In this document: positions 1 to 64,000 of the stretch, piece after piece
How positions within the stretch are numbered: position 1 is the stretch's first letter
How the letters are laid out: each line of letters starts with the position of its first letter
Source: Aerococcus sp. HMSC062A02
GTDB taxonomy: Bacteria > Bacillota > Bacilli > Lactobacillales > Aerococcaceae
Reading direction: 5' to 3'
NCBI RefSeq assembly: GCF_001809535.1
Contig: NZ_KV797910.1
Location: forward strand, 270,560-334,559
DNA length: 64,000 nucleotides
Notes under the pieces: generated by a model
Database searches by the model: none
What the model saw: only the letters and a program-made list of their open reading frames with translations
What the model was told of the DNA's origin: nothing
Made by a program: the position numbers and the translations under genes

Positions 1-1
1 T

Positions 2-1237
2 AACCAGGTCAAAAACTTGCCTGCCGACTTAGCCCAAGCCCTCTATGGTCAACCCTTGTTTACTTCTGTTTCGCAGTTGGAACTTTTTAATAAGGATCCC
101 TTCTCTTATTACCTGGTCTACGGTTTACGACTAAGGGAAAGGGAGCGGATGCAGCTCGATCCCATTCAGACCGGGAACTACTACCATGGCCTCCTCCAGG
201 CTTTCTTTGACCGTGTGCTAAAGGACCGGATCGCGATAGAAGATTTAAGTGCCGACCGAGTTTATAGCTTGTTGAAAGATTTGGTGGCCCAAGCTCTCGA
301 AGATGAGGCCAATACCATTTTTACAACCAGTGCGCGTTTTAGCTGGATGAACCACTCTCTCAACCGGACGCTCTACCAAGTGATCCAACAAATCATTCGC
401 CAACAGCGGGTAACTAAGCCGCGGATTCGGGCGAATGAATTATCTTTTGGTTTAGCGGGTAATTCCCAGAACAACCTGCCGGCTTATGAGCTTAGCCTAA
501 CTGAGGGACAGTCAGTCTTCTTGCGGGGCCGAATCGACCGCTTAGATACTTGGCAGTATGAAGGGATCGACTACCTGCAAGTGGTGGACTATAAATCGTC
601 TAAGCAGTCTTACCAATTCCGGCATATCTATGAAGGCCTCTCCCTTCAACTCTTTGCCTATGCCCAAGTAGCTTTAAGGGCTGACCAAGGAGGAGAGGGG
701 GCAGAAGTTTTTGGCACCTTCCACCAGCTTGTGTCTGACCAAGTCCGTCCCATCAAAAAAGAAGCCGATTTTCAAGGAACGGCCTTAGAAACCATGCCTA
801 AAAATTATCAATTAACGGGCTATTATTTGGCTGATCTGGACCTGCTTCAAGCGATCGATCCGACAACCGATGAAAAAGAGAGCTCACTCAGCTATCCTTA
901 TAAATGGAATAAAAATTTTGTCCTAAAGAAAGATGCTTACGGCTTAAACCGCCAGGAATGGACCTGGCTCTTAGACTTTGTTGATGACAAGATCCGTCAG
1001 ACCGCTCAAGCTATCCTAGAAGGCGAGATTGCACTGGCTCCCTTGCGCCAGGATAAGGAAAGTCTCTATATTCCGTCCCTCCAGTACCCACTGAATGCGA
1101 TTGCCTGTTTTGATCCAGTTGATGGGGGCAACCGCTACCGGGATTGGGGCTTGACGGCTAATGACCGCCAGACCTTCTTCCAAGAAATCCAGCAAGCACT
1201 TGAAGAGAAAGGAGCTTTAGATGATGAAAGATCCTAA
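2..1237 (+). CDS. rexB: ATP-dependent nuclease subunit RexB (AddB family), 3' part; 5' end outside window
   Basis: This is the C-terminal part of the second subunit of the RexAB/AddAB helicase-nuclease, which processes double-strand breaks for RecA loading. The frame is open from base 2, so the true start lies upstream and the TTG at 17 is only internal. The PD-(D/E)xK nuclease core is visible: a GRIDRLD segment near 526-546 and the catalytic DYK triplet at 587-595. The four cysteines that hold a 4Fe-4S cluster in Bacillus AddB are missing. The position that reads CPF in AddB reads DPF here (about 88-96), and only one Cys is seen in the C-terminal part. This fits the RexB branch known from streptococci and lactococci. 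It overlaps rexA by 17 bases, as expected for coupled translation. Confidence 0.9.
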   Translation, partial: NQVKNLPADLAQALYGQPLFTSVSQLELFNKDPFSYYLVYGLRLRERERMQLDPIQTGNYYHGLLQAFFDRVLKDRIAIEDLSADRVYSLLKDLVAQALEDEANTIFTTSARFSWMNHSLNRTLYQVIQQIIRQQRVTKPRIRANELSFGLAGNSQNNLPAYELSLTEGQSVFLRGRIDRLDTWQYEGIDYLQVVDYKSSKQSYQFRHIYEGLSLQLFAYAQVALRADQGGEGAEVFGTFHQLVSDQVRPIKKEADFQGTALETMPKNYQLTGYYLADLDLLQAIDPTTDEKESSLSYPYKWNKNFVLKKDAYGLNRQEWTWLLDFVDDKIRQTAQAILEGEIALAPLRQDKESLYIPSLQYPLNAIACFDPVDGGNRYRDWGLTANDRQTFFQEIQQALEEKGALDDERS

Positions 1238-4200
1238 GCGTCTGACTGAGCTGCCCTTGCAGAGCGAAGGGGATCGGCAGACGCCTGAACAATGGCAGGC
1301 TACCTACCAGGAGGGGGATAATCTACTGGTCGCAGCCTCTGCCGGGTCAGGGAAGACCCGGGTTTTAGTGGAACGCATCCTCCAAAAATTAAAACGTGGC
1401 TATCAGCTGCTCGACTTCCTCGTGGTAACCTTTACAGAATTAGCAGCCAGTGAGATGAAGGACCGGATTGAAGCAGAACTCAAGATGGCTATTAACCAAG
1501 CCACGGATGAAGACCTGCGCCGCCACTTAACCGTACAAATAGGCCAGGTCAGTCAGGCTCATATTTCTACTATCGATGCTTTCTGCCGGCAAGTTATCCA
1601 GCGCTTCTATTATTTAATCGAGATGGATCCTAACTACCGCCTGGTGACGGATGTGACGGAGAATTTTTTGATTAAAGATGAAGTTTGGCAGCGGCTGAAG
1701 GAGGAGCGCTTAGCGAGCAATGATGAGGCTTATCTCTTAGTTGCCGAGAATTTCAGTGATGGCCGGCGCGATGAGGGCATTGACCAGTTGATCTTTGACC
1801 TCTATGACAAGGCCCGGTCCCATGCTGATCCTAAGGCTTGGCTAGAGTCATTGCTGGCTTATTACCATACGGCTGACTCCTATGACCAATCGCCTCTCTT
1901 CCAGGAAGCTGTGAAACCCGAGATCCACCGGCAATTAGCTGACATCAAGGCGCGTTTGATCCGTATTGATAATGACTTGCCCCGCTACTTAGCGCCTGGT
2001 TTTGAGAAAATGTCGGAAGCTGGTCTGCAATTACAAATTAAACAGGTGTCTGGCCTAGTCGAGGGCTTAGACCAGATGACCTACCAAGACTTATTTGAAA
2101 GCTTCCAATCTCGTCCTTGGCCTAGTTTGCCGCGTCGAAGCAAGAAAGACTTCGAAGATGATGATGAGATCTATGCTTTGAGCGCAAACTACAAGGAACG
2201 AATTGACCAGGTTAAAGCGGATTATGAGAAATTGCAGGCCGACTGGTTGGCTTTTTCCGACCAGAGTCAAAAATGGATGCTCGACCAGTCCGGAAACTTG
2301 GCCCAAGCTTTAGTTGAAACTGTCATTGCCTTCATCGATGCCATGGCAGCCTACCGTGACCAGGAAAATGTCTTAGACTTTGCGGAAATCGAACTGCGCG
2401 CTTATGCGATTTTGACTTCTGATGGCGGTGAGAATGAGGCACGCGCATACTACCAAGAACGCTTTTCTGAAATTATGGTCGATGAGTACCAGGATGTGAA
2501 CGAACTCCAGGATGCGATCTTGACCACTATGTCCCGCCAAGGCTATGACAATAATATGTTCATGGTGGGCGATGTCAAGCAGAGCATCTACCGCTTCCGT
2601 TTCGCTGAACCCGGGCTCTTTGTCGGGAAGTATAAGGCTTATGCGGAGGGGAAAGGGGGGCAGCGGATCGATCTGTTGAAGAATTTCCGTAGCCGCCATG
2701 ATGTTCTGCACTTAACAAATTATGTCTTTAGGCAGTTGATGGCGGATGATATTGGCCAGGTCCTTTATGATGACCAGGCTCAACTGATTACGGGCTATAC
2801 AGCTTATCCAGACCAGGCCCAGATGATTCCTGAATTATTAATTTTTGATAGTCAAGACCTGGACCAGGTCGAAGATGACTTAGAGGATAGTGATGCTGGC
2901 CAGGCAGAATTGATCGCCCAACGCATCCAAACTATGATCGAATCGGGCTTTCCCATCTATGACAAGGCCTCAGGGGAAGAGCGTCCCATCCGCTATGATG
3001 ATATCGTCATCCTCAGCCCAACGCGCAAGCACCACTTACAGGTAGAGGAAGTCTTTAAGCGCTATCAAATCCCTCTGGCCCTGGATAAGTTGACCAATTA
3101 CTTTAAGCGGACAGAGATTATGATTATGGTCAACCTGCTTAAGATTATTGACAATCCCTACCAAGATATTCCCTTAGTTTCTGTTCTCCGTTCGGCTATT
3201 GTAGGCTTGGATGAAGTCGACCTGGCTAAGATTCGCCTCGTTGATAAGTCCGTCCATTACTATGAGGCTCTTTTAGCTTATATGGAGACCGCCGACCGCC
3301 GGACAAGCTTGTTTAAGAAGGTCCAGCATTTTATGGCATCCTTGGAGACTTGGCGGCAATACTCCCGCCAGCAAGCGATCGCTGCTTTGATTTGGCGGAT
3401 CTACCAGGATACGGCCTTCTTGTCTTATGTGGCTGCCATGCCCAATGGTATCCAGCGACAGAGTAACCTGCACGGCTTTTACAAGCAAGCCGAACAATTT
3501 GAAGCCAAGCAATTTAGGGGGCTCTTCCAATTTATCCGCTTTATTGAGATGATCTATGAGCGGGATAATGACTTGGAAAGTCCTCAATTGGTCGATCCAG
3601 ACCAGAATGTTGTCCAATTGATGACCGTCCATGCCAGTAAGGGTCTGGAATTTCCAGTCGTCTTCTACTTGAACTTGTCCAAGGGCTTTAACCGCCAGGA
3701 TTTTCAAGCTAATGTCATTGTCAATGATAAAGTGGGCCTTGGCCTCAAGGTTAATGACCGCCAAGAGCAAATCTCTTACACCAGTGCCTTGCATAAAATG
3801 GCTGGCCTAGAAGCTAAAGAAGAGAGCCTGGCAGAAGAAATGCGGAAATTGTATGTGGCCTTTACCCGGGCTGAACAAAAATTAATCTTAGTGGCCAGTG
3901 TGGATGATGGGGAGAAGGCCTTGGCGAGCTGGACCCATCCGGCAGTGGGTGAAGAACGCCTGGCCAAGAGCTATCGCTTAGGAGCCAGGAGCCTTTTGGA
4001 TTGGATCGGTCCGGCTATTGTCCGTCATCCGGATGTACAGAAGGATTTTAGGGGAAGTATAGAGGGTGCCGAGTCATTAGAGCCAAAAGATCCTTTCCAT
4101 ATCAAGTTAGCTTTTGTGAATGGTGAAGATTTAGTGAGAGACCGCGACCACTTTCTCCATGGGGGGCGTGAAAGAGAGAGGAATTCAGATGAACAGGCTA

Positions 4201-4961
4201 GGGCTGACCAGGTCTTATTAGTTCCTGAGGCAGACTACCGCTACCCCTATCATCTGGCCACGCAAACTGCTAGCTACCAATCGGTGAGTGAGCTCAAACG
4301 TCTCTTGCAGGAACCACTCGACCATGAATTAGCAGTATGGGAAGATGGCCAAGTCCGTCCTCGAAAGCCTGCCCGCCGTTATGTGAATCCGGACTGGGAG
4401 CGGCCTCATTTTATCCAAACGGAAGAGCAGGCTGACCCCCGTGCGATTGGATCAGCGGCCCACTTGCTTATGCAGTGGCTACCCCTCGACCAGTCGCCCA
4501 GTGCCCAGGCTTTTGAAGCCCTCTTTGACCGCTTGGTAGACCAAGGGGCCCTAGAAGCTTCCCTTGAGGCAGAGCTTGACTTTGACCGCTTGGCCGCTTT
4601 CTATGAAACGGATACCGGTCGCTGGCTGCTCAGCAAAAAAGACCAGCTATACCGTGAAAAGAGCTTCTCACTCCTGATGCCAGCTAAGGAAATCTTCTAC
4701 GACCTGGAAGCTTCGGACAAGCTGCTCATCCACGGGACCATCGATGGCTTCGTCGTTTTAGAAGATTCACTGGTACTCTATGATTTCAAGACGGACCGTT
4801 TGGCCTATCTTTCTATGGACCAGCAAGCAGAACGCTTTGCGGAACGCTATCAGGTGCAAATGGATATCTATGCAAGAGCCCTAGAGAATATCTACCAGAA
4901 GCCTGTCCAAGACAAGTGGATCATTGCTTTAGAAAATTTAAAGACATTTTCTTTAAAATAG
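1221..4961 (+). CDS. rexA: ATP-dependent helicase/nuclease subunit RexA (AddA)
   Basis: A UvrD/Rep-type superfamily 1A helicase fused to a C-terminal PD-(D/E)xK nuclease, 1246 residues, the usual family length. Walker A is ASAGSGKT at residues 39-46. The Walker B/UvrD box appears as VDEYQDVN around residue 420. Near residue 800 the VHASKGLEFP helicase motif is clear. The nuclease site is HGTIDGF followed by DFKTD (D1175, D1188, K1190). The start is the first of two ATG codons, preceded by AAAGGAG, and overlaps the end of rexB. With RexB it forms the repair complex that resects DNA ends in the cytoplasm. A promoter for the next tRNA follows directly, and no clear terminator separates them. Confidence 0.95.
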   Translation: MMKDPKRLTELPLQSEGDRQTPEQWQATYQEGDNLLVAASAGSGKTRVLVERILQKLKRGYQLLDFLVVTFTELAASEMKDRIEAELKMAINQATDEDLRRHLTVQIGQVSQAHISTIDAFCRQVIQRFYYLIEMDPNYRLVTDVTENFLIKDEVWQRLKEERLASNDEAYLLVAENFSDGRRDEGIDQLIFDLYDKARSHADPKAWLESLLAYYHTADSYDQSPLFQEAVKPEIHRQLADIKARLIRIDNDLPRYLAPGFEKMSEAGLQLQIKQVSGLVEGLDQMTYQDLFESFQSRPWPSLPRRSKKDFEDDDEIYALSANYKERIDQVKADYEKLQADWLAFSDQSQKWMLDQSGNLAQALVETVIAFIDAMAAYRDQENVLDFAEIELRAYAILTSDGGENEARAYYQERFSEIMVDEYQDVNELQDAILTTMSRQGYDNNMFMVGDVKQSIYRFRFAEPGLFVGKYKAYAEGKGGQRIDLLKNFRSRHDVLHLTNYVFRQLMADDIGQVLYDDQAQLITGYTAYPDQAQMIPELLIFDSQDLDQVEDDLEDSDAGQAELIAQRIQTMIESGFPIYDKASGEERPIRYDDIVILSPTRKHHLQVEEVFKRYQIPLALDKLTNYFKRTEIMIMVNLLKIIDNPYQDIPLVSVLRSAIVGLDEVDLAKIRLVDKSVHYYEALLAYMETADRRTSLFKKVQHFMASLETWRQYSRQQAIAALIWRIYQDTAFLSYVAAMPNGIQRQSNLHGFYKQAEQFEAKQFRGLFQFIRFIEMIYERDNDLESPQLVDPDQNVVQLMTVHASKGLEFPVVFYLNLSKGFNRQDFQANVIVNDKVGLGLKVNDRQEQISYTSALHKMAGLEAKEESLAEEMRKLYVAFTRAEQKLILVASVDDGEKALASWTHPAVGEERLAKSYRLGARSLLDWIGPAIVRHPDVQKDFRGSIEGAESLEPKDPFHIKLAFVNGEDLVRDRDHFLHGGRERERNSDEQARADQVLLVPEADYRYPYHLATQTASYQSVSELKRLLQEPLDHELAVWEDGQVRPRKPARRYVNPDWERPHFIQTEEQADPRAIGSAAHLLMQWLPLDQSPSAQAFEALFDRLVDQGALEASLEAELDFDRLAAFYETDTGRWLLSKKDQLYREKSFSLLMPAKEIFYDLEASDKLLIHGTIDGFVVLEDSLVLYDFKTDRLAYLSMDQQAERFAERYQVQMDIYARALENIYQKPVQDKWIIALENLKTFSLK

Positions 4962-4963
4962 AC

Positions 4964-4993
4964 TTGTCTTCATGAAAGATTATGTGCTATAAT
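4964..4993 (+). promoter_or_regulatory. Promoter of tRNA-Gly
   Basis: A -35 box TTGTCT (4964-4969) and a perfect -10 box TATAAT (4988-4993) with an 18-base spacer; the mature tRNA begins 26 bases after the -10 box. The stretch ATGTGCTATAAT is repeated in the rpsB promoter at 11492-11503. Confidence 0.75.
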
Positions 4994-5018
4994 ATTCTTG
5001 TTGTTATTTATAGCACAT

Positions 5019-5089
5019 GCGGGTGTAGTTTAGTGGTAAAACAGTAGCTTCCCAAGCTATCGTCGCGAGTTCGATTCTCGTCACCCGCT
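5019..5089 (+). tRNA. tRNA-Gly(CCC)
   Basis: A 71-base cloverleaf. The acceptor stem GCGGGTG (5019-5025) pairs with CACCCGC (5082-5088), with U as discriminator. The anticodon stem GTAGC/GCTAT encloses the loop TTCCCAA, which puts CCC at positions 34-36. The T arm carries GTTCGATTC. CCA is not encoded. The CCC anticodon reads GGG; many Firmicutes rely on the UCC isoacceptor for that codon, so this is a supplementary glycine tRNA. Confidence 0.95.
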
Positions 5090-5104
5090 TAATAAGACCC
5101 ATTC

Positions 5105-5132
5105 AAGTGAGGAAGTTTTCCTCACTTTTTTT
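5105..5132 (+). terminator. Rho-independent terminator of tRNA-Gly
   Basis: A 10-bp perfect stem AAGTGAGGAA (5105-5114)/TTCCTCACTT (5118-5127) with a 3-base loop, followed by a run of T. Confidence 0.85.
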
Positions 5133-5150
5133 CATAAGAGGAGGCTTTTG

Positions 5151-5744
5151 ATGAAATATTATGCGGTGCGTAAGGGCCGGAAACCTGGTATTTATCGGTC
5201 TTGGGCAGAGTGCCAGGACCAAGTTTCTGGCTATCCGAATGCTGAATTCAAATCCTTTAAAGACAAGGCTGAGGCCGAGGCTTTCTTGGGGAAGGCTTCA
5301 AGTTCTCAGCCCCGTAGAGCTGAGATGGAAGCCTATGTCGATGGCTCTTACCAGCCAAAGACCAAGACTTATGGTTACGGTGGTGTGATCCTCTACCAGG
5401 GCCAGGAATTGACCTATAAGGGCGGAGGCAAAAAAGCAGAGCTCCTTAAGATGCGGAATGTCTCAGGGGAAATGATTGCTGCTATGAAGGCAGTCGTCTA
5501 TGCCCTCGACCAAGGAGTGAATCACTTAGCTCTCTACTATGACTACGCTGGAATTGAGAAGTGGGCGACTGGGGACTGGCAAGCTAAGAATGCTTATACC
5601 CAAGCCTATCGTGACTTTATGCAAGAGAAGGGCAAGCAGGTTCAGATTCACTTCCATAAAGTTGCTGCCCACACTGGTAACCGCTATAATGAATGGGCAG
5701 ACCAGCTGGCTAAAGCGGGTAGCCAGAAGGTCCAAGAAGATTGA
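5151..5744 (+). CDS. rnhA: Ribonuclease HI with N-terminal hybrid-binding domain
   Basis: Cleaves RNA in RNA:DNA hybrids (R-loops, primers). 197 residues. The N-terminal ~45 residues (KYYAVRKGRKPGIYRSWAEC...) are the caulimovirus-type hybrid-binding domain that is typical of eukaryotic and some Firmicute RNase H1 proteins. The catalytic domain follows, with the DEDD residues visible in YVDGS, SGEM, YYDY and NEWAD. A TTG lies in frame at 5148, but ATG at 5151 has the better spacing from AAGAGGAGG (5135-5143). It starts just after the tRNA-Gly terminator and ends 13 bases before lspA, so the two are probably co-transcribed. Some family members of this type are nearly inactive in vivo; the intact acidic residues suggest that this one is active. 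Confidence 0.88.
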   Translation: MKYYAVRKGRKPGIYRSWAECQDQVSGYPNAEFKSFKDKAEAEAFLGKASSSQPRRAEMEAYVDGSYQPKTKTYGYGGVILYQGQELTYKGGGKKAELLKMRNVSGEMIAAMKAVVYALDQGVNHLALYYDYAGIEKWATGDWQAKNAYTQAYRDFMQEKGKQVQIHFHKVAAHTGNRYNEWADQLAKAGSQKVQED

Positions 5745-5757
5745 AAGGAGCCTTAAG

Positions 5758-6222
5758 ATGTGGATTGCTTGCTTAATTATTGTCTTGAGCCTAGTCCTTG
5801 ACCAAGTCGTTAAGGGGTGGACCGTGAGTCACTTGGCCCTACTCGAGAGCCAGCCTCTCATTCCTCAAGTGTTATCGCTCCAGTACATCCAAAATCGCGG
5901 AGCAGCTTGGGGCATGTTGGAAGGGCAGATGGGCTTCTTCTTTGTCATCACCCTTGTGGTCGTGGCTGTCCTAGCCTATACCCTTTATAAAGAGAGAAAT
6001 CAGGCCCTTTTGTTGCGTCTAGCTCTCAGTCTAATGATCGGTGGGGCGCTAGGTAACTTTATTGACCGCATGAGACTCGGTTATGTGGTGGATATGTTCC
6101 GTTTAGACATTATTGATTTTCCTATTTTCAATGTGGCGGATATTTGTTTGACCCTAGGCGTCTTTTTGTGCTTAATTTACTTATTATTTTTTGAGGGGGA
6201 TGACCATGCTAAGCATTCATGA
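5758..6222 (+). CDS. lspA: Lipoprotein signal peptidase II
   Basis: An aspartyl membrane peptidase that removes signal peptides from diacylglyceryl-modified prolipoproteins. 154 residues with four hydrophobic segments. The family motifs are present: NRGAAWG (46-52), GALGNFIDR with catalytic D103, and FNVADICL with D128. A longer reading frame is open upstream inside rnhA, but ATG at 5758 follows GAAAGGAGC and gives the usual protein length. It overlaps rluD by 17 bases; the lspA-rluD pair is common in Firmicutes. Likely clients in this window are the three lipoproteins at 38.7 and 48.4-49.5 kb. Confidence 0.95.
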   Translation: MWIACLIIVLSLVLDQVVKGWTVSHLALLESQPLIPQVLSLQYIQNRGAAWGMLEGQMGFFFVITLVVVAVLAYTLYKERNQALLLRLALSLMIGGALGNFIDRMRLGYVVDMFRLDIIDFPIFNVADICLTLGVFLCLIYLLFFEGDDHAKHS

Positions 6223-7117
6223 TAAGTGGACGGTGGACCAAGACCAGGGGCGCTTAGACCGCTACCTGGCTGAAATTTACCCCCAACATAGCCGCAGTGA
6301 AATTAAGACTTGGATTCAAGAGGCTGCAGTCAAGGTGAACCAAGGAGTCGTTAAGGCTTCCTATAAGGTTGAAGCTGGGGATGTCATTAGTGTGGACCTA
6401 GACCAGGAAGACCAGGTACTCCATATAGAAGCAGAAGCCATCGATTTGGACATTATTTATGAAGATGATGCCTTCTTGGTGGTCAATAAGACCCAGGGGC
6501 AGGTTGTCCATCCTTCGCCTGGCCATGAAGGGGGCACCCTGGTCAATGCCTTGGTCTACCATTGCGACCACTTATCGGACTGCGGGGAAAGTTTCCGCCC
6601 CGGAATTGTCCACCGTATTGATAAGGACACGAGTGGGCTCTTAGTGGTCGCTAAGACCAACCAGGCCCACCAAGCACTGACCCAGCAAATTCAAGATAAG
6701 ACACTGAAACGGGAGTACCTGGCCCTCGTTTACGGGCAAATCTTTGAACAATCTGGAACAATTGACGCTGGGATCCGCCGCCATCCCGTTCATCGCACCC
6801 GCTTTGAAGTTTCAGAAGAGGGGCGGCCGGCCCGGACCCATTTCCAGCTCTTACACCAGTATGGTGGATATAGTCTCCTGTCCTTAGTTTTGGAAACAGG
6901 ACGCACCCATCAAATCCGCGTTCATTTAGACTTTATTGGTCATCCGGTCGTAGACGACCCCTTATATGCCAAGGGCCACCAGCAAGATTTTTTCGATGAT
7001 AAAGGCCAGCTCCTCCACGCCCACCGTTTGACTCTCAAGCATCCTGTGACGGGGGAAGAAATGTGCTTTGAAGCGGATTTGCCCGACCACTTCCAAAATA
7101 TTTTAGGAGCTATTTAA
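6206..7117 (+). CDS. rluD: 23S rRNA pseudouridine synthase, RluD/RluA family
   Basis: Isomerises uridine to pseudouridine in large-subunit rRNA. 303 residues: an N-terminal S4-like RNA-binding domain (about 12-60), then the RluA catalytic domain. The catalytic motif HRIDKDTSGLLVVAK holds the nucleophilic Asp139, and the GRTHQIRVHL motif sits further on. ATG codons at 6200 and 6206 are both possible; GAGGGGG at 6193-6199 favours 6206. In many Firmicutes pyrR and other pyr genes follow this gene, but here a separate promoter and a small membrane protein follow. Which uridines it modifies cannot be told from sequence. Confidence 0.9.
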   Translation: MLSIHDKWTVDQDQGRLDRYLAEIYPQHSRSEIKTWIQEAAVKVNQGVVKASYKVEAGDVISVDLDQEDQVLHIEAEAIDLDIIYEDDAFLVVNKTQGQVVHPSPGHEGGTLVNALVYHCDHLSDCGESFRPGIVHRIDKDTSGLLVVAKTNQAHQALTQQIQDKTLKREYLALVYGQIFEQSGTIDAGIRRHPVHRTRFEVSEEGRPARTHFQLLHQYGGYSLLSLVLETGRTHQIRVHLDFIGHPVVDDPLYAKGHQQDFFDDKGQLLHAHRLTLKHPVTGEEMCFEADLPDHFQNILGAI

Positions 7118-7130
7118 GCACTAAATTCAT

Positions 7131-7159
7131 TTTACAAGCGCCGGGATCTTTAGTAGAAT
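7131..7159 (+). promoter_or_regulatory. Promoter of the yneF-like gene
   Basis: TTTACA (7131-7136) and TAGAAT (7154-7159) with an ideal 17-base spacer, 37 bases before the start codon. Confidence 0.65.
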
Positions 7160-7196
7160 GATTGAGTATAAGCTTTGCAGAGAGGAGAGAAGCCAG

Positions 7197-7418
7197 ATGA
7201 CAACAGGAATTTGGATTTTAATTGTAATTTTAGCCTTAGTTGCTGGGATTGCTATCGGCATTTATATTGCACGTCGTACGATGGACAGCTATTTTGAGAA
7301 GAATTCACCTATCTCAGAAGATATGATCCGTCAAATGATGGCATCCATGGGACAAAAGCCTTCTGAAAAACGAGTGCGCCAAATTATGAATTCAATGAAA
7401 ACAAGCCATAAAAAATAA
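7197..7418 (+). CDS. yneF: Small membrane protein, YneF family (UPF0154)
   Basis: 73 residues, one N-terminal transmembrane helix (about residues 4-25) and a basic cytoplasmic tail. The conserved family core is visible: NSPISEDMIRQMMASMGQKPSE followed by RQIMNSM. The function is unknown in all species I know of. The longer frame from 7158 has no ribosome site; ATG at 7197 follows GAGAGGAGAGAAGCC. It has its own promoter and is closed by a two-hairpin terminator, so it is a single-gene unit. Confidence 0.85.
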   Translation: MTTGIWILIVILALVAGIAIGIYIARRTMDSYFEKNSPISEDMIRQMMASMGQKPSEKRVRQIMNSMKTSHKK

Positions 7419-7425
7419 ACATAGT

Positions 7426-7489
7426 CCGCTTGCCAGCTTTTGTCTCTGCCCTCTATAAGGGCTTCCTAGCTGACAAGTGGGTGTTTTTT
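7426..7489 (+). terminator. Two-hairpin terminator after yneF
   Basis: An outer stem CCGCTTGCCAGCT (7426-7438)/AGCTGACAAGTGG (7468-7480), with G-U pairs, encloses a small inner hairpin GCCCT/AGGGC (7448-7462). The tail is GTGTTTTTT. Confidence 0.7.
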
Positions 7490-7511
7490 AATTAAAGGGG
7501 GCCGGTCGCTG

Positions 7512-8165
7512 ATGTACCGTTTTTTTGTGATTTTGATTCGTTGGCTGTTGCGTGTGGTGAACGGTAAGCCGCACTATGAATTCCATCCCGACTATTCGGC
7601 CGATGAAACCTATGTTGTGGTGAGCCCACACCGTTCCTTACTGGATCCACCGGTGATTGCGGCCGCCTTGTATCCAGATACGGTTTTCTTTTTAGCAAAA
7701 AAGGAACTCTTTGATATTCCGGTCTTTGGTTGGTTGATCCGCAAGGCGGGCATGATTCCGATCGACCGGTCCAAACCAGGTCGGGCTGCGATGAAAGAAT
7801 GCTTAAAAGAATTGAAGGCAGGCCACAATATTGGGATCTTTCCCACCGGCTCCCGTTATTCTGCAAAAATCAAGCCCGGGGCCTCCATGCTGGCTGGCAT
7901 GAGTAAGAAACGACTCTTGCCGGTCGTTTACCAGGGCCCTTTAGAAGTCAAGGGGCTCTTTAGCCGGAAAGCAGAAAATCGGGTGAAGGTTCGGGTCGGC
8001 GCCCCTATCGACTTGCCAGATAAGAAACGTTTAAAGGATGAAGATCTAGAGGCCTTAGATAAGGCCATTGCGACAGCTTTTGAAGTTACAGGCGCCGCCC
8101 TTGATCCGACCTATCACTATGACATCGAGGGGGCCCAGGCCAAGCATAAGCAGAAGAATAAATAA
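7512..8165 (+). CDS. plsC: 1-acyl-sn-glycerol-3-phosphate acyltransferase
   Basis: Adds the second acyl chain in phosphatidic acid synthesis at the membrane. 217 residues. The HX4D motif is HRSLLD (about residues 41-46). Motif II (GMIPIDR) and a motif III variant FPTGSR are present; most PlsC enzymes have FPEGTR. From memory, relaxed forms such as FPSGSR occur in lactic bacteria, so this is probably a lineage trait and not loss of function. The ribosome site is AAAGGGGG at 7494-7501, with slightly long spacing. It makes the substrate for CdsA, encoded at 15.7 kb. Confidence 0.87.
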   Translation: MYRFFVILIRWLLRVVNGKPHYEFHPDYSADETYVVVSPHRSLLDPPVIAAALYPDTVFFLAKKELFDIPVFGWLIRKAGMIPIDRSKPGRAAMKECLKELKAGHNIGIFPTGSRYSAKIKPGASMLAGMSKKRLLPVVYQGPLEVKGLFSRKAENRVKVRVGAPIDLPDKKRLKDEDLEALDKAIATAFEVTGAALDPTYHYDIEGAQAKHKQKNK

Positions 8166-8206
8166 AAGTAAGAGGCTGGGACTTAGTTTTCGGTCTCTTT
8201 TACTTT
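8165..8206 (+). terminator. Terminator after plsC
   Basis: AAAGTAAGAGG pairs with TTTTACTTT plus G-U pairs (8165-8175 with about 8196-8206). The left arm contains GAGGCTGGGAC, a motif often seen in terminator-like elements of Lactobacillales. Confidence 0.5.
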
Positions 8207-8246
8207 ATCCTGCTATTCTCAGGATAGCGCCATGAAATTCTATTTG

Positions 8247-8255
8247 TGTTATAAT
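8247..8255 (+). promoter_or_regulatory. Extended -10 promoter of the SNF2 helicase gene
   Basis: TGTTATAAT gives a perfect -10 box with the TGn extension. No good -35 box lies 17 bases upstream. Confidence 0.55.
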
Positions 8256-8288
8256 GTATTAATAGGAATAGAGTTTGGGGGAATGAGC

Positions 8289-11200
8289 ATGAAGTGGAGT
8301 ATTCCGACAAAAACCATAGCAGAAGGACGTAAACTCTCTGATGAGGGACGGGTGACTAAGGTCTATCCGGTTGAAGCAGAGAATGTTTGGCGCGCAGAAG
8401 TGATTGATGACCAGAAATATTATGTCATCCTCGATGGTTCGGGTAAAGAAGAAGATATTTGCCAGTGTGATGAATGGTTCAAGAAGCATTTTTGTGTCCA
8501 CACTGTAGCCGTTGAGCTCTTCTTACAAGACCATTCAGTAGTCCGGGCGATGAAATTTAGCCAGCGTCCCTTGTTCTACTATCCAGCAGACCTTTACGAC
8601 GAGAGCGAGACCTGTGAGCAAGTCTATCAGGAATTTTACCAACATTTTATTGAAGAAGAGACGGCTGATTATTTTGGGCCTCTATTGGTTGAAATCGAAC
8701 TTTATGATGAACAAAACATACCCTTTAGCCAGGATAATGATAGCCTCTTCTACTTGCGACTGCGGCTAGGGATTGATACGAGCTATTATGTGAACGACCT
8801 GGAGGCTTTCTTTCAAGCCTTGGTCAGTGGGGGAAGCTTCAACTTGCAGAACCATAATAATGACCAGGTCTGCTTGCGCCAGGAATGCTTTGATCCAGAT
8901 ATGTACGCCTTCTTGAATAGTCTAGCTGAGGATTTTTTACGGCATAAGCACTGGGAGAATACAATCGCCCATGTTCCTTCGACCAAGAAGAACCAGCAGC
9001 GCCTCTATCTCAATGAGGAGGAATTAATCGCCTTACTCAAGAGTGATCTGATTAAACATGTCTTTATTGCTAATCAGGAGCTTGAGGATTTTAGCCTGAT
9101 TGAAAATGACCGGCCCATCCTCTATAATATTGCCTATGATGGTGAAATTTATCGTTTGACCCAGCTTCAAGAGGCTAAGTGGTATCGTTATTACGGTTTG
9201 ATTTTTAATGGGGAAGATTTTTACCATATTGGGGGCGATGATAAGTATTTCGATGCTATGTCGATTATCCAGGATAACTTTGTCTTAAATCGTTTTAAAT
9301 TAGACTTTAAGCCGGAAGAAATGAAAAATTTCTTTTCCCTCTTTGGTCGCCTATTGCTGGAACACAGTCTGGTAAAGAATGTCACTGTGCTGGACTTCGC
9401 CCCTCTTCTAGATCTAGACTGCCAGCTTGAAATTGGGGCCAGCCAGGGACGGCTAGAACTGGCCCTGGCCTTCCACTATGGCGACTACATGCTCTCCGAT
9501 GATCCGATTGAAACGGACCTACCTGAAGATAAAATCCTTTTACGCCAGCTAGCAGATGAATTGGACGCTGAAGCCTTCTTACGTGCTTATGGTTTTACTA
9601 AGGAAAATTATTATTACTGTAAAGACTACGGGTCGATCGACCAGATGATGAGGGACTTGCAGCGTTTTGAACAATATCTGCCTGAAGATTGGAAGATTAG
9701 CTATACCAAGAACTTGGAGAGCTGGCAGTCTAATGATATTGAGGTTGAAGTGGTAACTGAGCAGAATAAGCAACACCGCTTCCTGACCATTGATTTTGAA
9801 ACGGATGATATCAATGAGCATGAGATTGACCGGATTATTGAACGGCTCCAAGCTAATGAACGCTTCATGCAATTAGAGGATGGCCGGATTATTAATGTGA
9901 ACCAGGTCTTTACGGAAGACCAGAACCGCATGCTCAAACAATTGAAACAGCAGAATAAGCAGTGGAAGAATGGGGACCCGATCCCGATCTATCAGAGCTT
10001 GCTCTTTGCGGACCTCTTGAACAGTCAGGCGGATTTTGAAGCCTTCTATGAGGATATCATGCATCCAGACCAGGAAGACTACCGACCCAATCCACGACTG
10101 AAGACCGAGCTTTCCGACTACCAGCAATATGCGGTTCAGTGGTTCAAGGTTTTAGCCAAGTACCAATTAGGTGGTCTGCTTGCTGATGAAATGGGGTTAG
10201 GGAAGACCGTTCAAACCATCGCCTTCTTACTGGATTACTTGGAAGAACATCCTTCGGGCCAGGTCCTCATTGTTGCGCCAGCTTCGGTACTCTATAACTG
10301 GTACCATGAACTGGACCGCTTTGCCCCAAGCTTGGAAGCTGTAGTGATCGATGGTTCTGCTGAGGAAAGGGAACAAATGCGTGAGGAAGGCCAAGGGAAG
10401 ATTTGGATCTCATCTTATTCTTCCTACCGCAATGACCAAGTAGCCTACCAGGACTACTTTTTCGATGTTTTAATCTTGGATGAAGCCCAAGCCCTGAAGA
10501 ACAATCGAACCGTTCTCTACCAATCCTTTATGCAGCAAAAGTCTGGCTTGCGGATTGCCTTGTCGGGGACACCGCTTGAAAATAACCTGCAAGAATTCTG
10601 GTCCCTCATGCAAATTATCCTGCCCGGACTCCTGCCTGCTCGACGCGATTACCAGCAATTATCGGTTGACCAGATCCGTAAGCGTGTCCAACCCTTCGTT
10701 CTCAGACGGACTAAGGCGGATGTTTCCCTGGAATTACCAGAAAAACGGAGTTCCGACCGCTATGCTGGGATGACAGCCGAACAGAAAAATATTTACCTGG
10801 CTTATCTTAAGGACATCCAAGAACAATTGGCAGAAGGCAACTTCGACAGTGGGCGGACACGGATGGAAATGCTGGCGGCGATTACACGCTTGCGGCAAAT
10901 TTGTTGCCATCCCCGTTTAATTGACCCTGATTCTGAAGCAGGTTCTGGGAAGTTTGACTACTACCGCAACTTATTGGACCGGGTCCTCCAAGATGACAAG
11001 CGCGTCTTAGTCTTCTCCCAATTCACCTCCATGCTGGATATCTTGGAAGAAGATTTAAAGGCTGAAGGGGTGACCTATTTCCGCATTGACGGTCAAACCA
11101 AGAAGGGGGACCGACAAAGTCAAGTTGACGCCTTCAACCATGGTGAAGGCTCAGTCTTCCTCATTTCCTTACGGGCAGGCGGTGTTGGGATAAACCTGAC

Positions 11201-11465
11201 GGGTGCGGATACAGTCTTCCTCTATGACCTCTGGTGGAATCCCTCGATTGAGGAACAAGCCATTGGTCGGGCCCACCGGATTGGTCAGAAGAAGAATGTT
11301 CAAGTCTACCGGATGATCACTGAGGGAACGATTGAGCAACGGATTGCTGAGCTGCAAGAAGAAAAACGTAATCTCTTTGAACAGCTCTTCGATGAAGAAG
11401 CCAAAGATTCCGACCACCTTTCTATGGAAGACTTGAAGTATATTTTAGACTATGAAGAGAAATAG
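8289..11465 (+). CDS. SNF2-family helicase with SWIM zinc finger
   Basis: A double-stranded-DNA translocase of the SNF2 superfamily, 1058 residues. Near the N-terminus a SWIM zinc finger is visible (CQCDEWFKKHFCVH, CxC...CxH). About 500 residues of low-similarity sequence follow. The helicase core then has LADEMGLGKT (about 628-638), DEAQ (about 730), SGTPLEN, FSQFTSMLD and the C-terminal RAHRIGQ motif (about 995). ATG at 8283 and 8289 are both in frame; spacing from TTTGGGGG favours 8289. It is a single-gene unit with its own promoter, placed just before rpsB. The role is unknown: related proteins are thought to remodel DNA-bound proteins or stalled transcription, but nothing here says which. 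No methyltransferase or defence gene is adjacent. Confidence 0.85.
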   Translation: MKWSIPTKTIAEGRKLSDEGRVTKVYPVEAENVWRAEVIDDQKYYVILDGSGKEEDICQCDEWFKKHFCVHTVAVELFLQDHSVVRAMKFSQRPLFYYPADLYDESETCEQVYQEFYQHFIEEETADYFGPLLVEIELYDEQNIPFSQDNDSLFYLRLRLGIDTSYYVNDLEAFFQALVSGGSFNLQNHNNDQVCLRQECFDPDMYAFLNSLAEDFLRHKHWENTIAHVPSTKKNQQRLYLNEEELIALLKSDLIKHVFIANQELEDFSLIENDRPILYNIAYDGEIYRLTQLQEAKWYRYYGLIFNGEDFYHIGGDDKYFDAMSIIQDNFVLNRFKLDFKPEEMKNFFSLFGRLLLEHSLVKNVTVLDFAPLLDLDCQLEIGASQGRLELALAFHYGDYMLSDDPIETDLPEDKILLRQLADELDAEAFLRAYGFTKENYYYCKDYGSIDQMMRDLQRFEQYLPEDWKISYTKNLESWQSNDIEVEVVTEQNKQHRFLTIDFETDDINEHEIDRIIERLQANERFMQLEDGRIINVNQVFTEDQNRMLKQLKQQNKQWKNGDPIPIYQSLLFADLLNSQADFEAFYEDIMHPDQEDYRPNPRLKTELSDYQQYAVQWFKVLAKYQLGGLLADEMGLGKTVQTIAFLLDYLEEHPSGQVLIVAPASVLYNWYHELDRFAPSLEAVVIDGSAEEREQMREEGQGKIWISSYSSYRNDQVAYQDYFFDVLILDEAQALKNNRTVLYQSFMQQKSGLRIALSGTPLENNLQEFWSLMQIILPGLLPARRDYQQLSVDQIRKRVQPFVLRRTKADVSLELPEKRSSDRYAGMTAEQKNIYLAYLKDIQEQLAEGNFDSGRTRMEMLAAITRLRQICCHPRLIDPDSEAGSGKFDYYRNLLDRVLQDDKRVLVFSQFTSMLDILEEDLKAEGVTYFRIDGQTKKGDRQSQVDAFNHGEGSVFLISLRAGGVGINLTGADTVFLYDLWWNPSIEEQAIGRAHRIGQKKNVQVYRMITEGTIEQRIAELQEEKRNLFEQLFDEEAKDSDHLSMEDLKYILDYEEK

Positions 11466-11474
11466 AAAAGGGAC

Positions 11475-11503
11475 TTGCCTTCAAGTTCGTCATGTGCTAT
11501 AAT
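11475..11503 (+). promoter_or_regulatory. rpsB promoter
   Basis: TTGCCT (11475-11480), 17-base spacer, TATAAT (11498-11503), with a TGC extension before the -10 box. It leaves a leader of about 110 bases before rpsB. Confidence 0.75.
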
Positions 11504-11509
11504 CTTCTA

Positions 11510-11622
11510 GTGCCTTTAGAGCATGAAATGTCACACCCTATGGATTGGAACGCATGGTGCTCATTGAGAGTTGCGTTCAATTGAAGTAGGGGCGGAATAA
11601 AACCAAATAGGAGGAATTTTTA
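11510..11622 (+). promoter_or_regulatory. rpsB 5' leader
   Basis: About 110 transcribed bases before the start codon, with GGAACGCATGG and GAGAGTTGCGTTC segments that can pair (GAACGCA/TGCGTTC, about 11549-11579). An S2-binding autoregulatory leader is possible, but I cannot match it to a known motif. Confidence 0.35.
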
Positions 11623-12405
11623 ATGGCAGTTGTAAGTATGAAACAATTATTAGAAGCAGGGGTTCACTTCGGACACCAAACACGTCGCTGGAACCCAAAA
11701 ATGGACCGTTACATCTTTACAGAACGTAATGGCATCTACATCATCGATTTACAACAAACAGTTAAATTAATCGATGAAGCCTACAACTATGTACGCGATC
11801 TTGCAGCAAATGATGGGGTCGTTCTCTTCGTAGGGACTAAGAAACAAGCCCAACAATCAATTGAAGATGAAGCAACTCGCTGCGGTCAATACTATGTTAA
11901 CCATCGTTGGTTAGGTGGGACTTTGACTAACTGGGAAACCATCCAAAAACGTGTACGCCGCATGAAAGATATTGACCGTATGGAAGAAGACGGCACTTTC
12001 GATGTGCTACCTAAGAAAGAAGTTCTTGAACTCGAAAAAGAACGTGAAAAATTACAAAATAACTTGGGCGGTATCGCTGACATGCCACGTATTCCAGACG
12101 TGATGTTTGTGGTAGACCCTCGTAAAGAACACATTGCAATCAAGGAAGCACATAAGTTAAATATTCCTGTGATCGCTATGGTTGATACCAACTGCGACCC
12201 AGATGAAGTAGACTATGTGATTCCTTCAAACGATGACGCTATCCGTGCGGTTAAATTAATTAGCCAAACGATTGCGGAAGCTGTCATTGAAGGACGTCAA
12301 GGCCTTGACGAAGAAGAAGCCGCTGAAGAAGCAGCTGTATCAAACGAAGACCTTGAAGCTGTTGCAGCTAAGATGCAAGGTGAAGAAGAAGCTGACCAAG
12401 ACTAA
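11623..12405 (+). CDS. rpsB: 30S ribosomal protein S2
   Basis: A structural protein of the small subunit, needed for S1 binding and initiation. 260 residues. It opens with the typical S2 signature [22 protein letters not shown] and contains the [11 protein letters not shown] and [14 protein letters not shown] blocks. The C-terminus has an acidic extension of about 30 residues ([18 protein letters not shown]...). A strong AGGAGG site precedes it. In almost all bacteria rpsB and tsf are co-transcribed; here a strong hairpin with a U-tract lies between them. Confidence 0.98.
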
Positions 12406-12474
12406 TTCAGTCTCGACTTTGGACTGTAAATCTTGCAGTCTTTAGCAAAATAGAGTAAAATTAGTTTGGAGTAT

Positions 12475-12536
12475 AGAGCTATCTTGTAAGGACGATAAAG
12501 CTGTGAGTAGGCTGTACTTATGAGATAGCTCTTTTT
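12475..12536 (+). terminator. Terminator or attenuator between rpsB and tsf
   Basis: AGAGCTATCTTGTAAG (12475-12490) pairs with CTTATGAGATAGCTCT (12517-12532) over 14 of 16 positions, followed by TTTT. No clear promoter lies between it and tsf, so partial read-through is likely and would set the S2 to EF-Ts ratio. Confidence 0.7.
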
Positions 12537-12570
12537 AAAAAGATGACAATCAATCGAGGAGGATTTATAG

Positions 12571-13449
12571 ATGGCAATTACTGCAAAACAAGTTAAAGAA
12601 TTACGTGATCGAACAGGCGTTGGGATGATGGACGCTAAGAAGGCCCTCCAAGAAGTAGATGGCGATATGGACAAGGCTATCGACTACTTGCGTGAAACAG
12701 GCCAAGCTAAAGCTGCGAAAAAGGCAGGCCGTATTGCTGCTGAAGGTTTAGCTAAAGTTCTGGTTAAGGGCAATGACGCAGTGATCGTTGAATTAAACGC
12801 TGAAACTGACTTCGTTGCTAAGAACGAAAAATTCCAAAACATGTTGAATGCAATTGCTGAAGCCCTATTAGAAGCAAAACCTAGCTCATTAGAAGATGCA
12901 ATGACTAGCGTACAAGTTGACGGAACCCAACTTGATGAATACATGAGCCAAATGATTTCCGTTATTGGTGAGAACTTAAACCTACGTCGTTTCACTATCT
13001 TTTCTAAAACAGATGGCCAACACTTCGGTCAATACTCTCACTTAGGGGGTAAGATTGCTGTTTTAGTTACAGTTGACGGTGGCGATGAAGAAGTTGCAAG
13101 CAATGTTGCGATGCACATCGGCGGGATCAACCCACAATACATCGATGAAAATTCTGTCCCTGAAGAAGTGGTTGAACATGAACGTGAAGTTCTTACCGAA
13201 CAATCACTTAACGAAGGCAAACCAGAAAAAATTGTTCACAAGATGGTTGAAGGACGTCTCCGTAAATTCTTCTCAGAAATCTGCTTAGTGGACCAAGACT
13301 ACCTATTAGATGGTGACCAAACAGTGGGTCAATACCTCAGCTCTAAGGCTGCTTCAGTTGTTGACTTCCGTCGCTATGAAGTTGGCGAAGGCATTGAAAA
13401 ACAAGAAGAAGACTTTGCTGCTGAAGTTCAAAGTCAAATGGGTAAATAA
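12571..13449 (+). CDS. tsf: Elongation factor Ts
   Basis: The guanine-nucleotide exchange factor for EF-Tu. 292 residues. The N-terminal UBA-like domain with the signature [16 protein letters not shown] is clear, followed by the core motif [12 protein letters not shown]. Length and order are normal. The ribosome site is GAGGAGG at 12555-12561. It lies downstream of the rpsB-tsf hairpin and is followed by a strong terminator. Confidence 0.98.
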
Positions 13450-13484
13450 TTAGATGTAATTCGCCGTTTTAACGGTAGCAGATG

Positions 13485-13512
13485 GGTTGGGATTTCTTTT
13501 CCCAACCTTTTT
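13485..13512 (+). terminator. Terminator after tsf
   Basis: GGTTGGG (13485-13491)/CCCAACC (13501-13507) with a T-rich loop and TTTTT tail. It lies 21 bases before the pyrH start, so it may also act as a leaky intercistronic terminator. Confidence 0.75.
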
Positions 13513-13533
13513 CATAAGGAGATTGAAAATAAA

Positions 13534-14253
13534 ATGGCAGAACCAATGTACAAGCGCGTGGTATTAAAGTTAAGTGGTGAAGCTTTGGCGGGAGATGATG
13601 GCTTTGGTATCAATCCTGCCGTGATGAAAAAAATTGCTAGTGAAATTAAAAGCGTCCATGAGCTAGGGGTTGAAATCGCTATTGTTGTCGGCGGTGGCAA
13701 TATCTGGCGTGGAGTAACTGGTGAACAAATGGGCATGGACCGGGCCCAAGCCGACCATATGGGGATGCTGGCAACGATTATGAATGCCCTAGGACTCCAA
13801 GACTGTTTGCAGAATGTAGGCGTTCCTTCGCGGGTTCAAACTTCCATTGAAATGCGGGAAGTTGCTGAACCTTATATTCGGCTTCGTGCGATTCGTCACT
13901 TAGAGAAGGGGCGTGTGGTCATCTTTGCAGGGGGGACAGGGAATCCTTTCTTCTCGACAGATACTGCTTCGGCTCTGAGAGCAGCTGAGATTGAAGCCGA
14001 TGTGATCTTGATGGCTAAAAACGGTGTGGATGGGGTCTATTCTGCTGACCCTCAAGTCGATACCGATGCTATCAAGTACACCGACTTAACCCACTTAGAC
14101 GTGATTAATAAGAATCTACGTGTAATGGATTCCACGGCCTCAACCTTGAGTATGGATAATGACATTCCGCTTGTCGTCTTTAACTTAAATGAACCAGGAA
14201 ATATTCGCCGCGTTGTCATGGGCGAACCGATTGGTACAACTGTAAAGGGGTAG
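13534..14253 (+). CDS. pyrH: UMP kinase
   Basis: Phosphorylates UMP to UDP; an amino-acid-kinase-fold hexamer in the cytoplasm. 239 residues. The signature segments are [12 protein letters not shown] near the start, [24 protein letters not shown] and the [14 protein letters not shown] block. It sits 5 bases ahead of frr, the usual tsf-pyrH-frr order. The start has GGAGATTG upstream. It is the only other pyrimidine gene in the window besides pyrD at 54 kb. Confidence 0.97.
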
Positions 14254-14258
14254 AAATT

Positions 14259-14819
14259 ATGGCAATCAATACATTAATCAAAGATACTGAAAACCGTATG
14301 AAGAAGTCTGAAGAATCCTTGCGAGGCGAACTGGCTCGGATTCGAGCTGGAGTGGCCAACGCTAGCTTACTCTCAGGCATTGAAGTGGACTACTATGGGG
14401 CGCCAACACCGCTCCAATCCATTGCTTCAATTACCATCCCAGAGGCTCGGATGTTAGTGGTAACACCTTACGATAAATCCGCTTTGGAAAACATTGAACA
14501 CGCTATCAATGCTTCAGATATTGGTATTGCGCCAACAAATGATGGGGATAAGATCCGCCTTGTTATCCCTGCCTTGACCACAGAGCGCCGCCAAGAGCTT
14601 TCTAAATTAGTGGGCAAGGACCTGGAAGACGCCAAGGTGGCTGTCCGTCATATCCGCCGTGATGCTATCGACACCATCAAAAAAGCGGAAAAAGATAGCG
14701 AAATTACGGAAGATGACCAACGTCGGATGGAAGAGGACGTGCAAAAGGTCACTGACCAAAGTATTGCTCGTTTAGAAGATATCGCTAAAGAAAAAGAAGA
14801 AGAAATTCTCAATGGCTAG
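14259..14819 (+). CDS. frr: Ribosome recycling factor
   Basis: Splits post-termination ribosomes together with EF-G. 186 residues, near the family norm of 185. Typical blocks are LRGELARIRAGVANASLL, VEVDYYGAPTPLQ-like sequence, and the C-terminal helix with KKAEKDSEITEDDQRR. It starts 5 bases after pyrH stops and ends 15 bases before a strong terminator. Confidence 0.97.
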   Translation: MAINTLIKDTENRMKKSEESLRGELARIRAGVANASLLSGIEVDYYGAPTPLQSIASITIPEARMLVVTPYDKSALENIEHAINASDIGIAPTNDGDKIRLVIPALTTERRQELSKLVGKDLEDAKVAVRHIRRDAIDTIKKAEKDSEITEDDQRRMEEDVQKVTDQSIARLEDIAKEKEEEILNG

Positions 14820-14834
14820 TTAGCCTCTGGGAAG

Positions 14835-14865
14835 AGCCTGGACCCGTCCAGGCTTTTTCTTTTTT
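14835..14865 (+). terminator. Terminator of the pyrH-frr unit
   Basis: A perfect 9-bp stem AGCCTGGAC/GTCCAGGCT (14835-14843/14846-14854) with a 2-base loop, then a T-rich tail. Confidence 0.85.
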
Positions 14866-14924
14866 ACTCTTTTAAGTAAATTTCACTTAAAAATCCAAGA
14901 ATAATTTTTTTTGCTGTGAATCTA

Positions 14925-14933
14925 TGGTAAGAT
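14925..14933 (+). promoter_or_regulatory. Possible extended -10 promoter before uppS
   Basis: TGGTAAGAT combines a TGn extension with a 5/6 -10 box, 55 bases before uppS; the -35 region is a T-run without a good match. Confidence 0.35.
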
Positions 14934-14988
14934 AGACAAGATATAAGCGAGCAGCTTTTAATATTTTTTAGCAAAGGATGGATGATGA

Positions 14989-15726
14989 ATGACACTGGCG
15001 AAAGCATTAAACCCGGAACTCCCGCTTCCCCAACACGTTGCCATTATTATGGACGGTAATGGACGCTGGGCAGAAGAGCGGGGGCTGAAACGGACAGAGG
15101 GTCATAAAGAAGGACTCAATGCGCTCAAGCGGACCATTGTTGCGGCTGCTAAGTTAAAAATTAAAGTACTGACAGTTTATGCCTTTTCAACAGAAAACTG
15201 GGCCAGGCCTAAAAGAGAAGTTCAGTATCTGATGTCGCTTCCTCATTTGCTCAATCAGAAGGTGATGCCGGAATTAATGAAGAATAATGTCCGGGTCTGC
15301 CTAACGGGAAATCGTGAACATATCCCCAACAAAACTTGGTCTTATATTGAATCAGCTGTTAAGAAAACAGCGGATAATGATGGCTTGATCTTAAATATCG
15401 CCTTTAATTATGGCTCGCGCTTGGAGATTGTTAAAGCTTGTCAGAGCTTGGCGAAAAAGGCGGCAGAAGGCCAGCTTGATCCAGTAGACATTGATGAAGA
15501 AAGCTTCAGCCAGCACCTACAAACGGCTTTCTTGGGCGACTTGCAAGATCCCGACCTATTAATCCGCTCGAGCGGGGAAATCCGCTTAAGCAATTACTTA
15601 CTCTGGCAACTGGCCTATAGTGAATTTGTCTTTACAGATACCAAATGGCCAGACTTTGATGAAGATGTTTTCTATGCTTGCCTAGCTGAATTCCAACACC
15701 GTCAGCGTCGTTTCGGCAAAATTTAA
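14989..15726 (+). CDS. uppS: Undecaprenyl pyrophosphate synthase (isoprenyl transferase)
   Basis: Condenses isopentenyl units onto farnesyl-PP to make the C55 lipid carrier for cell-wall synthesis. 245 residues. The catalytic Asp is in HVAIIMDGNGRWAEERG (about 19-35). SGEIRLSNYLLWQ and the C-terminal arginine-rich end are conserved. The UppS-CdsA-RseP order is classical for Firmicutes. ATG at 14989 follows AAAGGATGG. It feeds peptidoglycan synthesis. Confidence 0.96.
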   Translation: MTLAKALNPELPLPQHVAIIMDGNGRWAEERGLKRTEGHKEGLNALKRTIVAAAKLKIKVLTVYAFSTENWARPKREVQYLMSLPHLLNQKVMPELMKNNVRVCLTGNREHIPNKTWSYIESAVKKTADNDGLILNIAFNYGSRLEIVKACQSLAKKAAEGQLDPVDIDEESFSQHLQTAFLGDLQDPDLLIRSSGEIRLSNYLLWQLAYSEFVFTDTKWPDFDEDVFYACLAEFQHRQRRFGKI

Positions 15727-15743
15727 GAGAATAGGAGAGGCTT

Positions 15744-16535
15744 ATGCGATTAAGAACTCTGACAGCTCTGGTGGCGCTGGCTATTTTTATTCCCTTACTG
15801 GTTATGGGAGGCAGTGCTTTTGAATTCTTGGTGATAGTCATAGCGGGTATCACCCTCTTTGAATTACTCAGCTTATTGGCTGTCAATTTTTTTACTTTAG
15901 AAAGTTTATTTGCTTATGTGTTGATGTATCTGGCCTTGCTTCCCCAGCACTACCTGGATTTCTTACCTGAGCAATTGGACCAGATGACCCTTTTTTATAC
16001 GGGGGTCGTTATCTTTCTTTCCCTAATGGTCCATCGACCAGAGCGCTTGGATTTTAGTTTGATTGCTAAGATAACTTTGGCTGCTCTCTACGTGGGCCGG
16101 GGCTATCATTTTTTAATTTTGGGTCGAGAAATGGGCCTCCTAGCGATTCTTTTTGTCTTGGTGATCATCTGGTCCAATGATACTTTTGCCTATTTAACGG
16201 GTCGTGCCATTGGCCGTCGTCCCTTGGCACCCGCCATTTCACCCAATAAAACGATTGAAGGATCAATCGGGGGTATTGTTGGGGCCTTCTTGGTTTCTTT
16301 AATCTTTGACTATTTCTTTAATATTTACCAGCTCAGTTTCTTGGGTAATTTAATCTTGGTCATCCTCCTCTGTTTGGCTGGGCAGATGGGAGACTTGGTC
16401 GAGTCATCGATCAAAAGACAGTACCATGTCAAAGATTCAGGCAAGCTATTACCGGGGCACGGGGGCTTTTTGGACCGTTTTGATAACATCTTATTTGTCC
16501 TACCCATTTTTTACTTTTTGATGGCCTTCTTTTAA
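15744..16535 (+). CDS. cdsA: Phosphatidate cytidylyltransferase
   Basis: Makes CDP-diacylglycerol from phosphatidic acid and CTP in the membrane. 263 residues and about eight hydrophobic segments. The C-terminal family signature is intact: SSIKRQYHVKDSGKLLPGHG followed by GFLDRFD. It sits 17 bases after uppS and 26 before rseP in one operon. GAGAGG precedes the ATG. It uses the product of PlsC, encoded at 7.5 kb. Confidence 0.96.
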   Translation: MRLRTLTALVALAIFIPLLVMGGSAFEFLVIVIAGITLFELLSLLAVNFFTLESLFAYVLMYLALLPQHYLDFLPEQLDQMTLFYTGVVIFLSLMVHRPERLDFSLIAKITLAALYVGRGYHFLILGREMGLLAILFVLVIIWSNDTFAYLTGRAIGRRPLAPAISPNKTIEGSIGGIVGAFLVSLIFDYFFNIYQLSFLGNLILVILLCLAGQMGDLVESSIKRQYHVKDSGKLLPGHGGFLDRFDNILFVLPIFYFLMAFF

Positions 16536-16561
16536 GTAGACTAAGCGAAGGGAGTTTTTTT

Positions 16562-17821
16562 ATGAAAACGATCATTACTTTCTTACTCATATTTTCAGTT
16601 ATTGTCATCTTCCATGAATTTGGCCACTTCTTTTTTGCTAAACGGGCGGGGATTCTCGTGCGTGAATTTGCGATAGGGATGGGGCCTAAGCTCTACCAAT
16701 ACCAGGGCGAGGAAACAACCTATACCCTCCGCCTCTTACCTATTGGGGGCTATGTCCGTATGGCGGGACTGGAGGAGATGGCGGACAGTGTGGAAGCGGG
16801 CATGCAGCTCTCTCTGACCTTTAATGAGGGGGGAAAAGTAACGGAACTCTCGCTAGCTGAGGATGACCTTGCTGCTGAAGCCTTGCCGGTTGAAGTGGTC
16901 TCTGCTGATTTAGACCGCGACCTGATCCTTCAAGCTATTCCTTATGGGGAAAGAGAAGCTCAGACTTATTCTATTGACCGCCAAGCGGACTTTGTGGAAG
17001 CGGATGGGACCCGGCTAAAGATTGCCCCTTATGACCGGCAATTTCAATCTGCCTCTATTCCCCAACGCTTAATGACAAATTTTGCAGGGCCTATGAATAA
17101 TTTCATTTTGGGAATCCTTGCTTTTACGGTTTTAGCCTTTGTCCAAGGGGGCGTGCCCTCATCTGAGGCTATTGTAGGTGAAGTTGTCGACGGTTCACCG
17201 GCCCAAACGGCTCATTTACAAAGCGGCGATCAGATTCAGACCATTAATGGCCAGGAAGTCGCTTCCTTTGCGGACATGCAGGCCAAGGTTTCGAGTTCGG
17301 AAGGTAAGCCCTTGGAAGTGACCTATGAACGCCAGGGACAAGAAATGACGACTCAGCTCCAACCTAAAGAAGTGGACTATAACGGACAAAAAATCTACCA
17401 AATCGGCGTTGGTCGTTTTAAAGATAGTCGTTTCTTGGCTAAGCTAACTTATGGCTTTAAGGCGAGCTGGGCCATGATTACAGGGATTCTAACTATCCTA
17501 GTAGGAATGTTTAAGAATGGCTTTAACATCAACCAATTTGGTGGCCCGGTTTTTATGTACCAAGCGACTGGTGAAGTGGTCAACCAGGGATGGATTGCTA
17601 TTATGTCTTGGACCGCTATGTTAAGCCTCAATTTAGGGGTGGTGAACCTCTTGCCGGTCCCAGCCTTGGATGGGGGGAAGATCCTCTTCAATATCATTGA
17701 AGCAATCCTAGGTCGCCCTGTCGACCAAAAAGTCGAAGGCATTATAAACTTGGCAGGAGCTGCTTTATTATTTATATTAATGATTGCCGTGACTTGGAAT
17801 GATATTCAACGTCTATTTTAA
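16562..17821 (+). CDS. rseP: RIP metalloprotease RseP (site-2 protease)
   Basis: An intramembrane zinc protease that cleaves anti-sigma factors, signal-peptide remnants or pheromone precursors. 419 residues. The zinc motif HEFGH is at residues 18-22 in the first membrane helix. A PDZ domain follows (about residues 195-285), and the third zinc ligand lies in NLLPVPALDGGK. The last helix is hydrophobic. It is the third gene of the uppS operon. In enterococci the orthologue Eep processes sex pheromones; the substrate here is not shown by context. Confidence 0.95.
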   Translation: MKTIITFLLIFSVIVIFHEFGHFFFAKRAGILVREFAIGMGPKLYQYQGEETTYTLRLLPIGGYVRMAGLEEMADSVEAGMQLSLTFNEGGKVTELSLAEDDLAAEALPVEVVSADLDRDLILQAIPYGEREAQTYSIDRQADFVEADGTRLKIAPYDRQFQSASIPQRLMTNFAGPMNNFILGILAFTVLAFVQGGVPSSEAIVGEVVDGSPAQTAHLQSGDQIQTINGQEVASFADMQAKVSSSEGKPLEVTYERQGQEMTTQLQPKEVDYNGQKIYQIGVGRFKDSRFLAKLTYGFKASWAMITGILTILVGMFKNGFNINQFGGPVFMYQATGEVVNQGWIAIMSWTAMLSLNLGVVNLLPVPALDGGKILFNIIEAILGRPVDQKVEGIINLAGAALLFILMIAVTWNDIQRLF

Positions 17822-17970
17822 ACGTTTATATAAGATGGAGTGAGCAGCCGATAGAATTGGCTGACTTGCCTTGACTCGATTCGAGGGTAGGAGATGGAAG
17901 TAGTTGATGAGTGTAGCTTATCCTAGGACCAGGCACCTACCCTTCTTTATTTCAAGAAAGGAGCGTTCTT
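17822..17970 (+). promoter_or_regulatory. Leader between rseP and polC
   Basis: 149 bases. AGGGTAGG (17884-17891) is a perfect inverted copy of CCTACCCT (17936-17943), enclosing a loop of 44 bases; the second arm is followed by TCTTTATTT. In many relatives proS lies between rseP and polC; no trace of its coding sequence is seen here. Confidence 0.35.
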
Positions 17971-20900
17971 TTGGAAGAGAAGAAAGAAGCTTTTAACCGT
18001 TTGCTTAAGCAAATTAATTTTTCAGATTCCGATCCAAATTTTCAGGCGGGTTGGATTGACCATGTGACCGTCCATACCAAGTCTCGCCTTTATCAATTTA
18101 CCCTAGCTTTTCCCAAGCATATAAAGGCTAGTCAATTTAAGGCCCTGGAAGAAGCTTTGCAAGTTGGCTTCCAGTCGATTGCTAAGGTTGACCTAGGCTT
18201 GACCTGCTCTAAGGCAGAGGACTGGGAGGCAGAGGAGGTTCTGGCTTATTGGCCCGTGGTAGTTGAACGCAGTCATATCTCTAATGGTCTCGCCCAACAG
18301 ATTCTAACCCAACAATTGCCGACTTGGGAGGGGGGAAAGTTTATCTTAAGGGTGGACAACCCGCAAATTCAAGCCTTTTTAGAGACTAATTATTTAGAGG
18401 TAATCAAACAGAATTACTTTGTCCTTGGTTTTTCTAACCTTCGCTTTCAAGTGATTGTGGATGAAGCCACGGCCAATGACCGCCAAGCCCAGTTTGAAGC
18501 TCGCCAGGAACAATTGGAACGCGAACAGCAGGAACTGGCAAAGCAGGCCAGTGTTCGCCAGGCCAAGGAAGCTAAGGACAAACCCCGCCCTAGTAAATTA
18601 GCGATCGGGCGATCTGTTCCCGTAGATAAGCTCCAACCCATGCGCTCTTATGTAGAGGAACAATATGGGGCTACCATGGAAGGGGTTATTTTCGAAAAAG
18701 AAGTCCGAGAATTGAAAACGGGGCGGCGGATTTTGAATTTGAAGTTCTCTGACTATACCTCGGCTTACTTGGTCACTATGTTCTCACGCAATGATGAGGA
18801 TATTGCTGTCTTTGAAGGTCTAGAAGAAGGGATGTGGATTCGTGTCCAAGGGGAAATCCGGATGGACGACCGTTTTGCCCGCGATTATGTGCTGATGGGG
18901 CGTGACCTGGAAGTTATCAATAAGGAGGGGCGCAAGGACCAGGCGGAGGAAGGCAAGAAGCGGATTGAACTTCACCTTCATTCCAATATGTCAGCCTTAG
19001 ACGCAACCAATACCATTTCAGACTTTGCCGCCCAAGCCAAGGCCTGGGGACAGCCCGCCATTGCTGTTACGGACCACGGCAATGTCCAAGCCTTCCCTGA
19101 GGCCAGTCAGGCTGCCAAGGCCAACGATATTGCCATGATCTACGGCTTAGAAGCTAATGTTGTGGATGACGGGGTACCGATTGCCTACAACCCTCAAGAT
19201 GTGGATCTGAGCGAGGCCCATTATGTCGTTTTTGACGTGGAAACAACGGGCTTGTCTGCTGCCTATAATCATATTATTGAATTAGCGGCAGTCAAGATGT
19301 ACAAGGGCAATGTCGAAGAGACCTTTGAGGAATTTATTAATCCAGGCTACCCCTTGCCTGCCCATATTATTGAACTAACTAAGATTACTGACGCCATGCT
19401 ACAGGGGGCTAGGTCGGAAGAAGATGTGATGGCAGACTTTCAAAAATTCTGTGAAGGCTGTATCCTAGTTGCCCATAATGCTTCTTTCGATATGGGCTTT
19501 ATCAACAAGGCCTACAGCCGCCATGGCATGCCTGAAGCGGATAATCCTGTCATTGATACGCTGGAACTCTCGCGCTTCCTCCATCCTAATATGAAGTCCC
19601 ACCGACTCAATACCTTAGCCAAGCATTATAATGTTTCCTTGGAGCAACACCACCGGGCGATCTATGACTCGGAAACAACCGGGGCCTTGGCTTGGATCTT
19701 TGTCAAAGAAGCGGCCAAAAACCATGATATCCACTCCCACAAGGATCTTAATCAGGATGTCGGCAAGGGGGATGCCTATAAGCACGGCCGTCCTTTCCAT
19801 GTGACCATCTTGACTAAGAACCAAGCAGGGCTCAAAGACCTCTTCAAACTCGTCTCTGCTTCTAATGTGGATTATTTCTACCGGGTGCCCCGCCTGCCCC
19901 GCTCACTCTTAGCTGACCACCGGGAGAATCTCTTGCTCGGTTCGGCTTGTTCTTCGGGTGAATTCTTCGAAGCCGTGATGCAGAAGGGCAAGGAAGAAGC
20001 CAAGCGGGTGGCAGAATTCTATGATTACCTGGAAATTATGCCTAAGGGGGTCTACAAGCCTCTGATTGAAGATAATTTAATCCACGATGAGGCAGAGCTT
20101 GAAGAAATTATGAAAACCATTATTGAAATCGGCGAAGAGCTTGATAAACCAGTAGTAGCAACGGGGGATGTCCACTACCTAAATCCTCAAGACAAGCTCT
20201 ACCGGGAAATTTTAATTAATTCGATTAAATCTAACCGTACCAAGTTTTTCCCCGAAGCTCACTTCCGGACGACAGACGAAATGCTCCACGACTTTGCCTT
20301 CTTAGGGGAAGATAAGGCCTATGAAATTGTGGTAGAAAATACCCACAAAATTTTTGACCAGATTGAATTTGTGGAGCCCCTTAAGGATAAACTCTATACC
20401 CCAAATATTGATGGGGCAGAAGATGAAATCCGGGAAACTTCCTACCGCGAGGCTCATGCCCTTTACGGAGAGGACTTGCCTGAAATTATCGAGAAGCGTC
20501 TAGAAAAAGAACTGACCTCGATTATTGGTAATGGTTTCTCAGTGGTTTACCTGATTTCTGAAAAATTAGTAAAAAAATCCAATTCAGACGGCTACATTGT
20601 TGGGAGTCGGGGGTCAGTGGGCTCTTCCTTTGTCGCTACCATGCTGGGAATTACCGAGGTTAACCCCTTGTCCCCCCACTATGTTTGCCCGAATTGTTTT
20701 TACAGCCACTTCTTTACGGATGGTAGTGTCGGCTCTGGATTTGACTTGCCAGACAAGGACTGTCCAGAGTGTGGACACGCCCTGAATAAAGATGGCCACG
20801 ATATTCCATTTGAAACTTTCCTAGGCTTTGCGGGGGACAAGGTACCAGATATCGACTTGAACTTCTCGGGTGAATACCAGCCCCAGGCCCATAACTTCAC

Positions 20901-22269
20901 CAAGGTCATGTTCGGGGAAGACCATGTCTACCGAGCAGGAACCATTTCTACAGTGGCTGATAAAACGGCTTATGGTTATGTCTTAGGCTATGACCAAGAC
21001 CATAATTTGAACCTTAGAAAAACGGAAAAAGATTTTCTCGCTAAGCACACAACCGGGGTCAAACGGACCACTGGCCAGCACCCAGGGGGGATTATTGTTA
21101 TTCCGGAATACATGGATGTCTATGACTTTACGCCAGTCCAATACCCTGCCGATGACTTGGATTCAGAATGGAAGACCACCCACTTTGACTTCCACTCCAT
21201 CCATGATAATGTTTTGAAGCTCGATATTCTGGGCCATGATGATCCGACGGTTATTCGTAAGCTGCAAGACTTATCCAACATTGATCCAAAAGATATTCCC
21301 ATGGATGATGATGATGTCTACAAGCTCTTCAATGGGACGGAGATCCTAGGTGTTCGTCCAGAAGATATCTTTTCCAAGACGGGGACACTGGGGATTCCTG
21401 AATTTGGGACCTCCTTTACCCGGTCGATGCTAGAAGCTACCCATCCCTCGACCTTTGCGGAACTTCTCCAAATTTCTGGACTCTCCCACGGGACAGATGT
21501 TTGGTTAGGTAATGCGGAAGTCTTAGTTAGAGAGAAGGGCATGCCACTGTCAGAAGTGATTGGTTGTCGGGACGACATCATGGTCTACCTCATCCACCAG
21601 GGGGTTCCTGAACGTGATTCTTTCCAAATTATGGAAAAGGTACGTAAGGGTAAGGGGCTGTCTGATGAACACAAGGCCATTATGAATGAGCACCAAGTTC
21701 CCCAGTGGTATATGGCGTCCTGTGAAAAAATTAAGTACATGTTCCCTAAAGCCCACGCAGCAGCTTATGTAATCAATGCTATCCGGGTGGCCTGGTTCAA
21801 GGTCCACCATCCCATTTGGTATTACTGTGCTTATCTCAGTGTCCGGGCTAATGACTTTGACCTCGTCGCGATGGCGAATGGCCTTCAGTCAACGAAGACA
21901 GCTCTCAAGGCGATCTATAGTAAAGGTAATGATGCGACGGTCAAAGACCATGCAGTCCAGGTCGTCTTAGAAATTGTCAATGAAATGTGGGAACGAGGCT
22001 TTAATTTTAAGATGGTTGACCTCTACAAGTCTGATGCCCAAGACTTTGTAATTGAAGGGGAAGATACCTTGATTGCCCCCTTTAGAGCCATTCCGGGCTT
22101 AGGGCTCAATGTGGCCAAACAAATTGTTAAGGCTCGCCAGGAGTCCGAATTCTTGTCCAAGGAAGACCTTAAGAAGCGGGGCAAGGTCTCCCAGTCGACG
22201 ATCGACTTTATGTCTGAGCAGGGTATCTTAAATGGCTTGCCAGAAGAGAACCAACTTTCTCTCTTCTAG
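17971..22269 (+). CDS. polC: DNA polymerase III alpha subunit, PolC type
   Basis: The replicative polymerase of low-GC Gram-positives, with built-in 3'-5' exonuclease. 1432 residues. The order is: N-terminal domain; OB fold (about 225-320); PHP domain starting at ELHLHSNMS (about residue 332), interrupted by the exonuclease domain with DVETTG (D422, E424); PHP resuming with FHVTILTKN; a zinc module CPNC...CPECGH near residue 906; the palm with PDIDLNFSGEYQ; and the fingers. The start is TTG at 17971, with AAGGAG 7 bases upstream; no ATG fits. It ends in NQLSLF, a probable clamp-binding peptide of the QxxLF type. Confidence 0.97.
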   Translation: MEEKKEAFNRLLKQINFSDSDPNFQAGWIDHVTVHTKSRLYQFTLAFPKHIKASQFKALEEALQVGFQSIAKVDLGLTCSKAEDWEAEEVLAYWPVVVERSHISNGLAQQILTQQLPTWEGGKFILRVDNPQIQAFLETNYLEVIKQNYFVLGFSNLRFQVIVDEATANDRQAQFEARQEQLEREQQELAKQASVRQAKEAKDKPRPSKLAIGRSVPVDKLQPMRSYVEEQYGATMEGVIFEKEVRELKTGRRILNLKFSDYTSAYLVTMFSRNDEDIAVFEGLEEGMWIRVQGEIRMDDRFARDYVLMGRDLEVINKEGRKDQAEEGKKRIELHLHSNMSALDATNTISDFAAQAKAWGQPAIAVTDHGNVQAFPEASQAAKANDIAMIYGLEANVVDDGVPIAYNPQDVDLSEAHYVVFDVETTGLSAAYNHIIELAAVKMYKGNVEETFEEFINPGYPLPAHIIELTKITDAMLQGARSEEDVMADFQKFCEGCILVAHNASFDMGFINKAYSRHGMPEADNPVIDTLELSRFLHPNMKSHRLNTLAKHYNVSLEQHHRAIYDSETTGALAWIFVKEAAKNHDIHSHKDLNQDVGKGDAYKHGRPFHVTILTKNQAGLKDLFKLVSASNVDYFYRVPRLPRSLLADHRENLLLGSACSSGEFFEAVMQKGKEEAKRVAEFYDYLEIMPKGVYKPLIEDNLIHDEAELEEIMKTIIEIGEELDKPVVATGDVHYLNPQDKLYREILINSIKSNRTKFFPEAHFRTTDEMLHDFAFLGEDKAYEIVVENTHKIFDQIEFVEPLKDKLYTPNIDGAEDEIRETSYREAHALYGEDLPEIIEKRLEKELTSIIGNGFSVVYLISEKLVKKSNSDGYIVGSRGSVGSSFVATMLGITEVNPLSPHYVCPNCFYSHFFTDGSVGSGFDLPDKDCPECGHALNKDGHDIPFETFLGFAGDKVPDIDLNFSGEYQPQAHNFTKVMFGEDHVYRAGTISTVADKTAYGYVLGYDQDHNLNLRKTEKDFLAKHTTGVKRTTGQHPGGIIVIPEYMDVYDFTPVQYPADDLDSEWKTTHFDFHSIHDNVLKLDILGHDDPTVIRKLQDLSNIDPKDIPMDDDDVYKLFNGTEILGVRPEDIFSKTGTLGIPEFGTSFTRSMLEATHPSTFAELLQISGLSHGTDVWLGNAEVLVREKGMPLSEVIGCRDDIMVYLIHQGVPERDSFQIMEKVRKGKGLSDEHKAIMNEHQVPQWYMASCEKIKYMFPKAHAAAYVINAIRVAWFKVHHPIWYYCAYLSVRANDFDLVAMANGLQSTKTALKAIYSKGNDATVKDHAVQVVLEIVNEMWERGFNFKMVDLYKSDAQDFVIEGEDTLIAPFRAIPGLGLNVAKQIVKARQESEFLSKEDLKKRGKVSQSTIDFMSEQGILNGLPEENQLSLF

Positions 22270-22310
22270 GGTTCAAGCAAGCGGATTGTTCGCTTTCTTT
22301 CAAATGGTTA

Positions 22311-22362
22311 TGCTATGATAGTAACGTAGGTCTATTAATAAATGAAAAAGCCAATAATTGGC
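22311..22362 (+). promoter_or_regulatory. Promoter and palindromic site of the PII/DUF1538 operon
   Basis: An extended -10 box TGCTATGAT (22311-22319), then 30 bases later a perfect palindrome GCCAATAATTGGC (22350-22362) within the untranslated leader. The palindrome is a candidate operator. No regulator gene is adjacent. Confidence 0.45.
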
Positions 22363-22398
22363 CTAGAATAAGAAACGTTAAGGAAAGGAGTTGTGACA

Positions 22399-22713
22399 GT
22401 GAATACAGGGAAAGAAATGCTTATGGTCATTGTAGACCGTGATACCAGTGATGAAGTGATCGAGGTAGCCCGGCAAGCCGGCGCTCAGGGAGCAACTGTG
22501 CTTCATGGCCGCGGCACGGGGCATGAGGACAAGCTATCGGCCTTCCATATCCATGTCGAACCACAAAAAGAATTGGTTATGATGGCAGTCGAAGCTGACC
22601 AAGTAGATGGTATCAGCCAAGCGATAGCTGAAGCCTTGGACTTTAACCAACCAGGGACTGGGATCCTCTTTAGTCTACCGATCAATGAAACGACTGGACT
22701 ATATGAAGGATAA
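22399..22713 (+). CDS. PII-like signalling protein, short T-loop
   Basis: 104 residues with the ferredoxin-like PII pattern: strand MLMVIVDRDTSDEVIEVARQ, the turn GAQGATVLHGRGTG where GlnB has GMTV..VRGFG, a central strand ELVMMAVE, and the C-terminal PGTGILFSLPI where GlnB has GDGKIFV. The T-loop is much shorter than in GlnB/GlnK, the uridylylated Tyr is missing, and several ATP/2-oxoglutarate residues are not kept. GTG at 22399 lies 8 bases from AAAGGAG (22385-22390), better than GTG at 22393. It starts an operon with a duplicated membrane protein and a second, tandem PII-like protein. It probably gates the membrane protein; ligand unknown. Confidence 0.75.
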   Translation: MNTGKEMLMVIVDRDTSDEVIEVARQAGAQGATVLHGRGTGHEDKLSAFHIHVEPQKELVMMAVEADQVDGISQAIAEALDFNQPGTGILFSLPINETTGLYEG

Positions 22714-22751
22714 ATTTGAAAGAAAAAACATGAGAGAAAAAGGAGGACTTT

Positions 22752-24221
22752 ATGGATGTTTTAATCGATAAGTTCAAAGAGGTAGCTTTTTCTGTCATTC
22801 CGCTAGTTGTTATTGTTTTATTAATATCAATGTTTGCTGTTAACGTACCTTCTACCATGATGATGAGTTTCGTCATTGGGGCAGTATTGATTTTAGTGGG
22901 ATTGACCATCTTCCTCTTTGGCATTGAAATCGGGATGACGCCGATCGGCAACCACTTAGGAGCCCATGTGGCAGGAAGCCCCTCACGAATTGCCATTGCT
23001 GTTTTGAGTTTTATTATTGGTTTTGCGGTAACGATAGCAGAACCAGACTTACTAATTCTCGGCCAGCAAATTGAAAATGCAACTTCGGGTGTCTTGCCCG
23101 GTACAGTGACCGTAGTGGCTGTCTCTGTCGGAGTCGGTGTTATGATTGCCTTTGGGGTCTTCAGATTGTTGAAGAACTTTCCCTTGAAATATTTCTTCGC
23201 CATTGTTTATGCTTTGATTCTTATCTTGGCTATTTTTTCCGATAATTCGGCTATTGCTATGGGCTTTGATGCCTCAGGTGCAACGACAGGAGCTTTAACG
23301 ACGCCCTTTATTTTGGCCTTATCGGGAGCTCTAGCAGCTAAAGCTGGGGGCAAACAAGCAGAAGAAAACTCCTTCGGTCTAGTTGGGGCGATGTCAACTG
23401 GTCCTATTCTGGCGGTGCTTTTCTTAATCCTCTTTTCCCAAACGGACTTGCAGGCAGCTGAATCAACGGTGGAATATTCGAACAGTGTAATCGCCCCCAT
23501 CCTTGCTGCAATCTGGCCGACTTTGAAAGAGTCCTTGATTGCCCTGGTTCCGATTGTTTTATTCTTTATCTTTATGAATTGGCGCTACTTTAAGTTGAAG
23601 GGCCAAGAACTCGGCGATATCTTTAAAGGGATTATCTATACAGTTGTTGGTTTGACCATTTTCTTAGTTGGCGTTAACCAAGGTTTTATGGATATGGGCC
23701 ACTTCTTAGGCCAAGCCATTGCCGAAATGGGTGATTGGTGGCTGATTATTGCTGGCTTTACCCTAGGTATGGTGGTTGTTCTAGCTGAACCAGCTGTCCA
23801 CGTTCTGGGTGAGCAGGTGGAAGACATCACTGGGGGCCATATCCACAACAAAGTCCTGATGGGGGCCTTGTCTATCGGGGTTGCCCTAGCTGTAGGACTT
23901 TCTATGGTGAGAATTTTAAATAGTAATTTAGCCATCTGGCACTTCTTATTGCCAGGCTTTGGACTAGCTATCCTCTTATCCTTTATGGTACCAAATCTCT
24001 TTACCGGGATTGCCTTTGATGCGGGTGGGGTAGCTTCGGGCCCGATGACTGCTACCTTTATCTTGGCTTTTGCCCAGGGTGCAGCGGACTTCCTACCCAA
24101 TGCCGATGCCCTGGATGCTTTCGGCGTCATAGCTTTTGTTGCTATGGTACCCGTGGTTATGGTAGAATTACTCGGCTTAGTCTTTAAGATTCAAACTAAG
24201 AAGACAGGAATTGAAGAATAG
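22752..24221 (+). CDS. Membrane protein with two DUF1538-like repeats; putative transporter or channel
   Basis: 489 residues, about twelve hydrophobic segments. It is an internal duplication: VGLTIFLFGIEIGMTPIGNH aligns with VGLTIFLVGVNQGFMDMGHF, TIAEPDLLILGQQIE with VLAEPAVHVLGEQVE, and FDASGATTGALTTPFILA with FDAGGVASGPMTATFILA. This matches what I recall of the DUF1538 family, which has no proven substrate. The AEP and FDxxG(x)xxG motifs repeated in both halves suggest an ion or metabolite path at a pseudo-twofold axis. The start at 22752 has AGGAGG (22741-22746). It is flanked on both sides by PII-like genes, the pattern seen for PII-gated transporters such as AmtB-GlnK. Confidence 0.75.
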   Translation: MDVLIDKFKEVAFSVIPLVVIVLLISMFAVNVPSTMMMSFVIGAVLILVGLTIFLFGIEIGMTPIGNHLGAHVAGSPSRIAIAVLSFIIGFAVTIAEPDLLILGQQIENATSGVLPGTVTVVAVSVGVGVMIAFGVFRLLKNFPLKYFFAIVYALILILAIFSDNSAIAMGFDASGATTGALTTPFILALSGALAAKAGGKQAEENSFGLVGAMSTGPILAVLFLILFSQTDLQAAESTVEYSNSVIAPILAAIWPTLKESLIALVPIVLFFIFMNWRYFKLKGQELGDIFKGIIYTVVGLTIFLVGVNQGFMDMGHFLGQAIAEMGDWWLIIAGFTLGMVVVLAEPAVHVLGEQVEDITGGHIHNKVLMGALSIGVALAVGLSMVRILNSNLAIWHFLLPGFGLAILLSFMVPNLFTGIAFDAGGVASGPMTATFILAFAQGAADFLPNADALDAFGVIAFVAMVPVVMVELLGLVFKIQTKKTGIEE

Positions 24222-24243
24222 AAAGGGGTTGTCAACTAGCCTA

Positions 24244-24912
24244 ATGGAAACCGTATTATTCTTAGCAGTCGTCAAGGCTGGGACCGCGAGCCAATTGATT
24301 AAAGCGGCTAAAGCAGTTGGGGCGCCAGGAGGCACAGTGATTCGTGCGGAAGGTACAATCAGCAGTCGCCTGGCCCATGCCCTCGGCTTTCACGATTCCA
24401 AACGCGAAGTCGTTTTGATTGCGGTGGATAAGTCCCTAGAAGGTCGCCTCCACCAAGAATTGAATGACAAATTGAAGCTCGATCGCAAAGGTAAGGGGGT
24501 CCTCTTCTCCTTTGATATTTCTAGCTTCCAGGGCAGTAAGCAGATTAACAGCCCATTTGATGAAAGCCAGGTAGAAGCTTCCGATAGCCAGCTGATGACG
24601 GTTATTGTTGACCGGCAGATGGGCGACCAAGTGGTAGAAGTTTCCCGTGAAGCCGGTGCCCGAGGTGCAACGATCCTGCACGGGCGTGGAACAGGTGTGC
24701 ATGAGACGGGCAAGGTCTTTAACTTCCCGATTGAACTCGAAAAAGAGATCGTGGTTATGGTGATCCCAAGCGCTCTCGTTCAAGAAATTTCAGATAAAAT
24801 TATTACTGAAACAGACTTATGCAAACCAGGGCGCGGGATTTTGTTCACTGTGCCAGTGAATTCCAAACGTGGACTCGTTCCGCCTAAGCCAGCAGACGAG
24901 GCGTCAAGTTAG
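24244..24912 (+). CDS. Tandem PII-like protein (two domains)
   Basis: 222 residues made of two PII-like domains. Domain 1 (about 1-100) begins METVLFLAVVKAGTAS and ends KGKGVLFSFDI. Domain 2 (about 118-216) has LMTVIVDRQMGDQVVEVSRE, GATILHGRGTG and PGRGILFTVPV, and is close to the single-domain PII-like protein at 22.4 kb. Both halves lack a full T-loop. A fused pair could assemble as a pseudo-trimer with the single-domain protein, but that is inference. The start is uncertain: ATG at 24244 matches the PII N-terminus but is 15 bases from AAAGGGG; TTG at 24211 or 24229 are alternatives. It follows the membrane-protein gene by 22 bases. Confidence 0.72.
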   Translation: METVLFLAVVKAGTASQLIKAAKAVGAPGGTVIRAEGTISSRLAHALGFHDSKREVVLIAVDKSLEGRLHQELNDKLKLDRKGKGVLFSFDISSFQGSKQINSPFDESQVEASDSQLMTVIVDRQMGDQVVEVSREAGARGATILHGRGTGVHETGKVFNFPIELEKEIVVMVIPSALVQEISDKIITETDLCKPGRGILFTVPVNSKRGLVPPKPADEASS

Positions 24913-24983
24913 CTTTAGTCTAAAAACATTGCTATTTGGCGCGTATCATGTTAAACTATAAATGTAATTAAGGGACCAGTGAG

Positions 24984-25010
24984 GAGTGAGCGGGAACGCT
25001 CACTCTTTTT
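24984..25010 (+). terminator. Terminator between the PII cassette and rimP
   Basis: GAGTGAGCG/CGCTCACTC (24984-24992/24997-25005), GGAA loop, TTTTT. A possible -10 box TATAAA lies just upstream (24957-24962), so it may sit inside the rimP leader. Confidence 0.75.
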
Positions 25011-25035
25011 CATGAAATAGAAAGTGGGGGATTGT

Positions 25036-25509
25036 GTGGCAAGAGTCATTGATGAAGTCAGAACTTTAATCGAGCCGAAGTTAGAGGAACTCGCTTATGA
25101 CTTGTTCGACATGGAATATACAAAAGAAGGAAAGAATTGGTATCTGCGTATCTATATCGATAAGCTTGGAGGGGTCACCATTGAAGACTGTGTGACCGTT
25201 TCAGAAGTTTTATCAGAAATTTTAGACCAAGCAGATCCTGATCCAATCCCTGGCGCTTATTATCTTGAAGTTTCATCACCCGGTGCCGAGCGTCCACTGA
25301 AGAATGAGGCGGATATCCAAGCTTCCATTGGCAAATGGGTCCACCTCAAGCTCTATCAAGCCTTTGAAGGTGCTAAGGAATGGGAAGGACGACTCCTCCA
25401 AGCGGATGAAGAAGCTTTTACCATAGAAGTTAAAGATAAGACGCGGCGGATTGAAAAGACGATTCCGCGTCAGCTTGTGGCCTTAATTCGTTTGGCCATT
25501 GAATTTTAA
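25036..25509 (+). CDS. rimP: Ribosome maturation factor RimP
   Basis: Needed for late 30S assembly. 157 residues from GTG at 25036, chosen over GTG at 25024 because GTGGGGG at 25024-25030 then serves as the ribosome site and the protein begins as in orthologues (ARVIDEVRTLIEPKLEELAYDL). The family core YYLEVSSPGAERPL is clear. It heads the conserved operon rimP-nusA-ylxR-ylxQ-infB-rbfA, with nusA 20 bases on. Confidence 0.93.
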   Translation: MARVIDEVRTLIEPKLEELAYDLFDMEYTKEGKNWYLRIYIDKLGGVTIEDCVTVSEVLSEILDQADPDPIPGAYYLEVSSPGAERPLKNEADIQASIGKWVHLKLYQAFEGAKEWEGRLLQADEEAFTIEVKDKTRRIEKTIPRQLVALIRLAIEF

Positions 25510-25529
25510 TTGAGTTAAAGGGGATTAGA

Positions 25530-26867
25530 ATGGGAAAAGAATTAATTCAAGCCTTTGAAACATTGGAAAACGAAAAAGGAATTTCAAAGGAAGTCATTAT
25601 TGAAGCCTTGGAAGCAGCCCTTGTTTCTGCTTACAAGCGCAATTACAAACAAGCACAAAACGTGGAAGTCCACTTCGATGAGAAGAAGGGTGAAATCAAG
25701 GTCTATGCGGTTAAAGAAGTCGTCGACCTGGTGATGGACTCAACCCTGGAAGTTTCCTTGGAAGAGGCCCACGAACGGAATACCGCTTATGAGGTGGGGG
25801 ATAAGATTCGCTTCGAGGTCACTCCTAAAGACTTCGGCCGGATCGCTGCCCAAACTGCCAAACAAGTGGTTACCCAACGGATCCGTGAGGCGGAACGCAA
25901 TATCATCTATAATGAATTTATCGATTACGAAGATGATCTATTGACAGGGACTGTTGAGCGTCAAGACCGTCGCTATGTTTATATTAATCTAGGGAAGATC
26001 GAAGCTGCCTTAACACCAGAAGGTCAAATTCCAGGTGAACACTTTGAATCCCACGACCGCGTCCAAGTTTATGTGGAAAGGGTCGAAAATACGACTAAAG
26101 GACCTCAAATTTATGTTAGTCGCAGCCATCCTAATATGTTGAAGCGACTCTTTGAACAAGAAGTACCGGAAATTTATGATGGGACGGTTGAAATCAAGGC
26201 TATTGCCCGGGAAGCCGGAGACCGGTCCAAGATGGCTGTTTACTCCCATGACCCTAATGTGGATGCAGTGGGAACCTGCGTTGGCCCACGGGGTTCGCGG
26301 GTACAAACTATTGTGGATGAACTTCACGGTGAGAATATGGACATTGTGGAATGGACAGAAGATCCAGCCCAATTGATCAAGAATGCCCTGAATCCAGCAG
26401 AGGTTCTAGAAGTTCACTTCGTTCCTAATGAACGCTCTTGCGTGGTTGTTGTTCCTAATCACCACCTTTCTCTAGCGATTGGGAAACGGGGGCAAAATGC
26501 CCGCTTGGCGGCTAAACTGACCAACTATAAGATTGATATTAAGTCAGAAGAAGAATTCGATGCCTTCCAAGCTTCAGAAGACTATGAAGCGCTCTTCCAT
26601 CCCGAGATGGTTGAAGAAGAAGTGCTGGCTGAGGAAGGCGCTGCGCCTGCTGAACCAGCAGAAGATGATGAGCTTTTAGCGGTTGCGGATGAAGTAGAAG
26701 CTATTGAAGAAGAAGTAGCTGCTGAGGACCTAGATGACCAAGGCCTCCGTGCAGATGACATCGAAGAAGGCAATCTTGGTCCTGACCAAATGGAAGATGC
26801 GGTAGCTGATATCGAAAATGATAGCGAGACCTCTTATGACGACTTACAAGAGGACTTTGAAATTTAG
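25530..26867 (+). CDS. nusA: Transcription elongation factor NusA with acidic C-terminal tail
   Basis: Modulates RNA polymerase pausing, termination and antitermination. 445 residues: N-terminal polymerase-binding domain, S1 domain (around DDLLTGTVERQDRRYVYINLG), then two KH domains with GTCVGPRGSRVQTIVDEL and SLAIGKRGQNARLAAKLT. The Bacillus protein stops soon after the KH domains (about 370 residues). Here roughly 85 further residues follow that are mostly Glu, Asp and Ala. Such acidic tails occur in other lineages and could mimic RNA or be autoinhibitory; that is inference. Confidence 0.96.
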   Translation: MGKELIQAFETLENEKGISKEVIIEALEAALVSAYKRNYKQAQNVEVHFDEKKGEIKVYAVKEVVDLVMDSTLEVSLEEAHERNTAYEVGDKIRFEVTPKDFGRIAAQTAKQVVTQRIREAERNIIYNEFIDYEDDLLTGTVERQDRRYVYINLGKIEAALTPEGQIPGEHFESHDRVQVYVERVENTTKGPQIYVSRSHPNMLKRLFEQEVPEIYDGTVEIKAIAREAGDRSKMAVYSHDPNVDAVGTCVGPRGSRVQTIVDELHGENMDIVEWTEDPAQLIKNALNPAEVLEVHFVPNERSCVVVVPNHHLSLAIGKRGQNARLAAKLTNYKIDIKSEEEFDAFQASEDYEALFHPEMVEEEVLAEEGAAPAEPAEDDELLAVADEVEAIEEEVAAEDLDDQGLRADDIEEGNLGPDQMEDAVADIENDSETSYDDLQEDFEI

Positions 26868-26898
26868 GTCGAGCAAGTGACTTGAAGGAGGGACAGCC

Positions 26899-27201
26899 TT
26901 GAAAAAGAAAAAAATCCCCATGCGGAAATGTGTGGTCTCCAATGAACAGGTCCCTAAGAAGGACTTAGTGCGTGTGGTCCGAACACCTGAAAAGGAGGTT
27001 GCCATTGACCCCAGCGGTAAGATGAATGGCCGCGGTGCTTATGTGAGCTTAGATCCAGACCTCGTCCAAAAAGCCTGGGACAAACATCTTCTAGACCGCC
27101 ATCTCAATGTCGATATTTCAGATGAATTCTACGAAGAATTGAAAGCCTACGTTGCTCACCAAAAGGCGCGTAAGGAATTATTCGAAAATGAAGAATTCTA
27201 A
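26899..27201 (+). CDS. ylxR: YlxR family RNA-binding protein
   Basis: 100 residues, basic. The family signature is visible: PMRKCVVSNEQVPKKDLVRVVR and GRGAYVSLD. It starts at TTG (26899) with GAAGGAGGGACAGCC upstream. The Bacillus orthologue has recently been linked to RNase P modulation; I state this from memory. It overlaps the start of ylxQ by 14 bases and lies in the nusA-infB operon. Confidence 0.9.
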   Translation: MKKKKIPMRKCVVSNEQVPKKDLVRVVRTPEKEVAIDPSGKMNGRGAYVSLDPDLVQKAWDKHLLDRHLNVDISDEFYEELKAYVAHQKARKELFENEEF

Positions 27202-27475
27202 GTTAAACCGTCTGGGCCTAGCCCAAGTGGCCGGTAAATTGGAGAGTGGCGAAGACCAAGTGCTTAAGGCGATTCGTTCAGGCCAAGCTAAGTTGGTTTT
27301 TGTAGCCAGTGATGCTAGTTTACGCACGCAGAAAAAATTTAAAGATAAATGTTCATATTATAAGATACCTATTAACTTAGACCATGATACGCTAGCTATC
27401 AGCCAGGCACTGGGCAAGAAACGTTCGACTTGTGCCCTAACTGATTCTGGTTTTGCCAAGGCGTTTTTGGACTAA
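27188..27475 (+). CDS. ylxQ: YlxQ, L7Ae-type kink-turn RNA-binding protein
   Basis: 95 residues of the L7Ae/L30e/S12e fold, which binds RNA kink-turns. It has LGLAQVAGKLESGEDQVLKAIRSG, AKLVFVASDAS and a C-terminal segment with LGKKRSTCALTDSGFAK. The start at 27188 overlaps the end of ylxR; the longer frame from 27152 would read ylxR coding sequence. The ribosome site is weak, so translation is probably coupled to ylxR. Confidence 0.88.
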   Translation: MKNSKLNRLGLAQVAGKLESGEDQVLKAIRSGQAKLVFVASDASLRTQKKFKDKCSYYKIPINLDHDTLAISQALGKKRSTCALTDSGFAKAFLD

Positions 27476-27507
27476 GCCTAATTAAAGTAAGTATAGGAGA
27501 GAAAAAT

Positions 27508-27519
27508 ATGAGTGCATAG
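27508..27519 (+). CDS. Possible three-codon upstream ORF before infB
   Basis: ATG-AGT-GCA-TAG with an AGGAGAG site (27495-27501) at good spacing, ending 19 bases before the infB start and out of frame with it. It may be chance, or a minimal leader that keeps ribosomes near the infB start. Confidence 0.25.
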   Translation: MSA

Positions 27520-27538
27520 ATAAAGGGAAGGTGATGAC

Positions 27539-29719
27539 ATGTCAAAAAAACGTGTCTATGAGTACGCAAAAGAAAAGAACTTATCCAGTAAGGAAGTATT
27601 GAAGAAAGCCAAAGAAGCTGGGCTAGAATTCAAGAGCCATATGTCTTCAATGTCTGATGATCAAATTAAACAGCTTGACCAAGCCCTAGCGAAGAAGAAG
27701 GACCAGGACAAGCCTGCCCAGAATACGCAAAAGGCCAAGAAAAATAACACTAATAAAGCGAAAGCAAATGACCAAGACAAGAAGGGCAAAACAAAGAAAG
27801 ATCAGGCAAAAGGAAATATGAGCAAAAACAAAAATAAGAAGAAAAATCAAAATAAACGGCAGCGTAACCAGAATAAAAACAACCATAAGCATCCAAACTA
27901 CAACAAACGGAAGAAAATCCACCATGACCAACCTAAGAACAACAAGCCTAAGGAACTTCCAGAAAAAGTTGTCTTTACCGATGGGATGACAGTGGCTGAG
28001 CTGGCTAAGAAGATTAAACGCTCACCAGCTGACATCATTAAGAAACTCTTCATGATGGGGATCATGGCCACCCAAAACGAATCCCTAGAGCGTGATGCGA
28101 TTGAACTCATCCTCGATGATTATGGCATTGAAGCAGAAGAAAAAGTAATTGTTGACCGCTCTGACTTTGACCATTACTTCGAAGAAGCTGCCAATGAAGA
28201 GGAAGACAAGCTGAAGAGCCGTCCCGCTGTTGTGACGATTATGGGTCACGTTGACCACGGGAAAACCACCTTATTGGATTACTTGCGTCAAGCTAATGTG
28301 GTTGAAGGTGAAGCTGGGGGCATTACCCAACATATTGGGGCCTACCAGGTCAAGGCCAATGATGAATTGATTACCTTCCTCGACACCCCAGGACACGCGG
28401 CCTTCACTACCATGCGGGCTCGTGGGGCAGACGTTACCGATATTGTTATCATCGTTGTAGCAGCTGATGATGGCGTGATGCCACAGACTGTGGAAGCCAT
28501 CAACCATGCCAAGGCAGCCGATGTGCCAATCATTGTCGCTGTCAACAAGATCGATAAGCCAACTGCCAATCCTGACCGGGTGAAAAATGAATTAATGGAA
28601 TATGGACTAGTCCCTGAAGAATGGGGCGGGGATACCATCTTTGTCAATATTTCTGCTAAATTTGGGGAAAATATTGATGAATTATTAGAAATGGTTCTGC
28701 TGATCTCTGAAGTAGAGGAATACAAGGCTAATCCAGATACCTATGCCATCGGATCAGTTATTGAAGCCCGATTAGATGCACACCGTGGAGCTATTGCAAC
28801 GGTTCTGGTTCAAAACGGAAGCCTCCATACTGGAGATGCCATTGTGGTTGGGGATACCTATGGCCGGGTCCGGACCATGGTCAATGACCAGGGCCGCCGC
28901 ATCCATGACGCCAGCCCATCTACCCCAGTCGAAATTACAGGTCTACAAGAAGCCCCTTCAGCTGGTGACCGTTTCGTCGTCTTTGAAGATGAGAAGACAG
29001 CGCGTACGGTAGGTGAAGAACGGGCTTCTCGAGCTCAAGAAGAGCGCCGCCAAGCCCACACCAAGGTCACCTTGGATAATCTCTTTGATACCATTAAGGA
29101 AGGTCAAATGAAGACCGTTAATGTGATTATCAAGGCCGACGTCCAAGGCTCAGCTGAAGCTCTAGCAGGAAGCTTGAAGAAGATCGATGTGGAGGATGTG
29201 CGCGTTGACATTGTTCACAGTGCCGTGGGTGCAGTAAACGAGAGTGATGTGACACTCGCTTCTGCTTCTAACGCTATCATTATTGGCTTCAATGTGCGTC
29301 CAACCCCTCAAGCTAAGACCCAAGCCCAAGCTGAAGATGTTGAAATTCGTCTTCATAATGTGATCTACAATGCCATCCAAGAGATTGAAGATGCCATGAC
29401 CGGTCTCCTCGATCCTGAATACGAAGAACAAGTAACGGGTGAAGTGGTTATCCGCGAAACCTACAAGGTATCTAAGGTAGGGACTATCGGCGGGGCCTAT
29501 GTGACCAATGGTGTCATTCGCCGGTCCAGCAAGGTCCGCGTCATCCGCGATAATATTGTGGTTTACGATGGGGAATTAGCTTCCCTACGTCGCTTCAAAG
29601 ATGACGTCAAAGAAGTGAGCAAGGGCTTTGAATGCGGATTAATGATCGAAAACTATAACGATATCAAAGTTGATGATATTATTGAACCTTATGAAATGGT
29701 TGAAATTAAACGTAAATAA
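27539..29719 (+). CDS. infB: Translation initiation factor IF-2
   Basis: The GTPase that places fMet-tRNA on the 30S subunit. 726 residues. The N-terminal IF2-N module ([19 protein letters not shown]) is followed by a Lys/Asn-rich linker (about 55-140, repetitive KNK/NQN sequence). A second IF2-N module comes next, then the G domain with GHVDHGKT (about 236), DTPGH and NKID, followed by domains II-IV. The linker is low-complexity, as in other Firmicutes. AAGGGAAGGTGATGAC precedes the ATG. Confidence 0.98.
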
Positions 29720-29732
29720 GAGGTGAAAGATT

Positions 29733-30086
29733 ATGGCTAAGTACCGTGTGGAACGCGTCGCTCAGGAAATCCTCCGGGAAGTCAATGATATCTTGCAAAA
29801 ACGTGTCAAGGACCCCCGGGTTGAAAACGTCACCATCACTGACGTTGATGTAACTGGCGACCTCCAACAAGCCACGGTTTACTATTCGACTCTAGATAAG
29901 TCCGAAAGTAAGCGAGAAGAAGTGCAAAAAGGCTTAGACAAGGCATCTGGCCTTATCCGAAGTGAAGTTGGCAAGCGCCTGCAAATTTATAAAACACCTG
30001 AATTAAGCTTTAAGCGCGATAGTTCGCTCGAATACGGTGAGCATATCGATGCCCTGTTGAATAAGATTAAAGCTGAAGACAAATAG
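29733..30086 (+). CDS. rbfA: Ribosome-binding factor A
   Basis: A KH-like 30S maturation factor, 117 residues. The family core is seen in VAQEILREVNDILQKRVKDPR and VTITDVDVTGDLQQATVYYS. It is the last gene of the operon and ends 35 bases before a strong terminator shared with the opposing gene. Confidence 0.95.
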   Translation: MAKYRVERVAQEILREVNDILQKRVKDPRVENVTITDVDVTGDLQQATVYYSTLDKSESKREEVQKGLDKASGLIRSEVGKRLQIYKTPELSFKRDSSLEYGEHIDALLNKIKAEDK

Positions 30087-30120
30087 AGAAAGACTCTATG
30101 GCCTAAATGGCAGAATAAAA

Positions 30121-30166
30121 AAGCAAGCAGGGGACTGGCTTCCATCCAGTTCCTTGCTTGCTTTTT
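30121..30166. terminator. Bidirectional terminator between rbfA and the luciferase-like gene
   Basis: AAGCAAGCAGGGGACTGG (30121-30138) pairs with CCAGTTCCTTGCTTGCTT (30146-30163), with an A-run on the left and a T-run on the right, so it can stop both converging units. Confidence 0.9.
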
Positions 30167-30171
30167 AACGT

Positions 30172-31179
30172 TTAAGCTTGGGCGAGCTGGTCGTAGAGTA
30201 ATTGATAGGACCGGCGCCGGGCTTCTTGGTCTGCTAGAGGCGTGTAGATCATGATTTCATCAAATTGATAGCGATCTTTTTCTTCAAGCAGAATGTCGCG
30301 TACTTCTTCGGCCGTCCCCTTGACGAAGATACGTTGTTTTTCTTGTTCTTGGATAAAGTGCTCGGCTTGAGGGGATAAGTTGATACCCGCAGCTTCTTCG
30401 GCAGATAAGATGGGATTAAAGCGGTTCTGCGCCTGTTCGAAGCGGGCAATTTCCAAGGACTTGGCTTGGTAGTCCGCTTCCTCACGGCTGTCTGCTGCAA
30501 CCACCATATAGGTCGACATGGTTTGTGGTTCTTGGTGGAAGGCACTAGGGCGGAAGCTTTGCCGGTAGTGGGTGAAGATATCTTCCGGTGCCTTAACACC
30601 GAAGAACTTGGCAAAGCTATAGCCCATTCCTAAACGTCCACTATGGCCGGCTGAGTTACCGCTTGAGCCTAGCATCCAGGCTTGGGGCAGGCTTTCAAGT
30701 CCCTGGGGCGAGGCTTCAATCCCTTGATAGAGAGGATCGGTTCGGTCTTCTTCACTGATGAATTGGAGGATGGTCGCTGTTTTTTGGTAGAGGTCATCCG
30801 GCCAGTGGGGATCACCTTGGCCCAGGGCATAGATGGCCTGACGTCCTCCGCCTGGTGCTCGGCCAATACCGAGGTCCACCCGGTCAGGAGCTAAGGTGGC
30901 TAATGATTTGAAGACTTCAGCAATCTTCAGAGGGGAATAGTGCATGATCATGGTCCCTCCCGTCCCCACACGGATTTGTTGGCTAGCAGCAGCCACATAG
31001 GCAGCAAGGATTTCTGGAGCGGAAGAACCGTGCGTACCAGAGCCATGGTGTTCAGCGTACCAGATCCGCTGGTAGCCGATTTGGTCGAGGTACTGGGCGA
31101 GTTGGATACTGTCGGCATAGGCCTGGCTTAAGTTTTTATCCTTGGGCCGGCTAATGAGATCGAGAGCAGATAATTTCAT
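30172..31179 (-). CDS. Luciferase-like (LLM class) flavin-dependent oxidoreductase
   Basis: 335 residues of the bacterial luciferase-like fold, probably FMN-dependent. It begins KLSALDLISRP, then has RIWYAEHHG, the RVGTGGTMIMHYSPLKIAEVF block and RVDLGIGRAPGG, all usual for the MsnO8/YwcH-like subgroup of single-component LLM proteins. The substrate is unknown. The start at 31179 has GTAAGGAGGCC upstream on the minus strand. It stands alone, opposite to truB. Confidence 0.85.
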   Translation of the reverse strand: MKLSALDLISRPKDKNLSQAYADSIQLAQYLDQIGYQRIWYAEHHGSGTHGSSAPEILAAYVAAASQQIRVGTGGTMIMHYSPLKIAEVFKSLATLAPDRVDLGIGRAPGGGRQAIYALGQGDPHWPDDLYQKTATILQFISEEDRTDPLYQGIEASPQGLESLPQAWMLGSSGNSAGHSGRLGMGYSFAKFFGVKAPEDIFTHYRQSFRPSAFHQEPQTMSTYMVVAADSREEADYQAKSLEIARFEQAQNRFNPILSAEEAAGINLSPQAEHFIQEQEKQRIFVKGTAEEVRDILLEEKDRYQFDEIMIYTPLADQEARRRSYQLLYDQLAQA

Positions 31180-31280
31180 GTAAAGGCCTCCTTACTTTTT
31201 ATTAGATTCTATCAGCTTATTTGGGGGAAAGCAAAAATTCCAGATTCCTTAGCAGATACCTTCAGCTTTCCAGGGGAATT

Positions 31281-31289
31281 TGTTATAAT
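31281..31289 (+). promoter_or_regulatory. Extended -10 promoter of truB-ribF-hemW
   Basis: TGTTATAAT (31281-31289): perfect -10 with TGn extension, 30 bases before the truB start; no clear -35 box. Confidence 0.6.
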
Positions 31290-31318
31290 GACTGAGATAC
31301 GGAGAAGGAGGATTGTTT

Positions 31319-32227
31319 ATGGATGGGATTATTGCTTTATGGAAAGAAAAAGGCATGACCAGTCATGACTGCGTCTTTAAACTTAGAAAAATACTAAAGA
31401 CTAAAAAAGTGGGACACACAGGAACTCTCGACCCCAATGTCGATGGGGTATTGCCTATCTGCGTCGGTAAGGCGACTAAGCTGGTTGATTTCATGATGGA
31501 TAAAGATAAGGTCTATCGCGGTGAAATTTGTCTTGGTTTCGCTACGGATACCCAGGACTTGGATGGCCAAGTGGTAGCTGAAAGTTTTCTGGATAGGCCA
31601 CTTACTGACGAGGAATTAGCTGAAGGTTTGAGCTCGCTAGAAGGTTGGATTGACCAGGTGCCACCGATGTACTCAGCGGTCAAGGTAAAGGGACGCCGCC
31701 TCTATGACTATGCGCGTGCAGGAGAGACAGTTGAGCGGCCTAAGCGCAAGGCCCGGGTCGATTATTTTGCGCAGACAGGCCCCATGTCTTACAATAAAGA
31801 TAAAGGACGTTTGACTTTTCCATTTGAAGTCAAGTGCGGCAAGGGGACCTATATTCGGACCCTTGCGACGGATCTTGGCACTTATTTCGGTCAAGAAGCG
31901 ACGATGACTCAACTGACTCGGATAGCTTCGACCCCCTTTAAAGCCAGTGATTGTTACCGTCTTGAAGAGGTTAAAGCGATGGTGGAAGCTGGCGACCAGT
32001 CCTTCCTCCATCCCCTTGATGAGCTCTTGGGCCAATATCCGATTTGGCAAGTTCCTGACCATTTAAAGAAATTAGTGGCCAATGGGGCAGTTCTGAACCA
32101 AGAAAATCTACCTACTGAATTGGCTGACAAGCTACCCGTGCGAGCCTATATCGACGGTCAGCTCAAAGCACTCTATGGCCAGCATCCAGACTTATCGGAA
32201 CAAATGAAACCATTAAAAATGTTTTAG
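31319..32227 (+). CDS. truB: tRNA pseudouridine-55 synthase
   Basis: Makes pseudouridine 55 in the T arm of tRNA. 302 residues. The catalytic Asp is in GHTGTLDPNVDGVLPI; KDKVYRGEICLG and CGKGTYIRTLA are also family motifs. A PUA-like C-terminal region follows. ATG at 31319 is 8 bases from AAGGAG; TTG at 31313 is the alternative. truB-ribF order is widely conserved. Confidence 0.95.
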   Translation: MDGIIALWKEKGMTSHDCVFKLRKILKTKKVGHTGTLDPNVDGVLPICVGKATKLVDFMMDKDKVYRGEICLGFATDTQDLDGQVVAESFLDRPLTDEELAEGLSSLEGWIDQVPPMYSAVKVKGRRLYDYARAGETVERPKRKARVDYFAQTGPMSYNKDKGRLTFPFEVKCGKGTYIRTLATDLGTYFGQEATMTQLTRIASTPFKASDCYRLEEVKAMVEAGDQSFLHPLDELLGQYPIWQVPDHLKKLVANGAVLNQENLPTELADKLPVRAYIDGQLKALYGQHPDLSEQMKPLKMF

Positions 32228-32238
32228 TGAGGGATTCT

Positions 32239-33204
32239 ATGCAGACAATTAAATTACACCATCCATTCTCTAATGACCAAGTTCTAAAAGGGCCTATTGT
32301 GCTAGCACTAGGTTTCTTTGATGGGGTCCACCGGGGCCACCAGCGGGTCTTAGCGGCCGCTCGGCGTGAAGCCAGTAAACGCCGCCTCCCCTTAGTTGCT
32401 ATGACTTTTGACATGGCGCCGAGCATCATGTATCAAGAACTCAAGCCGACTGAGGTGAAATATTTAACCACGGTTGAGGCTAAAGAGCGGCTAATGGCCC
32501 ACCATGGCGTGGACTATCTCTACCTTGTCCAGTACACCAGTCAATTTGCCTATCAAACGCCCCAAGAATTCGTTGACCACTACATGGCTGGCTTGAATGC
32601 CGCCGTTGTGGTGGCTGGTTTTGACTATACTTATGGCAAGAAGGATATTGCCAATATGCAGACCCTGCCGGATTATGCCAAGGGACGCTTTGAGATCCTT
32701 GAAGTGCCTGAACTCGCCTTCCAAAACAAAAAGATAGGTAGTAGGCGGATCAAAGCCCTTCTTGAAGAAGGCCAACTTGGAGCGGCCAACCAGGCTCTGG
32801 GCCACCCTTACTTCTTCAAGGGCACAGTTATCCATGGCGAGAAGCGGGGCCGGACCCTGGGCTATCCCACGGCGAATTTAAGCTTTAGCGAGGAAGTCTT
32901 AGTGCCTGCTGTTGGGGTCTACGCTGTGGAATGTGAGCTCAACCACCATCTCTACCGGGGAATGGCTTCGATTGGTTACAATGTGACTTTCGGTGACAAT
33001 CGCGAACAGACGGTGGAAATTAACTTGCTAGATTTTGAAGAAGAGATCTATGGGGAAACCATGACCGTCTTTTGGCATGCTTATTTAAGGCCTGAATTAA
33101 AGTTTGACTCGGCAGAAGCCTTAGTGGACCAGCTCCACCAGGATGCCCTGGATACACAGGCTTATTTCGACCAAGAGGGCTTAGAAGAAATGAATGAGGG
33201 ATAA
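32239..33204 (+). CDS. ribF: Bifunctional riboflavin kinase/FAD synthetase
   Basis: Converts riboflavin to FMN and FAD. 321 residues: an N-terminal nucleotidyltransferase (ALGFFDGVHRGHQRVL, then GFDYTYGK) and a C-terminal flavokinase (GEKRGRTLGYPTANL, then YGETMTVFWHAYLRPE). ATG at 32239 is used with GAGGG upstream; GTG at 32227 would overlap the truB stop. It supplies cofactor for the flavoenzymes at 30.2, 49.6 and 54.1 kb. Confidence 0.95.
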   Translation: MQTIKLHHPFSNDQVLKGPIVLALGFFDGVHRGHQRVLAAARREASKRRLPLVAMTFDMAPSIMYQELKPTEVKYLTTVEAKERLMAHHGVDYLYLVQYTSQFAYQTPQEFVDHYMAGLNAAVVVAGFDYTYGKKDIANMQTLPDYAKGRFEILEVPELAFQNKKIGSRRIKALLEEGQLGAANQALGHPYFFKGTVIHGEKRGRTLGYPTANLSFSEEVLVPAVGVYAVECELNHHLYRGMASIGYNVTFGDNREQTVEINLLDFEEEIYGETMTVFWHAYLRPELKFDSAEALVDQLHQDALDTQAYFDQEGLEEMNEG

Positions 33205-33206
33205 GC

Positions 33207-34355
33207 TTGGCACAATCGATTTATATCCACATTCCTTTCTGTAATCATATCTGCTATTATTGCGACTTTAACAAGGTCTTTATCGAAAACCAGCCAGTGG
33301 ATGACTATATCTCTGCCTTGGGACGCGAATACCGGGCCTTTGCTCAAGAATTAGGTCAGGAAAAGATTGAAACCATTTATGTGGGAGGCGGGACGCCTTC
33401 CAGCCTCAATGAGGCCCAGATTGCAGATGTCTTTCAGTCTCTCTATCCTTTGATTGACTTGAGTCCAGAAGCCGAGATTTCTTTTGAAATCAATCCCAAT
33501 GATATTACGGCTGACAAGTTAGCTATGCTTAAAGCACAAGGGGTTAATCGCCTGAGTATCGGGGTTCAGACCTTTAACAATGAACTCTTACGAAAGATTG
33601 GCCGCAAACACACGGCTGAAGAAGCTGTTGCCGGTATCCGCTTGGCCCAAGAGATGGGCTTTGATAACCTTTCTATGGATTTGATTTTTGCCTTACCTAA
33701 GCAAACTTTGGCTGATTTTGAAGATTCTTTACACCAGGCTCTAAAGCTGGACCTACCCCATTATTCCATTTATTCTCTGATCTTAGAGAAGAAGACGGTC
33801 TTCTATAATTTGATGCGCCAGGGCAAACTTCCCTTGCCTAGCCAGGATTTGGAAGCTGAGATGTTCCAAGTGGCTATTGATGCTATGGAGGGTGCAGGCC
33901 GCCGCCATTATGAAATTTCTAATTATGGACTTCCCGGCTATGAATCCCGGCACAACTTGGCCTATTGGGACAATGCCGAGTATTTTGGTTTTGGGGCAGG
34001 GGCCCATGGCTACTTGAAGGGTTGGCGCTACCAAAATCATGGCCCTATCCAGCACTATCTCGAAGCTGTGGCTGACCGAGGCCATGCTATCCTTAGAAAG
34101 CAAGAATTATCCTTAGAACAGCGGATAGAAGAAGAGATGTTCCTGGGCTTAAGAGAAGCAGGAGGGGTTTCTCGGGCCCGCTTTAAGGCGGATTTTGGTA
34201 TCGACCTCTACGACTTATACCAGGATGCCATCGACCAGCTCTTAGACCAGGGCTTGATAATCTTCGATGAGGACCATATCGCCTTAAGCCACCATGGCCT
34301 CTTCCTCGGCAACGAGGTCTTCCAGACCTTCCTCCTCTCCGATGAGACCGACTAG
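33207..34355 (+). CDS. hemW: Radical SAM protein, HemW-like (coproporphyrinogen III oxidase-like)
   Basis: 382 residues. The radical-SAM cluster motif is CNHICYYCDF (CX3CX2C) in the first 25 residues, followed by GGGTPSSL and RLSIGVQTF, and a C-terminal HemN-like region. HemW proteins are heme chaperones and not true HemN oxidases; the motif CYYCDF fits HemW. The start is TTG at 33207 with GAGGG 6 bases upstream. It closes the truB-ribF-hemW unit. No heme synthesis gene lies nearby. Confidence 0.9.
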   Translation: MAQSIYIHIPFCNHICYYCDFNKVFIENQPVDDYISALGREYRAFAQELGQEKIETIYVGGGTPSSLNEAQIADVFQSLYPLIDLSPEAEISFEINPNDITADKLAMLKAQGVNRLSIGVQTFNNELLRKIGRKHTAEEAVAGIRLAQEMGFDNLSMDLIFALPKQTLADFEDSLHQALKLDLPHYSIYSLILEKKTVFYNLMRQGKLPLPSQDLEAEMFQVAIDAMEGAGRRHYEISNYGLPGYESRHNLAYWDNAEYFGFGAGAHGYLKGWRYQNHGPIQHYLEAVADRGHAILRKQELSLEQRIEEEMFLGLREAGGVSRARFKADFGIDLYDLYQDAIDQLLDQGLIIFDEDHIALSHHGLFLGNEVFQTFLLSDETD

Positions 34356-34370
34356 GGCAATTAAAATGAA

Positions 34371-34412
34371 AAGCATCCCAGATTCTCTTTGACAGAGGTC
34401 TGGGATGCTTTT
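34371..34412. terminator. Bidirectional terminator between hemW and cstA
   Basis: AAGCATCCCAGA (34371-34382)/TCTGGGATGCTT (34399-34410), perfect 12-bp stem with flanking A and T runs. Confidence 0.9.
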
Positions 34413-34420
34413 GCTATTAA

Positions 34421-35908
34421 CTAAATTTCTTGTTTACTGGCTTGGACATTAATCGGCCGCTGGTCGTTTAAGAGGGGATCGTCGGGACTGAGTGCGGCTT
34501 TTTGGCGCTTGCCAGAGATCCAGTAGAGGACGAAAATAGCGGCTGTAATAATGAAACCTACAATATAGGTTGTTGTTGATAGGGACATTCTAAAGCCGAT
34601 TGGTTCGGTCAAGATATAAACCACTACTGCCAGTAACATGAAGAGGCTTGGAATCAGGGTGATTAAGTAATTGCGACTCTTGAGATAGAGGTAGCGGGTA
34701 GATACAAGAAGTGAAATTACAGCGGTCACTTGGTTGGCCCAGTTAAAGTAACGCCAGAGCACTTGGAAGTCCACGAAGGTGAGGACAAAGGAAATGGCGT
34801 AGAGGGGTAGGGTGATCGCTAGGATCTTTTTCATCGTATCTTGCTTAATGTTCAGGTAGTCAGCTAGGATAGCGCGCAGACTGCGGAAGGCAGAAAGTCC
34901 TGAAGAAAGCGGGAGGACGATAACTCCCATGATGGCTAGGGTACCGAAGATACTACCGAGCAGGAGATAAGAAACCTCATTAACGACAACAGATGGTGTA
35001 CCTGATGCAATCATTTCACTTAGGGTCTTACCGTCGAATAAGGTGAGGGAAGCCGCTAGCCAAATCATGGCAATGACTCCTTCAGCGATCATCATCCCAT
35101 AGAAGGTATACCGGCCCTCGCGTTCATTGGTCATCGTCCGAGAAACCATGGGGGCCTGGGTGGCGTGGAAGCCGGATAGGGCCCCACAGGAGATGGTGAA
35201 GAACATACCCGGGAAGATGGCTAATTTATCTGGGTGGAAGTTCTGCAAAGTAGCCAGGCTTAATTCAGGCATAGAGGCATGGTCGACCATAAGTAAGCGC
35301 AGGCCAATTGCAGCTGTCGAAATGATTAGGATAGCGCCAAACCAGGGATAGACCTTACCCAAGGCCTTATCAATCGGCAGGATGGTCGAAATCAGGTAGT
35401 AGATAAAGATAGCAATCACAATACCGATCAATGGGACGCCAGCGGGTAGGATTAATTTAATTAGGCTGGCGGGGGACATGACAAAGACCGTCCCGACCAG
35501 GAGAAGTAAGAGCATGGCGAAAATATTAACTACATGCTTGACAATATTTCCGAGATAACGTCCTGTCAATTCGGGTAGGTGAGCCCCATTATTACGCAGG
35601 GAAATCATCCCGATCATATAGTCATGGACAGCTCCCGCAAAGATGCAGCCAATGATAATCCAAAGATAGGCTACAGGACCGTAGAGGGCACCCATAATTG
35701 GGCCAAAAATTGGACCCGTTCCGGCAATATTGAGCAATTCAATAATGGCATTCTTCTGTTTAGACATGGGAACAAAGTCTAAGTTATCGCGGAGGGCCTC
35801 AGCCGGTGTTGTCCGGTTGGGTTCAATCTGGAAGTTCCGCTCGACAAAGCGCCCGTAAACAAAATAGCCAAGGATCAAGAGGGCAATGCCGCCTAAAAAT
35901 GTAAACAT
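34421..35908 (-). CDS. cstA: CstA-family carbon-starvation transporter (probable pyruvate or peptide permease)
   Basis: 495 residues, about twelve or more membrane helices. It has the CstA blocks IELLNIAGTGPIFGPIMGALYG (near residues 56-77), AGAVHDYMIGMISLRNNG and SCGALSGFHATQAPMVSRT. Family members include E. coli CstA and BtsT; BtsT is a pyruvate/H+ symporter under a LytS/LytTR-type system. The same kinase-regulator type lies just upstream on the same strand, which favours pyruvate or a related acid as substrate. A 157-base gap with a cre-like site precedes it. The start has AAAGGAGC upstream. Confidence 0.88.
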   Translation of the reverse strand: MFTFLGGIALLILGYFVYGRFVERNFQIEPNRTTPAEALRDNLDFVPMSKQKNAIIELLNIAGTGPIFGPIMGALYGPVAYLWIIIGCIFAGAVHDYMIGMISLRNNGAHLPELTGRYLGNIVKHVVNIFAMLLLLLVGTVFVMSPASLIKLILPAGVPLIGIVIAIFIYYLISTILPIDKALGKVYPWFGAILIISTAAIGLRLLMVDHASMPELSLATLQNFHPDKLAIFPGMFFTISCGALSGFHATQAPMVSRTMTNEREGRYTFYGMMIAEGVIAMIWLAASLTLFDGKTLSEMIASGTPSVVVNEVSYLLLGSIFGTLAIMGVIVLPLSSGLSAFRSLRAILADYLNIKQDTMKKILAITLPLYAISFVLTFVDFQVLWRYFNWANQVTAVISLLVSTRYLYLKSRNYLITLIPSLFMLLAVVVYILTEPIGFRMSLSTTTYIVGFIITAAIFVLYWISGKRQKAALSPDDPLLNDQRPINVQASKQEI

Positions 35909-35927
35909 ATAAAGTGCTCCTTTCTTA

Positions 35928-35941
35928 TGTAATCGCTTTAT
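35928..35941. promoter_or_regulatory. cre-like site upstream of cstA
   Basis: TGTAATCGCTTTAT matches the CcpA consensus TGWAANCGNTNWCA at 12 of 14 positions. It lies between the probable cstA promoter and its ribosome site, where CcpA binding would block elongation. Confidence 0.5.
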
Positions 35942-36065
35942 ATGTTGTTAGGATAGCATATTTTAAAGTTTTTTTAATCTTTTTGCCGCGAAATGACTAG
36001 GGAGACGCTTGAATTAACTAAATGCGCCAGTGAAATGCGGGCACTTGTGATCGCTTGTTTAGGAC

Positions 36066-36776
36066 TTAAAAACCCAACTTATCGCGGAAAATTTTTGTAT
36101 AGGACCGACTGACTGGAACCTTGAGCTGGTCTAGGCTGAGCATATAAGTTTGGTTGAAATAGGGTTCGATCCGTTTGATGGCAGATAAGCGGACGATATA
36201 AGAGCGGTGGACTTGGAGGAAATCTTGATCAGCTAGCTTTTCTGCAAAGCTCTTGAGGGTCTCTGAACTATTGTAAGCCTGAGCACTTGTGTAAAGAAGG
36301 GTATTGCCTGCTTCTGCTACAATGGCTTGGATGTCCGCTTGGTCGAGCAGGACAATGGCCTCTCCTTCCTGGACCGGAAAACGTTTGGGACTGGCTTCTG
36401 AACCAGCTTGCGGCCGCTTGACGAGGTGTTCAATCTTTTGGATACACTGCTCGATACGGTCTTCTTCGAAGGGTTTCATGATATAATCCACGGCATCCAA
36501 GTTGAAGGCATCCAGGGCATATTCCTGGTAGGCCGTCGCAAAGACCACTAGAGGGGGTTTGGGCATCTGCCGGATGACATCGGCAATTTTAAGGCCTGTC
36601 TCGCCTACTAACTGTACATCTAAAAAGACCAGGTCGATCTTCTGGCTTAAGAGCACTGTTAGGGCCTCTTCGACACTAGCCGCTTCTTCAATTTGCCAGT
36701 CTTTGCGTTGGTTATGGATGAGGTATTGGAGCTCGTCACGGGCTAGGGGTTCATCATCAACAAGTAAAAGATGCAT
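36066..36776 (-). CDS. LytTR-type response regulator
   Basis: 236 residues: receiver domain with acidic pair D7-D8, phosphoacceptor Asp53 (LVFLDVQL) and KPF near residue 102; then a LytTR DNA-binding domain (about 135-236: QADIQAIVAEAGNTLLYT, VHRSYIVRLSAIKRIEPYF, VPVSRSYTKIFRDKLGF). It starts at the A of the kinase stop (TAATG overlap), so the pair is translationally coupled. LytTR regulators bind tandem repeats; AAATGCG occurs twice 13 bases apart in the gap before cstA (about 36021-36040), but this does not fit the usual spacing well. Confidence 0.92.
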   Translation of the reverse strand: MHLLLVDDEPLARDELQYLIHNQRKDWQIEEAASVEEALTVLLSQKIDLVFLDVQLVGETGLKIADVIRQMPKPPLVVFATAYQEYALDAFNLDAVDYIMKPFEEDRIEQCIQKIEHLVKRPQAGSEASPKRFPVQEGEAIVLLDQADIQAIVAEAGNTLLYTSAQAYNSSETLKSFAEKLADQDFLQVHRSYIVRLSAIKRIEPYFNQTYMLSLDQLKVPVSRSYTKIFRDKLGF

Positions 36777-38485
36777 TAGTCATTCTTCCTTTCAATTGGG
36801 ATGAGGCAGCTCACTCGGGTGCCTGCCTGGGAGGTCTCGATGTCGAACTGAGCCTGGTCATTGTAGAGAGTTTTTAGTCGCTGGCGAATATTGTTGAGGG
36901 CCGTCCCGTTCCCCTTACTTGGAATGCTTTCATTATTAAAGATCGCCGCTAATTTATCCTCCCCTATGCCAGAACCATTGTCGCTGACACTTAAGGCCAG
37001 CTCTTGGTCTTGGACCTGTACCCTGATGGTCAGAGCCTGGTCGTTCTTGTTTGCCTTATTTTCAAAGGCGTGCTGGATAGCGTTCTCAACCAACATTTGG
37101 AGGACAAAAGGAGGAATTAAAAGATCCAGGCTCGCCGGATCGATTACTTTTGAGATTTGATAGCGGTCAGGGAAACGCGCCTGGATAATCGAGAGATAGG
37201 CTTGGATGTGTTCTAATTCTTGGCTGATGCTAATTTTTTCATTGCGGGCCCCATTCAGATTGGCCCGGAAATAGTGGCTCAATTCAATCAGAAGTTGTCG
37301 GGCACGGTTGGGATCTAAGCGCACTAAGGAACTGATGGTGTTCATGGCATTGAAGAAGAAGTGGGGGTTGACCTGGGCTTGGAGCGACTTAATTTCGGCA
37401 TCCTTCAAAAGCCGGGTGTTTTGGTCAGCAATTTTTAATTCGTATTGCATGGAGAGGATCTGGGAAAGCCCAAGGAGGATTTCTTCGATCAAGGGATTGG
37501 GTTCCGCATGGCTATTGAATTCTAGGATAAAAAGGCTGTGCAAGTCTTCCTTGACGAAGATGGGCAGGGAGAGGTAATCGCCGACTTGGATGAGCTGTCC
37601 AGCCTCGGCTTGGCCCTGGTAGGCTTGCCAAAAATCGCTGATTTGGTCACGGCTGAGGGCGAGTGACTTGGGATAGGCGTAGAGCTGGCTTTTGGGGCTA
37701 TAGACGGCGATGGCTTGGAGGTCGAAGCTCTCATAGAGTTTAAGTGAAATGATCTCCGCGCTCTCTTGGGTCATTTGACTGGAGAAGTAGGGCAGGATCT
37801 TTTGAGTCACCAGGAAAATATCCTTGGTCTGGGAAATCTTTGCCCACTCTAAATCGCGCAAGCTCTGCTGGATAACGCTCAAAAAAAGCCAGACCCCTAG
37901 CCCATCCGTTACTAGCATAGGTAGAGCGATAAGTTGGAGGAGAGATTGGGCTTCCTGGCTAGAAGGAGAGAGGAGGGCAATGAGGGACAATTGGATTAGC
38001 TCCAAGCCCATGAGCGAAAGAGCAGCCTGGCGGACTTGGATAGCCTTGAGCGAACTGGGAAAAAACTGACCTAGATAGGCTGCTGCTAAGCCGATACAGA
38101 GGGAGGATGTCACATAGATATATGCCGTATCCCCACCTTGGAGCCAGCGGATTAAAGCCGATAGACCTGCAATGGGCAAGCTCAGGGCAAAGCCACCAAC
38201 CAGACCTGCGATACCGATAATAACGACCCGGAAGTTAGCAATAGCAGAGCCCGCCTGGATGGACCAGGTGTGGACGGGGACAATCTCCCTTGAGGCAAGG
38301 ATTTCAATCCCAGAAATATTGGCAAAGACGGTGAAGGCAGCAAAGACGACCAATAAGACCAGGTAGTCTTTTTTTGATTGACGGTTGACCAGGGCCTCCT
38401 TGAAGCGGGGAATATAGAGTAGGGCGTAGGCGAGAAGAACCATCAAGCCGGCCCGCTCCATCAACAGCATAAAAAGTTCAAGCAT
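36776..38485 (-). CDS. LytS-type sensor histidine kinase
   Basis: 569 residues. The N-terminal half has about five to six hydrophobic segments of the 5TM-LYT type, then a GAF-like region (about 220-340). The HisKA-type block NPHFFFNAMNTISSL carries the phospho-His near residue 372, and an HATPase_c domain follows with QMLVENAIQHAFENK and NGSGIGEDKLA. It overlaps the regulator by one base. LytS-type sensors near CstA/BtsT transporters sense pyruvate in E. coli; in other bacteria they control murein hydrolases through lrgAB, but no lrgAB is seen here. Confidence 0.92.
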   Translation of the reverse strand: MLELFMLLMERAGLMVLLAYALLYIPRFKEALVNRQSKKDYLVLLVVFAAFTVFANISGIEILASREIVPVHTWSIQAGSAIANFRVVIIGIAGLVGGFALSLPIAGLSALIRWLQGGDTAYIYVTSSLCIGLAAAYLGQFFPSSLKAIQVRQAALSLMGLELIQLSLIALLSPSSQEAQSLLQLIALPMLVTDGLGVWLFLSVIQQSLRDLEWAKISQTKDIFLVTQKILPYFSSQMTQESAEIISLKLYESFDLQAIAVYSPKSQLYAYPKSLALSRDQISDFWQAYQGQAEAGQLIQVGDYLSLPIFVKEDLHSLFILEFNSHAEPNPLIEEILLGLSQILSMQYELKIADQNTRLLKDAEIKSLQAQVNPHFFFNAMNTISSLVRLDPNRARQLLIELSHYFRANLNGARNEKISISQELEHIQAYLSIIQARFPDRYQISKVIDPASLDLLIPPFVLQMLVENAIQHAFENKANKNDQALTIRVQVQDQELALSVSDNGSGIGEDKLAAIFNNESIPSKGNGTALNNIRQRLKTLYNDQAQFDIETSQAGTRVSCLIPIERKND

Positions 38486-38613
38486 TTAACGAGCCTCTCT
38501 TCATGAAAAATAGTTGGGGTTTAGCAATTATATACACTATTGATCGATTTTCTTTAGCTATTGCTAAGTTTAACAGATTCTCCTAAAAGCGACTAGAGGC
38601 TGAAGATTGCCTC

Positions 38614-38641
38614 TTACAATTTTTAATTTTATCATTATAAT
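38614..38641 (+). promoter_or_regulatory. Promoter of the metQ-like gene
   Basis: TTACAA (38614-38619), 16-base spacer, TATAAT (38636-38641). The short hairpin GAGGC/GCCTC (38596-38612) just upstream, and TTAGC-TATT-GCTAA (38554-38567) in the same gap, could be binding sites. No SAM or T-box riboswitch fits in the 35 bases between promoter and gene. Confidence 0.6.
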
Positions 38642-38676
38642 AAGGATAAAGCGTTTTATTAGAAAGGAATGATTAG

Positions 38677-39528
38677 ATGGTAAGAAAAGGATGGCGATTG
38701 CTTCTCCTGGTCTCCTTGGTCTTCTTATTAGGAGCCTGCCAGGGACAGAAGGGCCAACAGAAGGTATTAATTGGTTCTAAGGCTTCGGATGCTGAAATCT
38801 GGCGCTATATTGCTAAGTCGGATGCAGCTCAGGAGGCTGGTTTTGAAATTGAGGTTAAAGATTTTGTCGAAGGTCCAGTTCTCAATACAGCGACGGCTGA
38901 AGGGGAGGTTGATGTCAATGCCTTCCAGAATTTTGCCTACATGAATAGCTTCAACCAAGAACAAGGCGACTCCCTTGTAGCTCTGGGATCGACTTATTTT
39001 GAACCCATGGGCCTGTATTCCGCTAACTTGGACAAGTTGGAAGATCTGGACCAAGGGGCTCATATCGGCTTAGCAGACTATCCTTCTGACCAGTCCCGGG
39101 CCTTGCTCTTGCTTCAGGCAGCGGGCTTAATTGAGTTAAGTGATGAAGAGAAGAGCCTCTACAGTGTGGATGATATCCAGGCCAACCCCAAACAATTAAA
39201 TTTTGACGTGATGAATGAGAATACCCTACCACGCAGCTTGACTGACCTAGATGCGGCCTGCATCGGCAACACGATTGCCATGGAAGCAGGCTTGGATCTA
39301 GAAGAGGATACGATCTATAAAGAAAGTGTCAATGACGATACTCTGGGCAGCGTCAATATCCTTGCGGTTGCCAAGGACCATCCCAATAAAGAAGCCCTTA
39401 AAAAACTTCTCGACCTCTACCATTCGGAGGATGTTCAAAATTTTGTTAAGGAAAAATTTAAAGGGACCAAACAGCCGGTTAAATTAGACCAGGAAGAAAT
39501 TAAAGCAGCCAGTCAATACGAGAAGTAA
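38677..39528 (+). CDS. metQ: MetQ/NlpA-family substrate-binding lipoprotein
   Basis: 283 residues with a lipoprotein signal peptide ending in the lipobox LGAC (Cys21). The mature part is a periplasmic-binding fold of the NlpA family: VLIGSKASDAEIWRYIAKSD, DVNAFQNFAYMNSF, and C-terminal LLDLYHSEDVQNFVKEKFKG. It probably binds methionine for a MetNI transporter, but no metN or metI lies beside it, so it is an orphan binding protein. The C-terminal part closely resembles a decayed reading frame at 48.1 kb. It is a single-gene unit with its own promoter and terminator. Confidence 0.88.
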   Translation: MVRKGWRLLLLVSLVFLLGACQGQKGQQKVLIGSKASDAEIWRYIAKSDAAQEAGFEIEVKDFVEGPVLNTATAEGEVDVNAFQNFAYMNSFNQEQGDSLVALGSTYFEPMGLYSANLDKLEDLDQGAHIGLADYPSDQSRALLLLQAAGLIELSDEEKSLYSVDDIQANPKQLNFDVMNENTLPRSLTDLDAACIGNTIAMEAGLDLEEDTIYKESVNDDTLGSVNILAVAKDHPNKEALKKLLDLYHSEDVQNFVKEKFKGTKQPVKLDQEEIKAASQYEK

Positions 39529-39540
39529 GAGGCATTAACC

Positions 39541-39573
39541 AAAAGTCATGTTCAATTTGTTCATGACTTTTTT
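39541..39573 (+). terminator. Terminator after metQ
   Basis: AAAAGTCATG (39541-39550) pairs with CATGACTTTT (39562-39571), with more T after the stem. Confidence 0.8.
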
Positions 39574-39690
39574 ATTTAAAATGGACATCCCTAAGCTTAT
39601 GAAACTAGGGCTTTTTTTAGCCTAAGTAGATAGTTTAGATCTTTGGTCTAGTGCACATATATTTTCTCTTGTTAAAAGATCAAAAAAATG

Positions 39691-39707
39691 TTTGACTATT
39701 GTTGACA
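39691..39707 (+). promoter_or_regulatory. CtsR-like operator overlapping the hrcA -35 box
   Basis: TTTGACT-ATT-GTTGACA reads as the reverse of the CtsR consensus: the first heptad is perfect and the second matches 5 of 7, with the correct 3-base gap. It covers the -35 box. Confidence 0.5.
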
Positions 39708-39730
39708 TTAATTTCTGAACATGATATATT
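39702..39730 (+). promoter_or_regulatory. Sigma-A promoter of the hrcA operon
   Basis: Consensus TTGACA (39702-39707), 17-base spacer, TATATT (39725-39730). Confidence 0.85.
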
Positions 39731-39737
39731 ATATGTG

Positions 39738-39764
39738 TTAGCAGTTGAAGTCGCCAAGTGCTAA
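39738..39764 (+). promoter_or_regulatory. CIRCE operator (HrcA binding site)
   Basis: TTAGCAGTT-N9-AAGTGCTAA: the right arm is 8/9 and the left arm 7/9 of the CIRCE consensus, with the exact 9-base spacer. It covers the start-of-transcription region, 13 bases before hrcA. Confidence 0.88.
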
Positions 39765-39776
39765 AGAGGTGAGAAC

Positions 39777-40838
39777 ATGTTAACAGAAAGACAAATGCTG
39801 ATCTTGCAGGCAGTGATCGATGCTCATGCGTCCCTTGCTGAGCCAGTGGGGTCCAAGGCCTTAGCCGGTGATCCCCACATTAATGCAAGTTCGGCGACTA
39901 TCCGTAATGAGATGAGTTATTTGGAGAAGCTTGGCTTGTTAACGAAGATGCATTCCTCTTCAGGACGAGTGCCGACTGAGTCAGGCTACCGCTATTATAT
40001 CAATTATATTTTGCCCCGTTACGGGGGACTAATTGATCGCGGTTTAAGTCGAGACCAGGCTGAGCGGGTTGAAGAGATTTTTGCTTCGCCCTATACCCAG
40101 TTGGCAGATATAATTGCTCGATCAACTGAGGCGATGGCTGAACTGACAAGTTACGTTGCTATCGCCTTGGGTCCTCAAGTAACCCACCATCGCTTAGCTG
40201 CCTTTCGGATTGTTGGCATGACACCACATAAGGCAATGGCGATTCTCATTACTGACCAAGAAGCTGTTGAAAATCAAGTCTTCACGATTCCTGAAGGATT
40301 GGACGAAGGCGCGCTTGACCAGCTTGTTCATTTGGTGAATGAAGAGCTGGTGGGACTGCCACTCTATGAAGTTGTCCTGCGTTTGCGCCAAGACTATATC
40401 CACTATTTGGATCGTTCAGTCCAACATTTACTTGAGAAAGAGTTACTCATTCAAAGCTTGCTGATGAAATTAAATGAAGAGAGGCTCAATATTCAAGGCA
40501 CGGATAAGTTTTATCAAACATTATCGAAGAAAGACGAGATTGACCAAATCTTAAATCTTAATGCCTTATTGAGCGACCAAGATGTGGTCACCCAGCTAAT
40601 CGAGGAACCCCAAACCGGTATTCAGATTCGCATCGGCAAGGAATTAGAAGATAAACGGCTCAAGCATATGAGTTTAATGACTTCAACAATTGGTGAAGAA
40701 GATCCTGCTAATCAAATTACATTTGCGATTCTCGGTCCAGAAACCATGTCTTACTTGCAGGTTGCCCAGCTTTTTAATGGGATGCGATCTGCCATTCGCA
40801 GGTATTTGGATGAGAGCAATGAATTAAGGCAAAATTAA
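39777..40838 (+). CDS. hrcA: Heat-inducible transcription repressor HrcA
   Basis: Represses class I heat-shock genes by binding CIRCE. 353 residues: an N-terminal winged helix (MLTERQMLILQAVIDAHASLAEPVGSK... region, with SSATIRNEMSYLEKLGLLTK and SSGRVPTESGYRYY), then a GAF-like domain. AAGAGGTGAGAAC precedes ATG 39777. It represses its own operon (hrcA-grpE-dnaK-dnaJ) through the operator just upstream, and its folding depends on GroE in relatives. Confidence 0.97.
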   Translation: MLTERQMLILQAVIDAHASLAEPVGSKALAGDPHINASSATIRNEMSYLEKLGLLTKMHSSSGRVPTESGYRYYINYILPRYGGLIDRGLSRDQAERVEEIFASPYTQLADIIARSTEAMAELTSYVAIALGPQVTHHRLAAFRIVGMTPHKAMAILITDQEAVENQVFTIPEGLDEGALDQLVHLVNEELVGLPLYEVVLRLRQDYIHYLDRSVQHLLEKELLIQSLLMKLNEERLNIQGTDKFYQTLSKKDEIDQILNLNALLSDQDVVTQLIEEPQTGIQIRIGKELEDKRLKHMSLMTSTIGEEDPANQITFAILGPETMSYLQVAQLFNGMRSAIRRYLDESNELRQN

Positions 40839-40856
40839 AAAGGAGGCTTTACTCAA

Positions 40857-41426
40857 GTGTCAGATCAGGAAAAAGATTTCGAAAGAGAAGAAGAAAAAGA
40901 GAAAGTTTCTAATGAAGAAGTCGACGAACAAACTGAAACAAATGAAGAAAATATAGAAAAAGAAGAAAGTCAAGCAGATCCGGTGGCTGAATTGGAAGAT
41001 AAGATCGCGCAAAAAGATGATCAAATCTTACGTTTATCTGCTGAAATCAAAAATATCCAGCGCCGGAATGCTAACGAAAGACAAGATGCGGCCAAGTATC
41101 GGTCACAAAATTTGGCCCAAGCCATTCTTCCTTCCCTAGATAATTTGGAACGCGCCTTGGCTATTGAAGCTGATGACGAAGCGTCCAATAATCTGAAGAA
41201 GGGGGTTGAGATGGTCCACCAAAGCTTGCTTCAAGCCTTGAAGGCAGAAGGAGTTGAGGTGATCGATCCAGTCGGTGAAGCCTTTGACCCGAATTTCCAC
41301 CAATCCGTTTCTTCTGTGCCTGCTGAAGAAGGTCAAGAAGCAGAAGAAATTGTTGAAGTTTACCAAAAAGGTTATGTCTTAAAGGACCGCGTCTTAAGAC
41401 CTGCAATGGTTATCATTGCACAATAA
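40857..41426 (+). CDS. grpE: Nucleotide exchange factor GrpE
   Basis: The DnaK nucleotide exchange factor and thermosensor. 189 residues. The acidic, disordered N-terminus (about 1-50, Glu-rich) is followed by a long coiled coil and the C-terminal beta domain with VGEAFDPNFHQSV and YVLKDRVLRPAMVIIAQ. It starts at GTG 40857 with AAAGGAGGC upstream. It lies 18 bases after hrcA in the heat-shock operon. Confidence 0.97.
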   Translation: MSDQEKDFEREEEKEKVSNEEVDEQTETNEENIEKEESQADPVAELEDKIAQKDDQILRLSAEIKNIQRRNANERQDAAKYRSQNLAQAILPSLDNLERALAIEADDEASNNLKKGVEMVHQSLLQALKAEGVEVIDPVGEAFDPNFHQSVSSVPAEEGQEAEEIVEVYQKGYVLKDRVLRPAMVIIAQ

Positions 41427-41460
41427 AAAAAGACTAATGTTCACGCTATAGAGCGAATAA

Positions 41461-43308
<1,848 letters not shown>

Positions 43309-43324
43309 TTAAGTTCGAGTTTAT

Positions 43325-43360
43325 CCCCTGTTCTGCGCCAAGGGCAGGGGGTTTTCTTTT
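43325..43360 (+). terminator. Hairpin between dnaK and dnaJ
   Basis: CCCCTG/CAGGGG (43325-43330/43345-43350) with further weak pairing inside and a tail GTTTTCTTTT. Read-through to dnaJ is expected. Confidence 0.6.
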
Positions 43361-43400
43361 GAAAGTTAACAGATAAGAAGATGAGATAGGAGGGAAGCGC

Positions 43401-44570
43401 GTGGCAACACAACGTGATTATTACGATATTCTAGGCGTTTCTAAGGACGCTAGCCAAGCAGAAATAAAAAAATCTTACCGCAAGCTATCTAAAAAATACC
43501 ACCCTGATATCAGCGATGCTCCCGATGCTGAGGAAAAATTTAAAGAAATAACGGAAGCTTATGAAGTCTTGAGTGATGAACAGAAGCGGTCTCAGTATGA
43601 TCAGTTTGGCCATGCCGGGGCTCAAGGCGGCTTTGGTGGCTTCGGAGGTGGCCAAGGTAGCTACCAATCTTATACGGGGTCCGACTTTGAAGATATCTTT
43701 TCACAATTCTTTGGTGGAGGATCGAGCTTCGGCGGCTTCGGTGGTTTCTCATCTGGCCAAGCTCGCAATCCGAATGCTCCTCGCCAAGGGGATGACTTGC
43801 AGTACACCATTGACTTAAGCTTTAAGGAAGCCGTCTTTGGGGTTGAAAAGACTATTAAGTATAAGCGCGAGGAAGAGTGCCATGTTTGTAATGGTAAGGG
43901 GGCTAAGCCTGGTACGGCAGCCAAACGCTGTCAGCAATGTAATGGGAGCGGGGTTGTCAACCAAACCCGTGACACGCCATTCGGGCGGATGCAAACCCAA
44001 ACGACTTGCCCTAACTGTGATGGAGAAGGGGAAGTTATAGAACACAAATGTGACCACTGCCATGGATCTGGCCGTGAAACCGTTACCCACACCGTCAAGG
44101 TTAATATTCCTGCCGGAGTGGATGATGGCCAAAGCATGCGCCTAGCTGACCAAGGGAACGCTGGTTATAACCGAGGGCCTAAGGGCGACCTTTATGTTGT
44201 CTTTAGAGTCCAAGAGAGTGATATCTTTGACCGCCGGGGCGCTGATATTTACTTCGAATACCCCATTAATTTCGCTCAAGCCGCTCTAGGCGATGAGGTA
44301 GAAATTCCAACTGTTCACGGCAAGGTGAAGATGAAGATTCCAGCTGGAACCCAGTCCGGGGATAACTTCCGCTTGCGGGGCAAGGGTGTCGCTAAGATTA
44401 ATTCCAATTCAACCGGTGACCAACATGTCACAGTCAAGGTTGTGACACCGAAAAATCTTAACGACAAACAAAAAGAAGCACTCCGCCAATTTGCTGAGGC
44501 ATCAGGTGATAATGTGACGGAAGAAGAACAAAATTTCTTTGAAAAATTGAAAAATCGCTTTAAAGATTAA
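43401..44570 (+). CDS. dnaJ: Chaperone DnaJ (Hsp40)
   Basis: The DnaK co-chaperone, 389 residues. The J domain has the HPD triad in KKYHPDISD, then a Gly/Phe-rich linker (about 70-130). The zinc domain has four CxxCxGxG repeats ([32 protein letters not shown]), followed by the substrate-binding beta domains. It starts at GTG 43401 with ATAGGAGGG upstream. It is the last gene of the hrcA operon. Confidence 0.98.
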
Positions 44571-44579
44571 GCCTGACCG

Positions 44580-44622
44580 AGAAGGGGCCAACACTTAAAA
44601 AAGTGCTCGGCCTCTTTTTTAT
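44580..44622 (+). terminator. Terminator of the hrcA operon
   Basis: AGAAGGGGCC and ACACTT on the left pair with AAGTG and GGCCTCTTTTTT on the right (44580-44622), with small internal bulges. Confidence 0.75.
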
Positions 44623-44640
44623 CCAAACGAAAGACAAAGC

Positions 44641-44670
44641 TTGCCTAATCCTATCTCTTTACATTAAAAT
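44641..44670 (+). promoter_or_regulatory. Promoter of lepA
   Basis: TTGCCT (44641-44646), 18-base spacer, TAAAAT (44665-44670). Confidence 0.55.
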
Positions 44671-44719
44671 AGAGAATAGATCATTAACGAACAATGCTTA
44701 TAAGGATGTGAATATTTAG

Positions 44720-46558
44720 GTGTCAAATCAATTAGATATCCAAAAGTTAAAAGAAAGGCAAGAGAGGATTCGAAACTTCTCAATCGTGGCCCATATTGAC
44801 CACGGAAAGTCGACCTTGGCTGACCGTATTCTCCAACAGACGGGGACTGTTTCCGACCGTGAAATGCACGACCAGCTCCTCGACTCCATGGACCTAGAAC
44901 AGGAGCGGGGCATTACCATTAAATTAAATGCGGTGGAGTTAGAATACCAGGCTGATGATGGGGAGACTTATATTTTCCACTTAATTGATACGCCAGGACA
45001 CGTCGATTTCTCCTATGAGGTTTCACGGAGTCTAGCGGCTTGTGAGGGGGCTATCTTAGTGGTGGATGCAGCCCAAGGGATTGAGGCGCAGACCTTGGCT
45101 AATGTCTATCTGGCCCTAGAGAATGACTTGGAATTATTGCCTGTAATCAATAAAATTGACCTGCCAGCTGCCGATCCAGAGCGGGTCCGCACGGAAATCG
45201 AAGATGTGATCGGACTGGATGCTAGTGAAGCAGTCTTGGCCAGTGCCAAGGCAGGAATTGGGATTCCAGAAATTCTTGAACAGATCGTCCATGATATCCC
45301 AGCCCCTCAAGGAGACCTGGAGGGACCTGTCCAAGCTTTAATCTTTGACTCAGTTTATGATGCCTATAAAGGCGTTATTTTAAGTATCCGCGTCCAAAAT
45401 GGGATTATCCAAAAGGGCGATACCATCCAACTGATGAGCAATGGTAAAGAATTCGATGTGACGGAACTAGGGATTATGTCCCCTCAACCGATTCCAAGAG
45501 ATTATTTAATGGCCGGCGATGTGGGCTACCTGGCCGCAAGCATCAAGACCATCCAAGATACCCAAGTGGGGGACACAGTTACTTTGGCTGCTAATCCAGC
45601 TGCTGAACCCTTACCAGGCTACCGGGAGATGCAACCCATGGTGTATTGTGGACTCTATCCTGTTGATTCTTCGGAATATGTTGACTTGCGGGAAGCGCTA
45701 GAGAAACTTCACTTAAACGACGCCTCTCTGGAATTCGAGGCAGAGAGTTCGACCGCGCTCGGTTTTGGTTACCGTTGCGGCTTCCTCGGCCTCCTGCATA
45801 TGGATGTCACCCAGGAGCGTTTAGAACGCGACTTTGGCCTGGACTTGATTATGACGGCACCCTCCGTTATCTACCAGGCTTATAAGACGGATGGCGAGGT
45901 TGTTCAAGTTTCCAACCCATCGGAAATGCCAGATAATACGGAAGTGGACCACGTAGAAGAGCCCTATGTCCGAGCTGAAATTATGGTTCCTCAATCCTTC
46001 GTTGGCGCAGTCATGGAACTCTGCCAGCGCAAGCGGGGTGAATTTGTGACCATGAATTACTTAGATGATATTCGGGTTACGGTGATCTATGATATGCCCC
46101 TAGCCGAAGTCATCTATGACTTCTTCGATAAATTAAAATCGAATACCAAGGGCTATGCCTCTCTTGACTATGAAATTACAGGCTACCGGCCAAGTCAATT
46201 GGTCAAATTAGACGTCCTTTTAAACGGCGAAGTTGTCGATGCCCTTTCGATTATTGTCCACAAAGACTTTGCCTATGAACGAGGTCGTCAGCTCGTCAGC
46301 AAGTTGAAGGAAGTTATTCCGCGTCAACAATTTGAAATTCCCATCCAAGCCGCTATTGGCAATAAGATCATTTCGCGGACCAATATCAAGGCTCTGCGTA
46401 AAAATGTTCTCTCCAAGTGCTATGGCGGGGACGTCTCTCGGAAGCGTAAATTACTAGAAAAACAAAAGGAAGGGAAGAAGCGGATGAAGGCCATCGGTTC
46501 GGTGGAAGTGCCACAAGAAGCCTTCCTTGCCATTCTCAATATGGATGACGATGCCTAA
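44720..46558 (+). CDS. lepA: Elongation factor 4 (LepA)
   Basis: A ribosomal GTPase that affects initiation and back-translocation. 612 residues. The G domain has [23 protein letters not shown] and [10 protein letters not shown], followed by EF-G-like domains and the LepA-specific C-terminal domain ([21 protein letters not shown]-like segment near 570). It starts at GTG 44720; TAAGGATG is the ribosome site. It has its own promoter after the dnaJ terminator. Confidence 0.97.
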
Positions 46559-46572
46559 GTCTTGTCGACTGA

Positions 46573-46599
46573 GCCAGCTGTTTTTTACAGCTGGTTTTT
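46573..46599 (+). terminator. Terminator after lepA
   Basis: CCAGCTG/CAGCTGG (46574-46580/46588-46594) with a T-rich loop and TTTTT. Confidence 0.8.
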
Positions 46600-46663
46600 G
46601 CTAATTTTATATCAAATTTCTCCTGTGTTAGAATAAGGAAAACGATAGAAATGAGGTTGTCAG

Positions 46664-47302
46664 ATGCAAATCAAAACGTTAACAGTTGGGGCACTCCAGG
46701 CAAATTGTTATATCATCAACCAGGAAGAGTCGACCAAGGCCCTTTTGTTAGATCCGGGAGCAGAGCCTGATCGGATTATCGCTTATTTAGAAGATCAAGG
46801 ACTGGAAGTAGAAGCAATCTTACTGACCCATGGCCACTGCGACCATATTGGGGCTTTAGAGGCCATTAGAGACTATAGCCAGGCGCCTGTCTATATCCAT
46901 CCTGCTGACCAGGACTACTTGCTTTCTCCTGAGAAGAACTTATCAGGTCTCGGTTTTGCTTCCCAAGCCCTGACCTGCCGGCCGGCTGAAGAGGCCTATC
47001 AAGAAGGCAAGACCTACCATTTAGCGGGTTTTAGCTTTGAAGTTTTCCATACCCCAGGACATACGCCGGGTGGGGTCTCCCTTTATTTTGAGGATGAGGG
47101 CGTTCTTTTTTCTGGAGATACGCTCTTTCGTCATTCTATTGGTCGGACAGACTTAATCGGTGGGGATACGGCAACTATTCTTAAAAGCATCATCCAAAAA
47201 CTCTTCGCCCTCCCCGAAAATACCCGGGTATTTCCTGGCCATATGGGGGAAACGACGATTGCTGAAGAAAGAAATCATAATCCCTTCTTCAAGCTTTCAT
47301 GA
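46664..47302 (+). CDS. MBL-fold metallo-hydrolase, glyoxalase II-like (YqgX type)
   Basis: 212 residues. The zinc-binding motif is THGHCDH (55-61), with further ligands in HTPGHTPGG, SGDTLFR and PGHMGETT. This matches the small glyoxalase II-like group (Bacillus YqgX), which acts on thioester-type substrates; the true substrate is not known. A -10-like TGTTAGAAT (46626-46634) precedes it. It lies between lepA and phoU and probably forms a single-gene unit. Confidence 0.85.
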   Translation: MQIKTLTVGALQANCYIINQEESTKALLLDPGAEPDRIIAYLEDQGLEVEAILLTHGHCDHIGALEAIRDYSQAPVYIHPADQDYLLSPEKNLSGLGFASQALTCRPAEEAYQEGKTYHLAGFSFEVFHTPGHTPGGVSLYFEDEGVLFSGDTLFRHSIGRTDLIGGDTATILKSIIQKLFALPENTRVFPGHMGETTIAEERNHNPFFKLS

Positions 47303-47315
47303 TAAGAGATTTTAC

Positions 47316-47344
47316 TTACAATTTAGGCTTAGCTAGGTTATAAT
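47316..47344 (+). promoter_or_regulatory. Promoter of phoU
   Basis: TTACAA (47316-47321), 17-base spacer, TATAAT (47339-47344). Confidence 0.7.
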
Positions 47345-47391
47345 TAAATTAGAAAACAATGTTTAACATTACAACCTGGAGGGATTATATA

Positions 47392-48060
47392 ATGTCCATT
47401 AGAAAAACATTTGATAACCAATTACATGAACTGAGCGAACTCTTTAAAAGTATGGGAGACCTAACCCTTCAAGCGATTGAACATTCAAGTGATGCTTTAC
47501 TCGATCACAAGGTTGTCATTTCCCAGCAAGTTATTGAAAATGATGATGAGATCAACGAGTACGAGTTTAAGATTGAGCGGGACTGCTATCGCTTAATTGC
47601 CCTGCAACAACCCGTTGCCAATGATTTACGGATGATTGCTTCAATCTTAAAAGCAACCTCAGACTTAGAACGGATGGGCGACCATGCTGTATCAATCGCT
47701 AAATCTTCTTTAGTTATTGCTGATTCTCAACGTCTGCCAGCTATTGAAGAAAAAATTCGTGAAATGTCAGTTAAAGTGGAGGCTATGGTTAGAGATGCCA
47801 TCGCTGCTTTCTTTGCTAAAGATGCTAAAGCTGCTAAGGAAATTGCGGAAAGAGATCATGAAGTCGATGCCCTCTACAAGCAAGTCCACAATGATATCGT
47901 TGATGAAATTACAGCAGGGGACAATGCAGACCTTAGTGAAAGTGCAGCTGCCTATCTTTCTGTTGCTTCAAACTATGAACGATTAGGAGACTACACCACC
48001 AATATTTGTGAACGCGTCCTTTATATGGAAGATGGCGACATGGTGGACTTGAACGTCTAG
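47392..48060 (+). CDS. phoU: Phosphate signalling protein PhoU
   Basis: A regulator of phosphate uptake and signalling. 222 residues, two three-helix PhoU repeats with the metal-binding motifs ERDCYRLIALQQPVANDLR and ASNYERLGDYTTNICE. The long frame from 47359 is not the start: ATG 47392 follows CTGGAGGGATTATATA. No pst genes or phoPR pair lie nearby, so this copy stands apart. It may control phosphate transport encoded elsewhere. Confidence 0.92.
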   Translation: MSIRKTFDNQLHELSELFKSMGDLTLQAIEHSSDALLDHKVVISQQVIENDDEINEYEFKIERDCYRLIALQQPVANDLRMIASILKATSDLERMGDHAVSIAKSSLVIADSQRLPAIEEKIREMSVKVEAMVRDAIAAFFAKDAKAAKEIAERDHEVDALYKQVHNDIVDEITAGDNADLSESAAAYLSVASNYERLGDYTTNICERVLYMEDGDMVDLNV

Positions 48061-48076
48061 TCACTTCTAATAGTGA

Positions 48077-48105
48077 AGTCAGTCTGGAAACAGGCTGACT
48101 TTTTT
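48077..48105 (+). terminator. Terminator of phoU
   Basis: AGTCAGTCTG (48077-48086)/CAGGCTGACT (48091-48100), GAAA loop, TTTTTT. Its 3' edge runs into the metQ remnant. Confidence 0.85.
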
Positions 48106-48202
48106 AGATATTTACTATTCAGATGAAGTCAAAGATTTCATTAATGGGAAATTTGGAGGAAGGATGCAATCCATTCGCTTATCAAGAGAAGAGCTTAATT
48201 AA
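48101..48202 (+). pseudogene. C-terminal remnant of a second MetQ/NlpA-like lipoprotein gene
   Basis: In frame with the TAA at 48200-48202 the sequence reads FLDIYYSDEVKDFINGKFGG and then RMQSIRLSREELN. It lines up without gaps with the end of the intact MetQ at 38.7 kb (LLDLYHSEDVQNFVKEKFKG, then TKQPVKLDQEEIK), with 13 identities in 32 and most other positions conservative. Upstream it runs at once into the phoU terminator, so the first ~250 codons are gone. A normal terminator hairpin still follows. This looks like a deletion that joined phoU to the tail of a lost gene. The start is only where similarity begins. Confidence 0.7.
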
Positions 48203-48237
48203 GTCTTAGGGCTCTAAGGATTGCTTAGTCTATCTTG

Positions 48238-48267
48238 CCACTAGCTATCTAGCTGGTGGTTTTCTTT
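48238..48267 (+). terminator. Terminator left behind the metQ remnant
   Basis: CCACTAGCT (48238-48246)/AGCTGGTGG (48251-48259), one G-U pair, ATCT loop, T-rich tail. Confidence 0.8.
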
Positions 48268-48310
48268 AACTTTAGTATGACTTTCATTTAGGGATTTTAG
48301 ACCTTCAAGC

Positions 48311-48339
48311 TTAACAAGTCATAAAAATTAGTTTAGAAT
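48311..48339 (+). promoter_or_regulatory. Promoter of the DUF4430-like/sortase pair
   Basis: TTAACA (48311-48316), 17-base spacer, TAGAAT (48334-48339). Confidence 0.65.
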
Positions 48340-48380
48340 AAACTTAGCTAAGGAAATTTTCACAGAAAAGGTGGAAAGCA

Positions 48381-48749
48381 TTGAAAAAAGGATTATGGAA
48401 GTTCTTCTTGGGCTTGCTTATGATCGCTGGCTTAGGGGCTTGCCAACAAAACGTTAAGCCCCAAGAAGACTTGACTATCCAAGTCTATGTGGATGGTAAG
48501 CTGCTGGAAGATAAAAGCTTGCCCAAAGAAGAAGTCATTGGGGAAACTTTGCTCGATGTCATGGCTGATCATTATGAGCTTGAAACGGACGGCCACTATA
48601 TCCAAGCGATCAATGGCTACCGGGAAGATCCCCTAGCCAAGCGTTGGTGGCGCTATGAATTAAACCAAGAATCGAGCGATATCCCCTTAGACCAGGTGCA
48701 GATCGAAAGAGGCGACCAAGTCGTCTGGAAACTTGATAAGATAAGCTAG
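48381..48749 (+). CDS. DUF4430-like lipoprotein
   Basis: 122 residues. The signal peptide ends in lipobox LGAC (Cys21). The mature ~100 residues have a beta-grasp-like pattern with TIQVYVDGKLLEDKSL, GETLLDVMADHY and the DUF4430 hallmark RWWRYELN. Such domains occur in surface proteins and near vitamin B12 or ECF uptake genes in Firmicutes, but none are seen here. It starts at TTG 48381, with AAAGGTGG upstream. It lies 50 bases before a lipoprotein sortase, and the two may form one unit. Confidence 0.7.
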   Translation: MKKGLWKFFLGLLMIAGLGACQQNVKPQEDLTIQVYVDGKLLEDKSLPKEEVIGETLLDVMADHYELETDGHYIQAINGYREDPLAKRWWRYELNQESSDIPLDQVQIERGDQVVWKLDKIS

Positions 48750-48799
48750 CTGGTCCTCAGTCCAAGGATGATGGGATAGTTTAGAAAGGAAGAAAAAAC

Positions 48800-49495
48800 A
48801 TGAAGAGAATGACACATTATCTGGCAGTCCTAAGTTTGGCAGCCCTTGTTCTTAGCGCTTGTTCAGCGGAGAAAGCCCCGGTTAAGGAAGCCCACGAGGC
48901 AGCAAGCAGTCAAAGCAGTCAGGAACTTGCTTCCTCTAAAGCAGAGGCTAAGGCTAGCACGGAAGATGTCGCCGCTGCTAAAGAGCGGATTAAAGGCTTA
49001 AATTCGGTGATTCCAGTGATTGGAGCAGTGGCTTATCCTGATGCCGACATTTATGTGCCTATTTTCGACGGTCTAACTGAAGAAAATATGTTGCATGGGG
49101 CTTCGACTTTCTTCCCCGGCGAACAAAAATTAGGCCAGGGGAATTATCCGATTACCAGTCATAATATGAATTACTTTGGAGAAAACCTTCTCCTTACGCC
49201 CATCCTGGACAAGACCAAGATGGGGGATTCGATCTATGTGACTGACTTAGATAAAATTTACCGTTTCGAGGTCGATTTTAATGAGGTGGTTCCAGAAACT
49301 CGGGTGGACTTGGTTGATCCTAAGACTGATCAGGCCATGTTGACCCTGATGACCTGCACCAAGGCTCTAGGGGACGATCCCAACCGTAAGATTGTCCAGG
49401 CCAAGCTGGTCGATACCATTGATTTTGACCAAGCTGATCCAAAGACTTTGGACCTCTTCAAGGGAGAATACCGTGATGTGGAACATATCTACTAA
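48800..49495 (+). CDS. Sortase (class A-like) carried on a lipoprotein signal peptide
   Basis: 231 residues. The C-terminal ~160 residues are a sortase: His121 in ITSHNM, nucleophile Cys186 in TLMTCT and Arg196 in NRKIVQAKL, i.e. the full His-Cys-Arg triad. Normal sortases are held by an N-terminal membrane anchor; here the N-terminus is a lipoprotein signal with lipobox LSAC (Cys21), followed by a Ser/Ala/Glu/Lys-rich linker (about 22-62). It should therefore be lipid-anchored after LspA cleavage. GAAAGGAAG precedes the ATG. No LPxTG substrate is encoded nearby. Confidence 0.85.
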   Translation: MKRMTHYLAVLSLAALVLSACSAEKAPVKEAHEAASSQSSQELASSKAEAKASTEDVAAAKERIKGLNSVIPVIGAVAYPDADIYVPIFDGLTEENMLHGASTFFPGEQKLGQGNYPITSHNMNYFGENLLLTPILDKTKMGDSIYVTDLDKIYRFEVDFNEVVPETRVDLVDPKTDQAMLTLMTCTKALGDDPNRKIVQAKLVDTIDFDQADPKTLDLFKGEYRDVEHIY

Positions 49496-49515
49496 ACTAA
49501 AAAATTAGCGAAGCA

Positions 49516-49560
49516 AAATAAGCGGCCCTTCCTCTGCTAGTGAGGAAGGGCCGCTTATTT
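49516..49560. terminator. Bidirectional terminator between the sortase and flavin oxidoreductase genes
   Basis: A perfect 19-bp stem, 49516-49534 with 49542-49560, GC-rich in its inner part (GCGGCCCTTCCTC) and A/T-rich outside, 7-base loop. Confidence 0.95.
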
Positions 49561-49569
49561 TTTAGCTTT

Positions 49570-50793
49570 TTATTTGTATTCTTTGAAGTAAGAAGTTGGT
49601 GTTTGGTCAGCAAGTTCGCGCAAACGGTCGCGAGATTCTTGGGGGAGCGAGCCGCCAAAGTCCATAAATTCAACCAGGTCCTTGAATGCCCGGTGAGGGA
49701 TCTTTAGGTCATCGAGTTCTTCAACTGAGAAGCCCAGGTTAATCTCATCTTCTCGGCCAGCTTCTAGCTTAGTCACGAAATCAGGTTCGGTGACAAAGAC
49801 GGAAGACAGGCCCACCATATCCGCATATTGGAAGGCTTCAAGGGCCTTGTCAGGGCTATTGATCCCACCGGTTGCAATGACGGGCACACGGCCATTGACA
49901 TGGTTGTAAACCGCTTCATTAACGAATTGGCCTTCGTATTTGCCGGCGCGGACCTTTTCTTTATAGATATCATGGCCCCAGCTGGCGATGGCATAATATT
50001 GAAGGTCAGCGACATCGAGCAAGCGGTCGAAATACTCGTTAAATTCTTCAACTGTATAGCCAATTTGGCTGCCTCGGGTTTCTTCTGGCGTGCCCCGGAA
50101 GCCAAGAATGAAGTCTGTAGCTCCTTCTTCTTCGATCACCTTTTGGCAAGCGGCTGTGACTTCAACCCCGAAGCGGGCCCGGTTTTCGATGGATTGGGGG
50201 CCATACTGATCGTCTCTTTGGTTGGAGAAGGGAGAGAAGAATTGTTGGGGGAGGAGACGTTGGGCATTAGAAATTTCCACCCCGGCAAAGCCTGCTTGGA
50301 TAGCGCGGCGAGTTGCAGCGGCATACTGGGCAATGACATGGTCAATCTTGCGCTGGCTCATGGGGTAGACGGTATGTTCGACTGGGGTCTTCAGCTCCAT
50401 CCGGCTAGGGCCATAGACTACATGGTAGTCTTGAAGAGCAATCTTGGCGAAGCGGCCAGCATGGGTGAGCTGTAAGATTGCCTTAGCCCCGTCTTTTTGC
50501 ATACTTTCAGCTAATTTGGACAAGCCATAGATGAAGCGGTCATCACGGACGCTGGGCCCATATTCGAAGAGTTGGGCATAGTCTTCAATATAGGCAGCGG
50601 TCGTCACTTGTAGGGGAGCGGACTGGGACCGTCTCTCAGCGTAGAAGAGGTCTTCATCGGTCACGAAGCCTTCTCTGGACGATGAATTAGTGGTGAGGGG
50701 GTTGAGGGTAAAGCGGTTTGCTAGTTCAATTCCATTAGGGAGTTTAACCGGCTCAAAAAGTGCCTGGTATTTGGCAGTTGTTTGTTTGGACAT
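49570..50793 (-). CDS. NADH-dependent flavin oxidoreductase (old yellow enzyme family)
   Basis: 407 residues, an FMN-binding TIM barrel. The conserved LTHAGR motif, the EISNAQRLLPQQFFSPFSNQ segment, ILGFRGTPEE, and ATGGINSPDKALE (FMN phosphate site) are visible. In classic OYE the second motif is EIHGAHGYL; the ISNAQRLL form is the pattern of a lactic-bacterial subgroup as I remember it. It probably reduces activated alkenes or quinones. The start is ATG at 50793, 7 bases from AGGAGG; ATG at 50811 would include the ribosome site. Confidence 0.85.
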   Translation of the reverse strand: MSKQTTAKYQALFEPVKLPNGIELANRFTLNPLTTNSSSREGFVTDEDLFYAERRSQSAPLQVTTAAYIEDYAQLFEYGPSVRDDRFIYGLSKLAESMQKDGAKAILQLTHAGRFAKIALQDYHVVYGPSRMELKTPVEHTVYPMSQRKIDHVIAQYAAATRRAIQAGFAGVEISNAQRLLPQQFFSPFSNQRDDQYGPQSIENRARFGVEVTAACQKVIEEEGATDFILGFRGTPEETRGSQIGYTVEEFNEYFDRLLDVADLQYYAIASWGHDIYKEKVRAGKYEGQFVNEAVYNHVNGRVPVIATGGINSPDKALEAFQYADMVGLSSVFVTEPDFVTKLEAGREDEINLGFSVEELDDLKIPHRAFKDLVEFMDFGGSLPQESRDRLRELADQTPTSYFKEYK

Positions 50794-50811
50794 CTGATTT
50801 CCTCCTATCAT

Positions 50812-51086
50812 ATTTATTACCGATTATAGCATATTTTTTTACTTTAAAAAACTTTTAAAAAAGGCGTGCATTTTTTAGGGCATTCGACTATTATAGTTAG
50901 TGCTGAGTAGGAGGGGCAAGCCTTTAAGTTAAGAGATTTCAATGATGCAGGTTAGGGGCTCGGCCTTAGATCATGCCGGCCAGAGCTCTGCAATGATTAA
51001 GCTTGCGCCTTAATGAAGCAATGCGATTTAATGATAGGAACGAGCGCTTAGTTGAGCTGGTTCATGCCCAAATGATAACTTAGCAG
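50812..51086. promoter_or_regulatory. Divergent promoter region and long leader of trkA
   Basis: 275 bases without a gene. On the minus strand TGCTATAAT (50823-50831 reversed) is a good extended -10 for the oxidoreductase. On the plus strand a weak TATTAT (50889-50894) could start trkA, leaving a leader of about 185 bases. That leader has GCTCGGCC/GGCCAGAGC pairing (about 50958-50986). No known riboswitch was recognised. Confidence 0.4.
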
Positions 51087-52487
51087 ATGAATGATAAAGA
51101 GAAAGAAGCGAAGTTAAGTCAAATGAAAATATCAATTGTGGGGGCTGGAGCAGTCGGCTCCGCCTTATGCGAGGACCTTTCAAGTAAACAGTATGATGTG
51201 ACACTGATTGAAAAAGATGCTCATAAATTAGAAGACTTGCTTGCCAACTATGACATTATGGGAGTCTTGGGAAATGCAGCGACCATCAGCGTCTTAGAAG
51301 AAGCCAATATTAAAGACTGCGATGTCTTTATTGCAGTGACCAATTATGATGAAATCAACTTGATGGCCTCCATTGTGGCCAAGGAACTCGGGGCCAAGTA
51401 TACTATTGCCCGGGTGTCTAATCCGGAATATACGGATTATCTGAACTTCTCCAATGGCAAACTCGGGATTGATCTCATCGTGAATCCTGAGCTGGAGGCT
51501 GCGACTGAAATGCTCAATAACCTAGACTATCCCTCTGCCTTTAGCGTAGAATCCTTCTTCAGGGGCCGGGCACATCTGATTAGTTTGGATGTGAGTGAGG
51601 GTAGCCAGATTGATGGTTTGGCTCTCAGCCAGTTAGGAGCGGTCTTTGACCATATTGATAAGATCTTGATCTGCGTGGTGGAACGCCAGGGCGAAATCTT
51701 TATTCCTTATGGGGACTTCGTGATCCGGGCCAATGACCGGGTCTATGTGACAGGGGATTCCCAGCAATTGCGTGAGTTCTATAAGGTCCTAGGCGGCTCG
51801 ACCAAAAAGATCCGCTCGACCATGATCGTAGGTGCCTCCAATATCGCCTTCCACCTGGTGCCCAAACTTATCCAAAGAAAGATTGCCGTTAAGGTGATTG
51901 AGCGCAAGGAAGAAAAGGCTCTCCGCCTAGCTGCTGAGAATGAAGAAGCAGTGGTTATTGTCGGCGACGGGACCCATCCAGACCTCTTATTTGAAGAATA
52001 TTTGGAGAATTTTGATGCCCTCATAACCCTGACTGGGATTGATGAAGAGAATATTGTCTTATCTATCCTGGCCAAGCGCCTCGGTATCGGCAAGACCCTG
52101 ACTAAGATGGACCGGGTGGCCTTGATCGAATATACTGGTCTGATGGACCTGGAAACCGTAGTGATCCCCCACCAGCTCTTCGCGGACCGTATTATCCACC
52201 TGGTTCGCTCCTTTGTACGCTCCTATGGGTCTAATATTGAGAAGTTCTACCGCATTGCCAATAACCAGGTGGAAGCCATTGAGTTCACAGTGGCTTCGGA
52301 TTCGCGCTTGGTCGGTAAGTCCTTAATTGAAATTAACCTGGTCGACAATGTGATGATCGGGTCGATTTTTCGCCAGGGACAAATCATTATCCCGAGTGGC
52401 CATGACCAGTTACAGGCTGGCGACCGCTTGATCATCGTCGCCTACCAACGTGATATCTCCGACCTGGATGACATTCTAAGGGGGTAG
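51087..52487 (+). CDS. trkA: Potassium uptake regulatory protein TrkA
   Basis: A cytoplasmic gating ring for the TrkH channel. 466 residues in two RCK repeats, each with an NAD-binding Rossmann part (GAGAVGSALCEDL near residue 18; VGASNIAFHLVPKL near residue 249) and a TrkA-C domain (about 140-230 and 375-466). The start is uncertain: no clear ribosome site precedes ATG 51087, and orthologues begin nearer MKISIVGAGAVG (ATG 51123). It is coupled to trkH, 3 bases downstream. Confidence 0.92.
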   Translation: MNDKEKEAKLSQMKISIVGAGAVGSALCEDLSSKQYDVTLIEKDAHKLEDLLANYDIMGVLGNAATISVLEEANIKDCDVFIAVTNYDEINLMASIVAKELGAKYTIARVSNPEYTDYLNFSNGKLGIDLIVNPELEAATEMLNNLDYPSAFSVESFFRGRAHLISLDVSEGSQIDGLALSQLGAVFDHIDKILICVVERQGEIFIPYGDFVIRANDRVYVTGDSQQLREFYKVLGGSTKKIRSTMIVGASNIAFHLVPKLIQRKIAVKVIERKEEKALRLAAENEEAVVIVGDGTHPDLLFEEYLENFDALITLTGIDEENIVLSILAKRLGIGKTLTKMDRVALIEYTGLMDLETVVIPHQLFADRIIHLVRSFVRSYGSNIEKFYRIANNQVEAIEFTVASDSRLVGKSLIEINLVDNVMIGSIFRQGQIIIPSGHDQLQAGDRLIIVAYQRDISDLDDILRG

Positions 52488-52490
52488 GGC

Positions 52491-53939
52491 ATGAATACAC
52501 GTGTAATTGTCCATACCCTAGGCCGGATACTCGCCGTATGCGGTTTCCTTATGTTGCTGCCTGTCTTAGTGGCTCTCTTCTACCAGGAAGGCTGGGATAA
52601 TGTCCTCGCCTTTCTGGGGCCAGCTCTTTTCCTGATGTTGGCTGGAGGGCTGATGGGCCGCCGTAAGTTAGCCAACCTAGCGATTTATACCAAGGAATCT
52701 ATGTTGGTGGTCGCCTTGTCTTGGATTATAATGAGCTTCTTTGGAGGCCTGCCCTTTATCTTTACCGGCAGCATGGATTCGCTCTTCGATGCTTTTTTTG
52801 AAACGGTGAGTGGTTTTACTACGACGGGGGCTAGCGTCCTGACCGATGTCGAATCGCTAGACCATTCAGTCCTCTTCTGGCGGTCCTTTACCCACTTTAT
52901 TGGTGGGATGGGGATCCTGGTCTTTGTTCTAGCTGCCTTGCCCCGTGTTGATCGCCGGGCAGGTAAGATCATGAGTGCCGAGGTGCCGGGGCCCAGCTTC
53001 GGTAAAATCGTTCCCCGCTTATCCTTTACCGCCCGGATCCTCTACGCCTTGTACTTCGTCTTCTTCCTTGTCTTAATTCTGGCCTTGGTCTTAGCTGGGA
53101 TGCCGGTCTTTGACGCTATCCTCCATGCCTTTGGGACGGCCGGAACAGGGGGCTTTGGGATTAAGGCGACCAGTGTTGCTTATTACGACTCCAGTCTGAT
53201 CAATTATATTTTAATCACAGGCATGTTAATTTTTGGGGTCAACTTTAACCTCTACTTCCTTTTTTTCATCCAAAGAGACCGCCGGGCTTTTAAAAATGAG
53301 GAGTTAAGAAATTACCTCTTGATTGTAGCAGGAGCGACAGCCTTGATTATTTGGAACATTAAAGATCAAACAGCTGGCCTCGGTCAGGCCCTCGAAGAAG
53401 CCTTGTTTACTGTTGCTTCGGTGATTTCCACAACCGGCTTTTCCATTAATGACTTTAACCAATGGCCAGAATTCTCTAAAGTGATCTTACTTTTATTAAT
53501 GTTTGTCGGGGGCTGTGCCGGCTCAACGGCGGGTGGTCTCAAGGTTTCACGTCTGACCATCTTATGGAAGAGCTTCTTAGCTAATACCAAGCGAATCATC
53601 CATCCTAACCAGGCCGTCGCCTCACGGATGGAAGGCAAGCAAGTGGACACGGCTTGGTTGACGACCGTCAAGAATTATTTTGTGACCTATGTCTTGCTCT
53701 TTGTCCTCTTTGTGCTGTTAGTATCTCCTTCTATGGGGGACTTGGAGACTATTCTATCGGCTGTCGCTACGGCCTATAACAATGTCGGGCCCGGTCTAGG
53801 AGAAGTCGGGCCAGCTGCGAGCTTTGCCCAATTAAGCGATTGGAACAAGCTGGTCCTATCCTTCGCCATGCTCTTTGGTCGCTTAGAGATCTATCCGATG
53901 CTCCTGCTCTTCTCCAAGCACACCTGGCAAAAAATCTAA
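52491..53939 (+). CDS. trkH: Potassium channel/transporter TrkH
   Basis: 482 residues, four pore-loop repeats of the Trk/Ktr/HKT superfamily. The filter turns are visible in order: SGFTTTGASVL, GTAGTGGFGIK, SVISTTGFSIND and YNNVGPGLGEVG. The Gly in each fits K+ selectivity. Its start is 3 bases after trkA, with AAGGGGGTAGGGC as ribosome site. The TrkA partner here has two RCK repeats, which fits TrkAH and not KtrAB. Confidence 0.94.
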   Translation: MNTRVIVHTLGRILAVCGFLMLLPVLVALFYQEGWDNVLAFLGPALFLMLAGGLMGRRKLANLAIYTKESMLVVALSWIIMSFFGGLPFIFTGSMDSLFDAFFETVSGFTTTGASVLTDVESLDHSVLFWRSFTHFIGGMGILVFVLAALPRVDRRAGKIMSAEVPGPSFGKIVPRLSFTARILYALYFVFFLVLILALVLAGMPVFDAILHAFGTAGTGGFGIKATSVAYYDSSLINYILITGMLIFGVNFNLYFLFFIQRDRRAFKNEELRNYLLIVAGATALIIWNIKDQTAGLGQALEEALFTVASVISTTGFSINDFNQWPEFSKVILLLLMFVGGCAGSTAGGLKVSRLTILWKSFLANTKRIIHPNQAVASRMEGKQVDTAWLTTVKNYFVTYVLLFVLFVLLVSPSMGDLETILSAVATAYNNVGPGLGEVGPAASFAQLSDWNKLVLSFAMLFGRLEIYPMLLLFSKHTWQKI

Positions 53940-53982
53940 TTGACAGGATCGGGCAAAATCGCTAAACTATAAAAAGAAATAA

Positions 53983-54045
53983 AAAGAGGAGGGACCCATC
54001 AAATGACAGAAGAAATGCTTACTTTTGATGGGATCCCTCTTTTTA
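53983..54045 (+). terminator. Terminator of trkAH
   Basis: A long hairpin of about 19 bp: AAAGAGG and GGGACCCATCAAA (53983-54003) with TTTGATGGGATCCCTCTTT (54024-54042), then T-rich. The loop is about 20 bases. Confidence 0.8.
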
Positions 54046-54126
54046 TGGGCAAAGTATTTGCTTTAGAACCTTCCTATTTCATTTAGGGGGTTCTTTTTTA
54101 TAATTTATGATTAGGAGGACTTATCA

Positions 54127-55059
54127 ATGGCTGTACCAAGTCAAATTCATCACTTTCATTTTTCTAATTGTCTTATGAACGCTTCGGGTGTTTCCTGTGA
54201 AAGGAAGGAAGAACTTGCTGCATTGGATGACTCAGCAGCGGGGACCTTCATCACTAAAACGGCTACCCTGGAAGCGCGGGAGGGAAATCCCCAGCCGCGA
54301 GTGGAGACTTTTGCCTTAGGGAGCATTAATTCCTCCGGACTGCCCAACCAAGGCTTGCCTTACTACCTCCAAGCTCTAGCAGACTTCCAAGCGGCTAAAC
54401 CGGATAAAATTTATTTCCTCTCTGTTACTGAACTGGAAGAAGAAAAAATTTATAAAATCTTAGAAGAGGTCGAAGCGAGTGACTTCAAGGGACTCGTGGA
54501 ATTAAACCTATCCTGTCCCAATGTTATCGGGAAGCCGCAGATTGCCTATGATTTTGAAACAACTGACCGAATTTTAAAACGCGTCTTTTCTTTCTTTACC
54601 AAGTCCCTAGGGGTTAAGCTGCCCCCATTCTTTGACCCCAGTCACTTTGACCAGATGGCGGATATCCTCAATGCTTATCCCTTAGCCTACGTTAACTGCA
54701 TTAATTCGGTGGGCAACGGTCTCGTGATCCATGATGAGCAGGTCGTGATTAAACCCAAGCAAGGTTTTGGTGGGATCGGTGGCGAAACCATTAAGGCAAC
54801 AGCCCTAGCCAATGTCCATGCCTTCTACCAACGTTTGCGGCCAGAGATTGCTATTATAGGGACTGGCGGCGTTTGCGACGGCCGAGATGTCTTTGAGCAT
54901 ATCCTTTGCGGAGCCAGCATGGTTGGGGTAGGGACGACCCTCTATGAAGAAGGAGAAGGCTGTTTTGCGAGCCTGACAGAAGAACTCGAAGCCATTATGA
55001 AGGAAAAAGGTTATAAGACTATTGAAGACTTCCGAGGTAAATTAAAATATATGGATTAA
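54127..55059 (+). CDS. pyrD: Dihydroorotate dehydrogenase, class 1A-like
   Basis: Oxidises dihydroorotate to orotate in pyrimidine synthesis; class 1A enzymes use fumarate. 310 residues, FMN-binding barrel. Key sites: [54 protein letters not shown] with catalytic Cys, and the C-terminal [14 protein letters not shown]. It stands alone with its own -10 box TATAAT (54099-54104) and TTAGGAGG site. No pyrK or other pyr genes are adjacent, which also fits class 1A. Confidence 0.92.
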
Positions 55060-55066
55060 TCAAAAA

Positions 55067-55096
55067 AAGCTGTGCAAGTCAAAGCGCAGCTTTTTT
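55067..55096. terminator. Bidirectional terminator between pyrD and the kinase-like gene
   Basis: AAGCTGTGC (55067-55075)/GCGCAGCTT (55084-55092), one G-U pair, with A and T runs on both sides. Confidence 0.85.
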
Positions 55097-55108
55097 AGAT
55101 GGAAAAAT

Positions 55109-55975
55109 TTAGGCCTGGTCTTTAATCCGCGCCATAGTTTGGCGGACGGATTGGAGGTAGGTGGCGCCAAATTTATAGAGGTGAAGGGCCTGGAAGTAGA
55201 GTTTGTAGAATTCTAAGCGTTGCTTGGCACCGGGAGCTAGGGGATAGGCTTCATTATAGGCTTGGTAGAAGTCAGGGCTAAATCCGCCAAAAACCAGGCT
55301 GACTCCCAAGTCGAATTCTCGGTCACCATAAAAGCAGGCCGGGTCAAAAAGAACCGGTTGGCCGTTTTGGTCAAACATATAATTGCCTGCCCAGAGGTCA
55401 CCGTGTAGGAGGGAAGGGCTTGAGCTATGCTGGTCTAAAGTTTCGCTTATTATTTCAAGAACCCTCTGATAGTTGGCTTGGTCTTCTGGCTGCCAGAGAC
55501 CTTTTTGGCTAATGGCTTGGTCGAGGGGGATTAAGCGCTGGTCGATAAAGAAGTCTTTCCAAGCATCCCTCCAAGTGTTTTCAAAGCGGATATCGCCTCC
55601 CTGGTAGGGGAGGTCAAAGCCGAATTGTTGGCGGTCGGAATGGCTCTGGTGGAGCTTGGCCAGCATCTGGCCGAGATCAGCTTGTTGGCCTTGACCTTCC
55701 TGGATAAATTCTAGGACAAGGTAGGCGTCGGGGCCTAATTCGCCATGGGCAATGACTTCCGGCACGCGGATTCCCGCCTCAGCCATGGCTTCTAAACCAG
55801 CAATTTCAGCCCTATAGAAATCTTCTCGGCGGTTAGGTTGCACTAAGAGAAAATAGTCGCCTTGGCTGGTTTGGACTCGGTAGGCCTGGTTGACGTCGCC
55901 ACCCGTTACGGGGCTGAGTTTTTGGATAGCGTCTAATGGCAATTGGGCAATTTGTTGGTCAGATAATGTATACAT
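55109..55975 (-). CDS. Fructosamine kinase family protein
   Basis: 288 residues of the fructosamine-3-kinase/aminoglycoside-phosphotransferase fold. The catalytic loop is LLHGDLWAGNYMF and the metal site DPACFYGDREFDLG. Bacterial members phosphorylate ribulosamine or fructosamine adducts on proteins so that they come off, a glycation-repair reaction; the substrate of this one is not shown. The start at 55975 has ATAGGAGGAC upstream on the minus strand. It is a single gene facing pyrD. Confidence 0.88.
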   Translation of the reverse strand: MYTLSDQQIAQLPLDAIQKLSPVTGGDVNQAYRVQTSQGDYFLLVQPNRREDFYRAEIAGLEAMAEAGIRVPEVIAHGELGPDAYLVLEFIQEGQGQQADLGQMLAKLHQSHSDRQQFGFDLPYQGGDIRFENTWRDAWKDFFIDQRLIPLDQAISQKGLWQPEDQANYQRVLEIISETLDQHSSSPSLLHGDLWAGNYMFDQNGQPVLFDPACFYGDREFDLGVSLVFGGFSPDFYQAYNEAYPLAPGAKQRLEFYKLYFQALHLYKFGATYLQSVRQTMARIKDQA

Positions 55976-56071
55976 GCTTGTCCTCCTATATCTTTAGTCG
56001 CTTACAATGTCTATTCTAGTGGTTTTTGGCGGAAAGCTCAAAAGCTAGGATTAGTTTCAAGGCTGGATCTT

Positions 56072-56080
56072 TGTTATAAT
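56072..56080 (+). promoter_or_regulatory. Extended -10 promoter of the MoxR/VWA operon
   Basis: TGTTATAAT (56072-56080), 40 bases before the ATPase start; no strong -35 match. Confidence 0.55.
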
Positions 56081-56119
56081 AGAAGAAGATTGAATGAAAC
56101 ACAAGAAAGGTGGATGTTG

Positions 56120-57319
56120 ATGGCAGACCGAGTGCCAGGGCTGACATATCGTGCAGTCTTTAAAGGAATTAATTTATTGCTCCAAGAAGATTCAAATATT
56201 GTAACAGACATTGTGGGACACGGGGGGATTGGTAAGTCCCAGCTCGTGCGTGAACTCGCCGCTGCAAATGACTTTCCCTTCTTTGAAATTACCTGCTCGC
56301 TCTTACAGCCTGGGGACCTGACCATGCCGGTGCCTAAGGAAGACCGGATCGATTACTATCTCAACCCGCAAGTCCAAGGGGCAGTTGATGCGGCTGAGGC
56401 TAATCCGGATAAAAAAGTGATCCTCTTCCTCGACGAATTTAATCGGCCGATCGCTATGGTTCAAGGGGAACTGATGAACCTAGTCCTCCAACGCAATCTT
56501 ATGGGGATCGACCTGCCAGACAATGTGGTTATTATTACGGCGGAAAACCCGTCTTCTGATGTTGAAGGCTTTGAAGGCTCTTCCTATGCGACCAATGCCC
56601 GGGATATGGCCATTAATGACCGGACCATGCGGATTCGGATGGGAACGACTTTAGACCAGTGGCTGGAATCTTTTGCCCAAGCTGACCATCCTAAGCGGCC
56701 AGGGCGTTCCATGATCCATCCGCTCATCCGGGACTTCCTCCAAGCAGAGGGCCGGCAATACTTCATTGTGATTGATGAAACCCGGGATAAGAATCCGACC
56801 CCTCGTGCTTATGAGCGCTTATCGGAGCTCTTCTATAACTATGAAGGGGCAGGCTATGATTTGCTTGATTTAGCAGATGATGACCTCTTGGCCTTCCTCG
56901 TTGAAGGGATTGACGGTTGTATCGGTGAAGAAGCCGGTCAAGTCTTCCTCTCCTATCTCCAAACCCACCAAGGCGACTTTATCAAGGCGTCGGAAGTGGT
57001 TGAAGCGGAAGGTCCTCACTTGGATGCTTCTATACTCGACCGCTACCAAGCTATGCAGGCCATTCGCAAGAAGCGAGTGATTGAAGACCTGACTGCCTAT
57101 CTCCTGGACCATGAGGATTTATTGACCGACCAGGACCTGCTTAGCCGTTACTTGGACCTCTTCTTGGCAACGGAAGCAGATGAGGTCTATAGCTTGGTCA
57201 AACGTCTGAACGAAGCCGAAGCAGACTCAGCTTTGGGACGTTTGAACCAAGCTCTCTCGAATTTTGATGCTTATGTGGACCGGGCCTTTGAGATCACCAT
57301 GGCCGTTTCGAAGAAATAA
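56120..57319 (+). CDS. MoxR-like AAA+ ATPase
   Basis: 399 residues. Walker A is GHGGIGKS (33-40), Walker B is VILFLDEFNRP (about 98-108), and sensor 1 appears as VVIITAENP with a following NDRTMRIRM arginine region. The C-terminal ~170 residues are helical with no known motif. ATG 56120 is 8 bases from AAAGGTGG; the longer frame from 56090 includes the ribosome site. MoxR-type ATPases work with VWA partners as chaperones for metal-cofactor or complex assembly; a VWA gene follows after 19 bases. The substrate is unknown. Confidence 0.85.
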   Translation: MADRVPGLTYRAVFKGINLLLQEDSNIVTDIVGHGGIGKSQLVRELAAANDFPFFEITCSLLQPGDLTMPVPKEDRIDYYLNPQVQGAVDAAEANPDKKVILFLDEFNRPIAMVQGELMNLVLQRNLMGIDLPDNVVIITAENPSSDVEGFEGSSYATNARDMAINDRTMRIRMGTTLDQWLESFAQADHPKRPGRSMIHPLIRDFLQAEGRQYFIVIDETRDKNPTPRAYERLSELFYNYEGAGYDLLDLADDDLLAFLVEGIDGCIGEEAGQVFLSYLQTHQGDFIKASEVVEAEGPHLDASILDRYQAMQAIRKKRVIEDLTAYLLDHEDLLTDQDLLSRYLDLFLATEADEVYSLVKRLNEAEADSALGRLNQALSNFDAYVDRAFEITMAVSKK

Positions 57320-57338
57320 TTAGGGAAAGGAGACCTGT

Positions 57339-58910
57339 ATGGACGGAATCAAGACAGATAAAAGTCGGGATGAATTGTTGGCTTTAATGGGTTCTAGCCA
57401 GCAGGAGCTCGCTATCGACAATATTGATAACCGCTATTTTCGCTTGCGGATTGCCTTCATCATTTACATGAATTTTGGGGCGGATGAGGACTACCAGACC
57501 TTTTCTGACCTCATGCACGAATTCATTGGGCTTTTAACGGCCTCTCTGATGACGGACCGCAGCTACAGTGGGGCTAACGACAGCCTCTTCGCGGGCATTA
57601 TTTACCGCTTGGACCGGCAGATGAGTAAGACCCTAGCTAAGCCCTTGAACTTATCCTTTGAGGGCTTACGCTTTACGCTCACTATCAATCCTATCCTTTT
57701 CTTCATGTATTATGAGAGTCCAAAGCAAATGTTGGCGGGGATTCGTCAGATTTGTTACCACATAATTTTTAATCATATGACCGATTATGACTGGGCCTTT
57801 CAAGAGACGGAGGATGCTAAGGTCATGAGCGTGGCGATGGAAACAGAGATTAACCAGTACATCCAAGACCTTCCCAGTCACGCCGTTTCCCTGCCTGGCT
57901 TAAGGAAGAAACTCGATGTCCGCCTACAGGAGAAGAAGGGGACCCTCTACTATTACCAAGAGATGAAGAAAATTGCTAATGATCCCTCCCATCCTAGCCA
58001 CAACCGGACCCTGTCGACCTTTGAGAAGATGAAGGGGTCGGGGCAGATGGATGATCTATATAGTCAGCTAGCGGGTAATTTTGATGAAGATAAGCTCTCG
58101 GACTTGCGCATTGATTCTGCCGAACAGCTCAACGATGAAATGAAGAAGAATTTCTCCATGCAGCAGGTCATCCCCCAGGGTAAGAATAACGACCTCCACC
58201 GTAAGATCATCAATGGCCTGGTTCGTAAGGCCTATGATGACTTGACCGATGAGATGCGGGAACACTTGTCGGGCCAATTATCGGAAAAGGTTAAACCGAT
58301 GAACAAGTCACGGGCCATCAACTGGAAGGATATTATCCAGAGGGGCGAGGGCGCAACTCCCGTTCCCTACCGCCTGTCTAAGAACCGGATGAACCGCCGG
58401 CAACCCTTCCGTATCGACTTGCCCGGCCGGGTCTTGGATACCGCAACGACCCTGATTGTTTTTGTCGACACCTCCGCCTCGCAAAATGAGGAAGCCCTAG
58501 CTTATAGCCTAGGTGAATTGGCCAATATCCAAAAGACTCTGGGCAACCAAGTCTGGCTGGTCCAAGTCGATACCAAGGTGGTGAAGGCTGAACGTTTGAC
58601 CCACCAGACCCTATCCCAGTTTTCTTTTGAAGGGCGGGGTGGGACGAGCTTTGCGCCGGCTTTTGAGTGGCTCCATGACCATGGCTTTAACGACCATAAT
58701 TCGGTAGCTGTCTACTTTACAGACGGTTACGGGGATGATGGTTTCGACCGCTATGGCTACCATAACATGTACTGGATCTTGACTCAGGCGGATCCTCAAG
58801 AAGAGAATCCCTTGTCGACCGAAAGTTATGGCAAGATTCTTTACTTGCGTCAAAGTGAAGCCTACAATAATCAATTGATGCAAAACCGCCTGCGCCAAAC
58901 CCATGATTAG
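57339..58910 (+). CDS. VWA-like protein with degenerate DUF2201 metallopeptidase domain
   Basis: 523 residues. The N-terminal ~180 resemble the putative metallopeptidase domain of DUF2201 proteins, but where that family has HExxH this protein has QICYH (137-141), so the first His and catalytic Glu are gone; the later METEIN (167-172) matches the AADxAIN block. The middle is charged and helical. The C-terminal ~150 residues are a VWA-like domain with MIDAS DTSAS and a later FTDGYGDDGF. GAAAGGAGACC precedes the ATG. It probably acts with the MoxR-like ATPase. Confidence 0.78.
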   Translation: MDGIKTDKSRDELLALMGSSQQELAIDNIDNRYFRLRIAFIIYMNFGADEDYQTFSDLMHEFIGLLTASLMTDRSYSGANDSLFAGIIYRLDRQMSKTLAKPLNLSFEGLRFTLTINPILFFMYYESPKQMLAGIRQICYHIIFNHMTDYDWAFQETEDAKVMSVAMETEINQYIQDLPSHAVSLPGLRKKLDVRLQEKKGTLYYYQEMKKIANDPSHPSHNRTLSTFEKMKGSGQMDDLYSQLAGNFDEDKLSDLRIDSAEQLNDEMKKNFSMQQVIPQGKNNDLHRKIINGLVRKAYDDLTDEMREHLSGQLSEKVKPMNKSRAINWKDIIQRGEGATPVPYRLSKNRMNRRQPFRIDLPGRVLDTATTLIVFVDTSASQNEEALAYSLGELANIQKTLGNQVWLVQVDTKVVKAERLTHQTLSQFSFEGRGGTSFAPAFEWLHDHGFNDHNSVAVYFTDGYGDDGFDRYGYHNMYWILTQADPQEENPLSTESYGKILYLRQSEAYNNQLMQNRLRQTHD

Positions 58911-58923
58911 AAGGAGGAGGCTT

Positions 58924-59391
58924 ATGTCGCAAACACATGACCTGAAAAAAGCGCTAATCCGGGTGCAATTTGGGGATTATTTACCCTTGGTTCAATCCTT
59001 CAGCTATCCGGAATTAGAGCCCCTAGAGATTGAACCCCACTTTAACTTTTCGGAGATTTCGGATGAAGCTGCTTTCTATATGGTCGCTCAAGGCTATCTC
59101 GACCACTGGAATTCCAGCTATCAGAAGGAGAGTCTCGTGCGTAAGGGAAACCTCTATCGTCAGGAACACCGGGTAGTCGATGAAGTGGAAGATGACTTCC
59201 TAGAAGCCGTATGGCAAGCCTATGTTCAAGTCAAAGAGGCGGCCCAAAGCCAAGATTCAAGTGCCTCCCAGTCGAGTATTACCCGGCATGGGAGCCAGGA
59301 ATCGATTTGGGAACAACTCATGCGTGATGGGGTTCCCGAACTCAAGCAGAAGGTGAGCCAGTATAAGGCCCGCTATGGTTTAGATGATTAG
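58924..59391 (+). CDS. Unknown protein of the MoxR/VWA cassette
   Basis: 155 residues, acidic, no signal or membrane segment and no domain that I recognise. The N-terminal half has SYPELEPLEIEPHFNFSEI and aromatic patches. A Ser/Gln-rich stretch follows (QSQDSSASQSSITRHGSQES, about 110-130), then a short helical C-terminus. GGAGGAGGC ahead of ATG 58924 shows that it is translated. It lies 13 bases after the VWA gene and 17 before the thiamine-binding-like gene, so it likely belongs to the same complex. Confidence 0.7.
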   Translation: MSQTHDLKKALIRVQFGDYLPLVQSFSYPELEPLEIEPHFNFSEISDEAAFYMVAQGYLDHWNSSYQKESLVRKGNLYRQEHRVVDEVEDDFLEAVWQAYVQVKEAAQSQDSSASQSSITRHGSQESIWEQLMRDGVPELKQKVSQYKARYGLDD

Positions 59392-59408
59392 GAAAGGAGT
59401 CTTTGAAT

Positions 59409-59735
59409 ATGTCACAATTAAATACCCTATGTGCGCTCGCTATTGCCCCTTACGGACAAGGTGACCACCTGTCTCAATATGTCATCCAAGCGGTGAAGGT
59501 GATCCAAGATTCAGGACTGCCTTACCAGACCCACGCTATGACGACCGAAATCGAAGGGGATTTGGATGAAGTGATGGCGGTGGTGACCAAGGCTGCTAAG
59601 GTCTTGGCTGAAAATGGCATCCGCACCGAAATTAGCTTCCGAGCTGACATTCGTCCAGGCCGGGAAGATGCCTTTGAACAAAAGAAGGCTAGCCTCGCCC
59701 GGGAAGAGAAAAAACTGGCTGATAAAGAAGATTAA
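59409..59735 (+). CDS. Thiamine-binding-like protein (MTH1187/YqgV family)
   Basis: 108 residues of the MTH1187/YkoF-type ferredoxin fold: NTLCALAIAPYGQGDHLSQYV, then SGLPYQTHAMTTEIEGDLDEVMAVV and a C-terminal RTEISFRADIRPGR. Members bind thiamine or related small ligands as tetramers; ligand binding here is inference. ATG 59409 follows GGAAAGGAGTC; the TTG at 59403 is an alternative. It is the last gene of the MoxR/VWA unit and is followed by a shared terminator. A functional link to that unit is not proven. Confidence 0.82.
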   Translation: MSQLNTLCALAIAPYGQGDHLSQYVIQAVKVIQDSGLPYQTHAMTTEIEGDLDEVMAVVTKAAKVLAENGIRTEISFRADIRPGREDAFEQKKASLAREEKKLADKED

Positions 59736-59741
59736 AAAAAG

Positions 59742-59780
59742 AGATTGGCTCCAGATAAAAACTGGAGTCAATCTTTTTTA
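59742..59780. terminator. Bidirectional terminator at the end of the MoxR/VWA unit
   Basis: AGATTGGCTCCAG (59742-59754)/CTGGAGTCAATCT (59762-59774) with one G-U pair, an A-run to the left and a T-run to the right. Confidence 0.9.
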
Positions 59781-59787
59781 GTGAAGC

Positions 59788-60912
59788 TTATAAATCAGAG
59801 GCACGGAAGGCTTCTGCTAGGGAGATTTGGCTAGGGATGCCGAGTTTTTGGAAGGCTTTGTCGAGGGCCTTGTACATGGCTTCAAAATAAGCCACTTCCA
59901 TATTGGATCCCATGTGGGCAATCCGCAAGATGCGCTCACCGAGAGGGCCGTCGCCATTAGCGATTAAGAGGCCTTCTTCTTTAACTTCTGCCATTACATC
60001 AAAACTGTTAAAGCCTTCGGGAAGGAGTACAGCTGTTAGGGTATTGGCAGGATGGTCTTTGGCATAGAGTTCAAAACCTGCTTCTTGGAAAATCTGCCGC
60101 GTCTTACCAGCCCATTTGGCGTGCTTAGCAGCGAAGTCATGGGAGAGGGTTTGGTCTAAGGCAGCATCCATGGCATAGACTAAGTTCTCGCTCATGGTAT
60201 AAGGAAAATCGAAGTGGTCATTATCAAAATTAAGATAGGACTTAAAGTTGGAATAGAAAGAAGGGATGGGACTTTGCCGCTGGTCGAGCCGGTCCAAGGC
60301 CTTTTGAGATAGTGTCACGGTACCAATACCAACCGGGGCAGAGAAGCATTTTTGACTGCCCCCGAGCAAGACATCCACTTGGGCGCGGTCAAAGTCGATA
60401 GCTTCGCCTCCGATTCCAGAGACGGAGTCCACAATGGATAAGATGTCATAGCGGTGGAGCAAGTTTCCGATGCCATGGATGTCATTTGAGATTCCCGTAG
60501 GTGTTTCACAATGGACGAAAGTAGCCACTTGGAAATCAGAGTCCTTTTCTAAGAAGGCTTCCAATTCATCAAGTTTAATGCCGTGCCGCCAGTCTTGTTC
60601 GAAGAGAACAGGTTCACCGCCAACAAAACGTACAAAATCTGCAAAACCGGCCCCATAGACCCCATTGGAGAGGACTAAGACCCGGTCACCCGCTTCAACC
60701 ATGGAGAAGATGGCCGCTTCTAAGGTGATGAGCGCTTCGCCTATCATGAAGAAGGAAGGGGCATCCGTCTGAAGGACTTGTGAAACTTTCTTTTCCACTT
60801 GGCGCTGGTAGTTGGTGTAGTCATGTTCAAGGTCGGTATTCGTTTTCGACTGGGCAAAGGCTTTGAGGACCTTGTCAGTCACATGGGAAGGACCTGGACT
60901 AAGATTTAACAT
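59788..60912 (-). CDS. Class-V aminotransferase (alanine-glyoxylate/serine-pyruvate type)
   Basis: 374 residues, PLP fold type I. The N-terminus LNLSPGPSHVTDKVL is the family start, and the PLP lysine lies in GGSQKCFSAPVG. Aminotransferases of this group move amino groups among alanine, serine, glyoxylate and pyruvate; related enzymes act on phosphonates or ureidoglycine, so the substrate is open. The start is ATG 60912 with GAAAGGAAG on the minus strand; the longer frame to 60945 includes that site. It lies 45 bases downstream of a short-chain dehydrogenase gene and is probably co-transcribed. Confidence 0.87.
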   Translation of the reverse strand: MLNLSPGPSHVTDKVLKAFAQSKTNTDLEHDYTNYQRQVEKKVSQVLQTDAPSFFMIGEALITLEAAIFSMVEAGDRVLVLSNGVYGAGFADFVRFVGGEPVLFEQDWRHGIKLDELEAFLEKDSDFQVATFVHCETPTGISNDIHGIGNLLHRYDILSIVDSVSGIGGEAIDFDRAQVDVLLGGSQKCFSAPVGIGTVTLSQKALDRLDQRQSPIPSFYSNFKSYLNFDNDHFDFPYTMSENLVYAMDAALDQTLSHDFAAKHAKWAGKTRQIFQEAGFELYAKDHPANTLTAVLLPEGFNSFDVMAEVKEEGLLIANGDGPLGERILRIAHMGSNMEVAYFEAMYKALDKAFQKLGIPSQISLAEAFRASDL

Positions 60913-60957
60913 AGCAAAACTTCCTTTCAAAAACATTTTATTCATTATAATACAATT

Positions 60958-61719
60958 CTAATCTTTTGCCCACCGGTTGGGTAATTGCGGATCGAGGAGT
61001 TCAAATTCGCGGCTGTCTAGGTTTACCTTAGCTAAGACTTTATCGCTCTTAATCAGCTGGTCCAGGAAGGCGGCAATCTCATCCGCTTCATTGTAGCGTT
61101 TCCAAACATCGTCAGCTGTCAGACTCTCATCCTGAGAGGCCACATTGATGAAAGCGGTGTTAACAGCAGCCGGCGCTAAAATTTTGACTTGGACCGCTGC
61201 CTCTTGGTTATGGAGATAGCGGCCAATATTTTCGGAAAAGGCGCTGATATAGAACTTCATCGGACTGTAGAAGGGTGAAGATTCCATCAGCTCATAGCCT
61301 GCCACTGAAGAAACATTGACCAGGCAAGCTCCCTCGATGGCTTGGTAATCACGCAAGTAATACTGGCTGAGCAGAGTAGGGGCTAGCATATCCACCTTCA
61401 TCAGTTCTAAGATTTCGTCACTCGTCTGGCTAAGGAAGTCCTTACTATTAGAGAAACCCGCATTGTTGATCCAACACTTAATGTGATAAGCTTTGGTCTT
61501 TTGGTAAAAAGTTTCCAGCTCGTCAATCTGGCTAAGATCTTGGACCAGGTAGTCAACCTTGATGCTAGGATATTTGTCTTCCAATTCTTCTTTTAAGGCA
61601 GCCAGTTTTTCTTCGCGGCGGGCAACCAAGATGAGGTTTTCCCCTTGGCTAGCGGCTAAGCGGGCATAAGCTTCACCAATCCCTGAACTGGCACCTGTAA
61701 TTAATGTATATGTTGTCAT
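60958..61719 (-). CDS. Short-chain dehydrogenase/reductase
   Basis: 253 residues, classical SDR. The NAD(P)-binding motif is TGASSGIG (8-15), followed by ARR, which favours NADP. NNAG is present, and the catalytic Ser-Tyr-Lys are in NVSSVAG and YSPMK. It resembles the YqjQ/DltE-like group; the substrate is unknown. AAAGGAGGATG on the minus strand marks the start. It is followed by the aminotransferase gene and may supply or use a carbonyl compound for it. Confidence 0.87.
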   Translation of the reverse strand: MTTYTLITGASSGIGEAYARLAASQGENLILVARREEKLAALKEELEDKYPSIKVDYLVQDLSQIDELETFYQKTKAYHIKCWINNAGFSNSKDFLSQTSDEILELMKVDMLAPTLLSQYYLRDYQAIEGACLVNVSSVAGYELMESSPFYSPMKFYISAFSENIGRYLHNQEAAVQVKILAPAAVNTAFINVASQDESLTADDVWKRYNEADEIAAFLDQLIKSDKVLAKVNLDSREFELLDPQLPNRWAKD

Positions 61720-61895
61720 GAGTCATCCTCCTTTAGCTCCAGTATAACATGGAAAGGCTTTCAATTCAGAGCATGACCCCTGAACCAAAGCAAATGAATA
61801 CATCAGCTTTTTATCTAAAGTCTTGTAAAAACAGATTAAAGCATATGCCTATTATCCATGTTTTGCCGGATAGCAAAATTATTTATAAAAAGGCC

Positions 61896-61924
61896 TTGCC
61901 TTTCTATTGGAAATTAGGTAGAAT
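61896..61924 (+). promoter_or_regulatory. Promoter of tRNA-Ala
   Basis: TTGCCT (61896-61901), 17-base spacer, TAGAAT (61919-61924), 13 bases before the mature tRNA. Confidence 0.75.
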
Positions 61925-61936
61925 GGTCTTATTGAC

Positions 61937-62009
61937 GGGGGCGTAGCTCAGTTGGGAGAGCGCTACACTGGCAGTGTAGAGGTCGTCGGTTCGAGCCCGA
62001 TCGTCTCCA
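61937..62009 (+). tRNA. tRNA-Ala(GGC)
   Basis: 73 bases. The acceptor GGGGGCG (61937-61943) pairs with CGTCTCC (62002-62008) with two G-U pairs; discriminator A. D arm GCTC/GAGC; anticodon stem CTACA/TGTAG with loop CTGGCAG, so the anticodon is GGC; T arm GTCGGTTCGAGCCCGAT. No CCA is encoded. Confidence 0.95.
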
Positions 62010-62177
62010 TTGAAGGGGTTTTGTTCGCTCAAAAACAAGCCTAAAACGTTGATATGAAGGCTTTCTTGAAAAAGTACGAAATGTTTGAAAGCATACCCCT
62101 CCAGTATAAAGCTTGAGGGATAAAGACCCCGCAAGAGTTGAGGAGGGACTGCATTAGCTCTCCTGCTTACAGATATG
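62010..62177 (+). other. Trailer between tRNA-Ala and its terminator
   Basis: 168 bases with no ORF. It holds pairing segments such as GGAGGGACTGCATTAGCTCTCC (ends pair, about 62142-62163). It could be simple trailer or a small RNA cut from the tRNA precursor; I recognise no family. Confidence 0.3.
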
Positions 62178-62207
62178 AAGCCATGGTTTTGCCGTGGCTT
62201 TTTCTTT
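62178..62207 (+). terminator. Terminator downstream of tRNA-Ala
   Basis: AAGCCATGG (62178-62186)/CCGTGGCTT (62192-62200), one T-G pair, TTTTG loop, T-rich tail. It leaves about 170 transcribed bases after the tRNA. Confidence 0.75.
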
Positions 62208-62209
62208 TG

Positions 62210-62705
62210 TCTCTTTTTAGCAATGTTTAAGGGGAGTCCCACATGCAAAGGGAGATAGCAATTTAAGTTATGATTCGTAAGTAGTAGACGCCACATAAAC
62301 AAGGAGAATACTATCTTTTCAAACAGTTTGTGGGTGTTGAGTTGGCTCTAAATGTACAGGTGAGAAATAAAACTGCTCCGAAACTGCTTCACTAGCTCCA
62401 CATGTGCAAGAGGATAATTGTTCTGCTTGATTTAAAGAGGGTCCACGGTACGGAAGCCCTCACACTCATAGAATTAAAGTGCCTTTTAATTACTAAGAAA
62501 TCATAAGGAAAAAGCTCTCTCTGCACTCATGGGGAAACTGCCCAATCTTGACATCAATTCTAGACCATATATTCGGTTAGATAATAGCTTTTAACAGGTA
62601 GCTAGTACCGCTCAGCTCCTATCTATTCATTTCAGGTTCTATGAACTTGCCAGGGTGGGGTAGGCACTACAGACCTTTGACAATTGAATAATAAGGGGCT
62701 AAGTG
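62210..62705. other. Gene-poor region between tRNA-Ala and the toxin-antitoxin pair
   Basis: About 500 bases with no supportable gene on either strand; stops are dense in all frames apart from an antisense frame running into the tRNA. I see no tRNA 3'-end duplication, IS ends or known RNA. Such a gap after a tRNA, next to a toxin-antitoxin pair, can be the scar of a lost element, but no direct sign of it is visible. Confidence 0.4.
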
Positions 62706-62754
62706 TAGACTATCATGTTAAATTAGCTTATAATGTAATTACTAAAATAATTAC
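62706..62754 (+). promoter_or_regulatory. Promoter and operator palindrome of the toxin-antitoxin operon
   Basis: TAGACT (62706-62711), 17-base spacer, perfect TATAAT (62729-62734), directly followed by the inverted repeat GTAATTA (62735-62741)/TAATTAC (62748-62754) across the transcription start. This is where an AbrB-type antitoxin would bind for autorepression. Confidence 0.65.
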
Positions 62755-62771
62755 TTATGAGGAGTGATAAA

Positions 62772-63098
62772 ATGGTAGTAAAAGCAAGGAGGCAAGGAAA
62801 TTCTTTAATGATTACCATTCCAAAAGCCTTTAATGTTACTGAGGGAGCCAGCTTTAAACCCCACTTACAAGAAGATGGAATTTTCTTTGAACGAGTGGAG
62901 AGCGTTCCCCGTTTTGTAGATGACTTTGACGCTTTGTTATTAACTGATATTGTCAAAGCTGGTTTTACAGACGGTGAAGCAATTATTAAAGAGATGGAAC
63001 GGCGAAAGAAATTCATGGAAGAGCGTTTATCTGAGATGATGGAAGAGCCAGCGAGTGAAATGACTGAAGAGGATTTTAATCGTGAATTTGGATTATAG
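62772..63098 (+). CDS. AbrB/MazE-like antitoxin
   Basis: 108 residues. The N-terminal ~50 (MVVKARRQGNSLMITIPKAF, then GASFKPHLQEDGIFF) form a SpoVT/AbrB swapped-hairpin DNA-binding domain as in MazE. The C-terminal half is acidic and helical with EEPASEMTEEDFNREFG, a typical toxin-wrapping tail. ATG 62772 is 7 bases from AGGAG; the in-frame ATG at 62757 overlaps that site. It overlaps the toxin gene by 17 bases. It probably neutralises the toxin and represses the operon through the upstream palindrome. Confidence 0.8.
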   Translation: MVVKARRQGNSLMITIPKAFNVTEGASFKPHLQEDGIFFERVESVPRFVDDFDALLLTDIVKAGFTDGEAIIKEMERRKKFMEERLSEMMEEPASEMTEEDFNREFGL

Positions 63099-63381
63099 AA
63101 TCTATTTCAGAAATAATGCCAAGCGGGAACTGAAGAAGCTGAAAGATAAAGGCCTGATGAAGTTGATTAGAGATGAAATATATCAAGTAATCGCCAAAGA
63201 TCCTCATTGCGGAGATAGGAAAAAGGGCAAGTTGAAGGATATTTATACTAGACCAATCCACTATCAAAAATCACAATATCGAATTGCCTACACCATCCAC
63301 GAAGACATTGTTACAGTGGAGATTATCCAAGTTGCTAGCCGTGAAAACTTTTATAAAGAGCTAAGCAGAAAAATTCCTTAG
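63082..63381 (+). CDS. RelE/ParE-superfamily toxin
   Basis: 99 residues, basic. The fold pattern fits RelE/ParE: YRIYFRNNAKRELKKLKDKG, an internal helix, then GKLKDIYTRPIHYQKSQYRI, AYTIHEDIVTVEIIQVASRE and a C-terminal FYKEL. Members are ribosome-dependent mRNases (RelE) or gyrase poisons (ParE); which one cannot be told. It starts at GTG 63082 inside the antitoxin gene, with GAGG 9 bases upstream. Pairing with an AbrB-type antitoxin, and not the more usual RHH/HTH/Phd type, is uncommon but known in Lactobacillales. Confidence 0.8.
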   Translation: MNLDYRIYFRNNAKRELKKLKDKGLMKLIRDEIYQVIAKDPHCGDRKKGKLKDIYTRPIHYQKSQYRIAYTIHEDIVTVEIIQVASRENFYKELSRKIP

Positions 63382-63648
63382 TGGCTAATCATACTAACTA
63401 AAACACTTAGCCACCGATCAATTGATGTTGTTTTGCTTGACTATAAAGACAATGTTTTGTCTGTATAATGACTCTCCAAATGATGATATAGTGTTCCTTT
63501 ATCAAAAATTAAACGAATAAATATGTAATAATAAAGAGACTAGAGACTCCTTGTTTCTTTTGGATATGGGCTTTCTGTAAGATCTGTGATATTCTCAGCT
63601 CATAAAATAGAGTAGCTAATTCAGTTGGTAACTGCTAATCAATAACAT
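63382..63648. other. Intergenic stretch after the toxin gene
   Basis: 267 bases without a supportable gene. It contains a -10-like TATAAT (63464-63469) just after an inverted repeat AGACAA/TTGTCT (about 63449-63463), and a 31-codon frame from 63424 with no ribosome site. No RNA family recognised. Confidence 0.3.
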
Positions 63649-63709
63649 ATCAAGATAAAATAAGCGCTCCAGGTCAAAATTTATCCCGGAGCGCTTATTT
63701 TATCTTGAT
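63649..63709. terminator. Strong bidirectional terminator
   Basis: A perfect 22-bp stem, 63649-63670 with 63688-63709, with GCGCTCC at its inner end and A/T-rich outer part; 17-base loop. The stop codon of the minus-strand gene lies inside it. Confidence 0.92.
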
Positions 63710-63955
63710 GTTCTGGAAGCAAAGTATTTCCACATATTTAAGAAGAAAACTAGGAGGAGAAGGTAGCGGACGATATCAAATATCTTCAAGAAGAAGTTTT
63801 CGTAGCTGACGGGTGATAGGAGGTAGATTAAGTAGAAAGAGAACTAGGCAGAAGCATACGCTCAAGGTAATCCCCACGAACATGGAAGAGGTCCGAATGG
63901 GTTGTTTAAGCTTCAAGCACTCTAAGAAATATTCTTTTACATCGTCAATATGCAT
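63700..63955 (-). pseudogene. Small membrane-protein gene broken by a frameshift
   Basis: From ATG 63955 (ribosome site AAGGTGG) the frame reads MHIDDVKEYFLECLKLKQPI and a membrane segment (MFVGITLSVCFCLVLFLL), then stops at 63776. A second frame, open from 63843 down to TAA at 63700, continues as SPVSYENFFLKIFDIVRYLL and a second membrane segment LLLVFFLNMWKYF. It ends exactly in the strong terminator. Total length is 256 bases, 85 codons plus one base, so one base change would restore a two-helix protein of about 84 residues. I do not recognise the family. Sequencing error is possible. Confidence 0.5.
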
Positions 63956-64000
63956 TGGTCATCCACCTTATATGTCTAAAATTTAATCTTATTATACAGT

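Follow-up and report, generated by a model that had tools for sequence, protein, structure and literature searches.

The window, a 64,000-nucleotide stretch of the genome of Aerococcus sp. HMSC062A02, carries a cassette of three co-directional genes on the plus strand in the order P-DD-PP, separated by intergenic gaps of 38 and 22 bp and situated between polC (17971-22269) and the rimP-nusA-rnpM-infB genes. The cassette and its immediate surroundings comprise:

22270..22392, plus strand: non-coding stretch 3' of polC that presumably holds the promoter (by eye, TATGAT near 22313)
22393..22713, plus strand: P, single-domain PII-like protein of 106 aa (GTG start, SD AAGGAG)
22752..24221, plus strand: DD, membrane protein of 489 aa made of two fused DUF1538 domains (PF07556 twice, E=4.3e-123)
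22764..23426, plus strand: first DUF1538 half of DD (NCBIfam UmpA E=1e-28, residues 5-225)
23553..24182, plus strand: second DUF1538 half of DD (Pfam, residues 268-477), predicted from loop charge to be inverted relative to the first half
24244..24912, plus strand: PP, tandem PII-like protein of 222 aa (Pfam P-II twice; SD GAAAGGGG at 24221-24228)
24244..24549, plus strand: first PII-like domain of PP, without the HGRG motif (model residues 1-102 match PII/SbtB)
24580..24885, plus strand: second PII-like domain of PP, with HGRGTG (model residues 113-214 match PII/CutA/SbtB)
24984..25012, plus strand: terminator-like hairpin GAGTGAGCG-GGAA-CGCTCACTC followed by a T-run, between the cassette and rimP

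The initial annotation had described three adjacent genes for a PII-like protein, a duplicated DUF1538 protein and a tandem PII-like protein, a layout with which the open reading frames and the Pfam domain counts agree; it had also started the cassette at 22311, which falls in upstream non-coding DNA, the first open reading frame beginning at 22393. The start of PP was set at the ATG at 24244, the mechanically derived frame beginning with a TTG at 24211. P and PP score 40.7 and 45.5 bits against the Pfam P-II profile (cut-off 25; E=3.2e-10 and E=1e-11, respectively), and DD scores 408.9 bits against DUF1538 (cut-off 22.6), in two copies. With these Pfam profiles, at the thresholds used, no further P-II or DUF1538 match was found in the 2.1 Mb genome of the organism; since the cassette proteins are its sole Pfam P-II matches, the search yielded no classical nitrogen PII. 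The nearest named DUF1538-PII loci are those of Aerococcus kribbianus and A. suis. A consensus scan of 22270..22392 revealed no strong promoter. The palindrome AAGCCAATAATTGGCCT, located 5' of the P gene at 22348-22364, is possibly a minus-strand terminator-like element or an operator, while the hairpin at 24984-25012 is perfect, occupies the position of a would-be rimP-nusA leader and has no Rfam match. Elsewhere in the window, a TrkA-type K+ uptake regulator (51087-52487) lies about 27 kb from the cassette, and the minus strand encodes an MsnO8-type luciferase-like oxidoreductase at 30172-31179, with infB and truB on either side. At 34421-38485 a CstA-like pyruvate/proton symporter (a weak match of 92 bits) adjoins a LytR/BtsR-type response regulator and is accompanied by a 569-aa open reading frame with no NCBIfam match at the threshold used; this frame is perhaps the kinase of the regulator, and the genes possibly form a pyruvate-sensing set.

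The PII fold of the small proteins is borne out both by Pfam and by an AlphaFold2 model of PP. The model (pLDDT 86.6, pTM 0.82) has a PII fold in both halves, which between them match PII, SbtB, CPII, PotN and CutA chains (Foldseek E 1e-5 to GlnK1; VIA-align Z of about 11-12 for each half), and its T-loop regions have low pLDDT. The HGRGTG turn, initially said to be kept in all three domains, is present in P and in the second domain of PP, but the first domain of PP reads IRAEGTIS at this place. P, which combines this turn with a short T-loop and the B-loop PGTGILF, resembles the second domain of PP. The T-loop is indeed shortened and devoid of Tyr in all three domains, but the description “very short” was an overstatement, the loop being only about five residues shorter than that of E. 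coli GlnK. In the PII alignment the Tyr51 column is mostly Phe, with no Tyr in the T-loops of the window, and the Lys58 column of GlnK is conserved. Nucleotide-site residues are partly kept: the GxG and the glycine pair of the B-loop are present, and the Asp-Gly-Lys of the GlnB B-loop and the C-terminal Arg are absent from this PII-like subfamily, whose consensus is GgTii.aRGsG.hE...F...IEPEKEivl ... PG.GI.F. A tree of 147 PII domains, built on few columns and leaving many forks unresolved, has a branch with support of 99 that divides the subfamily from the GlnB/GlnK rows; the first tandem domains mostly group together, and the window P clusters with its single-domain counterparts in other Aerococcus. 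The cassette domains are a distinct, dedicated PII subfamily within the PII superfamily. A CGPxGC C-terminal loop occurs in some SbtB; this motif is absent from the PII proteins of the window, whose gene partner is DUF1538 and not sbtA.

The substrate of the DUF1538 family had initially been taken as undescribed, a statement overtaken by published work on Halomonas zhaodongensis, where the heterodimer of two DUF1538 proteins, UmpA and UmpB, is a Na+(Li+,K+)/H+ antiporter and each partner is predicted to have seven membrane segments (PMC5484666). Full function was not obtained with UmpA alone or UmpB alone, umpA and umpB alone sufficed for activity in E. coli, and PII goes unmentioned in that paper (PMC5484666). 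UmpAB resembles the cassette in its PF07556 domains and in its two homologous halves, required together (PMC5484666), but it consists of two proteins, for which PII is undescribed, whereas the window encodes a single chain. Against the NCBIfam profiles UmpA (NF041627) and UmpB (NF041628) DD reaches 170 and 138 bits, the cut-offs being 490 and 500; with scores so far under these equivalog cut-offs it is filed as DUF1538 and not as UmpAB proper, and the substrate is transferred to it by family only. These scores, and the fact that a PDB sequence search with the DUF1538 profile returned no match and hence no solved structure, would suit a rather unlikely alternative in which Bacillota DUF1538 proteins carry a substrate other than Na+/K+/H+ and cation antiport is limited to the Halomonas branch. 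Against it, both DD halves align to UmpA over nearly their full length, and across the family the acidic motifs AEP and FD.(S/A)G..TG vary little or not at all. By analogy with UmpAB, we lean towards cation/proton exchange as the transport mode of the window protein. CLC-ec1 was considered as a membrane fold and was not significant (E 0.023, probability 0.28, rmsd 24); a fold search with the DUF1538 part of a natural fusion model (L098) returned no significant solved structure, its list being filled by the fused PII domain.

The orientation of the halves was assessed from K+R counts in the seven equivalent loops, compared half against half, with helix positions taken from the model. In the window DD the difference between the first and the second half over the seven loops is -3,+1,-1,+2,0,+2,-3; in fused proteins it runs -,+,-,+,-,+,-, with a positive alternation score in 76/76, and the same alternating pattern appears independently in 25 split DUF1538 pairs. 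The loop charges of 8 proteins from single-DUF1538 loci almost balance. As the positive-inside rule is an established relation of loop charge to membrane orientation, the alternation indicates that the two DUF1538 halves are inserted in opposite orientations, forming an inverted repeat, and that the C-terminus, which in fusion proteins carries the PII domain, is cytosolic; the single-DUF1538 form is probably of dual topology. The opposed orientation of the halves is a possible explanation for the incomplete function of UmpA or UmpB alone. EmrE, PsmrAB and DUF606 are dual-topology or paired small transporters that occur as single, paired and fused genes with opposed orientation. DUF1538 shares this gene series with them, but its units are larger (about seven segments each) and are accompanied by a co-duplicated PII regulator.

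The pairing of PII with DUF1538 is close to universal. Among 148 genomes of the order, a PII-like gene adjoins DUF1538 in 52/52 of those bearing DUF1538, recognized by Pfam P-II in 46 and by the subfamily profile in the others (G013, G106, G146, G058, G089 and G092); one genome with such a pair, G139, additionally has a separate DUF1538 fragment without adjacent PII on its contig 9. Adjacent PII open reading frames were present in 139 of 140 loci, 80 of which had been retrieved by DUF1538 alone with no PII in the query, and in the remaining one PII is fused to DUF1538. A further 60 loci included 58 with adjacent PII, the exceptions being one cut by a contig end and locus L186; the three sets partly overlap in genomes. 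Among the roughly 200 loci, three have no PII beside DUF1538: a contig cut, an orphan fragment and a true exception. The last is L186 (2340-3851), where the fused DUF1538 gene is intact but has no PII-like gene in its vicinity and could serve as a natural unregulated control. DUF1538 was found in 101/299 genomes sampled from the phylum, about one third, and the pairing spans five phyla; outside the phylum sampled it occurs in loci of Spirochaetota, Caldisericota and Actinomycetota (L103, L088 and L128), and a D-D-P arrangement is found on plasmids of Methylocystis and Chelativorans (alphaproteobacteria).

Such recurrence across loci excludes a chance origin of the pairing, and near-universal adjacency together with natural fusions upholds the original suggestion that PII is here paired with a membrane transporter. 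No third gene recurs among 113 flanking genes, the top family accounting for 3/113, and because the flanking genes do not recur, the cassette is self-contained. Public annotation already places a “P-II family nitrogen regulator” beside DUF1538, a name that is probably misleading here. Among the non-subscription papers searched, we found none that links PII with DUF1538. Phage carriage of the tandem PII was also considered and set aside, the matches in phage records being weak or in tiny unannotated records.

Fusions and domain numbers tie the two families still more closely. Twelve loci, all from metagenome-assembled genomes, encode DUF1538-DUF1538-PII in one open reading frame with a C-terminal PII domain (E 7e-12 to 4e-25), most of them with a separate PP gene upstream; in the model of the L098 fusion (pLDDT 88.4), SbtB is the nearest fold to the PII domain (Z 10.0). 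PII-domain numbers, counted at loci away from contig ends and with kinship ignored, track DUF1538: there is one PII domain in 9/11 single-D loci, one in 9 and two in 12 split D D loci, and among fused DD loci (n=111) two in 95, three in 15 and none in 1. The parallel duplication of transporter and regulator proposed at the outset therefore stands as regards numbers, while the pseudo-symmetry is one of inverted, not parallel, halves. Three-PII sets in the family of the window are arranged as P DD PP (the window and G083), DD PP P (G036) and DD PPP (G106 and G146), or are split, with DD P and PP elsewhere (G091) or DD PP and P elsewhere (G013). Subfamily PII genes away from DUF1538 were observed as L167 (G091:C1, ~242 kb) and L166 (G013:C20, ~128 kb), and these raise G091 and G013 to three PII domains each.

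That PII acts on DUF1538 is very likely. From the computed adjacency, fusions, folds and topology we further infer gating, substrate and ligand in this organism: it is rather likely that a dedicated PII-like sensor attaches to an inverted-repeat cation/proton antiporter on its cytosolic side and, depending on a cytosolic ligand, gates it. DD would be the one-chain counterpart of the UmpA/UmpB heterodimer, its two opposed homologous halves forming an inverted-repeat secondary transporter in which Na+/K+ is swapped for H+. The PII-like domains would bind the cytosolic face of DD and alter its activity, as GlnK does with AmtB and SbtB with SbtA, this effect being triggered by a small cytosolic ligand at the conserved B-loop/GxG cleft, the likeliest candidate being an adenine nucleotide that signals the energy or osmotic state. 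In AmtB-GlnK, too, the PII gene adjoins that of the transporter, which the PII gates; GlnK, however, is canonical, with Tyr51, a long T-loop and an ammonium channel as partner, whereas the cassette PII lacks Tyr51 and has a shorter T-loop. SbtA-SbtB likewise places the gene of an inverted-repeat Na+-coupled bicarbonate transporter beside a PII-like gene, and the SbtB T-loop goes into SbtA (PMC8352866). SbtB is among the nearest folds to the cassette PII domains, but it has a single domain where PP is tandem, SbtB-type C-terminal cysteines are absent from the cassette, and the searches made detected no relation of SbtA to DUF1538. Since in E. coli umpA and umpB by themselves give an active antiporter, the effect of PII would by analogy probably be a restraint of the antiporter. 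SbtB, CPII and PII, the closest folds, bind adenine nucleotides, and for this reason an adenine nucleotide is favoured as ligand, a proposal to which we give an even chance.

The PII-like proteins could alternatively be structural or assembly subunits, always bound and without a ligand switch, the degenerate first domain serving as a spacer. Natural DUF1538-PII fusions, the one PII domain without the RG turn and the pTM of PP, which suggests a fixed two-domain unit, are consistent with this view, yet we deem it improbable: umpA and umpB alone gave activity in E. coli (PMC5484666), the second PP domain retains the conserved GxG turn and the B-loop, and low pLDDT in the T-loop regions is expected for a mobile loop.

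Regarding the signal that a gating PII would read, the initial remark that no nitrogen gene lies nearby is true for the genes tested on both flanks of the window cassette, and this observation, the missing Tyr and the position of the subfamily apart from GlnB/GlnK all agree with the suggestion that the signal may not be nitrogen. The same three observations, together with the lack of any recurrent nitrogen gene in 113 flanks, make it very improbable that the cassette is a nitrogen module, with DUF1538 as a carrier of NH4+ (an analogue of K+) and the PII domains as sensors of nitrogen status, even though membership of the PII superfamily and the conserved Lys58 column would accord with it.

A different hint comes from c-di-AMP riboswitches (RF00379), which lie on the same strand directly 5' of the cassette at L220 (4249-4396, minus strand) and L061 (2952-3079, minus strand), two loci that are not related to each other. 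They were found 5' of the cassette in 2/218 loci with a strict core pattern that divergent copies may escape, and none was found in the genome of the organism itself; as a potassium/osmotic link they are a weak hint, noticed after the fact. In L039 such a riboswitch lies just downstream of the cassette. No Na+ (DUF1646) riboswitch was found near cassettes in 100 loci, and other Rfam matches near cassettes (RNase P, T-box, c-di-GMP, FMN, tRNA) were ascribed to neighbour genes. As a special case of ligand-gated antiport, the cassette might belong to the potassium/osmotic c-di-AMP network of Gram-positives, with c-di-AMP itself as the ligand. Its occurrence also in alphaproteobacteria, for which we know of no c-di-AMP synthesis, argues against this, as do the rarity of the riboswitch, spotted after a scan of all Rfam, and its absence from the organism's own genome. 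The two riboswitch-bearing loci favour it, along with the structure of SbtB with c-di-AMP (PDB 7obj), the existence of PstA, a PII-like protein that binds c-di-AMP (PMC4316997), and the carriage of K+ by UmpAB (PMC5484666). On balance we regard c-di-AMP as an unlikely ligand.

Within the preferred reading of a PII-gated antiporter, it is tempting, if tentative, to propose that an antiporter family and a branch of PII lying outside the control of nitrogen and carbon have evolved together. The series would begin with a dual-topology homodimer that has a single PII domain, pass through a paired form and end in one-chain antiporters with a two- or three-domain PII. Three non-equivalent PII domains may then assemble into one asymmetric pseudo-trimer on the asymmetric transporter, candidates being P + PP in the window, PPP in G106, G146 and L122, and PP together with the fused P in Clostridia. 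Such a pseudo-trimer would read adenine nucleotides and set Na+/K+/H+ exchange.

PII proteins are textbook sensors of nitrogen and carbon. The results presented here point to a widespread and apparently undescribed DUF1538-PII switch for sodium/potassium-proton exchange. If this is true, PII signalling would enter pH and salt homeostasis, a regulator would be at hand for testing on DUF1538 antiporters, and the forms with single, paired and fused genes would provide a natural series for the joint evolution of inverted-repeat transporters and their regulators.
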